Shown here: positions 1 to 64,000 of the stretch, one piece after another | Position numbering within the stretch: the first letter of the stretch is position 1 | Layout of the letters: the number at the start of each line of letters is the position of its first letter | Source of the DNA: Polytrichum commune | Lineage: Eukaryota; Streptophyta; Polytrichopsida; Polytrichales; Polytrichaceae | Direction of reading: 5' to 3' | Assembly: GCA_950295325.1 (NCBI GenBank) | Contig: OX485803.1 | Span: 9,922,001-9,986,000 of the forward strand | Length of the DNA: 64,000 nucleotides | The notes under the pieces: generated by a model | What the model was told of the DNA's origin: nothing | Databases searched by the model: none | What the model saw: the letters and a program-made list of their open reading frames with translations, nothing else | Translations under genes and position numbers: made by a program

Positions 1-28
1 CTGGTTTCTATATCTTTTTTGTTTTCAG

Positions 29-3000
29 ACTGCTCTTTCAGCACTAAAAGCAGAGCTAGATGCAAGGGAGAAGCTGTTGGATGAGAGGGAGGGTACCTCA
101 CTCACCGAAGAGCAACTTCCTGGGGCATTTAGGTTTGATGCAGAAGTCACTAAGTCCAATGAAAACCAGCGTCACAAAGTGGTATCTGGCTCTCAAATTG
201 GCACTAGACACAGGCAGGTTCAAGCTGATGTACAACCATCAGCCAGGACTAATGGAAATCACAAAGCTACTGCAACTACAAATTCACCCAATCCTCCAGT
301 ACAAGAAGGAGGTGTCAATGTCCTATCAATCGTTAAGGTGGAATCTGTGGGTCAGGAGGATATTGTTAGTGACAATGTGCAAAACAGGCATGACTCTGGT
401 AAGTCAGCTATGAATTGAATTTTGTCCATGGAAGGTTAGTCTTTCCTCAATTTTGCAAAAACAAGGTTATTCTTTTAATTTAAAATTTTTATAGCCTTCG
501 TCTTAGTTTGCTATGACACCTCAAATGAACGGAGTTGACCCTTTGCCTTAGTTTGTTGCAGCCATGAGCTGGGACATCATACCTAGTTCTGTTTTACAGA
601 ATGACTGTAGGTGAGGATTTCTTGAATTCAGTGTTTTAATCAGTATGTGGAAGTCATCTCTGCAAACTGGCCACTTGCTCTCTAATATAGAATATGCTGG
701 GTTCTTGCTTAGCTGGAAGGAAATTTTCATGTCAGTGGTTGTTTTCTCCGACTTTGGGTCTCCTTTGTGGGTAGCAACAATAATTGAATGCTCTGAGATA
801 CAATGGAGTCTCACTGATCAATACATTGTGTCAGGTCATGATGATAAATTGGTAGAGGAGCTTGTCTCAGCATCACCCCACACTAGGCGGAAATATCAGC
901 GAGTGGGGCTATTCCAGAGAAGAGAAGTGGAAGACTCAAAGACGCCTCAGGAATCAGAATTTGATCCTTTACCAAGAAAGTTGGCTGGGCAGAAGCAAGA
1001 CTCAAATGGATGGGGAGGCAAACCGTTATCACATGACTCCTTCATGAAGAAGAATCAAGTGTAAGAAGTCTGTTTTTGTTTCTTTTTGTGCCACATGCAT
1101 TGTAGCATGGAGTTGCTGACAAATGGCAGCAACTGTTCAAAGAATGAAAGTAATTTTGTAGAGAGAGTGGTCTTTGTGATGGATTGCTTAAGGCAGGAAT
1201 CATCATTGATGCAGGATATGTACATGTAACAGAAGAATTCCAGGTGCACTTTGCAGTTGTAATAATTCTTGAAACATTGAGAGATTCTTAGGGTGGTTGG
1301 TTTCGTTTGTTTAGGAGGTATTTCCTTTAATATCTTGGATTTTTTATTCAGGCCAATTGAAGTTGCTCTTCAAGAAGATGCACCAGGTCTGCTGGAGGTA
1401 TGCTTGTTTATAACTCGTTGAATTCATTTGTCATCTAAGCAGTTGAAGTCTGGAGTTTAGTGTCTGAAAGAAGGGAGCTTATTTTTTGCTTGGTATGTAA
1501 AATGGAGGCCTGGTTAACTTGACATGATTGACATGATTTAGGAGAGGATGAAGGTGATATGTTATGCTGTGTTGCTGTGAAAGTATCTAAAGGTAGATCC
1601 AAAGCATTTCTGGTGCCTTAGCAATCTCATATCTGTGTTCAAATGTGTACTTTCTTGAAATGTGCAGCAATTACTTGAAAAGGGGTTGCTTGAGGATATG
1701 CATGTATATGGTGATGCTCATGATGAATCATCAGGCAGCGAGCTAACTTCAAATGAATTTGGTGAACTTGAGAGTGTTGTTGGCAAGGTATGTTTCTAGT
1801 TCCAGGACATCCTTGCATTTTGTAGTATTAAATTGTGAATCACATCAAACCCTTTGTAAGGTACTCTTCCGCACTTTCTTGTACCTGATAGTTGTGCTGT
1901 GGTGGTGACAGCTCTGGGGATCAAGTAGTGGCCTTACAAAGGAGATCATTCCTCTTAAAGGACAAGCATCAAACACTGGCACTCTTCCCCGCTATTGCCT
2001 AGCCTGTCTACTTTCCCTCATTGAACAGGCACTTCTCTGACCTTCTTTTGTCCTGAGTGTTGTTCTTCAGTGCTCAAAATATAAAGTGTCAGATCCTAAT
2101 TTTAATGATCCTGTGCACAATGAATGTATGAGTGTTGCAGTTTTAACAGGGTTTGCCCTCTGAAGCTCACAAGAGGTAACAGTTAGCACATGAATATAAT
2201 GGTGATAAGACCTTCGAATATTGCATGGTTTTGAGTAAGAAGGTATATAGGGCGACCTTGAAAATAGTCAATTTTTGAGTTGTCCAGTGTGGCTTTTGCT
2301 GACAGACAAAAGCCCTGCGGCGACGCAAATGGCCAGTGGAGTGGGGCTGGTGTCGACGCCTGCATGCCTTCCTTTTTGTCTTTGAAAAGCACAACAGGTT
2401 CCATCTTTAGACCTGATTTTCAACAACAATATGTATGGGATATTCTATGTTCACCACCTAAATGATGACAAGGTGCAGTTTATAATTCCTCCAACATCTT
2501 AAATTTTTTCCTGATTGTCTTTTTATAACATGTGATTCATTGTTCCTACAGAATTGTGATAGAGCGCCCTGAATATGGATTTGCGACATACTTTTTTGAG
2601 CTGGTTCAGTCGTTACCAGTGAAATGGCAAGTTCAGCGGTTGATTACTGTTATGAGCGTGGCTTCAACTGGACGGGCGGCTCTCCTAGAAAATCGGCAAT
2701 TAGAGGTGAGTGAGGTGGAAGCATATTAGGTTATCCCCCACTGATCTATTTTGCTAAATATTGGGAAAATGTGTCAGTACTGACTTTCGAAAACTTGGAA
2801 TACAAAGAATATCATGAAGGACTTAAACAGCCACAGGTTCGCGTACACCCATGCCTTGTTTTTGGTATGTTAGTGTTTCCAAAGTGGCTTACATTAAACC
2901 TTTTGGGTGCTAGACCTCTTTTCTGCATTGTGTCTCCAATAATGTGAAGCATTGCATGTCCCAAGGAGGCTTGTTCCCAACAATTGAGGTTTGGGTGTGT

Positions 3001-3671
3001 TTCTTTCACCCAGAACCTATATTGCTGTTATGGGAGCGTTCTATAAGAATTTGAACATCAGAAAATCAAACCGAAGTTTAGATTTGTGAAGACAATTGCA
3101 ACTCACCTTTGAAACGCCACAATGTGCTTATAGTACATAGAGAGGATTCTGATGAAATATATATGAAATTAAATGGGTCAGTGGTGGCATTACATGTCCA
3201 TGTTTGACACTTCTTTTTGGCTCACTTCATTGAGTGTATGGTCTTTTTAATCATCTTTCCATGTCTCTGTTGCTAGTTGGATGTATTCTATGACATCTCA
3301 AATCATCTCAGTGGTTGATTTGTGTGAGCTCATGATTTGTTTTGGGATAGGTGGGGCGTGATTTGACACCTGAAGAGGCAGCCATCCTGGAAGATTATGG
3401 TTGGAACCCTAGTAGTGGTTTGGGCTCTCTGCTCAATTTCTGTCACCGTGTGGTGCACGACTATAACAAAGGACAAGACATAGCTGACCTTGGAACTGAT
3501 TGGAAGCAGAAAATTGGAAAGCTTCTTATGGATGGTTATGACCAGGGCAGCATTGTACAATCCTTTCCAAAGAAACTGCAAAAGCTGGTCAAGGACTATT
3601 CAACTGTCAATAATGACATGCCTGCTGTACACATCAAGAATGAGCCAGCATACCTGTCAAACAGTGTATAG
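29..3671 (+). CDS. Conserved plant protein of unknown function, 3' part (5' end outside the window)
   Basis: I do not recognise this protein. Exons read by eye: 29-398, 835-1060, 1352-1397, 1668-1787, 1912-2028, 2306-2397, 2552-2705 and 3351-3671. All phases agree and together they give 481 residues ending at TAG. The first visible exon follows a clear acceptor (tttcag), so more coding sequence lies upstream. The N-terminal part is charged and probably coiled coil (ALKAELDAREKLLDERE), followed by a low-complexity, hydrophilic stretch. The C-terminal half is compact and looks like a real domain, with YCLACLLSLIEQ, RKWPVEWGWCRRL, IVIERPEYGFATYFFELVQ and LEDYGWNPSSGLGSLLNFC in order. There is no signal peptide or membrane segment. 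The intron at 2029-2305 has to use a GC donor. I am sure it is a real gene; function is open. Confidence 0.85.
2029..2305 (+). other. Intron with apparent GC-AG borders
   Basis: The reading frame needs exon 1912-2028 (ending ATT GAA CAG) to join exon 2306 (ACA AAA GCC). The base pair after the exon is GC, not GT, and the acceptor is a normal CAG. Without this splice the frame runs into TGA after three codons. GC-AG introns are a known minor class, but the following bases (GCACTT) match its usual AG|GCAAGT poorly. Confidence 0.6.
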
Positions 3672-4619
3672 GGACCATTTAATATCAAGCCTATAGCTCG
3701 AGTGGTTGGTTGGGCCTCATCTCCACCTTGCAAGTGGCATGATTTCCATTCTCCACTGAGCCATGCTAGTGTTACCCGCGATGGTCCACCCAACCAACTA
3801 TGGTGGTCCCAGGGTCTACTGGTCATTTTGAAAGTTGTGGGTACTGAGGGCTCAACAAGCCTAGTAGGGGGAGGAACAAATGGGTGATCAAGTTGCCCCG
3901 CTTGCAGCCATTACAAAGAGTCCTCCTCTTAAGTGAGGCAGTAGCCTGCAGTTGAAGAGACTCTGTAAATTATGCTAGTGTCAGCAAACGTAGGCGCTCT
4001 CCCTGCTTTTTTGAGGGACCAGTTACCATGTCATTGCCATCATATGTGCAGTTTAGAAGGTTTCATTCCCATTGAGCAATGCAGCGCTGCTGTGGGGTGG
4101 GATGGCACCACACGATTTCTTGCTAAGGAGCAAGGTCCGAATTCAATCAACTGAAGCAATCTGCACTTGCTGACAAGATTCTGGGTTTGAGCTTGGTGCT
4201 CAAAGCTGTTCGAGGAATGCAGCTCCCAACATTTTTGTGGACTCTGGAGGGGGAAAACGACCCTCATGTACGGCAAAGTATCAGCAGCATGGAAGTAAGG
4301 CTCATGCCACCTTGTGATGTACTGTATCATTATAAGCTTTCTCTCCAGGCAGTGTTATCTAGAGTAATTAAAACACTATTGTACAACGTCAACTTGTATC
4401 AGTGTGGTTACACTCCTTGTGCAGAGGTGTCCTCAATGCAAGCTTTTGGTCCAGGCCACCTGGTCTCCTGTCTGCCAAGCATTGTACAATCTGCGGTAGA
4501 AAAGGTTGACTGTACCATAAAAGCTTCAGTTGGTCATGTAGAGGGCTCTAAAAGTTGGCAAATTCTTTGGATTTTGAAGATTTTTATACGTAGTTGCATA
4601 TTGCCTCCTCAACAATAAT
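3672..4619 (+). other. Probable 3' UTR and downstream flank
   Basis: No coding exon is supported here. The first few hundred bases after the TAG are likely 3' UTR of the preceding gene. The 143-codon open frame at 4187-4618 has no recognisable features and runs straight into the next repeat. Confidence 0.4.
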
Positions 4620-4967
4620 GTTTACATCATGGACCATGAAGTTGTCCCTTGCTCCTCTAAAGTATGCGATTGGTTGTTGAATCTCTTCTTGGGACCACTT
4701 CGGTTGACATCAAGAAAAAATTGTACGAGTGACCATGGAACTTGAGGTCTCCAAAAGGCCTATTTTTAGGCCTATATTATCCATTGTCATGGTCCAACGG
4801 GTTTTGCGGTAGGAGAGGCAAATAAGGTTCTCTCGTTGGGAATGTCAAGGCCCAAAGGCTTCAAGAATGCATGTTTTAGAAATCGGACCATTTAAGTGTT
4901 ATCATGAAGTGTGATCATGGAAAAATGCCCTCTGACATGGGACGGCTTCATGGTCCATGATGTAAAC
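4620..4967. mobile_element. Non-autonomous terminal-inverted-repeat element, family F2
   Basis: The ends are inverted copies of each other: GTTTACATCATGGACC at 4620 and its exact complement ending at 4967. The perfect match is 22 bp and extends to about 29 bp with mismatches. No coding capacity. The interior (accatggaacttgaggtct, gttttgcggtaggagaggc) is shared with 23600-23720 inside the larger copy at 22587-24082. AAT flanks both ends and may be the target duplication. Confidence 0.75.
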
Positions 4968-5589
4968 AATCTTAAGTACACTAACACCAAGAGCCATCAG
5001 GATACACTAGTGTTCAAGTTTTTGGTCATTAATGTAAACTAGCACAGGCTTCATAATAGGGTAAGTGACACTAATACACATTGTGATACTAAATATCATA
5101 AATGTGGTATTGATATTTATGCTTATTGGACCATTCTAAAACGGCTTTAGCTTAACCAAGAATATTGTAGAGGGCTCTCTACTCCAACACAAAATAATTA
5201 TTTTCCCCTCAAATTTTGCCATGTGTCATGCTCACGTTTGTTAAGACCACTTGTATCCCGCATGGAAACTCCATTTTGGCATGGGTAAAGATGAAACAGA
5301 TGAAATAGAGAGACCTTTGTGATAAAGTCAATGTCCAAATTCCAAAAGGCATTGAGAATAACCAACCACTCTATATCATCCTTTCATATCTAGTACATTA
5401 GTCTCATGTCTTATGCATATCAAATTTTTGTAACACTCATGAAGTAATATACAAATCCATTCAAATAATTGCATATTTCAATCCATTGCAGTCATGACAA
5501 TGTTGGTCAGGTATAGAAGTGAATGCGTGGGTTATCAATAATCAACATCAATAATGGTATCAGAGAACCTCCATGTGGATATCAAGATT
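4968..5589. other. Intergenic, no gene seen
   Basis: AT-rich sequence without supported coding frames. It carries short motifs (gtgacactaat, actaaatatcat) resembling ends of family F4, so it may hold a decayed copy. Confidence 0.35.
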
Positions 5590-5895
5590 GTAATACCCTT
5601 GGAATATTGATATTTGATGGGTATGTTAAGGTGAGAGAATCTTTGTAAACCTGAGTCAGTGTGTGGGCCAATATTGTTCTAAACCATGTTGATGGTAGGA
5701 TAATTTTGTGTAGATACGATGAAGGAATTTGGTATGATGAAGGAATTTATGTGGTATACAAATCTAAGTGATAGCAAAAACATAATCATCATCAGATACC
5801 CATATCCTACCGGCATCGAAACTATGAAATCCTTGTTATGAAAATTTGAATGGTATTTGAAAAAGTCGATACTAGACCAACACTGGTTGTGGCCC
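5590..5895. repeat. Dispersed repeat family F6, copy 1
   Basis: The stretch contains cagatacccatatcctac, ccggcatcgaaactatgaaa and ccaacactggttgt. It shares this order with 30380-30652 (same orientation) and, as reverse complement, with 51290-51650 and 57965-58345. Non-coding; probably a MITE-like element whose exact ends I cannot define. Confidence 0.6.
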
Positions 5896-6957
5896 ACAAT
5901 GTTGGTTGCTCCTCCATATACTTATGTCATGATATTATAATGATCAAAGTTTCTCCATTGTATCCATAGTTAGACACTACCGTAGGTAGATGTCCAATCC
6001 AACACAATTGTGCCAGATAATTATTTAAAGTGCCAAAAGTTGGTCCATAATTTCAAAATAATAAATTTTAAAACTTTGACACCTTTTCACAATTCTAGCT
6101 AGTTCAGAAATATCCAACCAATAGGTATAAGGTGTTCACATTGCACATTACATTGGAAATACATTTTATGATATAATCCCTCCCCATGAGGTGCCCACAA
6201 TTCATGTGAGATATTTAACTTGAGAGATGAAGCCATGGTAGTCCTATTGATATGAAACCTCTTGTATGCACTTGTTTGTATCTTTTGTATAACAACTTCA
6301 AATTGCACTTTTGTTGTTGTTGGAGGTAGTACAATGTTTGATTGTCTAAGTTTTCTTAGTTTAACACAACTTCAAAAAAAACATTCTTCTTAGCATAATC
6401 AATCTCTCAAAACCTGTTCATAATACATTTTCTCTTCAAACCTCTTCGCTTCTTGAAAATGCTTGCTGAAATTTGTTCACATGTTTTGCAAAACCTTAAA
6501 ATCACAAAGTTATTCTTGGAGGTGGTACTTGTGTACCAACATTCTCTTATGGAGGTTGGACACAACTCAAAATATGTGCATCTTTTATGTGGAATTGAAG
6601 CCCAAAAAATTATGAAGGACATAGACCAAGTTCTTAGTACATAGTTTTGCAACTTAGTTGATTTGACACCTCAAATTAGTGTATTCGATGTTATTTGAAA
6701 CAAGAAAACGGTAGAACCGTGAGGCTCTGTCCTTTGCTATGAAAGACTACAATTGTAGTTGATTACTTTGCTCATGCCAATCCATGACTATTCATTATAC
6801 CAAACCTTTCTTGGATTTAGTGCACCTTCTTCTCAAATACAGGTCAAGGATTGAAGCTACTCATTTATCACCCAAATTTTTAAAAATAAATAATCAAGAA
6901 CTGCCAGAATAACTATAGTTCACTAGATTTCTTTCAATGCATTTTAGGAAGCACTTG

Positions 6958-6989
<32 letters not shown>

Positions 6990-7734
6990 CTATAGTTAAC
7001 ATCCACATTACATAAAGTGGACCAAAAATAACAAGAACAAGTAACATCCAAGTGTGAACACAAAGTAGTTAGGAAATTTGCTCTTGAAACGAAGAAGTTG
7101 ATGCATAGTCTCTGTCCTAAAGACAGAGCCAATAAATCGGCGACAAACTCTATAGAGGATCGAGTTTTTATGTTGGATGGATGAGAGCCTATGTTTGTAT
7201 ACAATAACACCCTCTCTCCTTCAGTTATAACCTTTTTGTGGAAGAACAACTTGTTCTCATCCTTTCTTATTTGAAACAATCAAGGCACCTAATGATAAGC
7301 CAACACCAAAAGCTGATTTTACCAAACTAAAGCAACTCTACATCCATTATTGCTCATCATCCTTTGAAAAAGGTAATGGATGATAACCTATGACTTAGGT
7401 TTGAACAACAAATTCACTTGTAGGTAGCTCGTAAGTTTCTCCTTTTAGTTGAGTTGACAATATAATTAGCTTCATAGACTCTAAAATAGTTCGGTGCGAC
7501 TTGATTGAGATAATTATTGCACAAATATATAAGAGGGGTTCTTTTTGGTACACATGGATGAATGACATACTCATATGCCCCTTGGCTCCTTTGTAAAGCT
7601 ACAAGCATAGAGCCACCTATGAGCCAAAACAAAGTTTACAACAAATTCTTAGTTCCTAAATGGCACTAAAATACATAGTAACATAGTAATCAAGGTACAT
7701 CATATGCATATCCTTTTGTTCGTAGAATCACAAA
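5896..7734. other. Intergenic, no gene seen
   Basis: Both strands have only short, composition-driven frames. A (TA)n microsatellite lies at about 6958-6986. No RNA gene is recognisable. Confidence 0.4.
6958..6986. repeat. (TA)n microsatellite
   Basis: About fourteen uninterrupted TA dinucleotides in intergenic DNA. Confidence 0.95.
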
Positions 7735-8400
7735 AGCAACTATGGCACCCAATGCAGCCGGATTGGCACTAAGCCATTCCACTTGGCTCTTCATCCATTC
7801 CCATCCATAAATATGGATGACAAACTATAGATCTGGATGAAGCACCTTCTCAATTTCTTGGTGCTCTAAAAAGGTCATCCACTTGCCACAGTTTCCGGTT
7901 CTTTTACCCTCTTGCTTTGCATACCTCCATTCTCATCCTAGGCATATGATACAGCTCTGGGTGTAACCTACAGCTATTCATCCATGGATGAAGAGAGTGG
8001 AAGATATATGAGAATTTGGATGAATTGGCATTCATTAAGTTGCTCAACAAACATGCCATGCCGTCTGCACTTTGGACCCAAAAAAGCAAAGTCCAATGAC
8101 TTTTCATCCACTCCCATCCATAAATAGATGACGAAATAAGGATTTAGATGAAACTCAGATACACTCAGTGCAGAAATTCATCCACTTGCATACTTTTACC
8201 ATCCATCATCTTTTAAGATAGCAGTTCAAGTTCCAATCTAAAACTATTCATCTACTTTTGGAGAATGGATGATAGCCTGGAGGGTTTGGACGAATCTCAA
8301 TTACTAATTTCGATGTAAAAGGATTAATCCACAAATAGTCATTTCCTTCTTGAAATAGTGGATGGATGATAACCTGAGGGTCTGGATGACTCTCATGGAA
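7735..8400. repeat. Degenerate repeat field with CATCCA / GGATGA motifs
   Basis: Five loosely similar blocks, near 7784, 7971, 8098, 8246 and 8346, each pair a CATCCA-type motif with a following GGATGA-type motif about 30-50 bases on. They look like old, diverged tandem copies of a unit somewhat over 100 bp. The field ends just before the GA-rich leader region of the next gene. Confidence 0.5.
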
Positions 8401-9067
8401 TTCCTTGAGGTGCTCCGCAAAACACCGTCGTCTTAAAGGCAGAGGAAGGATCTTCAACACGCCATTGCCACGAAGAGTGCTCAATCGATTGCTGCCACAA
8501 CGAACGCATCGTCTCTCGCAGATGACATCGGAGTCTTCACAGCAACTAGAAGGTTTTTTCTTCCATTGGTTTTCAGTTCAGAAAACAGAAAGACAAATTA
8601 GAAAGAGAGAGATAAAGAGACAAAGCAGAGAGTAAGCGAGGGCAGAATTGCGGAGTAAACCCTAAGGCTCGTAAGGTAGCTCCCGCTGTGGTCCTTTAGA
8701 ATTGCAATCGCCTCGTGAAATTCAATTCCATTCAATTCAAATTATTTGCTTGCCGGAGGTTAGGAACTCGGCCGGCCTTGAATTGCGTGACGACGTGTTC
8801 AAGAGAGTTCATCTAGGGTTTGGCGAATTTGGCGCTTTTGGTTTTGATTTTGTGTTTTCGGTTATTTGGCATGGGAATTGTTGATGGTGTGTGGAGGGTT
8901 GGCGACCTTTGGAGGTTTTGATGATATTTGTTTTATGTGGTTAGGTATGGATATGGATGAGAGTCTTATGCTGAGGGTTTGTTGACGATGTGTATGTATG
9001 TGGCAGGGGGCTGATGGCATGCTATTTCCTATACATAAGTTTTTTAACGGCATAGAATCATCGATGG
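8401..9067 (+). promoter_or_regulatory. Probable promoter / 5' leader of the RING-FYVE-SYLF gene, with a telo-box
   Basis: A purine-rich GA tract at about 8578-8640 is followed by AAACCCTAA at 8657-8665. AAACCCTAA is the plant telo-box found near transcription starts of many housekeeping genes. The 5' UTR probably begins near here and is spliced to the acceptor at 9612-9614 (acag) before the ATG at 9639. The start site itself is not determinable. Confidence 0.4.
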
Positions 9068-9602
9068 AAGGTGTGTTATCCTTATTAAGGCATTTGCTAG
9101 TGTCAATTTAAGTGTGACCTATTAGATGGAATTGCTTGGTTCAAGTTCGTTGGTTGCAATTGATCAAGGTCGGGTCAGCCGTAATGAATACATCCGCTTT
9201 TGTGGGAATTGAGAATCATCCAATTGCCACTTTTGCAGCATAATATTGCTTTGAGACACTGGAACATCCTTTGACTAGTAGCAGGTGATACAGTACTCAA
9301 TTGTCAATACTGAGGGTTGATGAACTATTCTTTTTTAATGAAAGGTGTGTATCCTTATTAAGACATCTGCTAGTGTCAATTGAAGTGTGACCTATTAGAT
9401 GGAATCACTTGGTTCAAGTTCAATTGTTTGCAATTGATCAAGGTCGGGTCAGCCACGATGAATAGGTATATCCCCTTCGTGGGAATTTGGGATTATCCAA
9501 TTGCCACCTTTACAGCATGGTATTGCTTTGGGGTTCTGGGTCATCCTTCCACTACTAGGCATGTGATACAGTACTTAATCGTCAAAGCAGAGAACTAATG
9601 AA
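9068..9602. repeat. Tandem direct duplication, two copies of about 0.26 kb
   Basis: Copy 1 (about 9068-9325) and copy 2 (about 9340-9602) align along their whole length. Both contain atccttattaag, gtgtgacctattagatggaat, caattgatcaaggtcgggtc, atccaattgccac and gtgatacagtact. They differ by scattered substitutions and small indels, so the duplication is not recent. It sits in the 5' leader intron just upstream of the ATG exon. Confidence 0.85.
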
Positions 9603-9638
9603 CCCTTAATACAGGTTGGAGAAGTTGATTGCAAGCTA

Positions 9639-12600
9639 ATGGAGGAAGAAGATTTGGAAATGTACAGCTCTTTAAGCACAGTTATGATGGAGGAAAATCC
9701 CTGGGCGTCAAGGAGCCGGGGGAAAAAATCCTCTCAGGATGCTGATCATACGTCAAGATGCCCATACTGTATGGATGTTGCTGGAAGGAATGGCGGTCTT
9801 GCAACCCTTGCATGTGGCCATACAGGATGCCTGGGGTGTCTCCAGAGAGTAAGAGCTCTTGCATTTTGATCACAGTTTGAAATTCTATATCCCTTTCTTT
9901 ATCAAGTCTGACTGTTACGCTTTCCATTTTTTGGATCCTGAGACATCAACAGTAATCTGGCCCAAACTGTGATCTCAATAGCTGGTTTCATCAGAGGTGC
10001 TTGTTTATTTCCATCTGTTCAACAGTTTTCTTCCTTCCAGTACTGACATGGGTCATGCAGGTGCAAGAGAGCTCAAGGCAGCCCCTCTGTCCAACTTGCT
10101 GCAAACCTGTCAGTGAGGATTTCGGCCTTAGTCCAGATTACGACCTCTGCAAATCGCTGGGTGAAGGGGAAGAAGCAGAGGACGACTCTGAGCATCCACC
10201 TACTACATGGGAACAGAAATCTCCAACAAAGCGAGCAAGTTTACAGGAGCACGAACCTTCTCAAGCCCTAACTTTGAACAAGTCTTCGTCACAGTCACAA
10301 TCGAGGCGTCTAATATATGACCTTCCTTTACCTGAAGAAACTGGCTCTTGGATACCAGTCTCAATACCTCCTAAAGGTTACAAAGACTCCCAACTTACAT
10401 CTGCCAGATCAGAAATACCTGGTGGCGGAGGGCCTTGGTATCCAGAGAGAGTGCAATATGAGGAGGCAAGGGAAGCACGTCCAGAAGTTAACCTTTGGAA
10501 TGTTTTGAATGGGTTTATCAACATCATCGCTGGAAAGTCTATCACTCAAATGATTTCTGAAGATACCTCAACACAGACATGGCCTGAACTTGCCCAAAGA
10601 TACTCTGCAAGAAGTGGACTGGTAATGCTTCCAACTTTGTTCTTAAAGCTTCTGGTTTCAATTTCTGCTTACTCAGCAAGAAGGAATGTTTGCTTCCTCA
10701 AGTAATTAGCAGTCAATGTTTTTTCTGTGGTTATCTTACAGTCGGTTACATCTTTCTGATAGATCAGAGCAAGGAGCTCTTACATAGGTTAATGGTGGAA
10801 TGGCAGGTGACACCAGACCATTCGTGGAGATTAAATCATGCACCAAGTGCACCCCCTCTCCTCCTAGGTCCTAATGAAGAAAGTCGGGAAAGACGTGACG
10901 TGCTGAATGCAGAGCCCCCCCAGTGGATTGCAGATAGTGCTGCATCTGCTTGCATGCAATGTTGTGCCAACTTTCGGGCAGTTTCTTGTGGGAGGCATCA
11001 CTGCCGATTTTGTGGGGGAATCTTCTGTCGCAGGTGCTCTTCTGGACGGTGTTTACTTCCAGTGAAGTTTCGAGAACGTAACCCACAAAGGGTCTGTGAT
11101 GTCTGTTGGGAACGACTTCAGCCTGTGCAAAGAATCTTAGCTGACAGGGTTAGCAATGCTGCCCAGACAGCAACTCACGATGTGACAGACATGAGCTGCA
11201 TGCGAGCATGGATTAATAACCCCTTAGGGCTCACTATGGAGGATGAAATTTACAAAGCCACGAACACTCTCAGAAGTTATTTCAGTGTAAGTACCTCTAG
11301 TTGTGTTTTAAACATAGCCTTACCTTCTTCCAACTGTGGATGTAATGATCAGTGACGCTTAACAATGACATGTTAAATATAATTTTTTGTATTCTCTGAA
11401 CTCTGATACATTAATGTCTTTCTTTTTTAAACCAAAGTTGAGGAGCTTGTAAAAGGCCACTTATCTTTGTCCTGATACTCATTTTGGTCCTCTGCTGTCA
11501 CATTTCAATTCTATAGCTATTTGCATTTTCTTATTATGGCCAGTGTCATTATCTTCTGCAGTCATTCAATCTAAGAACCTTGTCAGTTATTGCATGTTTT
11601 GTGGGCTTGCTTCTGATCTGAACCAGCTCATGTTTGCACTTTTATTGTATAGTAATATCCTTAACATGGGGTTCTGTGACCATTTGTTTACAGATGGGAG
11701 AGTTAGCACCAGAGAAGTCAATACCTGATGCAGTTCTTAATGGAGCAAGAGGCCTGGCAATTCTTACAGTGTTCAAGATGGGTCTTATGCTAACGTACAA
11801 GGTTGGGACGGGCCTCGTTGTTGCCCGTAATAGGGATGGCACATGGTCTGCTCCATCTGCCATTGCCTCTTGTGGTCTTGGATGGGGTGCTCAGGTAGGC
11901 ATTTCATTATAGTAGGTTCTAACCTTCGTTGGAGTTGACACTTTCAGTCAAAGCTCACTGCGATTGTTGGGTGTGACATTTCAGTGTCAGAGCATGTACA
12001 GGCCTCACAGTTGCAGTGCACATGCTTCCAGAAGTGTAAGATAGTAGATTTTGATTTTGTGGAGCGGTGATGTTATTACAGAGTGTTAGCCTACTTCTGT
12101 TTGATCCAAAGCCATGTGATGGTTCCAGTGTGTCATTGAGGTATAGAATGGCCATTCTATTGTCTATACACAAACTCATGAAGAATATTGGGGTGGATAT
12201 TGTACTCAGGCTGGAGGTGAATTGACTGATTTCATCATAGTTCTTCGAACGTCTGAGGCAGTGAATGCCTTTTGTGGGAAGGTTCATCTGGCTGTGGGCG
12301 CTGGCCTAAGTGTTGCAGCAGGACCTGTGGGTAGAGCTGCGGAAGCAGACTTACGGGCAGGTGATGGAGGTGCTGCTGCTTGCTACACATACAGCCGCAG
12401 TAAAGGTAAGAAAACCTAGGGTGCATGGATAGAAGATAGCCAGGCTGTGCTTATATATTTCATGACCTGTGTAAGTGAGGAGCTTCTTCTTACATTCTTG
12501 GTTGATGTTGTAGGTGCTTTTCTGGGATGCTCTTTGGAAGGTAACGTTGTGGCCACACGTGCGGCAGCCAATGCAAGCTTTTATGGCGATTCTACACTTA

Positions 12601-12692
12601 CTGCTATTGATATATTGATGGGTCAAGTGGCACCCCCTAGAGCTGCAGCCCCTCTTTACAGTGCCCTTTCTCATCTCTTTGCTTACAGATAA
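9639..12692 (+). CDS. RING + FYVE + SYLF domain protein (plant phosphoinositide-binding endomembrane type)
   Basis: Exons 9639-9848, 10061-10621, 10768-11286, 11694-11894, 12210-12405 and 12514-12692 keep phase and give 621 residues. Residues about 41-83 form a C3HC4 RING finger (CPYC, CGHTGCLGC, CPTC). Residues about 310-370 form a FYVE finger with all signature parts: WIAD, GRHHCRFCG and RVCDVC. From about 385 to the end is a SYLF (DUF500) domain, with GARGLAILTVFKMG, GTGLVVARN, GLGWGAQ and a C-terminal FYGDSTL. FYVE fingers bind PI3P on endosomes and SYLF domains bind lipids and actin, so the product should act on endosomal membranes. The RING suggests E3 ligase activity. Arabidopsis At3g43230 and At1g29800 are FYVE/SYLF proteins of this type; I am unsure whether they carry this RING. 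The 10622-10767 intron acceptor is the least certain junction. Confidence 0.92.
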
Positions 12693-15339
12693 GCAAAAGA
12701 GAAAAAACGTTTATGTGTACAGCTGTGTTATTCTTAGATCCCTTTTAACATTCCTTCCCCCTCCTGAAAGTGAAAGGGAGTGATGTCAGAATACTCAATA
12801 CTAGGTTCGGTGTACAGAGAAACCCAGGTTTTTTTTTTCCTTGTGAAGTTAGAAACAATAACTACCATTGGATATCTTGTTGACATTGACGTCACAAGTA
12901 TAGTAATGTCTTGGTAGGCATATTGCCTTGGTGCTGTCTTCTGGGGACCCTCAAAGTTGGTGGGAGTTAGGTGCAGGAAAAATCAACAAGTTCTTACATG
13001 TGAACATACATTTGTAAATTTCTATGTATAATGCTGCAGTGCAACTGGATTATTCGTAAAAGATGGGGTGAAAGGCATATCTTTCTCTCACGCTTGATTG
13101 GCATTTTGTTGGATTGTTGACTGTTTGCAAGAATCCAAATTATGGTCACAAAATTATGTGCCTAGGAAAAGGGAGGTGGCAAAGAGAGATTATGCAGCCT
13201 CTTGATGAAACAGCATTAATTATGATCTCTGATGAAGGTTTTTCATAGACAAGTTGGAAATGGGGACATGATATCATCTAGCAGTTGTGTTTTGGATGGA
13301 GATTTATTTGCAAACTTGAGCTTGCAGCATGTGTTTAGGCAAACTTGAAAAACTTGAAACCTCGTGTGACAGTGAAGCGAGTAAGAGTCACTTGCAAGAT
13401 GGAGCAACAATGCTTCTGTGCAAGGGGACCACTATACAAAACATTTCTTTGCAGAGCAAGTTTTAGCAACACATAAAAACTTCTTGGAAGTAACAATGCA
13501 TTCTTTATGAAAGTTATATTGTCATGTAATTCCAAATGGTGGCCCACACAAATTACCAATTTTAGTTGTCAATCTTCTCATGTAATTCATGTAGGGAGGA
13601 ATCAGTGGTCTCCAAATATACTGTGGGTAAAAACACTCAAACAACAGAAATTCTGAGAACATTTGTATAGGCTGAGAGGAGAACATTGCAGATCATTAAA
13701 ACTTGACCCTTTGTAGGTTTATGGCCTATTCATCTCAAATAACTTTGACTCCACAAATTTGGGGTCGTTTAAGGTAATTCTGGTGGTACATCAACATAAC
13801 AAAATAAGTTTTGGATTGCATAGTATTTCAGGGCTTTTATGTGGGATGAATGAGTGGTGGGTACGCTCATATGCATTACTTCCCTCTCGCCAGTGTATGG
13901 TAAGAGAAATTGGTTACAATCAACCTCACTCATGTAATAGTATTGCAGGTTGACAATTTTGTTACAAAGTTCAATGGATGCTACAAAGTTCAATTTCATA
14001 TTTAATTTTTCTAATATGAAAGTTCAATTGTCAAGCAATATGTATTATATACAATATGTGTCTCAATGTTGTCAAACATCTCTACAACAAGTAATGTGTT
14101 TTGTAGCACAATGGCCTTGGTGTGTGGAGGCATCATGCCAAGAACATGGGGTGAAAATTTGATGTATAGAGATTATCCTCATGATGTATAAAGTAGTTTA
14201 TTTAACACCATAATTAAACGACTCAAAACGTTGTTCATAACGTTGCTTTCACATAACATTATTTAGCCAAGTGACCAGGTTGGGTGGTGTTGGGAATATG
14301 TCATGTAAGGTGCTAGAATTATGCCTTATGGATGCTTGTTTAAGCATATTCAACCTAACAAACTCGGGTGAACCACTTTCATTGAATACTATAAGAATAA
14401 ATATTGTAAAAATGGAAAGGTTTATAGTAGATGAATAATGTTATGCACAGCTTCGGAATCAGGAATGCAATTACCTAAATCATACAAGTTGTTCATCAAT
14501 TCTTCTACTTTTCAATTGAAATTGACCCGAATTCTTGGTGAGGGTTGTTACCGATTTGCCTCCACTGCAAGCCTCCACCGACATCTGAGGCCCACCTAAT
14601 TTGAAGGTCAGTTACTCACCAAGAAGGAGTTGCTGAAATTGGGATGAAGGGGAGCAATCATTCCCATTGTTGAACAAATTTTCAGAAACAAAACATGATG
14701 TAAAGTTTTATCCTATGCATTCTGCACACTGGTACTACAGTAGTAGTATGTATTGACCCAAAAAATGGATAGACCCTTTTAAGGTCGAGGCATTCATAGT
14801 CGACCAAGTCTAATGAACCGTTCACTAGAGTCATGTCATGTCGACACATATGAGATCTGTATTTTGTAGGGGAACAAAGTTAAAAAGTTTATGTGATGGC
14901 AGGTTGTGATTAGTTACCTTCATAAGAGTCATGACAATCTGTCATAATCAAGGAGTAGCATTGAGATGAGCAGTTATGGGTCAACTTATAGATCGACTAC
15001 TTGTAATCCTATGTTAGTTTTGGGTTTTTGTGTTAGTAGGTGTTTTTAGTCAAGTGGGACCAAGGATTGTTTTTATTTCTAATTTCCTTTTGTTTAGGAT
15101 TATGTGGTTAGGTGCCTTATAGCAATTTGTGGGGAGGATTCCATTAGTATATGGATTTTGGAGTTGGGGATTTGTAGGTCTTGAAGGAGTTTAACAATTG
15201 TTAGGTCATTGAGTGTCTGTGTGGGTTGTTAGCTAAGTGTAGTGGAATATCTTAGGAGTAGGGAGAATGCCTCAATGTTGATCATTTCGTTGTGGGTAGT
15301 TGAGCAAGGATGTTAGGGGAGTATTTGGGGATGTTACAT
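12693..15339. other. 3' UTR of the preceding gene, then intergenic
   Basis: The first few hundred bases after the TAA are probably 3' UTR. Beyond that I see no supported gene, RNA or clear repeat border; frames are short and compositional. Confidence 0.4.
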
Positions 15340-17785
15340 ATGGATTTTGTGAGTATGATGAGGAGTTCATCTAGTTTTATGATGTTTGCGACATAAAAGG
15401 GGCGTCATGAAAGGCATATTCGATGCCCGGGCGAATGAATGTATTGAGGATCTTTATCTTTTGTTGTAGTGATGTGGGTGATAGTAGTAAGACTGTGCTT
15501 TGTTTTTTTATTTTTTCTATAGTAATTTCTTTCTGTATGGCCTATTTCAGGGATGGGACTAAGTCAGATTCCTAGGTATGTGTATGGTTCATTTTGTGGA
15601 GGATGCGGAGTTGTTGTTGATGTTTTGGGCTTTTAGGTAGTGATAAATGTAAGGGGTTGAAATATTGATTTGTTGAGGCATCTTGTGACTGTTCATTTGT
15701 TTATGCCTAGTTCCATGTGTGTCCAATCGGAGTGTTGCCTTAGTTTGTTGGGTTGGGGTTGTATGTATTTTATGTTGTCGGTGAGAAATGGCTAGGTCAT
15801 CGGCATAGGCTATGGTTGTGATACTAACTAGTGAGGTGCTAAAGTGATATCCTAGTTGATCTTTCTCTAACCATCTAAGTAAGGGTTTCAAGAAAATGAT
15901 GAATAAGTATGGGCTCAAGGTGTCTTCTTGGATGGTTATGCGGCTAATTTGAATTGGTGTTGTTGTTGTGAAGTGTGCACCTCAGAAGGAGATGGTTGAT
16001 TTTGCATAGATATTGCCAACTAGTTCAATGGTATTTGGTGGGTATCCAAGGTCTTTCATTATGGCTAGTAATATAGGGTAGTCTATGGAGCCAAATTCAT
16101 TTTTAAAGTCTTTGCAGGTTAGGTAAATATCTTTGTATATGAATTTGGCGTCTTCTAAAGCGGCGATGATTGCTTGAATTTGTCTAGCTGTATTTCTCAT
16201 AAGTTAAAAGCCTTCTTGATTGTGGTGAAGGATTTTATGTTGTTCACTAAATGTGGTGAGGATGGAGGTGAATATTCTCGTAAAGAGTTTGTTGATAGTG
16301 TAGGAGAGGGCTATGAATTTGTAGTTTGTGACAATTGTGGAGTTTTTTTTTTTTACGAAGCAATATGTTGATGACATGTTTTGATTCGCTAGCTATTGCT
16401 TTATAGTGGTAGCATTGTAAGAAGAATAGGTACATCATGTCATGGAAGTTGCATGGTAGGGCTTTTAGGATATCATTTGGAATATAATCTGGCCCAAAGA
16501 TTTGCCTTCAGATATATTTTGGAAACATATGTCATATGGAATTATAGTGAATGATGTGGCTAGTGGGAGGAAATGGAAGGAGGTTCTTTTTTTCTAGTAT
16601 GAAACTGTCTTTCATTTGCCAGGGGTATTGGCGGATGCACACGTGCATCTTGACAGGTGGTTTGTTGGGTTTGAGCATAGGGGGGCTTGTCTTTGGAATT
16701 ATTCTCTTTTAGTGGAGTAGATGACATTTGCAATGGCATCTAGATATGTGGCTAGGTTTCTATCTTTGTCTATGAGATAGTAGTAGTGTGGAGTTTTCAT
16801 AGTTGAAAATATTTTGTGAGAAGTTCCTAGTGTTTGCAATGATGGTGAAGTTGGGAGTGGCAGGTGGACGTCTCTATCCTAATCCTTGCAGTTGTAGATT
16901 GGTAGGCTTGATGATGGTCTTTTGGGTTTTGGGTTTGTTAATATTTGTATGTGATTGAGGGTGGCGATGTATACATGGAAGGGTTAGCTACATGTATCGT
17001 CTAGGTGGCGGTTCCCCTACTAGGCAAGGATTGAGGTTGTGTATGTGTTGTGTACGTACCAATTTGTTGTTTTTTGTTTGAGTTTTTTAAAGTTTGGAAG
17101 ATGCCTTGCTATGTTATGAGGTGGTCTGTAGGTGTGTGATTAAGAATGGTGTCTAGGCAAGGTGTGAGGTTTACTTTTGGTACGAGTGGAAAGCCTGGCG
17201 TGTTGGATTGTGGGATTGATTTTATTTGAATCAATTGATATTTTGCTTCTTTTTTATGTAATCATTAGGATTGTTTTTTTTAGATACAAGATTTTTTTTA
17301 TTGATTTAGGCTAGTCTTGCTAATCTTGGTGGTGGTTTGTGTAGGTTGCGGTTGTAAGAGGTGGGCTTCTTTTTGGATATCAATGTGGGACCACTAAGAT
17401 GATTTGGATTTGTTGTTGAGTTAGAGTTAGATGTAGTAGTAGTTGGAGGCATTGTACATCATAGTGATTGTGAGGAGTATTGATGAAGAGCTTTGGGGAG
17501 TTTCCTTATAATTTGAAAGGATGTAGATTGGTTTAAATCTTTGTTGATGGTTGGCGGTAGAGATATTTGGTTGAGATTATAGGGTTGGTGCTTGGCATGA
17601 GGAAGCTTGGTGGTGCACTTTGATGCAACGACTTTGGAGAACGTTTTGCTTGTGGCGACATTAGGGTTGAGAAGAGGAATCGTGGGATCTAGTTTGAATG
17701 AGTAGGTATTGTTGTGTATTGATGGATTGCGAACAAATAGTGTGAGATGACACTCATATGTTGTGTAGGATAGAGGACATAGCAA
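15340..17785 (-). mobile_element. Decayed LINE (non-LTR retrotransposon), minus strand
   Basis: The minus strand of 15800-16215 reads as the palm of a non-LTR reverse transcriptase: KDFKNEFGSIDYPILL, LGYPPNTIELVGNIY, TLSPYLFIIFLKPLLRWLEK and the catalytic IAYADDLAI. The frame is broken by an in-frame TGA at about 15980 (STISF*GAHF), where CGA is likely ancestral, a CpG-deamination change. Further minus-strand fragments extend to about 17785 with several frame breaks. The region is strongly biased in composition (A/C-rich on the coding strand). The downstream part around 15340-15600 resembles 49440-49700. Not functional. Confidence 0.8.
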
Positions 17786-17896
17786 TATGAATATGATGAG
17801 GGTTAAACCCTATTGTGATATAGTAAAGCATAGCATTATAGATTTGGAGTGAACATGAAAGTAAATGGCCATTGAATTGTTCCACACACTAGACAA

Positions 17897-17921
17897 TTCT
17901 TCTTCTTCTTCTTCTTCTTCT
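17897..17921. repeat. (CTT)n microsatellite
   Basis: About eight CTT units in intergenic DNA between a LINE remnant and a MITE. Confidence 0.9.
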
Positions 17922-18102
17922 AGCATCCAATCTACTTTTTGCGTATTGTATCAAAGATCATTAATAATGGCTAGAGGTTCATTGTGTCTACATTAACTCA
18001 TCCATTGCAAATGTGAAACATCATAGTAAGCTATTCTATGGCATGGAAATGATAATGTTAATATGATATAACTCCATGAATATCATCACGTTCCATGAAT
18101 TC

Positions 18103-18516
18103 CTACACTAAATATTGTATTTAGTGTTACCAATTCTATTTGTCTTGCTCAATACTAATGGTAAACCATCTGTATAGTGTCACCAACACTAATTGTAAAC
18201 GAAACATTATTTGTCAATCCTTGTAAAAAAAATTGGGCATTAGGGATTTACAATATGGCAATTATTGTGACCTACAAGTGAATATTCATCCAAATTTCAA
18301 TCCTCAATAAGAATATTTCATTACATAACTGTTAAAATGCAGAATATATATAACAAATTGTGTTTCAATAATGGCATGGATTTCATCCACACTTTTATGT
18401 AATTCCAGATTTCATCCATGATAGTACGTGTGAGTTTATTTATAAGAAGTGTAAATAGAAAAGCTACCACAATGACATAAAATACCATATGACACTAAAT
18501 ACAATATTTAGTGTAG
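18103..18516. mobile_element. MITE-like element, family F4, copy 1
   Basis: The ends carry CTACACTAAATATTG at 18103 and its complement ending at 18516; the perfect inverted repeat is about 24 bp and is itself nearly palindromic. The interior is AT-rich and non-coding. Diverged copies with the same ends lie at 54435-54641 and about 48960-49191. Confidence 0.75.
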
Positions 18517-18543
18517 TATAGTAGGATTCAAATGGGGTGACTA

Positions 18544-19166
18544 AGGGTGAGTTTCCATGTAGGTTGCTTGCCCACTAGATTCTAGATAATAATAGGTTGG
18601 AGGTGTTCTCATGTAGATAAGCACAAGCCGCCAACTAACCACATTACGACAACTTTACTAGGATGTGGAAGGTTGTGGACATGGGTTGCTAGACTTTCAT
18701 GCACCCACTAAGTTTAGAGCATTTTTTTATTTGAACCTACAAGTGTTGGTCACCGAAGGATTGAAGACCGGTTTTAGGAGGAGGAAGAGGTTACTAAGTG
18801 GGCCCATATTTAAGAAGCTGAGAGTAGCTACATTGTTTTGTCTAATTAGTGTGGGTTACCATTCAGAGTTATGTGTTGCTATAACTTATTACTGACATTA
18901 CCATTTTTTACCAACTAAGTTATATTATATACTTTAGTGTGCATATAACTACCTAGTACCTATGTTATTTGAATAAAAAAACTGATACTTTCAATAAAAT
19001 GTTACAACAATACATAACTCTAGATGGTAACTCACATTGATTAGACAAAACAATGTAATTGGCACATACAAACCCTACCCCACCAGATTCCATCTACATT
19101 TGGACGAGTTTGTCCTTATTCCCACTAGAATCTGGTAGACGAGTGGCCTACATGGAAACTCACCCT
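18544..19166. mobile_element. Long fold-back element, family F1, copy 1 (623 bp)
   Basis: AGGGTGAGTTTCCATGTAGG starts the left end and its near-complement (cctacatggaaactcaccct) ends the right. TA flanks both sides, as expected for a TA target duplication. The interior also folds: 18830-18890 pairs with about 18995-19060. The 76-codon open frame inside is a by-product. Shorter relatives occur at 25524-25607 and 37994-38116. Confidence 0.8.
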
Positions 19167-19800
19167 TAGCCCTAAACATGGTGGGGACTTATTTTCTATG
19201 GACCCCTTTATCCACGATGGATGAGTTTATACGTTGACATCACAAACCCAAGCCTTAACAAGTATTGTACATGCTAGAATTTATACAAAACAAAGGGAAT
19301 AAGGTCAACTCAACTTTTTAAGTAGGCCCACCATTAACATAGTAAGTTAAGAGGTGGCTTTCCCAAGGACAACAGGAGATTGTCTGCATGGCTTGGCAGT
19401 GGGCCACACTGAACCCAGTTGTGGAATGTAAGACACGTGTCCTTTTCTGTTTCTATTTTATTTTGTGGCCTTAATTTGACTTCCTTTATTTGTATAGAGA
19501 TGGAATCAGGAATCTGTGCCTGGTATTAAGCTTATGTAGCCATCTGGTAGATGTGCCAAACAAATTTCTGCCATCCTCGTAGTTCAGGGTTTGATTTATT
19601 GACTACCAAACAACAAGTGAAGCAATCCACGGGCTAGAATGGTTGCCTAACAGCCCACCTACACTTCCTGGAAGGCTTTCTACCAGCATGGGTCACTTTT
19701 AGAGTTGGTTTAGCCAATGAGAGCCACTGGATGTAACCACTGTTGGCACTCACCTTTCACTACAGTAGTGGCCCACACCAGTATGTGTGGGTGGGTTGTA
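19167..19800. other. Intergenic, no gene seen
   Basis: No coding frame, RNA or clear repeat border is visible. Confidence 0.35.
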
Positions 19801-21080
19801 AGAACACCCCAACACCATTACCATCATGATATTCAATCACAAAGACTAGTGAACCCAAAAACTAACATCAACAAAACAAGACACCCGCATTATCATGGCC
19901 ATCCCACCCAATGCCTTCCAATATGCATTACAATCTCAAAGGCCATCATACTACAACCAACCTGAACCATCACTCAATGCCACTATATGTGTACATAGCC
20001 TAGACACATCACCCGTAAAACACACATTTGCAACCCGACTACAACAACTCAGCCAGCACGAGCACAACCTCAACATTCTCACACACAACCCCACAATCGC
20101 CACCAAGTTCTACAAAATCAACACATCGTGAAAAATGGAGAAAGTAATAGATAAAACCCACACCCCACCCCTCCAACCACTGCCCCATGTTAAAAGACTT
20201 GTATGTCACAAAGCCACTCAAATACAACCCACAAAGAAGTTTAGACACAAACGACGCCTTTACACACATGGGCAACAAAGATAACGGAAACATTTGCATG
20301 CGCAAGAGTATACAACCCAATCGACAACATGCAAATAGTGGAAAGATTGCCAAGCTTCCAAAACATACGACTTCCAAAACTCTATGCCATCCTGCTAGAC
20401 CTTTCCAACACCCACAATTCCCCCCCCCCCCCCCAAATGATATCCACATGTTCACTAATAGCCTAAAAAATATCTACCTCCTAAACAAGCACATACAACA
20501 CCCATCCTCCCAACTTAACCACCCCGACAAACTCCTCATAGCCTCCATAGTGTACCTTATCACATGGTTCCCACAGAAAATCATCATTTAAAAAGCTAGA
20601 GCCCATACGTGCATCCATGGAAACGACCAAACATATACCTTAGTCATGGAAGGCACTACCAAAGCCACCATAACCCCAACATTGCACATACACATAGCCC
20701 ACACCATACCTTATAGACTAGGAAAGCCACCATCATCAACTAACTAAACTCGAATAATAAGAAATCCAAAACATTCATTTTATATATATATAAAATAGAC
20801 ACATGGTCGAAAATGCGAAGCACTTCCATTGCGCCAAGAAACGGATCTCCAATGACCAAATACACCACAAGCTATCTAACTCCTTCTAGAAAATACAACA
20901 AACCACCGATGCCCAAATCACACAAATCATAGAACTCGGACCACTCAATATATGTGCAAGCATAGGAAAAATCTCTTAGAACACCAAAAATTTACCAACC
21001 TTAACTACACACTATGCCAAAATAACGACATAGACACTTGGCATCACTTACTACCCCTTTGTAATCACAATTGTCGATTG
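19801..21080 (+). mobile_element. LINE remnant, 3' part, plus strand
   Basis: The region has the same A/C-rich coding-strand bias as the minus-strand LINE. Near its end, about 20997-21070, the translation CQNNDIDTWHHLLPLC resembles the zinc-binding tail (Cys...His...Cys) that follows the reverse transcriptase in many plant LINEs. Frames are broken many times upstream, so this is a relic. A run of about 15 C lies at 20420-20434. The 5' border is not defined. Confidence 0.55.
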
Positions 21081-22450
21081 GGATTACTTCCAAGCTCATT
21101 ACATGCTTTATTTACATTCATTTATATGCTTTCAGTTTCACTTCAGGTGGGGCAGACAATAATTGTCGGTTGGGAAAAAACGGGGGTGCCAGATAACATA
21201 CCCCATCTCTAGCACCCCCTTCCCCGCACAATGGGGTCATGGCTCGGGCAGGTGGGGCCTGCCCAAATTGCATGAACTCTAGCCCCAACCCCATGCGCAA
21301 CATGTTTTGGGGGCCACCACAAAGTTAATGATCTAAAAAAATGAAACTTTTGGTAATGTGAGCCTAGGGTCGGGAACTTGTCATTGTAGTGCCAAGTAAT
21401 GATCATTACTCATGTTGAGTACTATTCATTTTGTAAGAGAGTTCCAAATGTCAACGTTCATCCACATTCTCACTTCTCAAGAGGAGTGAAGATCTTGTGC
21501 ATTGAATAGACAAGTAAAGAACATGTAGCACAATATGTAAAGAAAACCTAATGGTCATCTAGTTTTAATATACGCTCCTCCTATAAATGCATGAATGACA
21601 CATGTTAAGATTACACACAAACAAGAAGAAGACAAGAATAACATGTTTGCAAGATGCCGTTAGGTTGTTTCTAGTGAAAGGGGGGGGGGGTGGACACAAT
21701 CTATGAAACTACTGGTTTCCCTCACTAACGCCACCTTCCTAGCATTATGGGAGTTGAATCAAAAGTTGATTCTTCATTGAACTGGTAGTTGGGAACATGG
21801 GTTTGCCTCCCCACTAGACTGCCAACTCTTGAAAAATGGTGGGTGGGAAACACAACCCATCGTTTTGGGAGCCAATACGAACACAACATCGGGTCTTCAA
21901 TGTTTAAAATTGATATATTTGATCATTTTGTAAAGCAATCATCTTTGAGGTGGCGTGTCACTAAATCAACGAAATACGGCAGCTCATTTTGCACATGTAA
22001 TGTGGCCCCAAGTTTCAAAACATCCAATTTCACCTCTTTGGTCCAACCCAACTTTTTTTGAAAACCTCCTATTTTGGACACGTGTGGCCTCCACTCGAGC
22101 CTTCCGACATCCCAACAAATATAGAACAAAATACCATTTTTGGACTCCACAAAATGCCGTTGTGGATAGAGCTTTAAAACGGCATCTATATATGGAGTCC
22201 AAAAATGCTACCCATAACAGTGGTCATCAACGGCCGAGGAACCCCATGCAAACGGCCCTAGATGATGCGGATTTCATAGAGGCAATAATAAGCCCAAGTG
22301 TTTTAAGAAGTTTGTGCGAATCAAAGAAGGCAATTAACACAGTAAATTAAGTAAATGTTTTTCAGAGGAAATGGGGACCCGTGTGCATGGCCTCGGAAAG
22401 CGGGCAGGATTTAAGCGAAAGTGAGAGAAATCATGACACGTGGAACATGA

Positions 22451-22481
<31 letters not shown>

Positions 22482-22586
22482 ATAAAGAGCATAGTCCGAT
22501 CCCAATACATGTATATGTATGCCTTCTGTACCATGTACATATAATATGCATAGTGCATGGCCTCCTTGTGGGACTACACTAATTAA
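21081..22586. other. Intergenic, with one short hairpin
   Basis: No gene is supported; the 131-codon frame at 21955-22350 has no family resemblance. A hairpin spans 22137-22205: TTTTTGGACTCC pairs with GGAGTCCAAAAA and the arms continue through atgccgtt / aacggcat. It could be a tiny fold-back element. Confidence 0.45.
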
Positions 22587-24082
22587 GGGGTTGTTTACAC
22601 CATGGATCATGAAGTCGTCCCAAGGCCCTATAAAATTTGTGATTGGTTGGTGAACTCGTCCCGGGCAGTGTTTTTTTTTTCAAAAGAAATGGGTCTCTAC
22701 ATTGGCTCTTGGCCCATCCATTGGCTAGCTTCTTTGGCAATTTGAGTTGGCTTGAAGGAGCCCTAGCTGGCCACGTGGGATGACTTAACATATGGCGAAT
22801 GCGACTAGATGTCATAGAAGGTTTGAGTATGTGGCGATATATAATTTTTTTGGGGCGAGTGTATGTGGCTATGTTTTGCCAACGTAGAGTTGAAATATGG
22901 CCCTCACTTCCTACGTTGTTGATGTAAATGTGCTAATACAACCCAAAGTACATCAAAATTTGGCTACATCTAAGATTCAATGTACAAAAAATATTTGTTC
23001 CACGGCCCATGAGAAGAATGCTCAAAAATATGGCTACAGCCTATACATGTGAGGTATTCCTCCTCAAATACAAGGAGAGGGCCACAAGAACATGTCCCAT
23101 AACCCTTGTCCAAACCCCAATGAGCAAAAATAAAGGAAAAAAAAAGACGGAGAAGGGGAAAGAGAAGGGGCTTGGCTTGGCTTGGCTTGGCTTGGCTTGG
23201 CTTGGCTTGAAACAAGCCAAACTTAAACAAAAAGTGCCCACCTGCAGAAACCTAGGCGCCCGGTGTGGAGGGAGTCTAAACTTGCCGGGGCCTGCCTCGT
23301 AGGACGGTGGGGACTTTTTGTTGGCAGGAGAGGAGCAGAGCGGCAATGGAGAAGCACACAACGGGCTTGGGGTGGCGATACGGGCGGCCGTGATTGAGCC
23401 GGGGGGTGGCCTCTAACACCGTGGTAACGGGGCCGGGTTGGCTACAATGCATGCCGCCCGACCCGGTTTGAGGCTAACCCAACAGGCATTTTCAAAATAA
23501 ACCATGTGTAAACATAGCATGGCCCTAACTAGTGTAGCAAAAAACATTTGTATAGCCAGATATAAAGACGCTGGTCCCGGGACGACTTCGGTTTACACCA
23601 AGGTAAAAATATCAGAGTGACCATGGAGTTCGAGGTCCTCAAAAGACGTGTTTTAGGGCCTACATTATCCACTGACATGGTCCAACATGTTTTGCGGTGG
23701 GAGAGGCAAAAACGGTGCTCTGGTAGAAAAAGGGCAAGGGGCTTGTGGCAGAGAAATGTTGTTATAAAAAAAAATTAGTAATTTTTTTGGGGGGGGAAGA
23801 GAAGATGAAGACAAGAGAAGACAAGAGCATGGTCAAACTTGAATTTGTTTTCCCCCCAAAATTGACATTTTTGGGCATATATTAAAAAATCCAGCACATT
23901 CACTTTTGGTGCATGGTTATTCCTTTTGGTCCACATTCGGTTTACGCCTAGTGAGGGGCCCAAGGGCTTTGTGAATTGGTTTTTAATGAAATCGGACCAT
24001 GGAAGTTGGACCATGAAGTTGGACCATGGAAAATTGCCATCTTCCATATTCCAACTTCATGGTCCATGGTGTAAACCGGCCC
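22587..24082. mobile_element. PIF/Harbinger-like TIR element, family F2, 1.5 kb, non-autonomous
   Basis: The left end GGGGTTGTTTACACCATGG and the right end, read in reverse as GGGCCGGTTTACACCATGG, are inverted repeats. Both sides are flanked by TAA (22584-22586 and 24083-24085), the target duplication typical of PIF/Harbinger. No transposase frame is present. The interior at 23600-23720 matches the small element at 4620-4967. It contains a GGCTT pentanucleotide array (about 23169-23211) and a GC-rich segment near 23240-23480 that may be captured or nested DNA. Confidence 0.75.
23169..23211. repeat. (GGCTT)n pentanucleotide array
   Basis: About eight to nine copies of GGCTT in a row inside the 1.5-kb TIR element, likely a young, variable microsatellite. 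Confidence 0.9.
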
Positions 24083-24300
24083 TAAATTGTCTAATTAGTA
24101 TGGGCTGCCATTTTGGGTTACGCATTGCTATAACATTTTACCGAGAGTATCGATTTTCATCCAAATAACATAAGTAGGCAGTATGCACACCAAAGAATAT
24201 GGTATAACTCAATTGGTAAACAATGATATTCTTAGTAAACAAATGTTAAAGCAACATGCAACTTTGAATGGTAACCCACACTAATAAGACAATCTAGTGT
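24083..24300. repeat. Fold-back sequence related to the core of family F1
   Basis: ttgtctaattagtatgggct near 24087 and its near-complement ending near 24300 (cccacactaataagacaa) bound a hairpin. The same arms form the inner fold of the 18544-19166 element. It abuts the TIR element to its left. Confidence 0.65.
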
Positions 24301-24654
24301 AGCGTTGCGGAATCTAGTGGCCTAACTAGGATGAGTGCAGAGTGTTGAGTGTTGAGTCGAGGTTTTTGACTCTATTTCCGGAGTCAAGTCATCTTAAAAT
24401 ATTCATTCACAAATGATAATATAAGTCACCAAGTTTTCACGTTCACAACGGATGAGTTTACATAGACACCATGAATCCCTAGCCACGAATCACAAGCCAC
24501 TCCTTTTGGACTAGTGATTTATAGTGTCCACATAAAGTCATCCATTAGCAAGATTATAACACATCAAACTAATTCAGAGTAGGAATACCACATATAAAGA
24601 TCGTTTGACTTTGAAATGGCATCAAAGACCCCGAATTAGTCTACATTAATTGTT

Positions 24655-25175
24655 GATGGTACTTAGTGTCAACATGTGTAACATTGTCACTTACCCTATT
24701 TTGAGGCGTATGCTAGATTACACTGACAATTAACAACTTCATCATAAGTGTCACCACACAACACTTGGCATTCAAGTTCGCTTGCTAATGTCTTGGCATG
24801 AGTACATATGTTTCACTAGTGTTTATGAGGTGCATCCTATGCTGCACAATGGTCTACAAGTTGACTAAAGTGTACACAAATGGCACTTGCCAGTAGTATG
24901 CTCAAGATTTTCTTCCTCTTGCATACTAAAATGTCAGCACGTGATACTTGCTATTAGTACTTCCCCTTGCATGTTAAAGCGTAAGACTATCATCTAAAGT
25001 ATCCCGATGTGCAACTCTAAAATGTCATAATGTATATATATTTTTTCACCTAAAGAAGTCGTGTATGTTGACGAATGTAATCATACTTGCAATTAGTGGG
25101 CATGACACTTTGAGACCTCTAGGCATCTAGTTTAGGCCCTTTCGCAAATAATGTATGTGACACTAATTACCACAA
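24655..25175. repeat. Dispersed repeat family F5, copy 1 (about 0.5 kb)
   Basis: Aligns in the same orientation with about 53400-53935 along its length. Shared words include cacttaccctatttt, gaggcgtat, ggcatgagta, cttcctcttgcatact and gagacctctaggcatct. Non-coding; the type of element is unclear. Confidence 0.75.
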
Positions 25176-25181
25176 ACAGTG

Positions 25182-25289
25182 TAGTGGACTCCAATTAGAA
25201 TTTATTAGCCCCCAACCTTGTATGGGACTTGTTTAAATGAGAGCCCCTACAAGGTTGAGGGCCAATACATTCTAATTGGAATCCACTAG
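25182..25289. repeat. Short fold-back element (about 108 bp)
   Basis: tagtggactccaattagaa at the left pairs with ttctaattggaatccacta at the right. The pairing continues inward to ccaaccttgta / tacaaggttg. It abuts the F5 copy. Confidence 0.75.
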
Positions 25290-25523
25290 ACTAAATCGGG
25301 GCCTCTGATGTCATTTATGGACTCAATTGATCCAAAGTTAGTTGTTTTTATACTTTAAAATAGTTCCATGTGTTCTTGCCTTGTAGAGTGGAACCACCAC
25401 CTAATCCTGATTAGGAGCCATCGTGATTCTAAAGGGTGCCATAATTTCAATAAGGTTGGGATTGATTTCGGTAATTTCTTTTTGCGAGTGGTTAAAATAA
25501 GGTTTAAAGTTGCACGGAATCTA

Positions 25524-25607
25524 AGGGTTAGTTTCCATGTAGGCTGCTTTGCCCACCAAATTCTAATGGAATATGATGGGTGAAGCATCCCACATGGAAA
25601 CGAATCC
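25524..25607. mobile_element. Fold-back MITE, family F1, copy 2 (84 bp)
   Basis: AGGGTTAGTTTCCATGTAGG at the left is mirrored by a diverged right arm (cacatggaaacgaatcc). TA flanks both sides. This is the smallest and most degraded of the three copies. Confidence 0.7.
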
Positions 25608-25889
25608 TAAGTCTCCAACTTGGGTTATGATATCACCAAAGAATCAACATTGGCATGATGCCCCCAGTTTCAAGTGCTAATGGGAGAAGGAATTTGTCTC
25701 AAAACGAACAGTTGTGACAAACTCTATACAGTGGTAATGTGTTTGGGCCAACTTTTGGCTTCAAACATTCACTAGTACTTTTTGATTTAAGGAATAAAAT
25801 TATCAAACAGTTTGTAGTCCTCCCAATTTTTATCTTCGTAGATGGGAAAAATTTGCACCACCTTGTAATTCTCCAAATTTGGCGTTGAG

Positions 25890-26855
25890 GGGCTGATCAC
25901 ACCGGCTAGCTCTAACACCATCCGTCGGCATCTCTGGATGTAATAATGTGAAAGTAATGGGCCAACATCTATTTCTCAACATAATCCCCAACAATTTCAT
26001 AGCCATAACTAGTGAATGGGGCGTTTATGGGTTGACTTAGATTTTTACCCCTCTTTCCACATATCATTCGGTGGTTGTCTAAGCTCATCCGGTTGATGCC
26101 TAAGCATATTAACTCAACTCGGTGAAAACCCTAACGTTTTCTTGGCTTCCCGGTCATTTTCTCTAAGTTTCTATAAATAATCAGTTACAAAACTGACAAA
26201 TAAAATAAGAACTCGGTTCACATACTAAATTTAATGTAATTTGCACAATAATTCAACTTTGATTACTACGTATGATAAAAAATCATTTCAAATCATATTT
26301 CGAAAGTAATTAGAATTATTCATGTATGAAAACATGAAACACCCTCAATAATACATGAAAACAACCAAAAACATCAAATAGGCACTTAAAAATATGAAAT
26401 CATCACCCTCAAAGATCAAATAAACGCTGCAAAACATTACAACAACGCTTAACAAAGGGATGGCGATGATAGCTTCGGTGCAGTCTCGCCGAGGCACCAT
26501 ATACGTAAACCTTTAAAGATAGAAAGAGACAGATGGAAGATCCAAGGTAAGGTGTGGGAGAACCAGTTATAACCGGAGATACCCTCGGGCAACCCAACTA
26601 AGAACCAGTGGGAGATGGTGTGGGGCAGCTAATATCCGCCCACTCTTGAATGGGAACGGATAAAAAACCGTCATCAACTTTACAGAAGCGGTTGATTTCC
26701 TCCTATACACTTAATTTTTTCCTTCGGTTATACGGCCTAAAATACTGAAATTAAACTGGTAATTTATCGATTTCACTCGGCTGATGTTACATTAAATGTC
26801 GGATCTCCCCATTCATTGGCCGGAACCGAAGGGAAAGTTTGGTGTGATCGGGGCA
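25890..26855. mobile_element. Putative TIR element of about 0.97 kb
   Basis: GGGCTGATCACACC at the left is matched by GGTGTGATCGGGGC at the right. TGAG flanks both sides (25886-25889 and 26856-26859) and may be a target duplication. No transposase is visible. The inverted repeats are short, so support is moderate. Confidence 0.45.
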
Positions 26856-26859
26856 TGAG

Positions 26860-28411
26860 TCTCTTAAGTGATTGGTTATGGGCGCCTCTACTCTAGACAC
26901 CAAGGAACCCTTAGCCTAGCCTAGCCCCCTCTTTGGGAACTGTATTCATACGGTGCCCAGCGGAATACTTTACGGTAAGTATCTGTTTGCGTAGACAATG
27001 GCCTCCTCACCTCAGCATCTTGTCCAAGTCAACCAAGAGTGCTATTTATACTGCGCAACACTCGCACCTAAGCTAATTTCCTTCTAGAACCGATCATTTC
27101 TCTCTCTCTCTCTCAATCCGTGTCTCTAAGCTTCCGCTTCAAGCATTGAGGCACCTACAAATTCCATTCACTCACCCAAGCATCCTATGATCCTAGCGCA
27201 CGTAAAGTAGCATCTCAAGTTACAATAGTTCCTGACTCCCAGGTGCATTCATAAGCTGCTTCCGGTTTCTCCTCCACATGAGTAAACAAGACTTGCACAT
27301 ACTTCTTAACACAGTGCATGATCACATAATCTGGGCCAGCAATCGATGTGCGTGCGAGATAAGAATGAGATTCGGCCCTTCACCTCTTTCCCCTATCAAA
27401 CTTCACTTCCACTTCCACTTGTAGGAGCAATTCTCTGGTGACAAGTGACAAGTGTAGGAGCCGTTCTCTTGGGGGTTCTTGCAACAAATCAGAAGTTCCA
27501 AAAGTGGTGGTGTCGATCGCTACAGTTATGAGTGAGCCAAGATGCCTTCTCCTTGTCCTTGTTGTTTCGGGCCTCATGTCGTCTTGTGTCTACAGGTGCT
27601 GATGATGATCAAGGTGAAGAAGAAGATTGTGATTAATTTGTTGTTGTTGTTGATGATGATGTTGTTGTTCTCGTTCTTGTTGGCATGCGAGGAGCATGTG
27701 AGATTGGGATTTTTCAGCTTCTGCTGGAAGTTGAGTTGGAAGCATGGTAGTACTATGTGGAGGGGTGGAGGGGTGGAGGGAGGGAGGGAGGGAGGGGAGG
27801 AACATACATGGTTGGATTATGTATAATGGCAGATTTGGAGTGCTCGCTTTGGAATTGACGGTGAGGGAGGAGAATGACAATCAAACCATGATTCACAATG
27901 TCGTTGTTCCATGGCTCCTCCTGGAAGCGGTGAAGCGTTGCTTTAGATCTCATTGCGTAGTACTGAAGGGCATGATGATGATAATGATGATGTGTTGCAT
28001 TTTGGGTTTCGCTTTACTTAGAGGAGGGGCTTGCCAACTACTCGAAATGAGATGATGGGCAACATACGGTTCAATTAATGGGTTGTCTCTTCTTTTTTTT
28101 GGCCTACGATGACCATCTCATCTCAAGTTGGTCACCCGCCAGATTCGAAGAACCTCATTCGAAATTCGGCCAAAAGCAAGTAGGCCGCCAAAAACAGGAA
28201 GAAGGAGAAGGAGAAGGAGTAGAAGAGACAGCACATTAATTCTTCCGTGTTATTGGTCGCCATTTCGAGTTGGCAAGCCCCTCCTGTGTTGTGGGAGTCC
28301 TGTCGGGGGTCTTGTGCGTTTGTTGTTGCAATTAAGTAGGTAGAGGTAAAGTATCGTCATGTATAGCGTGACTCCGTTTCGTGGTACCTGAACCAATTGG
28401 TTGTGGCAGCG
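26860..28411. other. Upstream region of the aldehyde dehydrogenase gene, low-complexity rich
   Basis: It contains a (TC)n tract near 27097-27113, TTG/GAT-rich stretches near 27635-27680, a GGGA array near 27770-27800 and a GAAGGA tract near 28195-28225. The last lies about 0.2 kb before the proposed first ATG and resembles plant GA-rich leaders. No other gene is supported. Confidence 0.4.
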
Positions 28412-31400
28412 ATGACTATGGCGGCAGCGACGTCCAAGGGGACAGCAGCACCGGGAAGGCTGGCCACGTTGCGGTTGAAATCGGCGCTCTTCCAAGACAA
28501 TCCTGTCAGATGTTCATTCCCCAGTGAGTTTTCCCCCGTGACTCAATCTGTTGAAGTTGAATGTAAGAATTGAACATCATTGTCGTCATGTACCATTTTA
28601 ACTACATGCATCATCTCTCCCTAACCCACGCCCTTTCTTGGGGTTTCTCTCCAGTCGCCTTACTCACTTTCGTGGTGTAATCTGGCATTTTCTTCGTGAA
28701 GTTGTCTTTCTTCGTTTCATCACTAATTCTCCGGATCGGAGAAAGAAAGAGTGAAAGAAAGAATCTGCGGAACCCTTAGGCAGGAGATCCACGAGACCTT
28801 GAATTCTGAAAACTGACAAAGTGCTGAGTTTCTTCCTCCCAATGCTTACATGCCCTAGAGAAGATAGTGTTTCTCGAAATGCTTAGTTTATTGGTCCTCA
28901 ATTTGTGCCCACTTTTCCCTAAAACGTTGGCGTGAGGCTGAGACCAATGTGTAGCAACTTAATGCACCCTCGATGAGGATGTAAGATTGCGCCGCGCACC
29001 GTGATTGCTCATAGTTCTATTCGGGTTGTTGGGATCAGGATTGAGTTAGTTTTTGAACAGATTCTGAGGTCCCTTTACACTGGAGAGGTTGAGAGCTTAA
29101 AGATTGAAATTCAAGAGCTTGAAGAAAGTAACTTAGGAGCCTTTTCATTGGCATGGAGCCTCTCTTTCTCATGCTTGTCCACTCAAGTCCACTTTACACA
29201 CTTTAAAAGCTTCAACTTTTTACGAGACTTTCAATGCTGTGATGGAGGCCATGTGCAATAAATCTGACAAACTCTTGATAAAAATAAATTTTGAGCTGCC
29301 TCGTAGCGCTAAAATTACTGAGACCTTTTCACGAGGATTTGGCGAAGCTCAAAGTAGTTTGAGGTTTGGATGGAAGCTTATCAAATCCAAGTACGAACTC
29401 CAAATTTTTTCAAGTTCAAGCTTTAATGTAAAAGGGGCCTCAGTACTGCACTATCCCCACAGAATGGCAGCATTAGAGGTGCTGCCGACCTGGTGGCACG
29501 GACCGCAGGCAAGGAAGTTGTGATGAGCAAGACCTGGTCATGATCTGTACCATTTGATATTGGTGGCAGATGATACCCCTTTTCTCTGAGCCCTCTCGTG
29601 GAAACAGGTGTCAAAGACGCCGGCAACGTCTTTGTACGTGTCGGCGACAGGGAATTGTTGCATACAAGTCTAACTCTCATCCCGTTGGGCGAAAACGCTG
29701 ATTGCTATATAGAGCCGGAGCATTTCTATGTAACGAAAATCTGGCACCCGAATTAGTTTACCTAGGCTAAATTAGGATGAATAACCAATAAACATGTAAG
29801 AGGGAGGTTTTTTTTGCAATGACTGAGACTAAATAATTTGAGGGTTTTTGAGATTAATTCCGGTGACCAGTGATTAGAAACAGTAACATCCGAAATGCAC
29901 GATATTTTTAGGGCATGAATAAGAGGTACGTTTATATGCAATACTGCCCTCTCGCTGTACATGTCGGTCAAATCATGAACATATGGTGGATCCGGTAACG
30001 TTCCCCCTTTTGCATCATTTACATGACCAAAGTTGTTACTGGCTACATCACAATCCAGGTCATCTTTGAATATGTCAAGCCTCAAATTTAGCAAACCACC
30101 AAAAATTACACATTACTGGACTTTATATTGCTGAATCGTACTTGCCTCTACTTGCCTCTTCAGAAAAAGGCCAAAAGTTAGGTGCCAGACATAGTTTTCG
30201 TTTTCTACTTTTTCCATTCCGGAGTACTCTAGACGTGGGACATAACCAGTATCAGGCAAGATTATTATTAGGCTTTGAAGCTGGGGTTTTGCTGAGACAA
30301 GCCGGTTTTTAAGTTACGCAAGGTATTGGCGGCATGATCAAATTTGAAAGAAGTTAAAATTTTAATATCCCTGTTTCTCGACCTAGTTGGTGGGTATCTC
30401 AGAGTGAGCGAATCTTTTTATATCAAGTTATGATTTAGGTCAAATACCATTCTAAATCATATTGGCACTAGGGCAAATTTTATGGAGGTATAAATTTTCT
30501 TGGATGATATGTAGACCCAAAATGATATTGAAAACAAAATGCCCTCAAATACCCATACCCTACTAGTATCAAAAAATGTTAAATCCTCGTTATATATACC
30601 TGAATGGTATCATAATAAGATTATACCATTCCAACACTGGTTGTTATCCTGCAGCAGAGTAATTTCTCGGCTCTTGACCACTTCCGGAGTACAGTAGCAA
30701 TGACTGTCGAAGAGCTATTACTATTGTTCATTACAAGACATTTTTACATACAGAAGAAGTCTGAAATGAATATCCTGCACGTGTGATTTTATATCCAAAA
30801 GAATGTCAAATTACGGAGAGAATACTGTTAGACACTAAGCAGTGCGAGGAATGATGCCATGTACTTGGAATCATGTGCAACGGATTTCTGTGGTTGGCTT
30901 TGGTATCAAAAACAATAAGTCGTATTCTTTAGTTTCAATTTGGATGGGCTGTGGGATTCGCCAAAATTCTGATTGGTGGCTCTTGTATTTTTCTTAGCGA
31001 GGTGATTTGGTAGGACATAGATTTAACCTTCAAGCTCAATCATGTTTCAAAAGAGAAATTTGCTGGAAGATCATGGTAGCTTGGATCTAGTATCTTACAT
31101 ATGTTTCCTACACATTGGTTTCTCTGTTTCCCAATAGTTTAGAATCTGGTGCACCTCAAATTGCAACTGACCAACGGTTAATGCTGAGTCAGTGTTGATA
31201 TGTACCCTTCAGGGTTTAATACGTTTTCAGTGCTAACTCAGCATGTAGCTAATGATTCTTATCAACATTGATTCAACTCGTAATTCAACCTTTTGAGTGT
31301 TGCAACTACAAAACATAGAAACAAAAGATGAAAATTGCAACCCTATGGTTAGTAGCAAGAATTCAATGTTGTAGTTTGATGTGATTGAATCAATGTGACA

Positions 31401-34400
31401 TTAATGTTGATGAACAAATTTAGAGGTTTGTGATGTTTTCTTTGCTGCTTGAGCAGATCCAAGAAGATTGCTGAATGTTTGAGCTACTCTTGTTTGCAGA
31501 GCCAAAAGGCAGGAGCAGGAGTCTGGAGTTTGACAGAACAGTCTTGAATTGTAGAGCGGTGTTGGCGACTGAGCCTATTGAAGTTCCTGTTGAACCACCC
31601 TTTGTGATTCAACACACAAAGTTGTTCATTAATAGCAACTTTGTGGATGCGGTCTCAGGTAGGGTCAGACCCTCAAATAGATTTTGTTCATCAAATATGT
31701 GTAGTCTACAGGACTGGCTTCTGTGCACTTTTTCAGTTCTATTACATTAGTGGTCAGGCCAAGCAATTTTGTGGACGTGTCTTCGTGATTGGATAGGGGG
31801 AGACACATTTAAGTTATCCTTAAACTCAATGGGACTTTTTGGGGGGAGTTTGGTCCCCTATGATTTTTTATGGGTTGTTTTGCATACAAAATCAATTTTT
31901 TTTTCACTTGTGGTGCATGTTTGGAGGTAGTGTTTGAATTTGAATGAAGAGCAACTTGAGGGCCAAATTCATTTTAGCACACCTCTCATCATGCTCAAAT
32001 GAGTTTGATCCTCAATGAATTGATGTTCATACCTCCACACTACCTCCAAGTATGCACTGGAACCTTACCAACATGGAAGGTCTTGCATGCAAAAGAACCA
32101 TCTCCCAAACAAACCTCATGTTGAGTTAGAGAATAACTATATTATCTCCTGCAATCGATGACCATGGCATGTGTCGCCCTGCATGTCAGCTGTAGTAGGC
32201 ACCTAATACCTACCTCGTTACCATTGCAGTTTGGTAGGTTAGGGACCTCTATAGCCCGTGGCAGGGCTTCTTTGCATCCATTACCTAGTTCGTCACATTG
32301 CACCATCATATTTTGCTAAGGCATTCTCTAAAACTCAATACAGCTATGTCCTCATGATTCTTGAAAAGAATGGGCTTGAGAGCCTTGTCAGACTGAATAA
32401 TTAGTACTTCACATCAGATAAATTGAGCAAAAGGCTACATTCTAATTCCCAGTAGATTGGCATATCCCAGTAGATTGGCATATTGACTCATAATCCAAAA
32501 ATTGTTTGGAACTTTACTTGGCGGCTGTTGTTCTGTGTCAAAAATCAATTCTCTGATCCCATTTGTGTAGTCCAAGTTTACTGCTCAAAGCTATTAGAAC
32601 TGTTACTTTTTAGCAGTTACATTGCCTTACTTGGGATGAGGTTATTTTGTTGTGCATCACAGGAAAAACCTTTTCAGCAGTGGATCCAAGGTTGGGTGAG
32701 GTGGCTGCTGAAGTGGCTGAAGCAGGCCGAGAAGATGTTGACAAGGCTGTCAAAGCAGCCCGCAAAGCCTTCGAGGAAGGCCCTTGGCCCCGGATGCCAG
32801 GCTGTGTATGCACCTCATTTTACACTTTTATTTTGGTATTTTGGTATTTTTGGTCTTTTGGTTTTTTTAAATTCATTTTGATTTACTGAACAATGACCAT
32901 TGTCAAGGAGTAATATTACAACCACAGTTACACCTCGAGCCAACTCAAAAGGGGGACCTCATTTAACACTTGATTAGGAATTGCAATTGAGTGTCACTTG
33001 AAGCTGGTCACTTGAAGTCATGTTTGTGTAAATTTGAAGATTTTGTAAGCACCTCTAAGCAGCAATGGTGCCACTAGGTAAAACAAATTTCCTGGGTTTG
33101 AATGTGGGCGTTCCAGTGTGCAAGAATTATCTCTATAAATCAATAAAGGAGATGCAAACTATTTTAGACACTGTGTTCAACAAGGCTTAGTTTTCCAGGG
33201 GCTCAGAGGAGAAACAAATTCTCTATATTGTATCATGTTTCAATATACGCTTAAGTATGCGTAGTATCATTAAATTGTAGAAAATCCCTGGTTTAGGAAA
33301 TCCATACATTCCTTTTATTGTCTGATTGAGAATTCCACTGCAGGAACGGGCACGCATTTTGAATCGTGTAGCAGATAAGATTGAGGAGCATATCGATGAG
33401 CTTTCTGCCCTAGACACGATCAACATGGGCAAAGTGTATGATATGGGACGCTTGGCTGAGGCGCCCCTTGCTGTTGGATTGTTTCGATACTATGCAGGTA
33501 ATATCCACACATTATTTCCACCCTGACTAGACAAATAGAGTGGCCCACTTTAATTATTTCTAATTAATTTTCTACCCACACTACTAGGACTAATTGCAAG
33601 ATAATCTATAAATCAATAAAGTACTTGCACAATAATCTCAATTGCAAGATCTGGACTGAGAGGTTACCTATCCTGGTGACTGCATTGTTAACCTTACAGA
33701 TAATTGAAACTTAAAAAGCACATGCTTTGTGGAGCAATAAATCTAGAGTTGTAGAGATCCATTCCATGAATAGTCTTGTGAACATTTCATTTACAAAGAA
33801 ATAAGTACACAGAATTTTCACATCAAATCAAAGTTGACTCTTGAGCTGCAGAAGAGGAAAATAAGTCCTACTCATCAAGGTTTGGGATTAAGGGTGGATT
33901 TACAATAGGCTCCAAGACCAAAATAGACTCCAAAATCGAGTGATCTTACTGGTCGAGAGCAAAATTTTGGACCTGAGGAGTTTGTGCAAAGCAATGTGAA
34001 TTTCACGTCAAAGGCCTTAGGGATGTGATCCTTTGCAGACATTCTCCTGAAAGTTGAAAGTTATACTTTTTTGTTTTTTTGTTGTTTTTGTCATAGGATG
34101 GTGTGACAAGATACATGGGATGACTTTGCCAACCGAAGGACCATTTCATGCATACACACTCCACGAGCCAATTGGGGTTGTCGGGTCGATTTTACCATGG
34201 AATGCTCCCCTGTATCTTACTGCAATGAAATTGGCTCCAGCTCTTGCTTGTGGGAACACAATTGTCCTCAAGCCAGCAGAGCAGAGCCCACTCTCAGCTC
34301 TCTTAATCGCTAAGCTTGCTTCTGAGGTGCATTCCGTGTTCCAAAAATACATCCTTTATATACTTCCATTTTAAGCTGACTCTATCAGAAAGAACCCAGT

Positions 34401-37400
34401 CTAAATTTAACTCATTCTTCAAGTGCACTTTTGAAATCGGTTGAATACCTCAATGCCATTGAAGATTTGGGTTCAAGTGCATAGCCTGGGTACCATTGGA
34501 TGCTACTCATAACTAATGTTTCAGATCATCAATATGACATTTGAAAATATTTTGATTCTCTGCTTGACTTAAGATAATATATTAAGATAAGTTTCAAATC
34601 TGTAAATATGTAACAAACATGAATTGAAGACTTGGTTTGACTTGTAGAAGTTGTATACATAGGTCGTGCATTGAGCCCCTTGGTCCTTCAACGGTGAAGC
34701 ATGATATATTTGACTTTTGTAGCGTAATTAATCCCATTCATTTATCCAACTGGAGGTTGGCATAAGGCTGAGTGCGATAATTGCACATAATGTACCTCAT
34801 ATGTTTCTTCCACACAATACTTGCAAGGGCCTTTGGAACAATTGGCCAAACAGGTTGGTGTGCAATCTTATTTTTTGGTTATCACAAGGCCACAAACATG
34901 GTTTTTGTGTTTGGTTTGAGGGTGGAATTTCACTGCAGTACATCATGACTTCTTTATTCCTGGATTTGACTTCTAAAGTGGTTTAAGCATCTCTGTTGGC
35001 ATAATTTCAATGTCAGGGTTTTCTGCCAATAGATTCAAGAATACACTTATCTGTGTTTATTCCGGTGCAATGTGCCATACAATTTGTTCATGTTTCTCTC
35101 AATTGAGCAATGCGACCAATAGCGCAGTTTTGAATCTCACTCAATCCAATCTCTCATTGTCTGGTCCCTGCCTGTGGTGAATTTTTCACTTGAAAAAAAT
35201 GCCAATGTTTTTTAGATCTTAAAAAATTATACCTGGCCATAGAGAAGAAGCAGCTCTGACACTCTGTATCTGTGTACTACTGCAGGCAGGGTTACCAGAG
35301 GGAGTTTTGAATGTTGTCACAGGCAAGGCTGAAACTGGAAAGTACATTACAAGCCACATGGACATTGACAAGGTATGACAACAACCTTCTTGGAGTTAAC
35401 AACCTTCTTGGAGTTATTTTGTAGTGGGTGATTGCTCACTGTGTCATGGTTCAACTTGTAATTTTCCATTTCAAGAGAAAGGCAGCCACTTTGTGAACAT
35501 TGCACAAATTGAATTTCAAATATCACTGACATTTGGGAGCTTTTTCTTGGAGGTTAGTCGGTCTTGTTGGCAAGCCTCCAGTTTGGTCTTACAAGGAATA
35601 TCCCGGAAGCCTAAAACCTTGGGCAAACAACCTGTGCTGCATATTAGGTCTTTCATCTGAAATAATAAAAACGTCAGATTCTTCCAGGTTAACTTTTAAA
35701 GGACCAGGGGTGACTTTATATGGGATATGTGATGATTTGTACGAACCCTCAACAGGTGTTAAAATGATATTTTATTTGGTCTATCATATTGACTCCATGT
35801 CTAGCACAACCTATCAGAAAGAGGAAGTGAAAGTAAAGTCATGTCTGACAACGGTGATTAGATATGTGTGATATGTATTTGAATCTAGGTCATGTATACA
35901 AGCTCAAGTCTTTCCATAAGTCATTCTTCATATATGTGTACTTTGATTGGAATAATGCATATGATTAATTGGCTAATTTAGATAGGTCCGCTTTCGACAA
36001 TTTTATTTGAAAATATCAAGAGGTAATTTTAAACCCCTCCGACTGATTCCTTCAGGCCCATAAGGGGCTTCTCAGACCTTTAAAGGTTAAGAGTGGACGT
36101 AGTCTAAAGTTTTTCTTTATGTGAAACCAAAGTCCAAATGCACTGTAATTTGGGTACAGGTGGCCTTCACAGGATCCACAGAGGCGGGGCGCGATGTGAT
36201 GCAATCTGCTGCCTGGAGCAACCTAAAACCTGTGACTCTTGAACTTGGTGGGAAGTCTCCAATGATTATCTTTGATGATGCGGATATGGAGGCTTCCGTA
36301 GAGGCTGCACATCAAGCTATCTTCTATAATCAGGTCCTCTTTTCTCACTTTTTTTAGCTACAACCTCAATATAAAAAAAGGATAACATCCAAAGTTTGCC
36401 AACACTAGCATGAAATATAGGAGCTCTTCACCCGCATGCTATTGCCTTCCTTAAGAGGTGGACCCCTTCTAGTGGGATTTAGTGGACCATAGCAGGCAAC
36501 ACTAGCATGGCTTGTTGGAGAATGGAACTCACACTACTTGCAAGATGGAGACAGTCCCAACAATTCAAGCTATTGGCTTGATGCAAACCTAATTACAATA
36601 ATTTCAAGGTTAATCGAGGTAGAATTTGGTCTGATGATCTTTCCTCAACATCTTGCAGGGACAAATGTGTGTTGCGGGGTCACGGACATTTGTGCATGAA
36701 AGAGTGTACGATGAATATATTGAGAAAGCGAAAGCCCGTGCCCAAATGCGTGTTGTGGGAGACCCCTTCAGAGCCGGTGTTGAACAAGGTCCCCAGGTAC
36801 CATGTTTGCCTATTCAGGGCCACTTTACAGTAGAGCTTGAAGGCCCATGACCACTGAAAAAAAATCTCATATTGGTGGAAAATGCTGAGACTGTCACACT
36901 TCACTTCACACTAGAGTTTGAGGGCTTGAGGGACCAAAGGAAGTTTAAATGAGAACAAACCTACATGGGACAATGGATAATGTTTCATGGTCTACCAGAT
37001 TCTACGTCAATGCCATCTCAAAGAGGTGCCAAGTCTAACACAAAACTGGGAGATCATGACATTTCAAAATCTCACAACCCTTAATTTATATAACTTATTG
37101 TGTAGAAGGACCCACACGAATAGGATGATAATGGAATAACATTTGCTTGAGAGCCTGGTCGTGTTTGTCTTTACACTTACACCTGAAAGCCTGCAACCAT
37201 GCAAATTTTAATATTAATTTTCCATGGTATGGCCTTCAGGTGAGTTTCAAGGGCCCTTGCAATCTCATGGTCACAGCCCTTGACCATAGTGTAAGTGGCC
37301 CCAAGTCGGACGAAAGAATTGGCGATATTGCTAGTTCTATCTAGACCAGAGAAGGCCTCTGCATAAGGACACAGGATTGTTGGGTGTTGCTTTGTGTTGT

Positions 37401-38804
37401 TGTGTTCATTTTATTCATTGAGATTATGACATTTATGAAGTAAAAGTTGTGGGAGCATTATTGTTTAAATACACTTCAATGTTTCATACCCAATCACTGA
37501 ATGTATGTGCAGGTGGATAGTGCCCATTTCGACAAAGTGATGAGCTACATTCAGGCTGGAAAGGATGACGGTGCACAGCTGATCACAGGTGGTGAGCGAG
37601 TGGGAACCAAGGGCTACTTCATCCAACCCACCATTTTTGGTGATGTTCAGGTGTGCAGTTGTAAATGATATATTGCAAGATGATACTAAGGTAAAGAGGC
37701 CTTTTGTGGTTACAATTTTAGACCAGACAGATCTATTTGAGTGGTGTGGGGTTAAGTGGGGATCTAAGGATGGACAACCAAAAAAACATGTTTTTAAAAG
37801 AAATTGGACTACGTGCCCAAAATTTGTCAATCATTCTAAGCTTAGTTATAATCAACATAAATGGTACCTATATGGCCAATTAATAAGCCCGAAAATCTTC
37901 ACATGATATTGAGTAAGACTTTCATATGAGCTGTGAAAGTTATGAGGAAATTAGCTACGGACAAAATTTAGAATTGACAATCATCTTGCACTAAGGGTTA
38001 GTTTCCATGTAGGCTGCTCACCCACGAGATTCTAGTGGAAATGTAGATGCCATCATGTAGAATCTACATTTCCACTAGAATTTGGTGGGTGCTCGGCCTA
38101 CATGGAAACTGACCCTTATTATGCGTTTTGCATCCTACTAGAAGTAGGTGCAGAGCTTAAAAGTGTCCATTTAAGGTCCGCTTACCTTATTCTGCTCATC
38201 AACCCGGGATAGACCCAATTGTGTATAACTGGGATGAGGTTACTGTGTGATAGCTGGCACAGAAATGAATTTCATATTCGAGAAATTTTTGTCATGCTGA
38301 TTGGTTCTGCAGGATAACATGCGAATCTGCAAAGAGGAGATTTTTGGACCTGTAATGTCAGTCATCAAATTTAAGTAAGTCTTTTTGAGCTCTCCTGCAT
38401 TTGACACCTAAATTTCAAACCCCAAACCCTAACCCTAAACATTTGACTAGAAGTATTGTGCTCCCTCTTGAAGTTTTGCATCAGAATGGATAGACAATTT
38501 TATGATATAAATGGTATTTATAATATACAGGACGGTAGAAGAGGTGATTCGGCGGGCAAATGCATCGGATTATGGATTGGGAGCAGCTGTCATGTCAAAA
38601 AACATAGATACTGTGAACACTTTGACACGGGCACTCAAGGCTGGCACCATATGGGTGAACACTTTTGGAATTTTAAACCCATCAGCCCCATTTGGAGGAT
38701 ACAAACTGAGTGGGTTTGGAAGAGAGAATGGTGCTCATGTGTTGGCAAATTACCAACAAGTCAAGTCAGTGATCATGCCCATCTACTCCCCAACTTATCT
38801 ATGA
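28412..38804 (+). CDS. Aldehyde dehydrogenase, family 2 (NAD-dependent), probably organelle-targeted
   Basis: Exons 28412-28523, 31500-31658, 32663-32805, 33344-33497, 34097-34326, 35286-35372, 36160-36333, 36659-36796, 37513-37650, 38313-38374 and 38531-38804 keep phase and give 556 residues. The enzyme oxidises aldehydes to acids with NAD(P)+. Key residues are present: LPWN (Asn about 225), the dinucleotide-fold FTGSTEAG (298-305), the general base in LELGGKSP (Glu about 323), the nucleophile in GQMCVAG (Cys about 357), EEIFGPV, and [15 protein letters not shown] near the C-terminus. The first exon encodes a Ser/Ala/Arg/Leu-rich, acid-poor stretch ([20 protein letters not shown]) like an organellar presequence. 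It is the least certain exon: an alternative start is ATG 31475 in the next exon, just after an in-frame TGA, with 28.4 kb then non-coding. The family includes mitochondrial ALDH2B and cytosolic ALDH2C (coniferaldehyde) enzymes; I cannot assign the subgroup. Confidence 0.9.
30380..30652. repeat. Dispersed repeat family F6, copy 2 (dehydrogenase intron 1)
   Basis: Shares ctcaaatacccataccctac, ctagtatcaaaaaatg, aaatcctcgttat and ccaacactggttgt with the copy at 5590-5895. Non-coding, in the long first intron. Confidence 0.65.
31905..32062. repeat. Fold-back element in dehydrogenase intron 2
   Basis: tggtgcatgtttggaggtag near 31911 pairs with ctacctccaagtatgcact ending near 32060. The loop is AT-rich and non-coding. 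Probably a MITE. Confidence 0.65.
32145..32300. repeat. Dispersed repeat family F10, copy 1 (dehydrogenase intron 2)
   Basis: Shares tacctacctc, cttggtaggtt-type and gcatccattacctagttc words, in order, with 52965-53165 in the same orientation. Non-coding; element type unknown. Confidence 0.55.
36817..37302. mobile_element. TIR element, family F3, copy 1 (dehydrogenase intron after exon 8)
   Basis: GGGCCACTTTACAGTAGAGC at the left is mirrored at the right by ccatagtgtaagtggccc. Interior words (tcatattggtggaaaatgc, gcttgagagcctggtc) match the copy at 47714-48216. It begins only about 20 bp after the exon's GT donor at 36797, yet leaves the splice site intact. Confidence 0.75.
37725..37885. repeat. 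Dispersed repeat family F7, copy in dehydrogenase intron 9
   Basis: Contains gttaagtggggatctaagg, cttagttataatcaacataa and ctatatggcc, shared in order with 42190-42375 and 59335-59515 (same orientation). Inverse copies lie at 57090-57240, 62700-62870 and, partially, 53935-54030. Confidence 0.6.
37994..38116. mobile_element. Fold-back MITE, family F1, copy 3 (123 bp, near-perfect hairpin)
   Basis: AGGGTTAGTTTCCATGTAGG at the left pairs with cctacatggaaactgaccct at the right, and pairing continues nearly to the centre (gtagat / atctac). TA flanks both ends. The least decayed copy, in the intron between 37650 and 38313. Confidence 0.88.
38417..38440. repeat. Short interstitial telomere-like repeat
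   Basis: AACCCTAACCCTAAAC with preceding variants lies in the intron just upstream of the last dehydrogenase exon. CCCTAAA is the plant telomere unit. Confidence 0.7.
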
Positions 38805-40169
38805 CTTGCTGTGAATTAAATGGTCACCACATCCAGGATAGGTAGACGTCTCTATCAGGAAGTCTTTGGTTGTTTTAAGTTCAAGGGCATTTAGGAAATA
38901 CTTTCCCTTTACACAGTGAAACAACTATAAAGCTACAGCAGTTGAAGTCATTAAAATCGGGGTTTAGAAGGAGGTGAGCCATTCAGAATGTATTAGCCAA
39001 AAACCCTTTGTTACACACTTACTACAAGAGACAAGGACTTGAGAGATTGCACAGCATTTTTTTAGAGGTGTATGTTGGTACAGTGGTGTTATTACACTTT
39101 CAAGTCTTCACCAAGTTGTATTCTGGGTGCTTTTGAATGTGAGTGTTTTCAAGAGTGTTATCCTAACACTCCTTTTGGCCTTTAACACATGTTTGATCTC
39201 TCATACTTACAAATTATACCCTCAGCATATCGGCTGTGATATATCTTAATAAGTTTCGGGGTTTGGTGTATTCTACTCAAGTGACTTTAAATCGCTTGAC
39301 TCTTCCTAAGTCTAATGTTGAAAGTTGCAGTAACAAAGTTTCACACCAAGCAAACTTGCAGGCTGTGCTGAGGCCTACATGCAACAGGCCTACTAGCTTG
39401 GGCCTGTGCTGTCCTGGCCTGTTGCAACTGTGCATATAAATTAATGTCACCATTCCATTCCCACATGTCTACCCAACATGCCTCCATCGACAGACAGCTG
39501 TTTTGGAACACAGACTGCATCAATGTTATGCGTCCTAGCCATTTCAAAGTTCCAAAATAAATAGAGATGGCTTATGATTACAAAGAATGACAGCACCAAA
39601 GGCAAGTTCGCTCACAACGTTGACAAAGAGTGCATATTGTAATCCTGTACTGCAAGGTGGACAACCCCACAACAGTGAAACACACAGAAGAAAAACATAA
39701 ACTATTCAGTAGCAGCAACAGTTAAACGTTTTAGAAAAACTCGGTTCTATATAATAAGGGCTGCACCTGAATGTACAAAGGTTTAGAGCACCAGGATTCT
39801 GCGTGCTACTGTCAAGGCATTTGACACTTTCACGAAAAATAAAAATAAAAATGTACACTGTTCTTTACATTGTGCACCTGAATCTAAAAATTAAAGCCGA
39901 GGAACTTCACTCCAATGGATTGATCCCAATAATGTGCATGGCACTTGAAAAGCCTCCCAATAGTGGGGTCACTGGATTGGTGACTATTTGAGTTCGAAGT
40001 GAGCCACCTAGGATCGTCAGGACCTTGGTATCCAAAATGAAGTATACTCTACTAACAACCCCTTGTTAACCATACAGATAACTCACAGTATGTACAAGGT
40101 GCTAATTTACTCCTTCCTGAGTTTCCATTCAATTTAAGACTGCACAAAGAGTAATTAATTTAGGGTTAG
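38805..40169. other. 3' flanks between two convergent genes
   Basis: Probably holds the 3' UTR of the dehydrogenase (+) and that of the small membrane protein (-). A GCAACAGGCC / GGCCTGTTGC hairpin spans 39381-39425. No further coding exon is supported. Confidence 0.4.
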
Positions 40170-40400
40170 CTAGAAAGGTATGCAATTCGAGATGCATGGT
40201 CTGACAACCGTGGCAGGATTAGCCATCAATCGCTCACCGGCCTTGTGGTTGCAGCACCAGACCACTGCACCAACCGGCCACTCAATGATGGCCGCTACGC
40301 AGAAACCAATGAACCCTAATGTGGGTCCAATGATTTTGCACCGACATGGGTTGTCGGTGTTGCCACATTCTATACAGAGCGGAATGGGGATGCAAGCCAT
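40170..40400 (-). CDS. Small Cys-rich single-span membrane protein of land plants, function unknown
   Basis: A single 76-residue frame starts at ATG 40400. The N-terminal part has a cysteine cluster (CIECGNTDNPCRC) that could bind zinc. It is followed by a hydrophobic span (GPTLGFIGFCVAAIIEWPVG), then CC and a basic, soluble tail (NHKAGERLMANPATVV). I recall very similar unannotated proteins of about 75-80 aa in flowering plants, sharing the CRCK, GPTLGF, EWPVGA and HPATVV-like blocks, so this is a conserved family and not a chance frame. The opposite strand has a longer open frame (40180-40482), which I take as its shadow. The gene is convergent with the dehydrogenase. No pathway can be assigned. 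Confidence 0.8.
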   Translation of the reverse strand: MACIPIPLCIECGNTDNPCRCKIIGPTLGFIGFCVAAIIEWPVGAVVWCCNHKAGERLMANPATVVRPCISNCIPF

Positions 40401-40969
40401 TTTAGGCTACGAGGTTGAAGATCCGTGGCACCGCCGAACCCTGAGAATCAAACACGTACCACAATCAAGCCTCACAACATAATAACTGGTCGCTCATCCC
40501 AGTGGAGAGAGCAATTTGAACAGCACCCTTGTACTTTCCTATCCACGCAGAGAACATTTCAGCCGTATCCTCCGATTTCTGGTTCATGAAGTGGAATGTG
40601 CACAACTGTAGGAGAGTCTGAATTTATAGTGACTGCTAATTTGCATATCATGACTGCAACTGAGATTGAAAAACTCACTCGGTATCTCAACTAGCCGCTT
40701 AAAACAGGATTAAAATATTTGACAGAGAAATTGCCTGTGGAAATTACGGCTTCAAGTGAATAGAGAATGGCCAAAAGGTGCAAACAAGTAATTCCCACAG
40801 AGATACAATGAAGTCAACACTCACATCCAGCTGAAATGAGAGTATTCTATAAAGCCAGGTAAACCTGGTGTGTGCGAAGCTCTCTAAGAGCATGGAGAAA
40901 TTTACCAAGCAACCATTACATACAGCCTAATAGAGCACGACTCAATCCGGCAAAATGTTGGTGGGATAG
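40401..40969 (-). promoter_or_regulatory. Probable 5' UTR and promoter of the small membrane protein gene
   Basis: Read on the minus strand, this lies directly upstream of ATG 40400. Part of it may be a spliced leader: aaccag at about 40586-40591 is a possible acceptor, and a donor-like CCAG|GTATGC near 42902 could be its partner. I see no clear TATA box. Confidence 0.3.
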
Positions 40970-41180
40970 GAGCAACTCCTACGGTCACTGTAAAATGGCT
41001 CTCTCGATAATCGGATTTTAGTTTTTTGGGTCAACGCCGCACAGTCAGCTCACGCATCAAGTCCTTATATAAATCACAGATCTTCATTGCCCACCAATTA
41101 CTGAGAGAGAGACAACCCTCTAAAGTCCTTAGATCCTCAATTCTTGAGGATGGAAAGAAGTTTAGAGGGTTGCGTCTCTC
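40970..41180. mobile_element. Partial Tourist-like MITE, family F8
   Basis: The left end GAGCAACTCCTACGGTCACT and following words (tctctcgataatcgga) match the complete copy at 52497-52867. The element is split by the Harbinger MITE at 41184 and I cannot find its right end. A hairpin (ctctaaagtcctt ... gaagtttagag) lies at about 41118-41168. Confidence 0.55.
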
Positions 41181-41183
41181 TTA

Positions 41184-41610
41184 GGGCGTCCCCAGCAGCC
41201 TCGCCATAGGGCATGCCAACGCCAAAAATGGGGCATCCCGGGTTCTTAGGTGGCGGTACCGGCATAAATTGATCCCCACCAATGTCCGGTCCGGCATAAT
41301 TTAGAAGCGGCCCGGGTATAGTAAAGGCCTTCCAACGCCATAAATGGTTCATATGGCGGCCCTCCTCCGGCCCGCCAAGAGATTACTTTAATATCAGATA
41401 CTCCGATATCCTACTTTATCCCATGTCAGATAATAGGTGTCGTTGTCTTATTGATTGCTTCCTAATTATACCGGGGGTATGCCTAGGCTTTGGTGGGCTC
41501 TGACTCAAGATGAGCGGCCCCGCCCAAGATGGAGGGCTCCCCAAACACCCTAAACACCATATAATATATTATTTTTGGCGGGTTGCTTACTATCTCTCCT
41601 GGGGATGCCC
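41184..41610. mobile_element. Non-autonomous PIF/Harbinger element (427 bp) with TTA target duplication
   Basis: GGGCGTCCCCAG at the left and CTGGGGATGCCC-like sequence at the right are inverted. TTA flanks both ends (41181-41183 and 41611-41613). The ends resemble GAGCATCCCC of the full-length element 1.7 kb downstream, so that transposase might act on it. The interior is GC-rich and non-coding. Confidence 0.8.
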
Positions 41611-41613
41611 TTA

Positions 41614-43346
41614 GTAATCGATGGACAATAAGAATTTGGACTCATTCATTCATTCTAGGACCTATTTGGGCCTAAGATATATTTAAGGCGATCTAGCTAC
41701 ATACAGCCACAATTAGCACCTAAGTACACTAATGGAATCTTCCACATATTCCAAGAAAGTGCGTGTCACTTGCATATCACACAGTAATGGCATCTTGAAA
41801 ATTAAGAAAAGCACGGACACTAATAACACAAGTTTGTGGTATACTATCTACCTACTTGAAACATGCAGGGTGCAGCAACCCGCTGTTTGGCATGAATGAG
41901 AGTCGCTTCACTTCTGGCATAGACTGGACTCAATGTAAACCCGACCAAGATGAGTTTATAGAGTCAGGCTATGGAACAAGTGCTGTTGCCCTCATGTCGG
42001 TGGTGGTCTCTTATGGGCATGTGCAGAGGAGACTCCGTAACATAAAGGGGTTACTGGACATAGCCATTTGAGCATCATCTCCTTAGGCCCTCCAATCATG
42101 GAGATCTAAAGAGTTATGCTCTAGGGGAGTCATCAACTTCCCCAATGCTGGAACGACACTTCAGGCGCCAAATGATTAAGGAAAGACACCCTAATTTGGT
42201 TACTTAACTTAATCACACACCTATATTTGAGTGGTGAATGATCAGGTGCACATCTAAGAACGGACAGTTCAAAAAGACATGAGTTTAAGAGAAATTTCAT
42301 GACGTACTCAAAAGCTGTTAACCATTCTAGGCCCTATAATCAACATAATTTGGAGGACCTGTGTGGCCTTCTTATGCCTCACTGTCACTGTACTTTGATA
42401 AGCTATAACGATTCAAGACTAGCTCCAAAACACTGTGGGATTGAACATGGCTTCTTCAAATACATTTACGGATACACACAAATTCCAACCTCGCGAATCC
42501 GAGTAGTACACGATAGCAAACAGCTAAAAAGTAACCAGATACGGCACTTCTACCTTAATTTGCAACAATACCCCCCAATTGCCCAAGCCGGTTCAATAGC
42601 ACACTACCAGCAACAACAACAGAGGCGCCCAATTCAGGTTCCCTCTAATCATTGATCCCAAAGATGGCTGAGCCCAAATCGCACATTCAACTAATTATTC
42701 AACATAGGAGTATGAGCAAGAGGAGACAAGACCAGGACCCATACCTTCAACAAACTGTTATAAGAAGACTCTCAACTTAGCGTTGCTGCGGAAGAGACAC
42801 ACCACACCAAGTGCCAAAACCCTACAAACCCAACATGCACTGGGGTAGTAGTAACCACTTCAAAACAGTGGAAGTGCAAGCAAAAGAACAAGAGGAAAGC
42901 ATACCTGGCTCTCCTCCTTGAGATGAAGCAACTCACAGGCCAACAAGCGTGTGACAGATTGCTATAAAATTGTCTGAGCGCTGAAGCTTTCTCCAATCTT
43001 TTGCATGCCTGAATGATGACTCGAGTGCTATGCTAGCTTAAGGAGTGTCGGCCGTGGCCTGGAGCCTCGAGGCCCCTGTTGCCTCGTGGCGGAGGCCGTG
43101 GACCCAGGTGGTCGCAAATGCATCCTGCCATGTGTCGCTTATGTGTCCGCTGTCCCCGTACTAAGTTATTCTTTAATAAATGCGCAACGACAGACTCCGA
43201 GGACGGCGGTGACGGCCTATAACCTCGCTCTCAACGTCCCTAAGGGCCGCTCTACACCTAGAGGCCGGGCCAATTCCCCTTGAGGACGATTGCATGAAAT
43301 TTCCGCCCCTTTTGGGTTGGAGGCCGCCCTCAACTACACATTATAA
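41614..43346. other. Intergenic
   Basis: Contains an F7 repeat copy at about 42190-42375. The open frame at 42299-42655 overlaps that repeat and has no family resemblance. 42900-43010 could be a leader exon of the minus-strand gene at 40.2 kb. Otherwise nothing is supported. Confidence 0.35.
42190..42375. repeat. Dispersed repeat family F7, intergenic copy
   Basis: Shares acatctaagaa-type, ccattctagg, ataatcaacataa and gaggacctgtgtggcc words with 37725-37885 and 59335-59515. Confidence 0.6.
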
Positions 43347-43555
43347 GAGCATCCCCAATCATCCCTCAAAATAGTGACTCGCCAAGGGGCTGTGGCGTGG
43401 TCTCTCGAAAATCGCGGGGAGAAGTGGCCAGCGTGTGCCCCAACAGTGGCCCGTGAAGAGACCCCGGCAAGGAAAAAGCAGCACTTACCTGGCAGGTCGC
43501 GGGTCCTCGTGGCCTTCCTCTCTTGGCCTCGTGGCCTTCCTTCTCTCTCCCGGAG

Positions 43556-43662
43556 CTCCTGTTGCTGTGAATTTTTACCTGCTCCTCGTCCTGCTGTGAA
43601 TTTTTACCTGCTCCTCCTGCTGCTGTGAATTTTTAGCTACTCCTCCTGCTGCTGTGAATATT
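43556..43662 (+). repeat. Tandem repeat of about 30 bp in the transposase leader
   Basis: Four units containing CTGCTGTGAATTTTTACCTG or close variants precede the transposase ATG. A GTGAGT at 43663 and a ttctag at 43709-43714 could be the borders of a very short leader intron ending just before the ATG at 43717. Confidence 0.75.
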
Positions 43663-43716
43663 GGTGAGTGAGGGGTGTGGACTTTTAGTTTTTTGTTTCT
43701 CTACTTTGTTCTAGTC

Positions 43717-45027
43717 ATGGAGAGTTGGGAGGATGAGCTTGAGAGGAGCCTTGGGTTTGGATTAGGGTTTGATGAGGACATGGAAGAGGAATTTGAGAAT
43801 GACCTATTCCTACAGATGGTTGAGGCTTTTTCTACTGAGGTATTGGGTGAGTCATCCACCAGGCCCAAGGTGGGTGGGAGTACGGTTGGTAGAGAATTTG
43901 TGTGGCGTGATAGGGAGCATTGTCATAATCTCCTATACAAGGATTATTTTTCTGAGAGTCCTACGTATGGGCCAGTTAAGTTCCGAAGACGTTTCAGGAT
44001 GAGGAGGGAGTTATTCACAAGCATTGTTGATACCGTTGTCCATTTTGATCCGTGGTTCAAACAACGTCCTGATGCCACAGGTCGTATGGGATTATCTTCC
44101 TTGCAGAAATGCACTGCCGCCATCCGTATGTTGGCATATGGTGTAGCTGCTGATGCATGTGATGAGTACTGCAAATTAGGAGAATCCACTGCTCAGATGT
44201 GCATGGAGAGGTTTGTAGTTGCCATTCGAGGTTGTTTTGAGGCCACGTATTTGAGACAGCCTACTAGAGATGATATAGAGAAGCAGATGTCCATCAATGA
44301 GAAGCGTGGATTTCCAGGGATGTTTGGAAGTTTGGATTGCATGCACTGGACTTGGAAGAATTGTCCAGTGGCATGGCAGGGTCAGTTCCAAGACAAAGAC
44401 AAGAACAGGAGCATCATCCTTGAAGCTGTTGCCGACCAGAGCTTGTGGATATGGCATGCATTTTTTGGGTTGCCAGGAGGCAACAACGACATCAATGTCC
44501 TTGATAACTCTCCATTTCTTTTGAACATGCTACGGGGAGCAGGTCATGACATTAGATTCCAGGTAAATGGGCATGTGTACCCCCGCTATTATCTGTTGAC
44601 GGATGGTATATATCCAGCCTGGGCTTGTTTCGTGCAACCAATACACGAGCCTGTGGGTGAGATGAAGGAGCACTTTGCGAAGTGTCAAGAGGGTGCCCGC
44701 AAGGATGTTGAGAGGGCTTTCGGGGTCCTGCAAGCAAGGTGGGAAATTATCAAGAATCCAGTACGGCAATGGGATTTAGGTATTATTGAGAACATCATGA
44801 TCGCTTGCATTATTATGCACAACATGATTTTGGAAGATGAGAAGGGCCTAACTTTAGAGCCATTTCCCGATTGGGGATTACCTGTGGAGACCACACCCAT
44901 TCCTTTCTCATTCAGGGACTTGGTAGCCAGCACTAGAGAGGTTGAGAATGTAGAGTCCCATTTTGCATTACGAAATGATTTGATAGACCATTTGTGGATG
45001 ATTAAAGGGCAAAGGAGAAGATTGTGA
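43717..45027 (+). CDS. PIF/Harbinger transposase (DDE superfamily, DDE_Tnp_4 type)
   Basis: It catalyses excision and integration of the element, with ORF1 as DNA-binding partner. I start at ATG 43717 (MESWEDELER); the frame is open further upstream but only from a GTG inside the leader. The product is 436 residues with no stops or frameshifts. An acidic N-terminus is followed by a helix-turn-helix-like region (residues about 75-150: RRELFTSIVDTVV, LGESTAQMCMERF). The catalytic triad is Asp207 in GSLDCMHW, Asp258 in GGNNDINVLD and Glu332 in KDVERAFGVLQARW. The length fits plant members (about 400-500 aa). It ends 23 bp before the end of the convergent ORF1. Confidence 0.95.
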   Translation: MESWEDELERSLGFGLGFDEDMEEEFENDLFLQMVEAFSTEVLGESSTRPKVGGSTVGREFVWRDREHCHNLLYKDYFSESPTYGPVKFRRRFRMRRELFTSIVDTVVHFDPWFKQRPDATGRMGLSSLQKCTAAIRMLAYGVAADACDEYCKLGESTAQMCMERFVVAIRGCFEATYLRQPTRDDIEKQMSINEKRGFPGMFGSLDCMHWTWKNCPVAWQGQFQDKDKNRSIILEAVADQSLWIWHAFFGLPGGNNDINVLDNSPFLLNMLRGAGHDIRFQVNGHVYPRYYLLTDGIYPAWACFVQPIHEPVGEMKEHFAKCQEGARKDVERAFGVLQARWEIIKNPVRQWDLGIIENIMIACIIMHNMILEDEKGLTLEPFPDWGLPVETTPIPFSFRDLVASTREVENVESHFALRNDLIDHLWMIKGQRRRL

Positions 45028-45050
45028 ATTGCACAATGAAATGTAACTCG

Positions 45051-47065
45051 TTATTGTGTAAAGAATCGGGCATTAAGGTTCAATCCTTGCCCAAAATTTC
45101 TGAATCCATACATTTGTCCTTCTACAATGGGTGAGTGATGTGCATCTAAACCAAAGCTATTCCCTAAACTAAACATAGACCCTTGTTGTGCAAAAACAGG
45201 GGGTCTATTCTCTCCAAATCTCAGCTGGGGTATTGGAGATTCCCCGCAAGGTTGTGTATCCGGGATGGGTTGCGAGTCATCCCAATGATCAGCCTGTGCA
45301 TCATCTGCACAGAAACCAGCAACCACACTCAGTCAGTCCTTACAAAAAAAAAACCATTAACTGCACCCTCATCCCTACATGTAGCAACCAGCATTGACAA
45401 CCAGCATTGACAACCAGTGCTTGCAAAAAAAAAAAACCACCTAACCTAACTTGCAGCCTAGCAACCAGCATTGACAACCAGCATTGACAACCACTGCTTG
45501 CAAAAAAAAAAAACCCTTAACCTAACCTGCAGCATAAACCCAGCATTGACAACCAGCATTGACAACCAGTCTTTGCAAAAAAAAAACACACCTAACCTGC
45601 AGCCTCATCCCAGCATCCACAACCAGTCTTTGCAAAAAAAAAACACCTAACCTGCAGCCTCATCCCAGCATTCACAACCAGTCTTTGCAAAAAAAACCTA
45701 ACCTAACCTGCAGCCTCATCCCAGCATTCACAACCAGTCTTAGCAAAAAAAAACCTAACCTAACCTGCAGCCTCATCCCAGCATTCACAACCAGTCTTAG
45801 CAAAAAAAAAACCTAACCTAACCTGCAGCCTCATCCCAGCATTCACAACCAGTCTTTGCAAAAAAAAACCTAACCTAACCTGCAGCCTCATCCCAGCATT
45901 CACAACCAGTCTTTGCAAAAAAAAAACACCGAACTAGCAATGTACCCAAACCCTAAGTAGATGCCACAAAAAAAAACAAAAACTCACCGAGATCTGGCTG
46001 CACCGGGGAATCCTCCTCCACAGCAGGAAGAGGACCTGGGGTCGGGGGAGCCGGGGTGGCGTCGGAGCGGGGCACATTCGGCGACATTGTGGGTTCTGGT
46101 TCAGATTGGGGGAGCACAGGTGTCTTCGATTGCACCCTCGGTCGCTTGGTGCGGTGGTGGTCGGCGGCCCTTTCCCGAAGCAGCTTCTCGTGTTCGATCC
46201 TCTCCCGCTCCGCAACTCGCTGCTCTTGCTCCATCCGGCGCTTAATGCGCTCCAGCTCCTCCTTGCGCCGCAGCTTGAAGTATTCCCGAGCCTCCTCGTC
46301 GACATCCTCGATGGGCATTCGGAACAGGGACATCGTGGCGTGGTCCCCCATTGCCTCGGCCTTCCGCATGTTTGCTCTCGCCATCTGCTCCGTCGCTAGA
46401 GCCTGGGATCGCAGTATCGAATCCCGCCTGGTCTGGTCAACCAGATCTGCCTTCGCCGCCTTGCTTCCCTGGGGTCGTGTGGGCCGGCTCGGGAAATTCA
46501 CCTGCTTCACCACCTGCACGTCATCCTCCTCGCCTGCTTCCCCGCATTCGGCTTGTAAACCACCATTGACCTCTGCAGCAGTGGCATTAGCCATGGCAAC
46601 CGGCGACGCCGCACCGGCTCCGGAACCACGACGTTGAATATCCTGGGCCGACTGCCACCACCTCGGCACCTCCTTAAGGAGGTGCCAGCAATGTAGAAAT
46701 GCAAATCCCTGTTGTTTGGGATGTCGATCCTTGTAAAACTCAAGCGCCCTCTCTAAAACATCCTCAGCAGATGCCCCGGACTCCCTACAATCTGAGACTT
46801 GCTTGAATACACCACTGAATTTTGCAACATCGTGTTTGATGTGACTCCACTTCGATTCTAGAGACCTAGCAGGACGGATAGGACATGATCTTGGTTTGTT
46901 GTGGTTGTAATTTGTTGTGATGCGCTCCCAAAATGCCGTGTTGCGTTGGCCATTGCCACAGACAGGATCCTGCGAAACCGCCAAAAAACTCCGGCACAAG
47001 GCCCTCTCCTCATCAGCGTTGAAGTTCTTCCCCTTCTTCCCCTTTCCCGCCTCCCCCGTTGCCAT
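45051..47065 (-). CDS. Harbinger ORF1: Myb/trihelix-like DNA-binding protein with C-terminal coiled coil
   Basis: Two exons on the minus strand, 47065-45988 and 45304-45051, joined in phase 1 by a clear donor (CTCG|GTGAGT) and acceptor (tctgtgcag|AT), give 443 residues. I start at ATG 47065 (MATGEAGKGKK); the earlier frame start at 47248 lies almost in the terminal repeat and is unlikely. Residues about 10-130 form the Myb/trihelix-like (NAM-associated) domain: NADEERALCRSFLAVSQDP, FWERITTNY, SLESKWSHIKHDVAKFSG and ALEFYKDRHPKQQGFAFLHC. Residues about 265-325 are a strongly charged coiled coil (EELERIKRRMEQEQRVAERE), followed by a basic TKRPR that may be a nuclear signal. ORF1 proteins of this superfamily recruit the transposase to the element ends. 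No disruption is seen. Confidence 0.88.
45340..45935. repeat. Minisatellite of 57-bp units inside the ORF1 intron
   Basis: At least seven regular units (spacings of 55-58 bp between 45566 and 45906) plus diverged units to the left. Each contains an A-run, CCTAACC, TGCAGCC, TCATCCCAGCATTC and ACAACCAGTCTTTGC. In the transcribed (minus) direction each unit gives a poly-T run and a CTGCAGG, so each resembles a 3' splice site. Confidence 0.92.
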
Positions 47066-47262
47066 CCTGGCGTTGACTCGATGATGGCGTCCCGGAATTA
47101 TCTCCCTGCAAAACGCGAATAATTGGCGAGAGAGGGCCAAGTCTGGCGAGGCCCATAAATAATGCGGGGGCTGTGCCGTGGCCGTTGGGTCCCACTTACT
47201 GCCGCGGGCCCGCCAAGGGCCGTTGCCGAGACCCGTTGAGGGTCCCATTAGGGATGCTCTAA

Positions 47263-47713
47263 TAAGATTATAATGGGGGCCAATTTTCCCATATGTAAAG
47301 GCCTTAGGGTCAAGAAGCTAGGCCGATTCAATAAATCTAGCACAATTCAACGGATCTAGCATAATCTAGCATAAAGCCGTTCATATTTTCACATAATCCA
47401 ATGGATATAGTTCACTAAAAATTATATTTTAATTGATTTTAATTTTTTTATTGAAATATGACATTGGTCCCAAGAGCCAAGAATTGGCCCTTCATTTTGA
47501 GTACACTGAATTCAATGAGCTCGGGCCGTGTCATACCATGCATTTTTTAATTAAAAAATTCATATCACCAAATTGGCCTGGCCTCCAGGTGTAAGGGATT
47601 GGGACCAATTTCAACCTTTTGGCCAATCACAAGTGAGGATTTCATGCCTCTTACACAGCGAATTGGCCCGGCCTCTAGGTGTAAAGCGGCCCTAACTCTT
47701 TGGCTTCATGTTA
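47263..47713. other. Intergenic, repeat-like
   Basis: aattggcctggcctccaggt near 47571 and aattggcccggcctctaggt near 47651 are similar direct words about 80 bp apart, suggesting a decayed element. No gene is supported. Confidence 0.35.
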
Positions 47714-48216
47714 AGGGCCACTTCACACATGAGACTGAGAGCCCGTGACCAGTGCACTTCAAGCACTCTCATTGGTGGAAAAGGCGGAGCCAGTTCAAGT
47801 TCGCTTCACACTGCGCTTGAGAGACCAAAGGAGTATGTGCATGCAAGATGGATGTAAAGTCTACATGGATTCTTACATGGCATCGAATGGATCATGTGTT
47901 CATGGTCACTTGGATTATTTTTAAAAAAACACCTCTTGGAGGTAGGCCTATCACAAAATCAGGAGACCATGGCACTCCGAACACTCACAATCATTGATTT
48001 ATTTTATTTTATCATGTGTGAGGAGCCGCATGAATAAAATTCATTGAAATAGCATTTGGTTGAGGGCCCGGTCACATATGGCTTTCACATTACACTTGAG
48101 GGTCCATGACCACACTACATGATTTTGGAGGTGCCTTGGGACAACCCTTGGACACTTTCTTTTGGGCTCTCACAATTTCATGGTCATGGCTCTTGGCTCA
48201 TGTGTGAATTGGCCCT
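47714..48216. mobile_element. TIR element, family F3, copy 2 (503 bp)
   Basis: AGGGCCACTTCACACATGAG at the left is mirrored at the right by ctcatgtgtgaattggccct. TA flanks both ends. The interior (ctctcattggtggaaaagg, ggttgagggcccggtcac) aligns with the copy at 36817-37302. Non-coding. Confidence 0.8.
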
Positions 48217-48959
48217 TATTTTCATGTAAGGTGGGCGGTGACTATTAGTTTGGCGCCAATTTCCGTAGGATATGAAAAGAGCAATGAAAGGTAAGTTGCC
48301 CTATTATAGAGGACTAAGTGTTGAGAATTTTTTTTTCTAACCAAGTACATTGGCATTTGGTATGTATTATTTTCACCCCTAACATAGAGGAAGTGAAGAA
48401 AAATCTGTCTTAATTTTTTTGAATTTGATTTATCATTTTTTAATTAGCTATGAGTTTTTAAAGTATTATGCTAGAGTGTGTTATAATAGATTTAAAAAGG
48501 CATTATTTTAGAATTGAATAACTCCTATTGTAAAATCAAATCTTGTCTACTTATTACCTCTAAGTCTATCTTTTCACACTCATCATGTGTCTTGGAACCT
48601 AACACCTAGTGAAATGAAATGAAACAAAACATAAAGTCCAGGAAGCCAATTGATGAGCTAGTTACACACTAACTTGGCTCTACATACCAATGTTGTACTA
48701 ATATGTGCCATACAAATAGGTATGTGCATAGGTAGGAGTAAGGGTAGAAGAGAACATGCCCGACTGGTGTGTCAAGGCAGACATACCCAGGTGGCTTGTA
48801 GAACTTAGGGTTTGGGGGAGAGGGATGAACTTAGGGCAAACCACACCACTTTGGTCTTTGCACCGCATTGTTTTGCAAGGATACCGATACCAGGGGGAGG
48901 GGAGAGAGATGGGATGAGTAGGTGTAAATGGCAGTATGGGAAGTTAGGAAAAATTATGT
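48217..48959. other. Intergenic, no gene seen
   Basis: AT-rich sequence with only short frames on either strand. Confidence 0.35.
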
Positions 48960-49191
48960 GAACATTTTATTTTATGACAGTCATATGGTATTTCATGTCA
49001 TTGTAATAACTTTCCTAATGTCGCTTCTTATGAATAAGTTTACAAATACTATCATCCCAACTTACTTTTGATTCATCCACTTTTGGTATATTTTGCATCC
49101 TAACGTTTATGTAATGAAATATTGTCATGAATGATTGCAATTTGGATGGAAAAAAGGGAATTGGTGACACTAAATACGATATATAGTGTAG
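48960..49191. mobile_element. MITE-like element, family F4, truncated copy
   Basis: gacactaaatacgatatata at the right end matches the F4 terminus. 48975-49060 (catatggtatttcatgtcat, cttcttatgaataagttta) is the reverse complement of 18425-18500. The left terminus is missing or not recognisable. Confidence 0.6.
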
Positions 49192-49439
49192 CTATTTTTG
49201 TCATTCATAACAATGTGCATATGAAATACACATCTGCCATAGTATCCAATGGGCAGCAGCTGAAGTAATAAAATTCTCCTAAAATAGCAGAAAGGTGATA
49301 TGTTTTTTCATGATACATGTTTTGGATTAATTTTTTTTGCATGTGATCAAAATTTATATTCATCAAAATTTGCAAGTTGTTTTTAATTGTTGTTTTCAAT
49401 TAAATATGATGAGTGTTCAACATACCCAAGGTAATGTCT

Positions 49440-49700
49440 ATTATCTTTGATTTGGTGTTACATATGAATTTTGCGAGTTTGATTAATAGTTTAACCATTT
49501 TGCGGATGTCGGGGATAGAAAAGGCGTATTCTATACACAGGTAGTGACCTTGTTGAATACTTTAACTTTTTGTTGGAGTGAGGTTGGTGAGAGTAATAGG
49601 GTGGCACTTTGATTTTTGCCATGGTTACTTCTTTTTGGAATGCCCAATTAAGCAATAGGACTAGTTTTATACTAAGATAGGTGTATTGCTTGTTTTGCAA
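49440..49700 (-). mobile_element. LINE fragment related to the 15-kb LINE
   Basis: acatatgaattttgcgagtt, ttttgttggagtgaggttgg and the following G/T-rich stretch resemble 15340-15560 in order and orientation. No intact frame. Confidence 0.45.
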
Positions 49701-50725
49701 TAGGATAGGGATTTGTTGATTTAATATATATGGATGTTGTAAAAGTCACTTGAGGTGTTTATTACATTATAATTTAAACTAGATAGAAATACTTGAGATT
49801 ATTATACCACTAGTATGTATACCTTTGTTTTTCTCTATAATTTTCTTGTGTATAGAGGGTTTTACAGGCGGGGTTTCACTCCCTTGTAGGTACTTTCAAG
49901 GGGGCTATGAAACAATGCACACATTCATTGGATATTCCAAACATTTCATGAATAATCTTGGGATAGACCCAATATATTCTCAAAATGAATTTCAAATACC
50001 ATGTTTTGTCTTGATACTACATTACACATTAAATAGGAACCTATCTATTATCATACTATGACAAAAATAGTCAATCCCATAAGAGACATGAAGTGAAGGT
50101 ATGTCTTTTAAGTTATATTCATCATGATGACCCCAACAACGATATTATGGTAAGTCCAACCCACCAAAGAAGTGATTTATTTGATTCGTTGAATATAATA
50201 AGCTTCCAATTCTAAAATTTCACATCACATGTATATTCTTTGCTTTTCAAGGTCGCTTTTTATGTCCTCCGCTCACCCACTAATTAAATATACTTCATAA
50301 ATGCAGTCATAGTAATGAATTGTAGAAAGGTAGATAGGTAGAACCCACCCTTGAAGCCATGAAGTGTTTTACTATAAAAAATGGAAATTATTTTCAACCA
50401 ACACATATCTAGCGGGAATCTCCAAGTCTAGAGGGAGGAGGGTGATGTTTGGAGGTGTTCCCACCAAAATAGTGAGCAATCACACTAGAGTAATAGGCAA
50501 GTTGTGGTACCACTTCTCACATGTAATAAGTGGGTGCCACAAGTATTATTGGGTTACTAGCCCTACATGGCAATGGACCTTACTCAAATCAAGCTACTAA
50601 ACAAACATTCTATGGAACAACTCTTCTCAAGATCTATCCAACAAGTTATCACCCATACATACCTTCTTATATTGTGTTTAACAACTTGGTGAAACAGGTA
50701 AATAAATATTAATTACCTCCACCAA
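49701..50725. other. Intergenic / 3' flank of the carboxypeptidase gene
   Basis: The part next to 50725 is likely 3' UTR of the minus-strand gene. No other coding exon or repeat is supported. Confidence 0.35.
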
Positions 50726-53700
50726 CTAGCTGGTGATGAGGCCAACCATTTGTAGTGCAGTGCATGGGTTGTCAATAGGAACCTGCATCCACAAGAACTA
50801 CGTCAGACTTCTCTAAAGGAATGAGTTCTACAAACAAAAAATTGAAGAAAACAAAATTTACATACATAATGGATATATCTTTATAGTGCCTTGGATGGAG
50901 GCCACCTCCAAAAGGGATAGTAACCTGCGGGCAAAGAGGCTCTTCATTCATGCTTGCTCCGCTAGGAGCCGACATTTATATCTATCCAAAATGCAATGAA
51001 GACAATGAAGAGTTTTAGTGTCATTTTTCAAATTTATCTTGAAACTTGAGCCGGATTAAAGATCAAGTGACAGAATCCATACATAGTGACCAGCATCCAA
51101 AATCCAATAAAAGGAAAGGTTCTTGTGCTTTTTCACAAAGCCGCCAGTTGACGTGGAGTTGCAGTAGAGCGGTGTTCGACTTTGTTGATTGAACTCACGC
51201 AATCCACCCCACCTGTACTTGAAAGAATCTCTGAGAACACTTGATTGTGGAAAACCAAAATATTTATTCATATATACGAAGGCAAACAATGGATTTTCTG
51301 TCACATGGTATCGCCTATTCTTTATACCACTTGGGTACATATAATGAGGATTTTATAAATTTTTTGAATATCAGCCTCGGCAATGGGTATTTAAGGATGA
51401 TTATTTTTTTGATACCATTCGGGTCTGTACTCTATACATCATCCAAGAACTTCATACTGATGATAGGTTACCCTAGAATCACTATGGTATTAGGATATAA
51501 GTGGACCAAATAATGACTCACATGGTAACCTATACAAAGATTCTCTCATCTTATGAAGATACTTACCAAGTATCAATATTGGATTGGTATTACTATTTTG
51601 ATACTGTTCAGATAATGTTCTTTGATACCATTATCCACGTTGTATTATAAAAAACAATGTATTTCACCTATTAACTGATCTGACATTGGCATGCACCCCA
51701 TCCGCACAGTAAAGTAGAAAATTATTGGCACACTAAAGAAAAAAAATGCTTAGGAGATGAAATCGTACTTCAATCTTTGCACCCAAGCCTCTGTACCGGG
51801 TGTTGAGCAGATCAGGTCTAACTGCAACCGCCATTACATCAAACATCACTTGTAAGTATGGACTTAGTAATAATTTCGAATTAACTATTCTTTTTTAGCA
51901 GAGCATTTATCTTCCCCAGCACTCTTACAGTACAAGATTGATGTATTTGGGTGTCAATTAAACCAGTTTTTGTTGCACTGCATTTATTGAGGATAATGTG
52001 AGATCCACTGGTGAAGAGGATCACCTGACCACTGTAGATGGCTACTTTCACCCCAAGCTCCAGCAGTTCATCCACCTGCATGGAAATGAAGTTAACCCTC
52101 CTTCCATTAAGCTCAGTGGGAAAATCCAAATTTTGTGAAGTGAACATCACAAACTAGATAAACTACTGCAGAGAAGACGAGCCAATCAGTTCTGTATTTC
52201 ATAGAACCTTACAAAATGGATTGTATCTTTCATGAAGTCACTTGTCAGTGCCTGAAACACTGCGTTTGATGATGTCTCCCATCTGGCTCATGAAGTTGAA
52301 CACAAACCAGGGAGTATAAGCATATTGAAATCTTTGATAGCAGAAATCTTGAAAAAAACTAAAGCATTTTTATATAAATTATAAATAAAAAGAAAATCAA
52401 AAAATCAATTTATACACTCTTCACAAGAATACATGTTTGTCCTCAAATTGGGGGTTCATCTAGTAATTAGCACTAGGTTCATGTTACTAAGGGTAAGAGC
52501 AACTCCTATGGTCACTTGAGAATGATTCTCTCAATAATCGGCTCTTAAGAGCTTTTTTTAGGGCAGGGCCACATGCTCATCATACCACCCACAAAGTGCA
52601 AATGCTTCCTAAGTCCTTTAATGCATGATTATTGAGAAAGAGGTACCCCTCTAGAGGGCCTCTAAACCCCAATCCACTTGCAAAAATTGAGAGTGGAAGG
52701 ACTTTAGAGAATTGTCTCTTCATAAATAGTGTGCTATGATTTATGACATATATATATATATAGATGTGGATAGAATTTATGTGTGAGATGAGGATGCAAC
52801 ATTGGTCCAAACACTTCTAAAGCTCATGATTGAGAGAATCATTTTACAATGACCATAGGAGTTGCACTAAGTAGAGTTTTTCAAGAGTTTCTCTCAGAAA
52901 GGAAAGAGTACTAGACGGCAGTGGTAAGCTCAAGCAATTTTATTGACCTCTCTACTCCTGATTAAATACGAGGAGGCACATTATCACCCGTAATTGATGG
53001 CCTTGCCCTAGCCTGACCACTACGCCCAATATTGGGCATGTGTCACTCTGCCAACAACCATAGTAGGCCCCCAAATATACCTACCTCACCGCTACCACAA
53101 CTTGGTAGGTTGGCGCCTACTACAACCTGTTGTAAGGCTCCTCGCATCCATTACCTAGTTCATAATAAGGTTTATGGATGTTATTCAATTCGTTTTTCAT
53201 ATTCTCCAACTTCTACGAATTAGATTTACACAACAAAACTTGTGTTGCATTAGCAAGTCTACAATGAAGCATCAACAAAAATCGGACCTCCCCTAATTTA
53301 GTTATGGTTATTGGAAGTTCATAATGTTGATTCCTTAATTGAATACATAGGCCTTCTTAATTGTGTTCACTATTGATTGTGGAGTAGTTGATACAATTTA
53401 AAATTGATACTATTTATGTAATTTAGTGTCACATGCATAATAGTGTCACTTACCCTATTTTTGAGGCGTATCCTATGTTACACTAATGATCAACAACTTC
53501 AACATTAGTGTCACCTCATGACACCTGGCATTCACATGCGCTTACTAATATCTAGGCATGAGTATGTTCAATAGTGTTATAAGGTGTATGCCTATGTTAC
53601 ACAATGATCTACAAGCAAACTAAAGTGTAAACAAATGGCGCTTGGCATTAGTATGCCCAACGATATCTTCCTCTTGCATACTTAAATGTAAACACATGAC

Positions 53701-56700
53701 ACATGCCATTAGTATGCTCAATAATATCTTCCCCTAAAATGCAAAAGTATCACCTCAAGTATACCAATTTGCTACGCTAAATGTCATAATGTAGTAATTT
53801 CACGTAGGGAAGTTACGTATGTTGAAGAATAGTATCATATTTAGCGATTAGCAGACGTGACACTTTGAGACCTCTAGGCATCTGGTTTAGGCCCTCTGCA
53901 AATAGTGTATGTGACACTAAATACCATAAATGGTGTAGTTCAATCTCTTTTGAACATCATGCGTGGTTTGGTGACCCAATCAAACATAGGTGTCCAAAAA
54001 GTAAGCCAATAACACCCACCTACATGCCTTTGCTGAGAAATTGAGGGGAGAAAGTAAAGAGGTTATTGTAAGTAAGGACTTACTGCACGCTCGGTGGAAT
54101 GATGCCCAGCTTTGTCCTGACAACAGTGTTCATAGTGTCAGCCAGTGATAGAACATGTGATGTGTCAAGGTTCCCAAAGCCACGGGGAAACTGATGCTCT
54201 GGGTTTCTTGCCTCCGCCTGCTCCCATCCTAATGACATACCAGTCACAGATTCAGCTGCAGTTGCCGCTTCGTCCGCATAGAGTATGTTGTAAAAGTTCT
54301 GCCCTTTCCATGAAACAAGTTCAATACTTGAGATGGTTTCTTAAGTGATGTGTTTAAGCAAAGTGGGAATACCACCAAATTGCAATTCAAGAATTGAGCC
54401 TTCCTAAGGGCCTCTTTCGAAAGTTCTTAGTATCTACACTGAATATTATATATAGTGTCACTTACACAGTGCTATAACTCTTTACTATACTTCTCATTTT
54501 CCCCAACAAAGGTCAAATTGGTTGTTTGGAAATTACAGAATATTAACGTCTTTAATTGGTAAAAATTTACATTAATAGCAAATAGTTATAGCATTGCATA
54601 ATTCTAAATATTAAGTGACGCTAAATACATATTCAGTGTACCAAATCCATGGCCCCCCTTTGCCCTCCCTCTTGGCTTTCAAAGCTTGAATTATTTTGGG
54701 TGGCCCTCCAAGTGTGGCAACATCTTGCCACGATTGCTTGCCACAATGACATCTTTCTCACCCGCTCTGGTTTTTGGAACCTTGCCTTTCTTGGCAATTT
54801 CAATAGTTGCAACCCCATTGTGTTCCAAAACCCTGTAACTTCAACTTTCGTACCCCATGCCACATGGACACGTGGTCGTCTCCACGCCACATATTATAAC
54901 CACTTCATGGCTGGGCAACCCATTTCGAATCTTTATTTGGACTCGTGTCCATTCAGCTCCCAATCGGCATTGCGAGCCTAGAATACCTCTCTGGATCTTC
55001 TTTCTAATTGAATCGGAATAAACATGTGCAAAGTACTAATCTTTTTCCTATCACATGACACATCTCATTTTTGAACTCTCTTAATGTCAATTGATTGACT
55101 GGTAACACAGATAAGTTAAGGAAAGTGAGAACAGGAGAATGGGACGGTGCCCACCACTTGGTTGCTAAGTTTGGAGACAACTTGTGACACATTCTCCCAT
55201 GACTGTGTTGCATTTTCATACTGCCCATTATGAACAAGCTCAGCCGTACGGTGAACACCCCTGCGCAGAATATATAAAATACTTTACTCAGACCTCCTCC
55301 ATGTGTAGGGTTTAGGGTTTAGGGTTTAAGGTTAAAGGTTTAGGTAGATAATCAGTAGAGGTTCATCATTGCAGTTCTTTGAAGAAATTGATGACGTGCC
55401 AGAATTGAAGCAGAATTTGGAAATTTTGTTCAGGCCAGCCTAAGAATAAGTGCACATCAAGAGACTAACTTAAATTTGAGTTAGATAAAGCATGAATCTC
55501 TAGAAGGAAAAAGTTGAAGGGACAGGAGAAGTACTCATTGACAAGCGCCGCACCACTTGCATCTAAACGAGAATTGGTCTGCAAAAAGCTCCCCCATGAA
55601 TACTGCACCAATACATACACCCAATTCAAAAAAATCACTAGATTGAAGCATCAAATTTCCTCCACCTTTGAGATTCCATTTTTTGTGTACATCCTTGGAG
55701 CTGATCACTAGAATCTTATGTAGGTAAGAATCAATAAGATTTATACATAAAGTTTCTGAGTCAAACTCCGGTGACTTGGCTAAAATGTGACTTGGTGATC
55801 CAAGTTAAGGCTCAAAATTAACATACTAAAACTTGGGTGAGACCAGGTTATGAAAACCGTCTTTCTAGCTTGTCATACTAGGATTGGTGAGCCAAACTAG
55901 CCTTGCAGAGGCCGAGCTGCGATTTAGGACAGCGGGTACTATGGGTCAGACCGTAGTGGAGATCCCAAATTTCTCTCCAAATCTTATGGATTGAAAGAGG
56001 AGGTCCAAGGAGGTCCAAGGAGTTTCACCCATGTTTCAAAAGTAGACTCCAACACACTGAAGAAACTCTAATTAGCTCTTACTTAAAAAAGTCCTTCAAA
56101 GGGGCACCAAACCTACATTGTGCTATCCGATCACACTAGTTACAGATGGACCTCTTGAGTTTGAGACATGACCGGTTCAAGTTCAAGATTTCAGGCAAAT
56201 TGCCGATCATTTTGGAGGACTCTATAGAATGAATAGATAGACATCCCGGCCTTTCATGGAGGCAAGCGTGAATGAAGAGTCACTTTGCCTGTGGGCTACT
56301 TCCACCTTTTGGTGGTGGACTCTAATCTATAGAATATACCTTAAATTAACAAAAGAAACCGAAAGATACCAACATGGAAACACTTGGATCTCAACTGATT
56401 TTACCCAAAATCTCCCCAGACTTATAAGGGACTTTGTGAATAACTCTAAAGTTCAATGAAGGAATAGTAATGACAAACCACATGTAACCTTCTGAGAACA
56501 TGTACTACATACTAAGAAGCATAACATTACTTATCACTTAGTGCTCGTTCACTGGGCCTTCAAAATATAACAGTCAGATGCTCGGGAAGTTGTGCAGGGA
56601 GACTCAGATTTTAACAGAGCTCCCAGCATCCAACTGTTATATTCCAAGGGCCCACATTGTTGAGTAATGTTATGAGGGATTTTCCAAGAGAATCTTGTTT

Positions 56701-59700
56701 TAAAAAGTTACCTTCACCTACATGCCTTTCAAATACATAGAAGCAAATTACTAATGCAGATCCTTACCATGGAGTCAAGCGGAGATACCCAAGTGTCCCC
56801 AAGAGCAATGCCTGCATCATACACCAGATTTCAGAAACCAAACAGATGCATCCATTCTTAAGATGTACTTTTAATTAAGGTAGATGGGCCTTATTTTGTT
56901 GTTGTTACTACTCAGATTTGCAAGGTTGAAATTATTGTGCGTCCACGTATCTGAAGAAGCCAGGGCAATCCCAAAAAGTTTTGGAGCTAATCTCAGATTG
57001 TTATCAATTATTAAAGTCCTCTAACAGTGAGCCATAAGGAGGCCACATAGGTTCCACACCTCCCCCCCTCCCCCAATTATGTTTGCTATTGAGCCTAGAA
57101 TGGTGAACAAATTTTGAACATGTAGTCCAATCTCTTTTAAACACATGTTTTGGTGTCCATGCTTAGATCCGCACCCAACCATCCACCACTCAGATATAGG
57201 TGTCCAAATTAAGAAAAGTAACCGAATTAGGCCCCCTTACCTGATATGAAAGACTGGATTTCTAGGAATACCCATCAGTTTCCTATATTAGCCCACAATT
57301 AATCTAATGGTAAAAACACACCTTCAAGTTTGAGGTCCAGTTTTTTAGCTGCAACAGCCTTGTAGATCAGAACCCCCAGCTCACTTGCAAACTTGCCACC
57401 ATATGACTCACAGAAAACAAAGAATGGACGTGTGCTCAGATCGGGTCGAAGTTTCGCAAGCTTCTGAAGGAAGCGAAGGAGGTCATGGGCAACTTCATGA
57501 TTGTTGGTTGCTAGTAAGGAAGGATCATCAACATAGCTGAAACCTGGAATTGACATTTTCCTGTTCAAAACCAACAAACAACAATTGACAAGTATCTAAA
57601 TTTGCAATATATTCTATAAACATTTCATCTCTTACCCCAACCATCAAACATGCTCTTTGCAGTCATATGAAGATGCCATTTTCATCACCTGGCAAGTGCT
57701 TAAATCAGGACTTATAATAAAATCAGATTTGGAAAACACAGCAGGGAGTGCACCTGTACCAACTGGATTCTCCTGTACACCCAAAAACATTCCAAAACAG
57801 CAGCAATTCAGAATTATGTATGTGGTTAGCATGCTAGGCACCACATTTAAAAGATAGACATAGAAAACAAATTTTGATAGCAAGTACTACAAGAGATAAG
57901 AGTCCCAGGTGAAAGCAGGATTAAAGTTTCAACTTAAGGAGATGATATCTCAAGGGTTTTAAGAATTTTGAATTCCTCTGGGGTTTTTACCAGTGTTGGA
58001 CAAGTATTGTGTTTTTTTGGATACCATTCGGGTATCTAAAATGAGGATTCCGCATTTTTTGATACCAGTGGGGTATGGGTATTTGACGCTATTTGTGTTC
58101 CCAATACCATTCAAGTCTATATACCATGCAAGAACCTTCAGACTTAAGTAAATATCAATATGGTTTAGAATGGTATTGACCCAAATAATAACTCAGGTAT
58201 ACAAACACACTCCCACCTTGAGATACCCACCAAATATCAATATTTGACTGGTATCGCAATTTTGATATCCACGGGTAGGTTCTTTGATGCCATAATTGAT
58301 ATTGACTATTGAAACCATGCCATTCACCTATTGTACCACTCCAACATTGGTATTTTACTAGAAAAGAATTGGAAGAATGAGGATGGTGCTATTATTATTA
58401 CCACAAATATAAGGTCTGCCTTCTCAGTCCAGGCATATTGGCGGGGACGAAGCTGTGAGTCCAAGGGACCCATTTCAGAAAAGTCACCAACACCTACACC
58501 AGATCCTCCCTGTACCATATTACAGAATATTTCACCCCTTTGTCACAAATCTGTAAATTTACATAACTTATCAACATTGTGTTTACATTGATTCAATCAC
58601 ATCAAACTACAACATTGAATCCTTCCAAACACAGGGTTGTAATTTTAATCTTTTGTTTTCAGTAATTTATGGTTGCAAGACACAAAAGGTTCAATCTTGA
58701 ATGTTAAGTGCATCACTAGCTAAATGTCGATGACTTAGCACTGACAACAAGACTAACTCAACATCAAACGCTGGTCACTTGCATTTTGAGACGAGCGACT
58801 TCCTCCTCATGTTCTGAATAGCAAAAGAGTCTCTCTTAATCCATGCAATAAATGTGGGTTGATAATTCAAGTTCTGGATGCCATTTTTCTCCTTTTATGA
58901 TTATTTGCAACACTTGTATGATGCTTCTCATATTTACAGGATTTCTGATTGAAATGTATCAATCGGTTTCAAATTAGGGTTTAACTCAGTAGTTGCCTAA
59001 CTGAGTCCTACTGTTTAGTGAAGTTCACTATGCATCATTGAAGCTGCATAGAGAAGTTCCTGTCTCTTGTATTATTTACTACAAATTTGACAAGAAATAA
59101 CAATGACTTACCGGACCCCTTGCAGCCACAATATGATTGGAAGATGAGATGAGCTGTTGTTAGAAGATGCATGACTTGCAGTGCTTCGGTACCACCACCA
59201 AAACATATGCGCCCCTGCATTTACAAATCATAACATTCTTTTAGCCTTATATGTTCACACCCCTAGATGAGGAATCAAAAGCCATGGCAGCAAGAATAAT
59301 AATGGGAGGATTTCATACACATTAAGGTATATAGGTGTTATTGGGTTACATTTGCTAATCGGACCCCTATATTTGATCGGTATGTGGTTAGCTAAGGATC
59401 AAAGAACAAACACCATAAAGACACATGATGTGTAAAAGAGGTTGGAGTACGTCTTCAAACTTTATCAACTTGTCCACACTCAATAGTGAACATAGCTGGG
59501 AGGACCTATATATTCAGTTAAGTAATCAACAAACATGCACTTTCAATATCCATAACTAAAGAAGGGGAGGTACGATTCTCAATCTGGTTTTTTGTTGATT
59601 TTGGATCACAGATTTGTTTCCGCAACACAAATTTGAAGACGTACATCTGATAGATAAAAGAAGGAAGGACAAGAAAAACCAACCGAATAACACCCGCATA

Positions 59701-60419
59701 CCTTACATCGAATACAGTACTCACCCCTAAAATGCAACACTATCACATGTAACCCATAAATTTCGCATTGACAAACTTGTTCGCTCCAGACATGCTTATA
59801 AGGTGCTTGAGCTTGAGCTTGAGCATGTCTGGAGCTCAACTTGCAAGTTTGGTGGGCCAATTTTAAAAAAGATTATTAGGGTTCAGCCCTTCCTTACATG
59901 CATGTGGGCAGGCTAATAAGATGATGCAGGAGCTTTGGTTCCTCCTGTTTTTAGATTGATTCTCAACTTGTTTTGATCGGACTTGGAAATTGTCCAAGTT
60001 CGAGCTTCAACTAGGAAAATCAATGCAAAAACAGGAGGAACCAAAACATGCTGCACCATCTTATAAGCCTGCCCAATCTTATAAGCCTGCCCAGAATGTA
60101 AGGTAGGGCTAAAGTTCTTTTACCTTGGCCACCAAACTTGTAAACTTGAGATTCAGCTCAAACCTATGTGTGGCTGGATTGCAGCTCGCACAGGTATAAC
60201 AAGGTTGCTAGGTTCAGATTTAGCTAGTGTTGAAATTGAAGTGTGTAGACCTAATTCCAGTCACTCACCCTGCCGAACATCGATATAACCCCATTGTTCA
60301 CTGCCATCTTTAGTTCGAGCGGTCCGTGCCTTAGCCTCTGCCAACACAAAAAGAGTAAAACAGATCCCTGCCACAATGAATGTCCGCCATGGCCTGCACT
60401 CATCCACCTTCATCTCCAT
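50726..60419 (-). CDS. Serine carboxypeptidase-like protein, SCPL51 type (peptidase family S10), with a possible frameshift
   Basis: Fourteen exons on the minus strand: 60419-60269, 59214-59112, 58509-58402, 57772-57754 (19-nt microexon), 57543-57322, 56811-56768, 55602-55535, 55260-55155, 54298-54084, 52282-52213, 52075-52025, 51821-51769, 51212-51083 and 50782-50726. The product, about 465 aa, is secreted or vacuolar: a signal peptide (FIVAGICFTLFVLAEAKA) follows ATG 60419. The resemblance is to plant SCPL51 and animal retinoid-inducible carboxypeptidase: WGYIDVR, FWWWYRS, ENPVGTGFSYVDD, GDTWVSP and YWILDAGHYVPID. The catalytic triad is complete: Ser in CESYGGK (about 174), Asp in SGQLDLIC (about 388), His in DAGHYV (about 446). 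Exon 2 is one base short: LWLQG is followed by a shifted frame where the family has GGPG (run of four C at 59116-59119). A weak in-frame donor four bases earlier could bypass it. It may be a young pseudogene, an assembly error or a modified but expressed gene. Confidence 0.9.
51290..51650. repeat. Dispersed repeat family F6, copy 3 (inverted, carboxypeptidase intron)
   Basis: tttttttgataccattcggg and following words match 57965-58345, and the reverse complement matches 5590-5895. Lies between the two exons that encode the end of the catalytic domain. Confidence 0.6.
52497..52867. mobile_element. Tourist-like MITE, family F8 (371 bp) with TAA target duplication
   Basis: GAGCAACTCCTATGGTCACT at the left is mirrored by aatgaccataggagttgcac at the right, and pairing continues through gattctctcaat. 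TAA flanks both ends (52494-52496 and 52868-52870). The 3-bp TAA duplication and the start GAGCAACTCC relate it to the PIF/Harbinger element (GAGCATCCCC). It sits in a carboxypeptidase intron. Confidence 0.88.
52965..53165. repeat. Dispersed repeat family F10, copy 2 (carboxypeptidase intron)
   Basis: Shares tacctacctcac, acttggtaggttgg and gcatccattacctagttc, in order, with 32145-32300. Confidence 0.55.
53400..53935. repeat. Dispersed repeat family F5, copy 2 (carboxypeptidase intron)
   Basis: Aligns with 24655-25175 in the same orientation; see that entry for shared words. An F7 fragment (about 53935-54030) follows directly. Confidence 0.75.
54435..54641. mobile_element. MITE-like element, family F4, copy 2 (207 bp, carboxypeptidase intron)
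   Basis: CTACACTGAATATTATATAT at the left is mirrored at the right by aatacatattcagtgta. gtgtcacttac and gtaagtgacgc-type words add to the arms. Non-coding. Confidence 0.7.
55306..55345. repeat. Interstitial telomere-like repeat (TTTAGGG)n
   Basis: Three TTTAGGG units plus diverged TTAAGG units, about 45 bp from the nearest carboxypeptidase exon. TTTAGGG is the plant telomere unit. Confidence 0.85.
57090..57240. repeat. Dispersed repeat family F7, inverted copy (carboxypeptidase intron)
   Basis: aatctcttttaaacacatg, gcttagatccgcaccc and cactcagatataggtgtcc match, inverted, the copies at 42190-42375 and 62700-62870. Confidence 0.55.
57754..57772 (-). other. 19-nt microexon of the carboxypeptidase gene
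   Basis: Encodes ENPVGT plus one base of Gly, between an acceptor (gtacag) and a donor (gtgcac). The codons fill exactly the gap between exon 3 (...DLIFV) and exon 5 (FSYVDD...), restoring the conserved NPVGTGFS motif, so the call is firm despite the size. Confidence 0.85.
57965..58345. repeat. Dispersed repeat family F6, copy 4 (inverted, carboxypeptidase intron)
   Basis: gataccattcgggtatctaa, tttttgataccagtggggta and ttcaagtctatataccatg match 51290-51650 and, inverted, 30380-30652. Confidence 0.65.
59335..59515. repeat. Dispersed repeat family F7 copy (carboxypeptidase intron 1)
   Basis: ggaccccta-tatttgatcgg, agacacatgatgtg and gggaggacctatata words match the other F7 copies in order. 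Lies about 120 bp from exon 2. Confidence 0.5.
59783..60160. repeat. Large fold-back in carboxypeptidase intron 1
   Basis: The left arm (about 59831-59967) pairs with the right arm (about 60012-60160): aagtttggtgg / ccaccaaactt, gtgggcaggct / agcctgccca, and ggttcctcctgttttt / aaaaacaggaggaacc. The loop has its own small hairpin. Next to the left arm, GCTCCAGACATGCT (59783) pairs exactly with AGCATGTCTGGAGC (59822-59835) around GAGCTT repeats. The transcript of this intron would form a stem of over 100 bp. Confidence 0.8.
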
Positions 60420-60975
60420 CTCCAACAAATTTCTGAAAATTTGTTGATGTTTCTGCACACAAAAGATTATATATGAATTTTTTACAAACTTAAGAGAGAT
60501 GAACTTAATCCCTCTAATTGTCTTCCATGGACCTTCTAAACTCCAGAAATATCCTATCCTCCATGGTCACCCGGCCCCCAACTACATTTCACCTCATATC
60601 TGTAACTATACTGGTCACATGATCAAGGAAACTGTGATTTTCTCGACCGCTTCGAGAACTCTGACACACACCCCAAAAATCCCAAAAAAATATTTGCACT
60701 GAAATCAGAAGACTGTAGGGACAGCAACCCCCAACATGTAGAGTAAGTTCAGTTGCATGTGATGACAGGTATATCTATACAAGTAACGTTGAAGACATAT
60801 TATGATTTCCAAACTACTGCAGGCAGTCTTCATGATGTCATCAAAATGCAAACTTGGCTATGGGTTACCTACACAGAATTACCTAAGATTTAGAGTGCAT
60901 GAACACTTCCATGAGTTGTGAAGTCTAATTCATCTTCGTCAACACGAGAGGAAGATGATCAACATTGGTAATATG
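60420..60975 (-). promoter_or_regulatory. 5' flank of the carboxypeptidase gene
   Basis: Upstream (minus strand) of ATG 60419. The frame stays open to 60458 but without a further ATG. I cannot place the transcription start or a TATA box. Confidence 0.3.
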
Positions 60976-60988
60976 TGTTCCAATTAGA

Positions 60989-61079
60989 CATTACCTTGGG
61001 GTGTGGCTTAGGATGTCTTACGAACAGACACTCTATTCACTCCGGCCCCTAAAAGGGGCCGGAGTTCTTCTTCTTCTTC
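60989..61079. mobile_element. Short SINE-like insertion with 13-bp target duplication
   Basis: TGTTCCAATTAGA occurs at 60976-60988 and again at 61080-61092, flanking 91 bp. The insert ends in a TTC repeat and contains a perfect hairpin, CTCCGGCCCC/AAAA-type loop/GGGGCCGGAG, at 61040-61064. Long target duplications plus a simple-repeat tail are typical of LINE-driven retrotransposition; no A/B box is certain. Confidence 0.55.
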
Positions 61080-61092
61080 TGTTCCAATTAGA

Positions 61093-64000
61093 GAAGCCAG
61101 CTCTTGTCAAATTCTAGAAAGCTTCAAAGCTCCCAAAATGGCTAAGTTTAACACCTCAATGCCCAACAAGCCAAAAAGTGGTTGTGAGCATTTTTCAAAG
61201 ATATATCTGTCAAGGCAAACTTTACCCTTTTCTTGTTTTTTTTCTTGCAGCTTGGCATAACAAAGTTTTGCACCGTCTAGGTCAAACGGATTAAAATTTT
61301 ATGTCAATGACTCTAAGATATGGACTTTGAAGTGTTTGAAACCCTTGTTTATTTTTTTGTTATAAAATTATCTATTTTGCGAAAGTAACAATGTCAATGA
61401 CATGAATATTTTTGGTTTTCCCACCAAATCATCCAACTCAAACTTTTAGCCGATCCCATCAATGATCAAGTTAATTTGATACAAGTTTAGAATTTTTTTA
61501 CTAAATCTGAAGGAAAATGCTTGTAAATGATTTGGTGGAGATCAAGGATAAAGATCCATATTCCAATCGCATGGATGTGATTTAAAATTAACTCCCTAAA
61601 ACTTTCTCTTGTATGCCAACACAAAATAAAGTTTCTAAACCAAAATTTATAGGACATCTTTGATTCAAGCTAAAACCCCCAAGCTTTAGGGGTTAAGTTA
61701 ACCCTTTTCTCCTACCACACTCATCACTATCATGCATGTAAGCTTATGTACTTAGAAAAATGAGCCACAAAAGTTCTACATCCTTGAAGCTACAGCAATA
61801 AACTTATAATTGCTTAAACAAGTGGGATGCACATGAGAAGATGGTCTCCAATGGCTTCATAGCGCATTAATTGATTGATTAAACAATTTATGTCAATCTA
61901 GTGTCCAATTATGCCTAGCCATGTTCATAGACTTCTATGGGGCTTCTCTCATTAGCTAGGTGTTTATTAAAGGCAAAGCCATTCTACATTTAGGAGAGAG
62001 TGTTGAAGTTCATCAAACTTGTAGAAAGTTCAATTCTTGAGGAGCCAATCCTATGCAAATCACATGTAAGTGGCTGATCATAAAAAATGTTGGTGATAGT
62101 GGGTTGAATTTTCCTCAACATCAAGGGTAGTTGGATTGTTTAAAGTTCATTGGAATGCACTCTTTGACAATGATGAGTTAACTTGAAGGCCTTGACCAAG
62201 TGCACCAGAGTCCAAGGACCAAGAATGAGCGAGAAGAGTCCACCATGCACGAGGTAAGGGAGCCTTAATAAGACACTTTCCTCTCTCACCCACTCATGTA
62301 TATAGATATACAAAGCTTTTCATTTAAAAGTGATATATGCCTTCACTACATGTAAGAAGGGATATCATTTGAGGTGTGTGTGTCCATTATATACATAAGG
62401 GAGAGGTAATATTTTTATCTAATGTGTACATCTAGGAAGGCTATCAAGAAATATGAAGTGAAGGTAGATGTACAAAAGGGGACCCTAATGTTTAGAGGGA
62501 AAACTTGACAACAGGTGTGTTAGTTTCATCCAGTTCACATATGTGGTATGAAGATTACACTGCCCGGGAATTAGTACGAGATTATCAACAAATCCAAATT
62601 ATCCTTGTAGTCATTTACCTCATAATTTCTGAACTTCATGTGAATATCTTATTGATTATCAAAGTGAAGATTCTCATGCTCGTTAAATGGTCATATAGGT
62701 AACCCCCAATCGTGTTGAATTTTGAGCCTAGGACAATCAACATAGTTTGAACACGTAGTAAATCTCTTTTAAGGACATGTCTTTTTGGTATTTGTTCTTA
62801 GATCCACACCTAACCACAAACCACACAAGCATTTTGGAGTTGTCGGATTAACAACGGTCTACCTTACATAAGAGTCTAGCTTGAACCATGCCACAAAGAG
62901 ATTCAAGTAAAAAAATGGGGTTTTTTACAAGTCCTGAAATCACCCATAGCAATGTGCTTGGTAACGTTGAAATTCTACAAGCATCATAATTGTTATAGAC
63001 ATAAGATTTAGCAAAAGCAAGCATGCAACCACGTTCATAGAGGCAAATTCGTCTATAATCTTAGTTGCCCTGGTGTTAATACCACCGATTACATCCATAG
63101 CCTCAAACATACATAGCGAGTTTATATACCTAGTCTTGAATTGTAACAAAATTCACTATATTCGGTAATTGGAGACTTTTTCATGATTTTGAGAATACTT
63201 AAGAACATGGTTTTCAAATAAAGAACAACAAAAACTCAAATATATATTCAATGTGACTTAATAAACCGATTCGCGTGGGTGGCACTAATTAATTTGGCAC
63301 AAATATATGTTATCACAATAAGAAATTGGACCAGATATTAAGCCATTTGCATATATTTTGAGACTTTTCCAGAGTCTCCGATTAACGAATACAGTGATAA
63401 AAGAGAATATTGTAAGTAACTAGCAAACACATGCACCATCTATCACCCACACTTATTTATTATAACTCTACCTTCAATAGTGGGTCCCCTTTGACAATGA
63501 TCCATAATTATTAGAGAAAGAATTATGTGAGGTGACACCATATCATTAGAGAGATGACAACATATTTGTCTAACAAGAACAAGTCAAGTTTACCTTTCCT
63601 TCTTCCTCCCTCCTCTTTCTGCTCCCTCCTTGTAACTTAACTCTAACCTCTCCCTCCTTCTTCAAGCATTCCTTGGATATTCCCTTGCCCTCATATACAT
63701 TGTGATCAAGTAAACTCTAATAAGTTTCTAGAATATGACCATGTGTTCCCCAAAAAAACAAAGACATGCAAGAACTAGTGAAAACACCAAGGAAATGAAA
63801 GCGTTGAAGTGGTAGTTAAACTCAGGGGTGTAATTATCAAAGCAAGTCATGAGGTAAGATTACTTTCAAAGGCCATGACTAGTTGATGTCTACTTAAAGT
63901 GGTTGTTGAACTAGACAATGACTAATTTTAGAAAGTAAGTCATTGGAATAAACTAAAGAGATTAAGGGTGAAGTATCAACAATAATGCTATGAGACATCT
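61093..64000. other. Intergenic to the window end, no gene seen
   Basis: Only short frames, none with recognisable family features. An inverted F7 repeat copy lies at about 62700-62870. No RNA gene is recognisable. Confidence 0.4.
62700..62870. repeat. Dispersed repeat family F7, inverted intergenic copy
   Basis: gagcctaggacaatcaacat, aatctcttttaaggacatg and cttagatccacacctaac match 57090-57240 in the same orientation. Confidence 0.6.

Follow-up and report, generated by a model that had tools for sequence, protein, structure and literature searches.

A structurally autonomous PIF/Harbinger element in Polytrichum commune and evidence for its recent spread

Activity is known for few members of the PIF/Harbinger superfamily. 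Among the closest described systems are Ping and Pong of rice, in which both proteins are required and excision is usually precise; the two are 77% identical in the transposase and 62% in ORF1 (excerpts of PMC2836001). Rice Jing, an autonomous element similar in size (3,608 bp) to the one described here (family A) and likewise flanked by a TAA duplication, was shown to excise its MITE mJing; it differs from family A in its TIR (GGGTGTGTTTG, 11 bp), in having a MITE partner and in a single reading frame predicted to carry both domains, where family A has two genes (excerpts of PMC6850418). In Medicago, MtPH-A6-4 is a PIF/Harbinger element with variable-number tandem repeats, for which paralogous empty sites served as proof of movement, as they do here (excerpts of PMC2213677).

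The window, i.e. the whole stretch of 64,000 nucleotides that was analysed, contains a PIF/Harbinger element for which a sequence-only reading had claimed completeness, with a TAA duplication, terminal inverted repeats (TIRs), an intact DDE transposase and a spliceable ORF1. All of these components were found where it had placed them (Table 1). The element is very probably complete and structurally autonomous, and one of five near-identical copies that spread recently from one source by cut-and-paste into TAA/TTA sites. This account is based on its ends, target duplications, empty sites, open genes and star-like divergence. As a representative of a well-known plant cut-and-paste type, it is a clean but ordinary example. 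As in Ping and Pong, ORF1 and a DDE transposase are combined with short TIRs and 3-bp duplications. The TIR sequence, in contrast, is unlike that of the Ping/Pong type, and the two genes converge, whereas both genes of Ping lie in one direction.

Table 1 Features of the family A element and of its insertion site (window coordinates)
Feature	Position	Strand	Details
Host of the insertion, Tourist-like MITE	43244..47692	+	533 bp without insert; inverted ends 31/32 identical, starting GGGCCGCT
TAA duplication of the host MITE	43241-43243 and 47693-47695	.	sequence
Complete PIF/Harbinger element, family A	43347..47259	+	3,913 bp; ends shared by 6/6 copies
Left target site duplication TAA	43344..43346	.	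sequence
Right target site duplication TAA	47260..47262	.	sequence
Left TIR GAGCATCCCCAAT	43347..43359	+	13 bp
Right TIR GAGCATCCCTAAT (minus-strand reading)	47247..47259	-	12/13 match to left
29-bp tandem repeat, transposase leader	43556..43659	.	3.6 copies
Transposase, 436 aa	43717..45027	+	Pfam Plant_tran 4.1e-87, DDE_Tnp_4 2.7e-13
ORF1 exon 2, 254 nt including stop	45051..45304	-	matches to L005 and family B
ORF1 intron, 683 nt, GTGAGT...TGTGCAG (GT..AG)	45305..45987	-	sequence comparison of copies
Minisatellite, bulk of the ORF1 intron	45382..45982	.	6.6 copies of a 57-bp unit at 45553-45927, with adjoining 77-bp and 13-bp variants
ORF1 exon 1, 1,078 nt	45988..47065	-	Pfam NAM-associated 2.2e-14 (first codon left out)

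The genome assembly searched comprises 408 Mb, about 406 Mb of it in seven contigs of 42-78 Mb. The 16-base end pattern TWAGAGCATCCCYAAT has 13 matches in these 408 Mb and its reversed control has none. Since 12 of the 13 are both ends of six elements, the element ends are not due to chance. The remaining match (L026) agrees over 13 bases, and no partner end was found within the 2.2 kb fetched. A perfect 3-bp TAA/TTA duplication flanks each of the six family A copies. With 13 bp (12/13 identical), the TIR is one base shorter than the range of 14-25 bp in the excerpts of PMC2213677. The TIR motif G(N)5GTT, which was required in the MtPH-A6-4 study and starts the TIRs of most, not all, PIF-like elements (same excerpts), is absent from family A, where the TIR reads GAGCATCCC[C/T]AAT.

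The window copy is inserted in a Tourist-like MITE, and empty sites with a single TAA, for which the sequence-only reading had proposed a search, are present as paralogous sites of this insertion. All eight sibling MITEs fetched lack the insert and read straight across the window junction, with a single TAA in seven and CAA in the eighth, and the joined form of the junction is spanned by 40 of the 45 listed rows. The four empty sites fetched for the copy L003 likewise read across its junction (4/4), with extra repeat units beside the TAA. Clean empty sites were thus obtained for one of the six family A insertions; for the other four, 40 candidates were scored in each search out of more than 1,100, and none of the rows listed spans the junction.

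The same reading had taken the element for a recent arrival. A whole-genome search for a second near-identical copy bears this out, with four further copies above 95%, all 99.53-99.71% identical to the window copy, and one older copy (L005) of about 80%; no frame breaks were found in the assembled sequence of the window copy. The view that an intact copy is exceptional, on the other hand, does not hold here, as the transposase is open in 5/5 young copies, ORF1 in 4/5, and, of the 96 transposase relatives that were scored, 64 are internally stop-free (the best-scoring of 897 candidates, some of them partial matches). Pairwise, the five young copies share 99.38-99.71% identity and differ by 11-24 substitutions. 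Their variable sites are singletons in 36 of 38 cases (12 of the 38 fall within the tandem arrays, which align less reliably), and this star-like divergence indicates that the young copies radiate from one source. That segmental duplication or an assembly error produced the near-identical copies is extremely improbable: every count does rest on one assembly, but the TAA/TTA duplications lie precisely at the element ends in 6/6 copies, which are scattered over contigs C1, C4 and C5. Moreover, the flanks of L001-L005 match at 100% only at their own locus among the matches listed (in the separate search for the window site, the window copy's own flanks are not among the 40 places scored).

The transposase frame is open in all six family A copies. 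Its motif SLDCMHW.WKNCP presumably resembles that of Pong, and the proposed catalytic residues D207, D258 and E332, chosen by known motifs, fall in columns that are invariant across an alignment of 15 sequences. For a fold model of moderate confidence only (mean pLDDT 62.7), the seven best VIA-align rows were all DDE transposases (Z 7.8 to 6.7); as all are below Z 8, where hits can be unspecific according to the tool's own note, they count as supportive evidence for a DDE fold. A plain Foldseek search with the model returned nothing at E <= 0.001, and phmmer returned no sequence-related solved structure at E <= 1. Between the window copy and L005, dN is 0.029 and dS 0.203, and by this measure the transposase is under purifying selection. 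L005 is 93% identical to the window copy over element bases 341-1969 and 81-82% elsewhere. A chimeric origin of L005 or a module exchange was considered and rejected, since dS is equal in the transposase (0.20) and ORF1 exon 2 (0.21), which fits the 82% of the left 159 bases; given this uniform synonymous divergence, the 93% stretch reflects constraint on the transposase. Host genes of transposase origin exist (ALP1/ALP2, HARBI1), and purifying selection would also be expected of such a domesticated gene. This reading has next to no probability for the window copy, considering the intact ends and duplications, the five dispersed near-identical copies and the stop in ORF1 of one young copy.

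A sister family (family B, loci L006-L012) consists of seven complete copies that are 99.72-99.98% identical, with both genes open in 7/7. Gene order, intron position and a 443-aa ORF1 are shared with family A, at identities of 76% for the transposase, 59% for ORF1 exon 1 and 42% for exon 2. The split is thus close to that between Ping and Pong (transposase 76% vs 77%; ORF1 exons 59%/42% vs 62%, the Ping/Pong values from excerpts). Family B differs in its TIR (GGGCATCTGCAGTCGGC) and lacks the intron minisatellite. Some of its copies (L008, L009, L011) have TGA duplications; in a search for their empty sites with 858 of 1,320 bases, which covered L008 and most of L011 and left out L009, none of the matches listed spans either junction.

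The spliced ORF1 product of the window copy has 443 aa. Its start (MATGEAGKGKKG) resembles those of L005 (MATLEAGRGKKG) and family B (MAGLEAGRVRKG), the intron donor and acceptor are as expected in all 13 copies of the two families, and the exon 2 match begins at one common residue (83% aa identity to L005, 42% to family B). ORF1 has its full length in 11 of these 13 copies; one of the five young family A copies contains a stop. A Pfam search of ORF1 for a Myb-like domain gave only DUF6818, below the cut-off (E 0.021). For exon 2, dN is 0.121 and dS 0.206 between the window copy and L005 (exon 1 was excluded from the calculation), and constraint on this exon is weak.

A 57-bp minisatellite accounts for most of the ORF1 intron and varies in length among the young copies. 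The precedent is partial: MtPH-A6-4 has 60-bp repeats in arrays that are subterminal or nearly element-wide (excerpts of PMC2213677), whereas family A carries its arrays within the intron of ORF1 and in the leader of the transposase. Among the papers listed by literature searches on such repeats in Harbinger elements and on gene orientation, nothing closer was seen. In the leader array, L003 has a 58-base (two-unit) deletion. Each minisatellite unit combines a T-tract, CTGCAG and GTTAGG, so that the array looks like a chain of splice sites. Conceivably, decoy or stepwise splicing along this chain lowers the amount of spliced ORF1 and limits transposition. In 5/5 young copies, the intron contains CTGCAGGTTAGG 5 to 7 times. 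Of the nine gap events that distinguish the window copy from the other four, eight are located in the intron or one of the two tandem arrays, and in a more distant relative (L013) the corresponding interval between the two ORF1 matches also holds tandem arrays, though of different sequence. Such regulation is nevertheless improbable, as tandem arrays can arise through slippage without function and the array is dispensable, L005 and family B possessing the intron without it.

Ping has the MITE mPing, whereas end searches found no MITE partner for family A. The 250-base ends gave six and six genomic places and no derivatives; the 60+60-base ends gave 12 places, all of them ends of the six complete elements, and MITEs with fewer shared end bases could escape such searches. 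Two recent complete families with no MITE found are a useful contrast to rice Ping/mPing, as certain autonomous families yield many MITEs and others none. Multiplication at full length without a MITE so far would mean that the genome is caught at a stage before MITE birth. The scenario of two young complete families about as distant as Ping and Pong, at least family B still moving and spreading at full length, and intron arrays that may tune the amount of ORF1, is as a whole unlikely.

By analogy with Ping and Pong, the ORF1 protein would bind the element ends and act with the DDE transposase, which would excise the element and join it to a TAA target. Copies would be gained when repair of the gap left by excision draws on a homologous template, a process that can raise the copy number of Ping/Pong (excerpts of PMC10288884). 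After insertion, the copies may have been methylated at CG and CHG; they are now probably mostly silent, yet 4/5 could encode both proteins. Among the young copies, 25 of 27 C>T/G>A differences are located at CG or CHG, whereas these contexts account for 671 of the 1,968 C+G positions (binomial p = 3e-10). The direction of three of the 27 changes is uncertain, as L005 has the minority letter there. This excess of C-to-T-type change strongly suggests methylated DNA. Whether family A still transposes in the living species is doubtful. Both genes are open in four of five young copies, merely 11-24 substitutions separate them and the sister family is younger still, but the methylation-type signature is strong, including 4/4 mutations private to the window copy, and even the nearest pair of copies is already 11 substitutions apart. 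On these sequence data, we lean towards the view that family A is no longer active. Family B looks younger than family A, is the stronger candidate for activity and is the first place to seek it.

The element in the window is real, complete and recent, and ordinary in kind. As the sequence-only reading had proposed, terminal inverted repeats (TIRs), a TAA target duplication, an open transposase and a spliceable ORF1, the second gene of such elements, are all present. The TIRs match at 12 of 13 bases, and TAA adjoins both ends. Transposase and ORF1 are convergent genes, with 23 bases between their stop codons.

Features of the PIF/Harbinger element and its insertion site (window positions)
Feature	Position	Strand	Description
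PIF/Harbinger element, family A	43347-47259		ends GAGCATCCCCAAT and, inverted, GAGCATCCCTAAT; TAA either side
Transposase, 436 aa	43717-45027	+	uninterrupted frame; Plant_tran 4.1e-87, DDE_Tnp_4 2.7e-13
ORF1 exon 1	47065-45988	-	NAM-associated 2.2e-14
ORF1 exon 2	45304-45051	-	joined to exon 1 via GTGAGT...TGTGCAG intron
ORF1 intron minisatellite	45382-45982		57-bp unit, 6.6 copies; 77- and 13-bp variants; fills most of intron
Host Tourist-like MITE, 533 bp	43244-47692		inverted ends 31/32 identical, starting GGGCCGCT (TIR GGGCCGC..., unlike the element's)
TAA duplication of host MITE	43241-43243, 47693-47695

The spliced ORF1 encodes 443 aa, the same length as in family B, a sister family in this genome with a 76% identical transposase. 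As a check of the splice model, the predicted donor and acceptor were found in the older family A copy L005 and in all seven family B copies, where similarity to exon 2 also starts at the identical residue. ORF1 was recovered full-length in 11 of 13 copies of both families; the exceptions are stops in L001, a young copy, and L005. The frame is also open 5' of the conserved start (47248-47065), as far as a probably unused ATG at position 47248, which falls in the right TIR.

D207, D258 and E332 of the transposase are among the columns invariant across 15 aligned sequences; on this basis and from familiar motifs, they are proposed as catalytic residues. Sequence motifs suggest a possible Pong-like placement. 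Transposase, target duplication and ORF1 agree with membership of the PIF/Harbinger superfamily. The TIRs are one base below the range given for PIF/Harbinger in a Medicago study (PMC2213677), and they lack the motif G(N)5GTT described there for PIF-like TIRs, so the element is not filed as PIF-like in the narrow sense. The fold model of the transposase is moderate (pLDDT 62.7). Foldseek alone returned no significant match for it, and the seven top VIA-align rows for the predicted fold were all DDE transposases (Z 6.7-7.8, rmsd 5.2-7.0). For the rice elements Ping and Pong, PMC2836001 gives putative roles in DNA binding for the ORF1 protein and in catalysis for the DDE protein, and states that both are needed and that excision is mostly perfect. 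By analogy, the ORF1 protein of the window element would bind DNA and its transposase would catalyse, both being required and excision being mostly perfect.

A search of the whole genome (408 Mb, 64 contigs) returned four near-identical further copies (L001-L004), 99.53-99.71% identical to the window copy (11-18 substitutions across 3,849-3,913 aligned bases), together with L005 (~80% identical) and more distant relatives. The six family A copies end alike, and each is flanked by TAA or TTA, perfectly duplicated. The suspected recent arrival is thereby supported, and the search for second copies above 95% identity yielded four. Over the columns without a gap in any of the five young copies, 38 sites vary, 36 of them as singletons; this star-like pattern fits a single short burst. 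Pairwise divergence among these copies is 0.29-0.62%. A rate of 1.3e-8 substitutions per site per year is in common use for grasses; with this rate, which may not be the host's, the burst dates very roughly to 0.1-0.25 million years ago. This is probably an overestimate, since methylated cytosines mutate fast.

C>T or G>A accounts for 27 of the 38 differences, 12 of the 38 sites falling in tandem arrays or the intron. Twenty-five of these 27 are in CG/CHG context, compared with 671 of 1,968 C+G positions (binomial p = 3e-10); L005 carries the minority letter at three of the 27. The four mutations found in the window copy alone all belong to this type, as does the ORF1 stop of L001. The excess is the trace expected from methylation of plant transposons; the copies therefore moved recently and were probably silenced afterwards. 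Present activity of family A is possible, not favoured. Comparison of the window copy with L005 gives dN 0.029 and dS 0.203 for the transposase (ratio 0.14), so that this gene, at least, stayed functional during the mobile phase of the lineages. ORF1, compared over exon 2 with exon 1 excluded, is under weak constraint (dN 0.121, dS 0.206).

With the flanks of the window copy joined by one TAA, 40 of 45 listed rows cross the junction uninterrupted (best 40 of 897 candidates scored; the other five are short secondary pieces). The dispersed repeat matched in this way is itself a 533 bp Tourist-like MITE, a short non-autonomous element, and the window element therefore sits inside a MITE older than itself. 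At the eight paralogous sites fetched, the sibling MITEs are 87-90% identical to the flanks and all eight are without insert, seven with the single TAA anticipated for empty sites and one with CAA. At the L003 site, four of four fetched paralogues are empty; the case is less clean, the number of repeat units beside the TAA being variable. For the remaining four family A sites, no junction-spanning row was present among those listed (best 40 of 1,168 and 40 of 1,154 candidates). Searches with 250-base ends, 60+60-base ends and the TIR pattern gave no MITEs of family A itself, their matches being the termini of the six complete copies plus one lone extra match; MITEs with only a few bases in common could escape them.

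An intact copy had been regarded as exceptional, which does not hold in this genome: 64 of 96 scored transposase relatives (best-scoring of 897 candidates, some partial matches) have no internal stop, and both genes are open in all seven complete family B copies (L006-L012; contigs C1, C3, C4 and C5). The latter are 99.72-99.98% identical, the closest pair differing by one substitution in 4,227 aligned bases, with matching duplications throughout (five TTA or TAA, two TGA). Judged by sequence divergence, family B is younger than family A, and it is the better candidate for activity. It too seems to have been methylated, since C>T/G>A changes account for 15 of 22 variable sites and 11 of the 15 fall in CG/CHG context. 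L055 (G000 C6:21376600-21382400), an 880-base left-end fragment (99.4%), is a recent shortened copy of family B; its right end was not found within the stretch fetched. Two older relatives have no match to most of the family B transposase region.

Alignment of the window copy with the four other young copies shows nine gap events, eight of them in the ORF1 intron or in a 29-bp tandem repeat in the transposase leader and the ninth one base at 47081. Neither L005 nor family B has the minisatellite in its ORF1 intron, so it probably arose after both splits. L013, a more distant relative (G000 C3:9055300-9060800), has tandem arrays of other sequence at locus bases 2621-3316 (AACCTTCAACCC-like 12-49-bp and 75-bp units), between ORF1 matches at 2229-2426 and 3477-4386. 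They probably occupy the same intron, which would thus carry arrays of differing sequence in different relatives. Every 57-bp unit contains a T-tract, CTGCAG and GTTAGG, resembling a series of splice sites, any role of which is speculation. The L005 intron holds a 1,364-base insertion starting CACTACTAGAAAAT, with a near-inverse at its end and TTA on both sides, which looks like a nested CACTA-type element.

Elsewhere in the window, 10055-11355 (+) holds two ORFs, the first of 216 aa and the second of 187 aa. A cysteine-rich stretch in the latter resembles a FYVE zinc finger, and the two ORFs are probably exons of a host gene.
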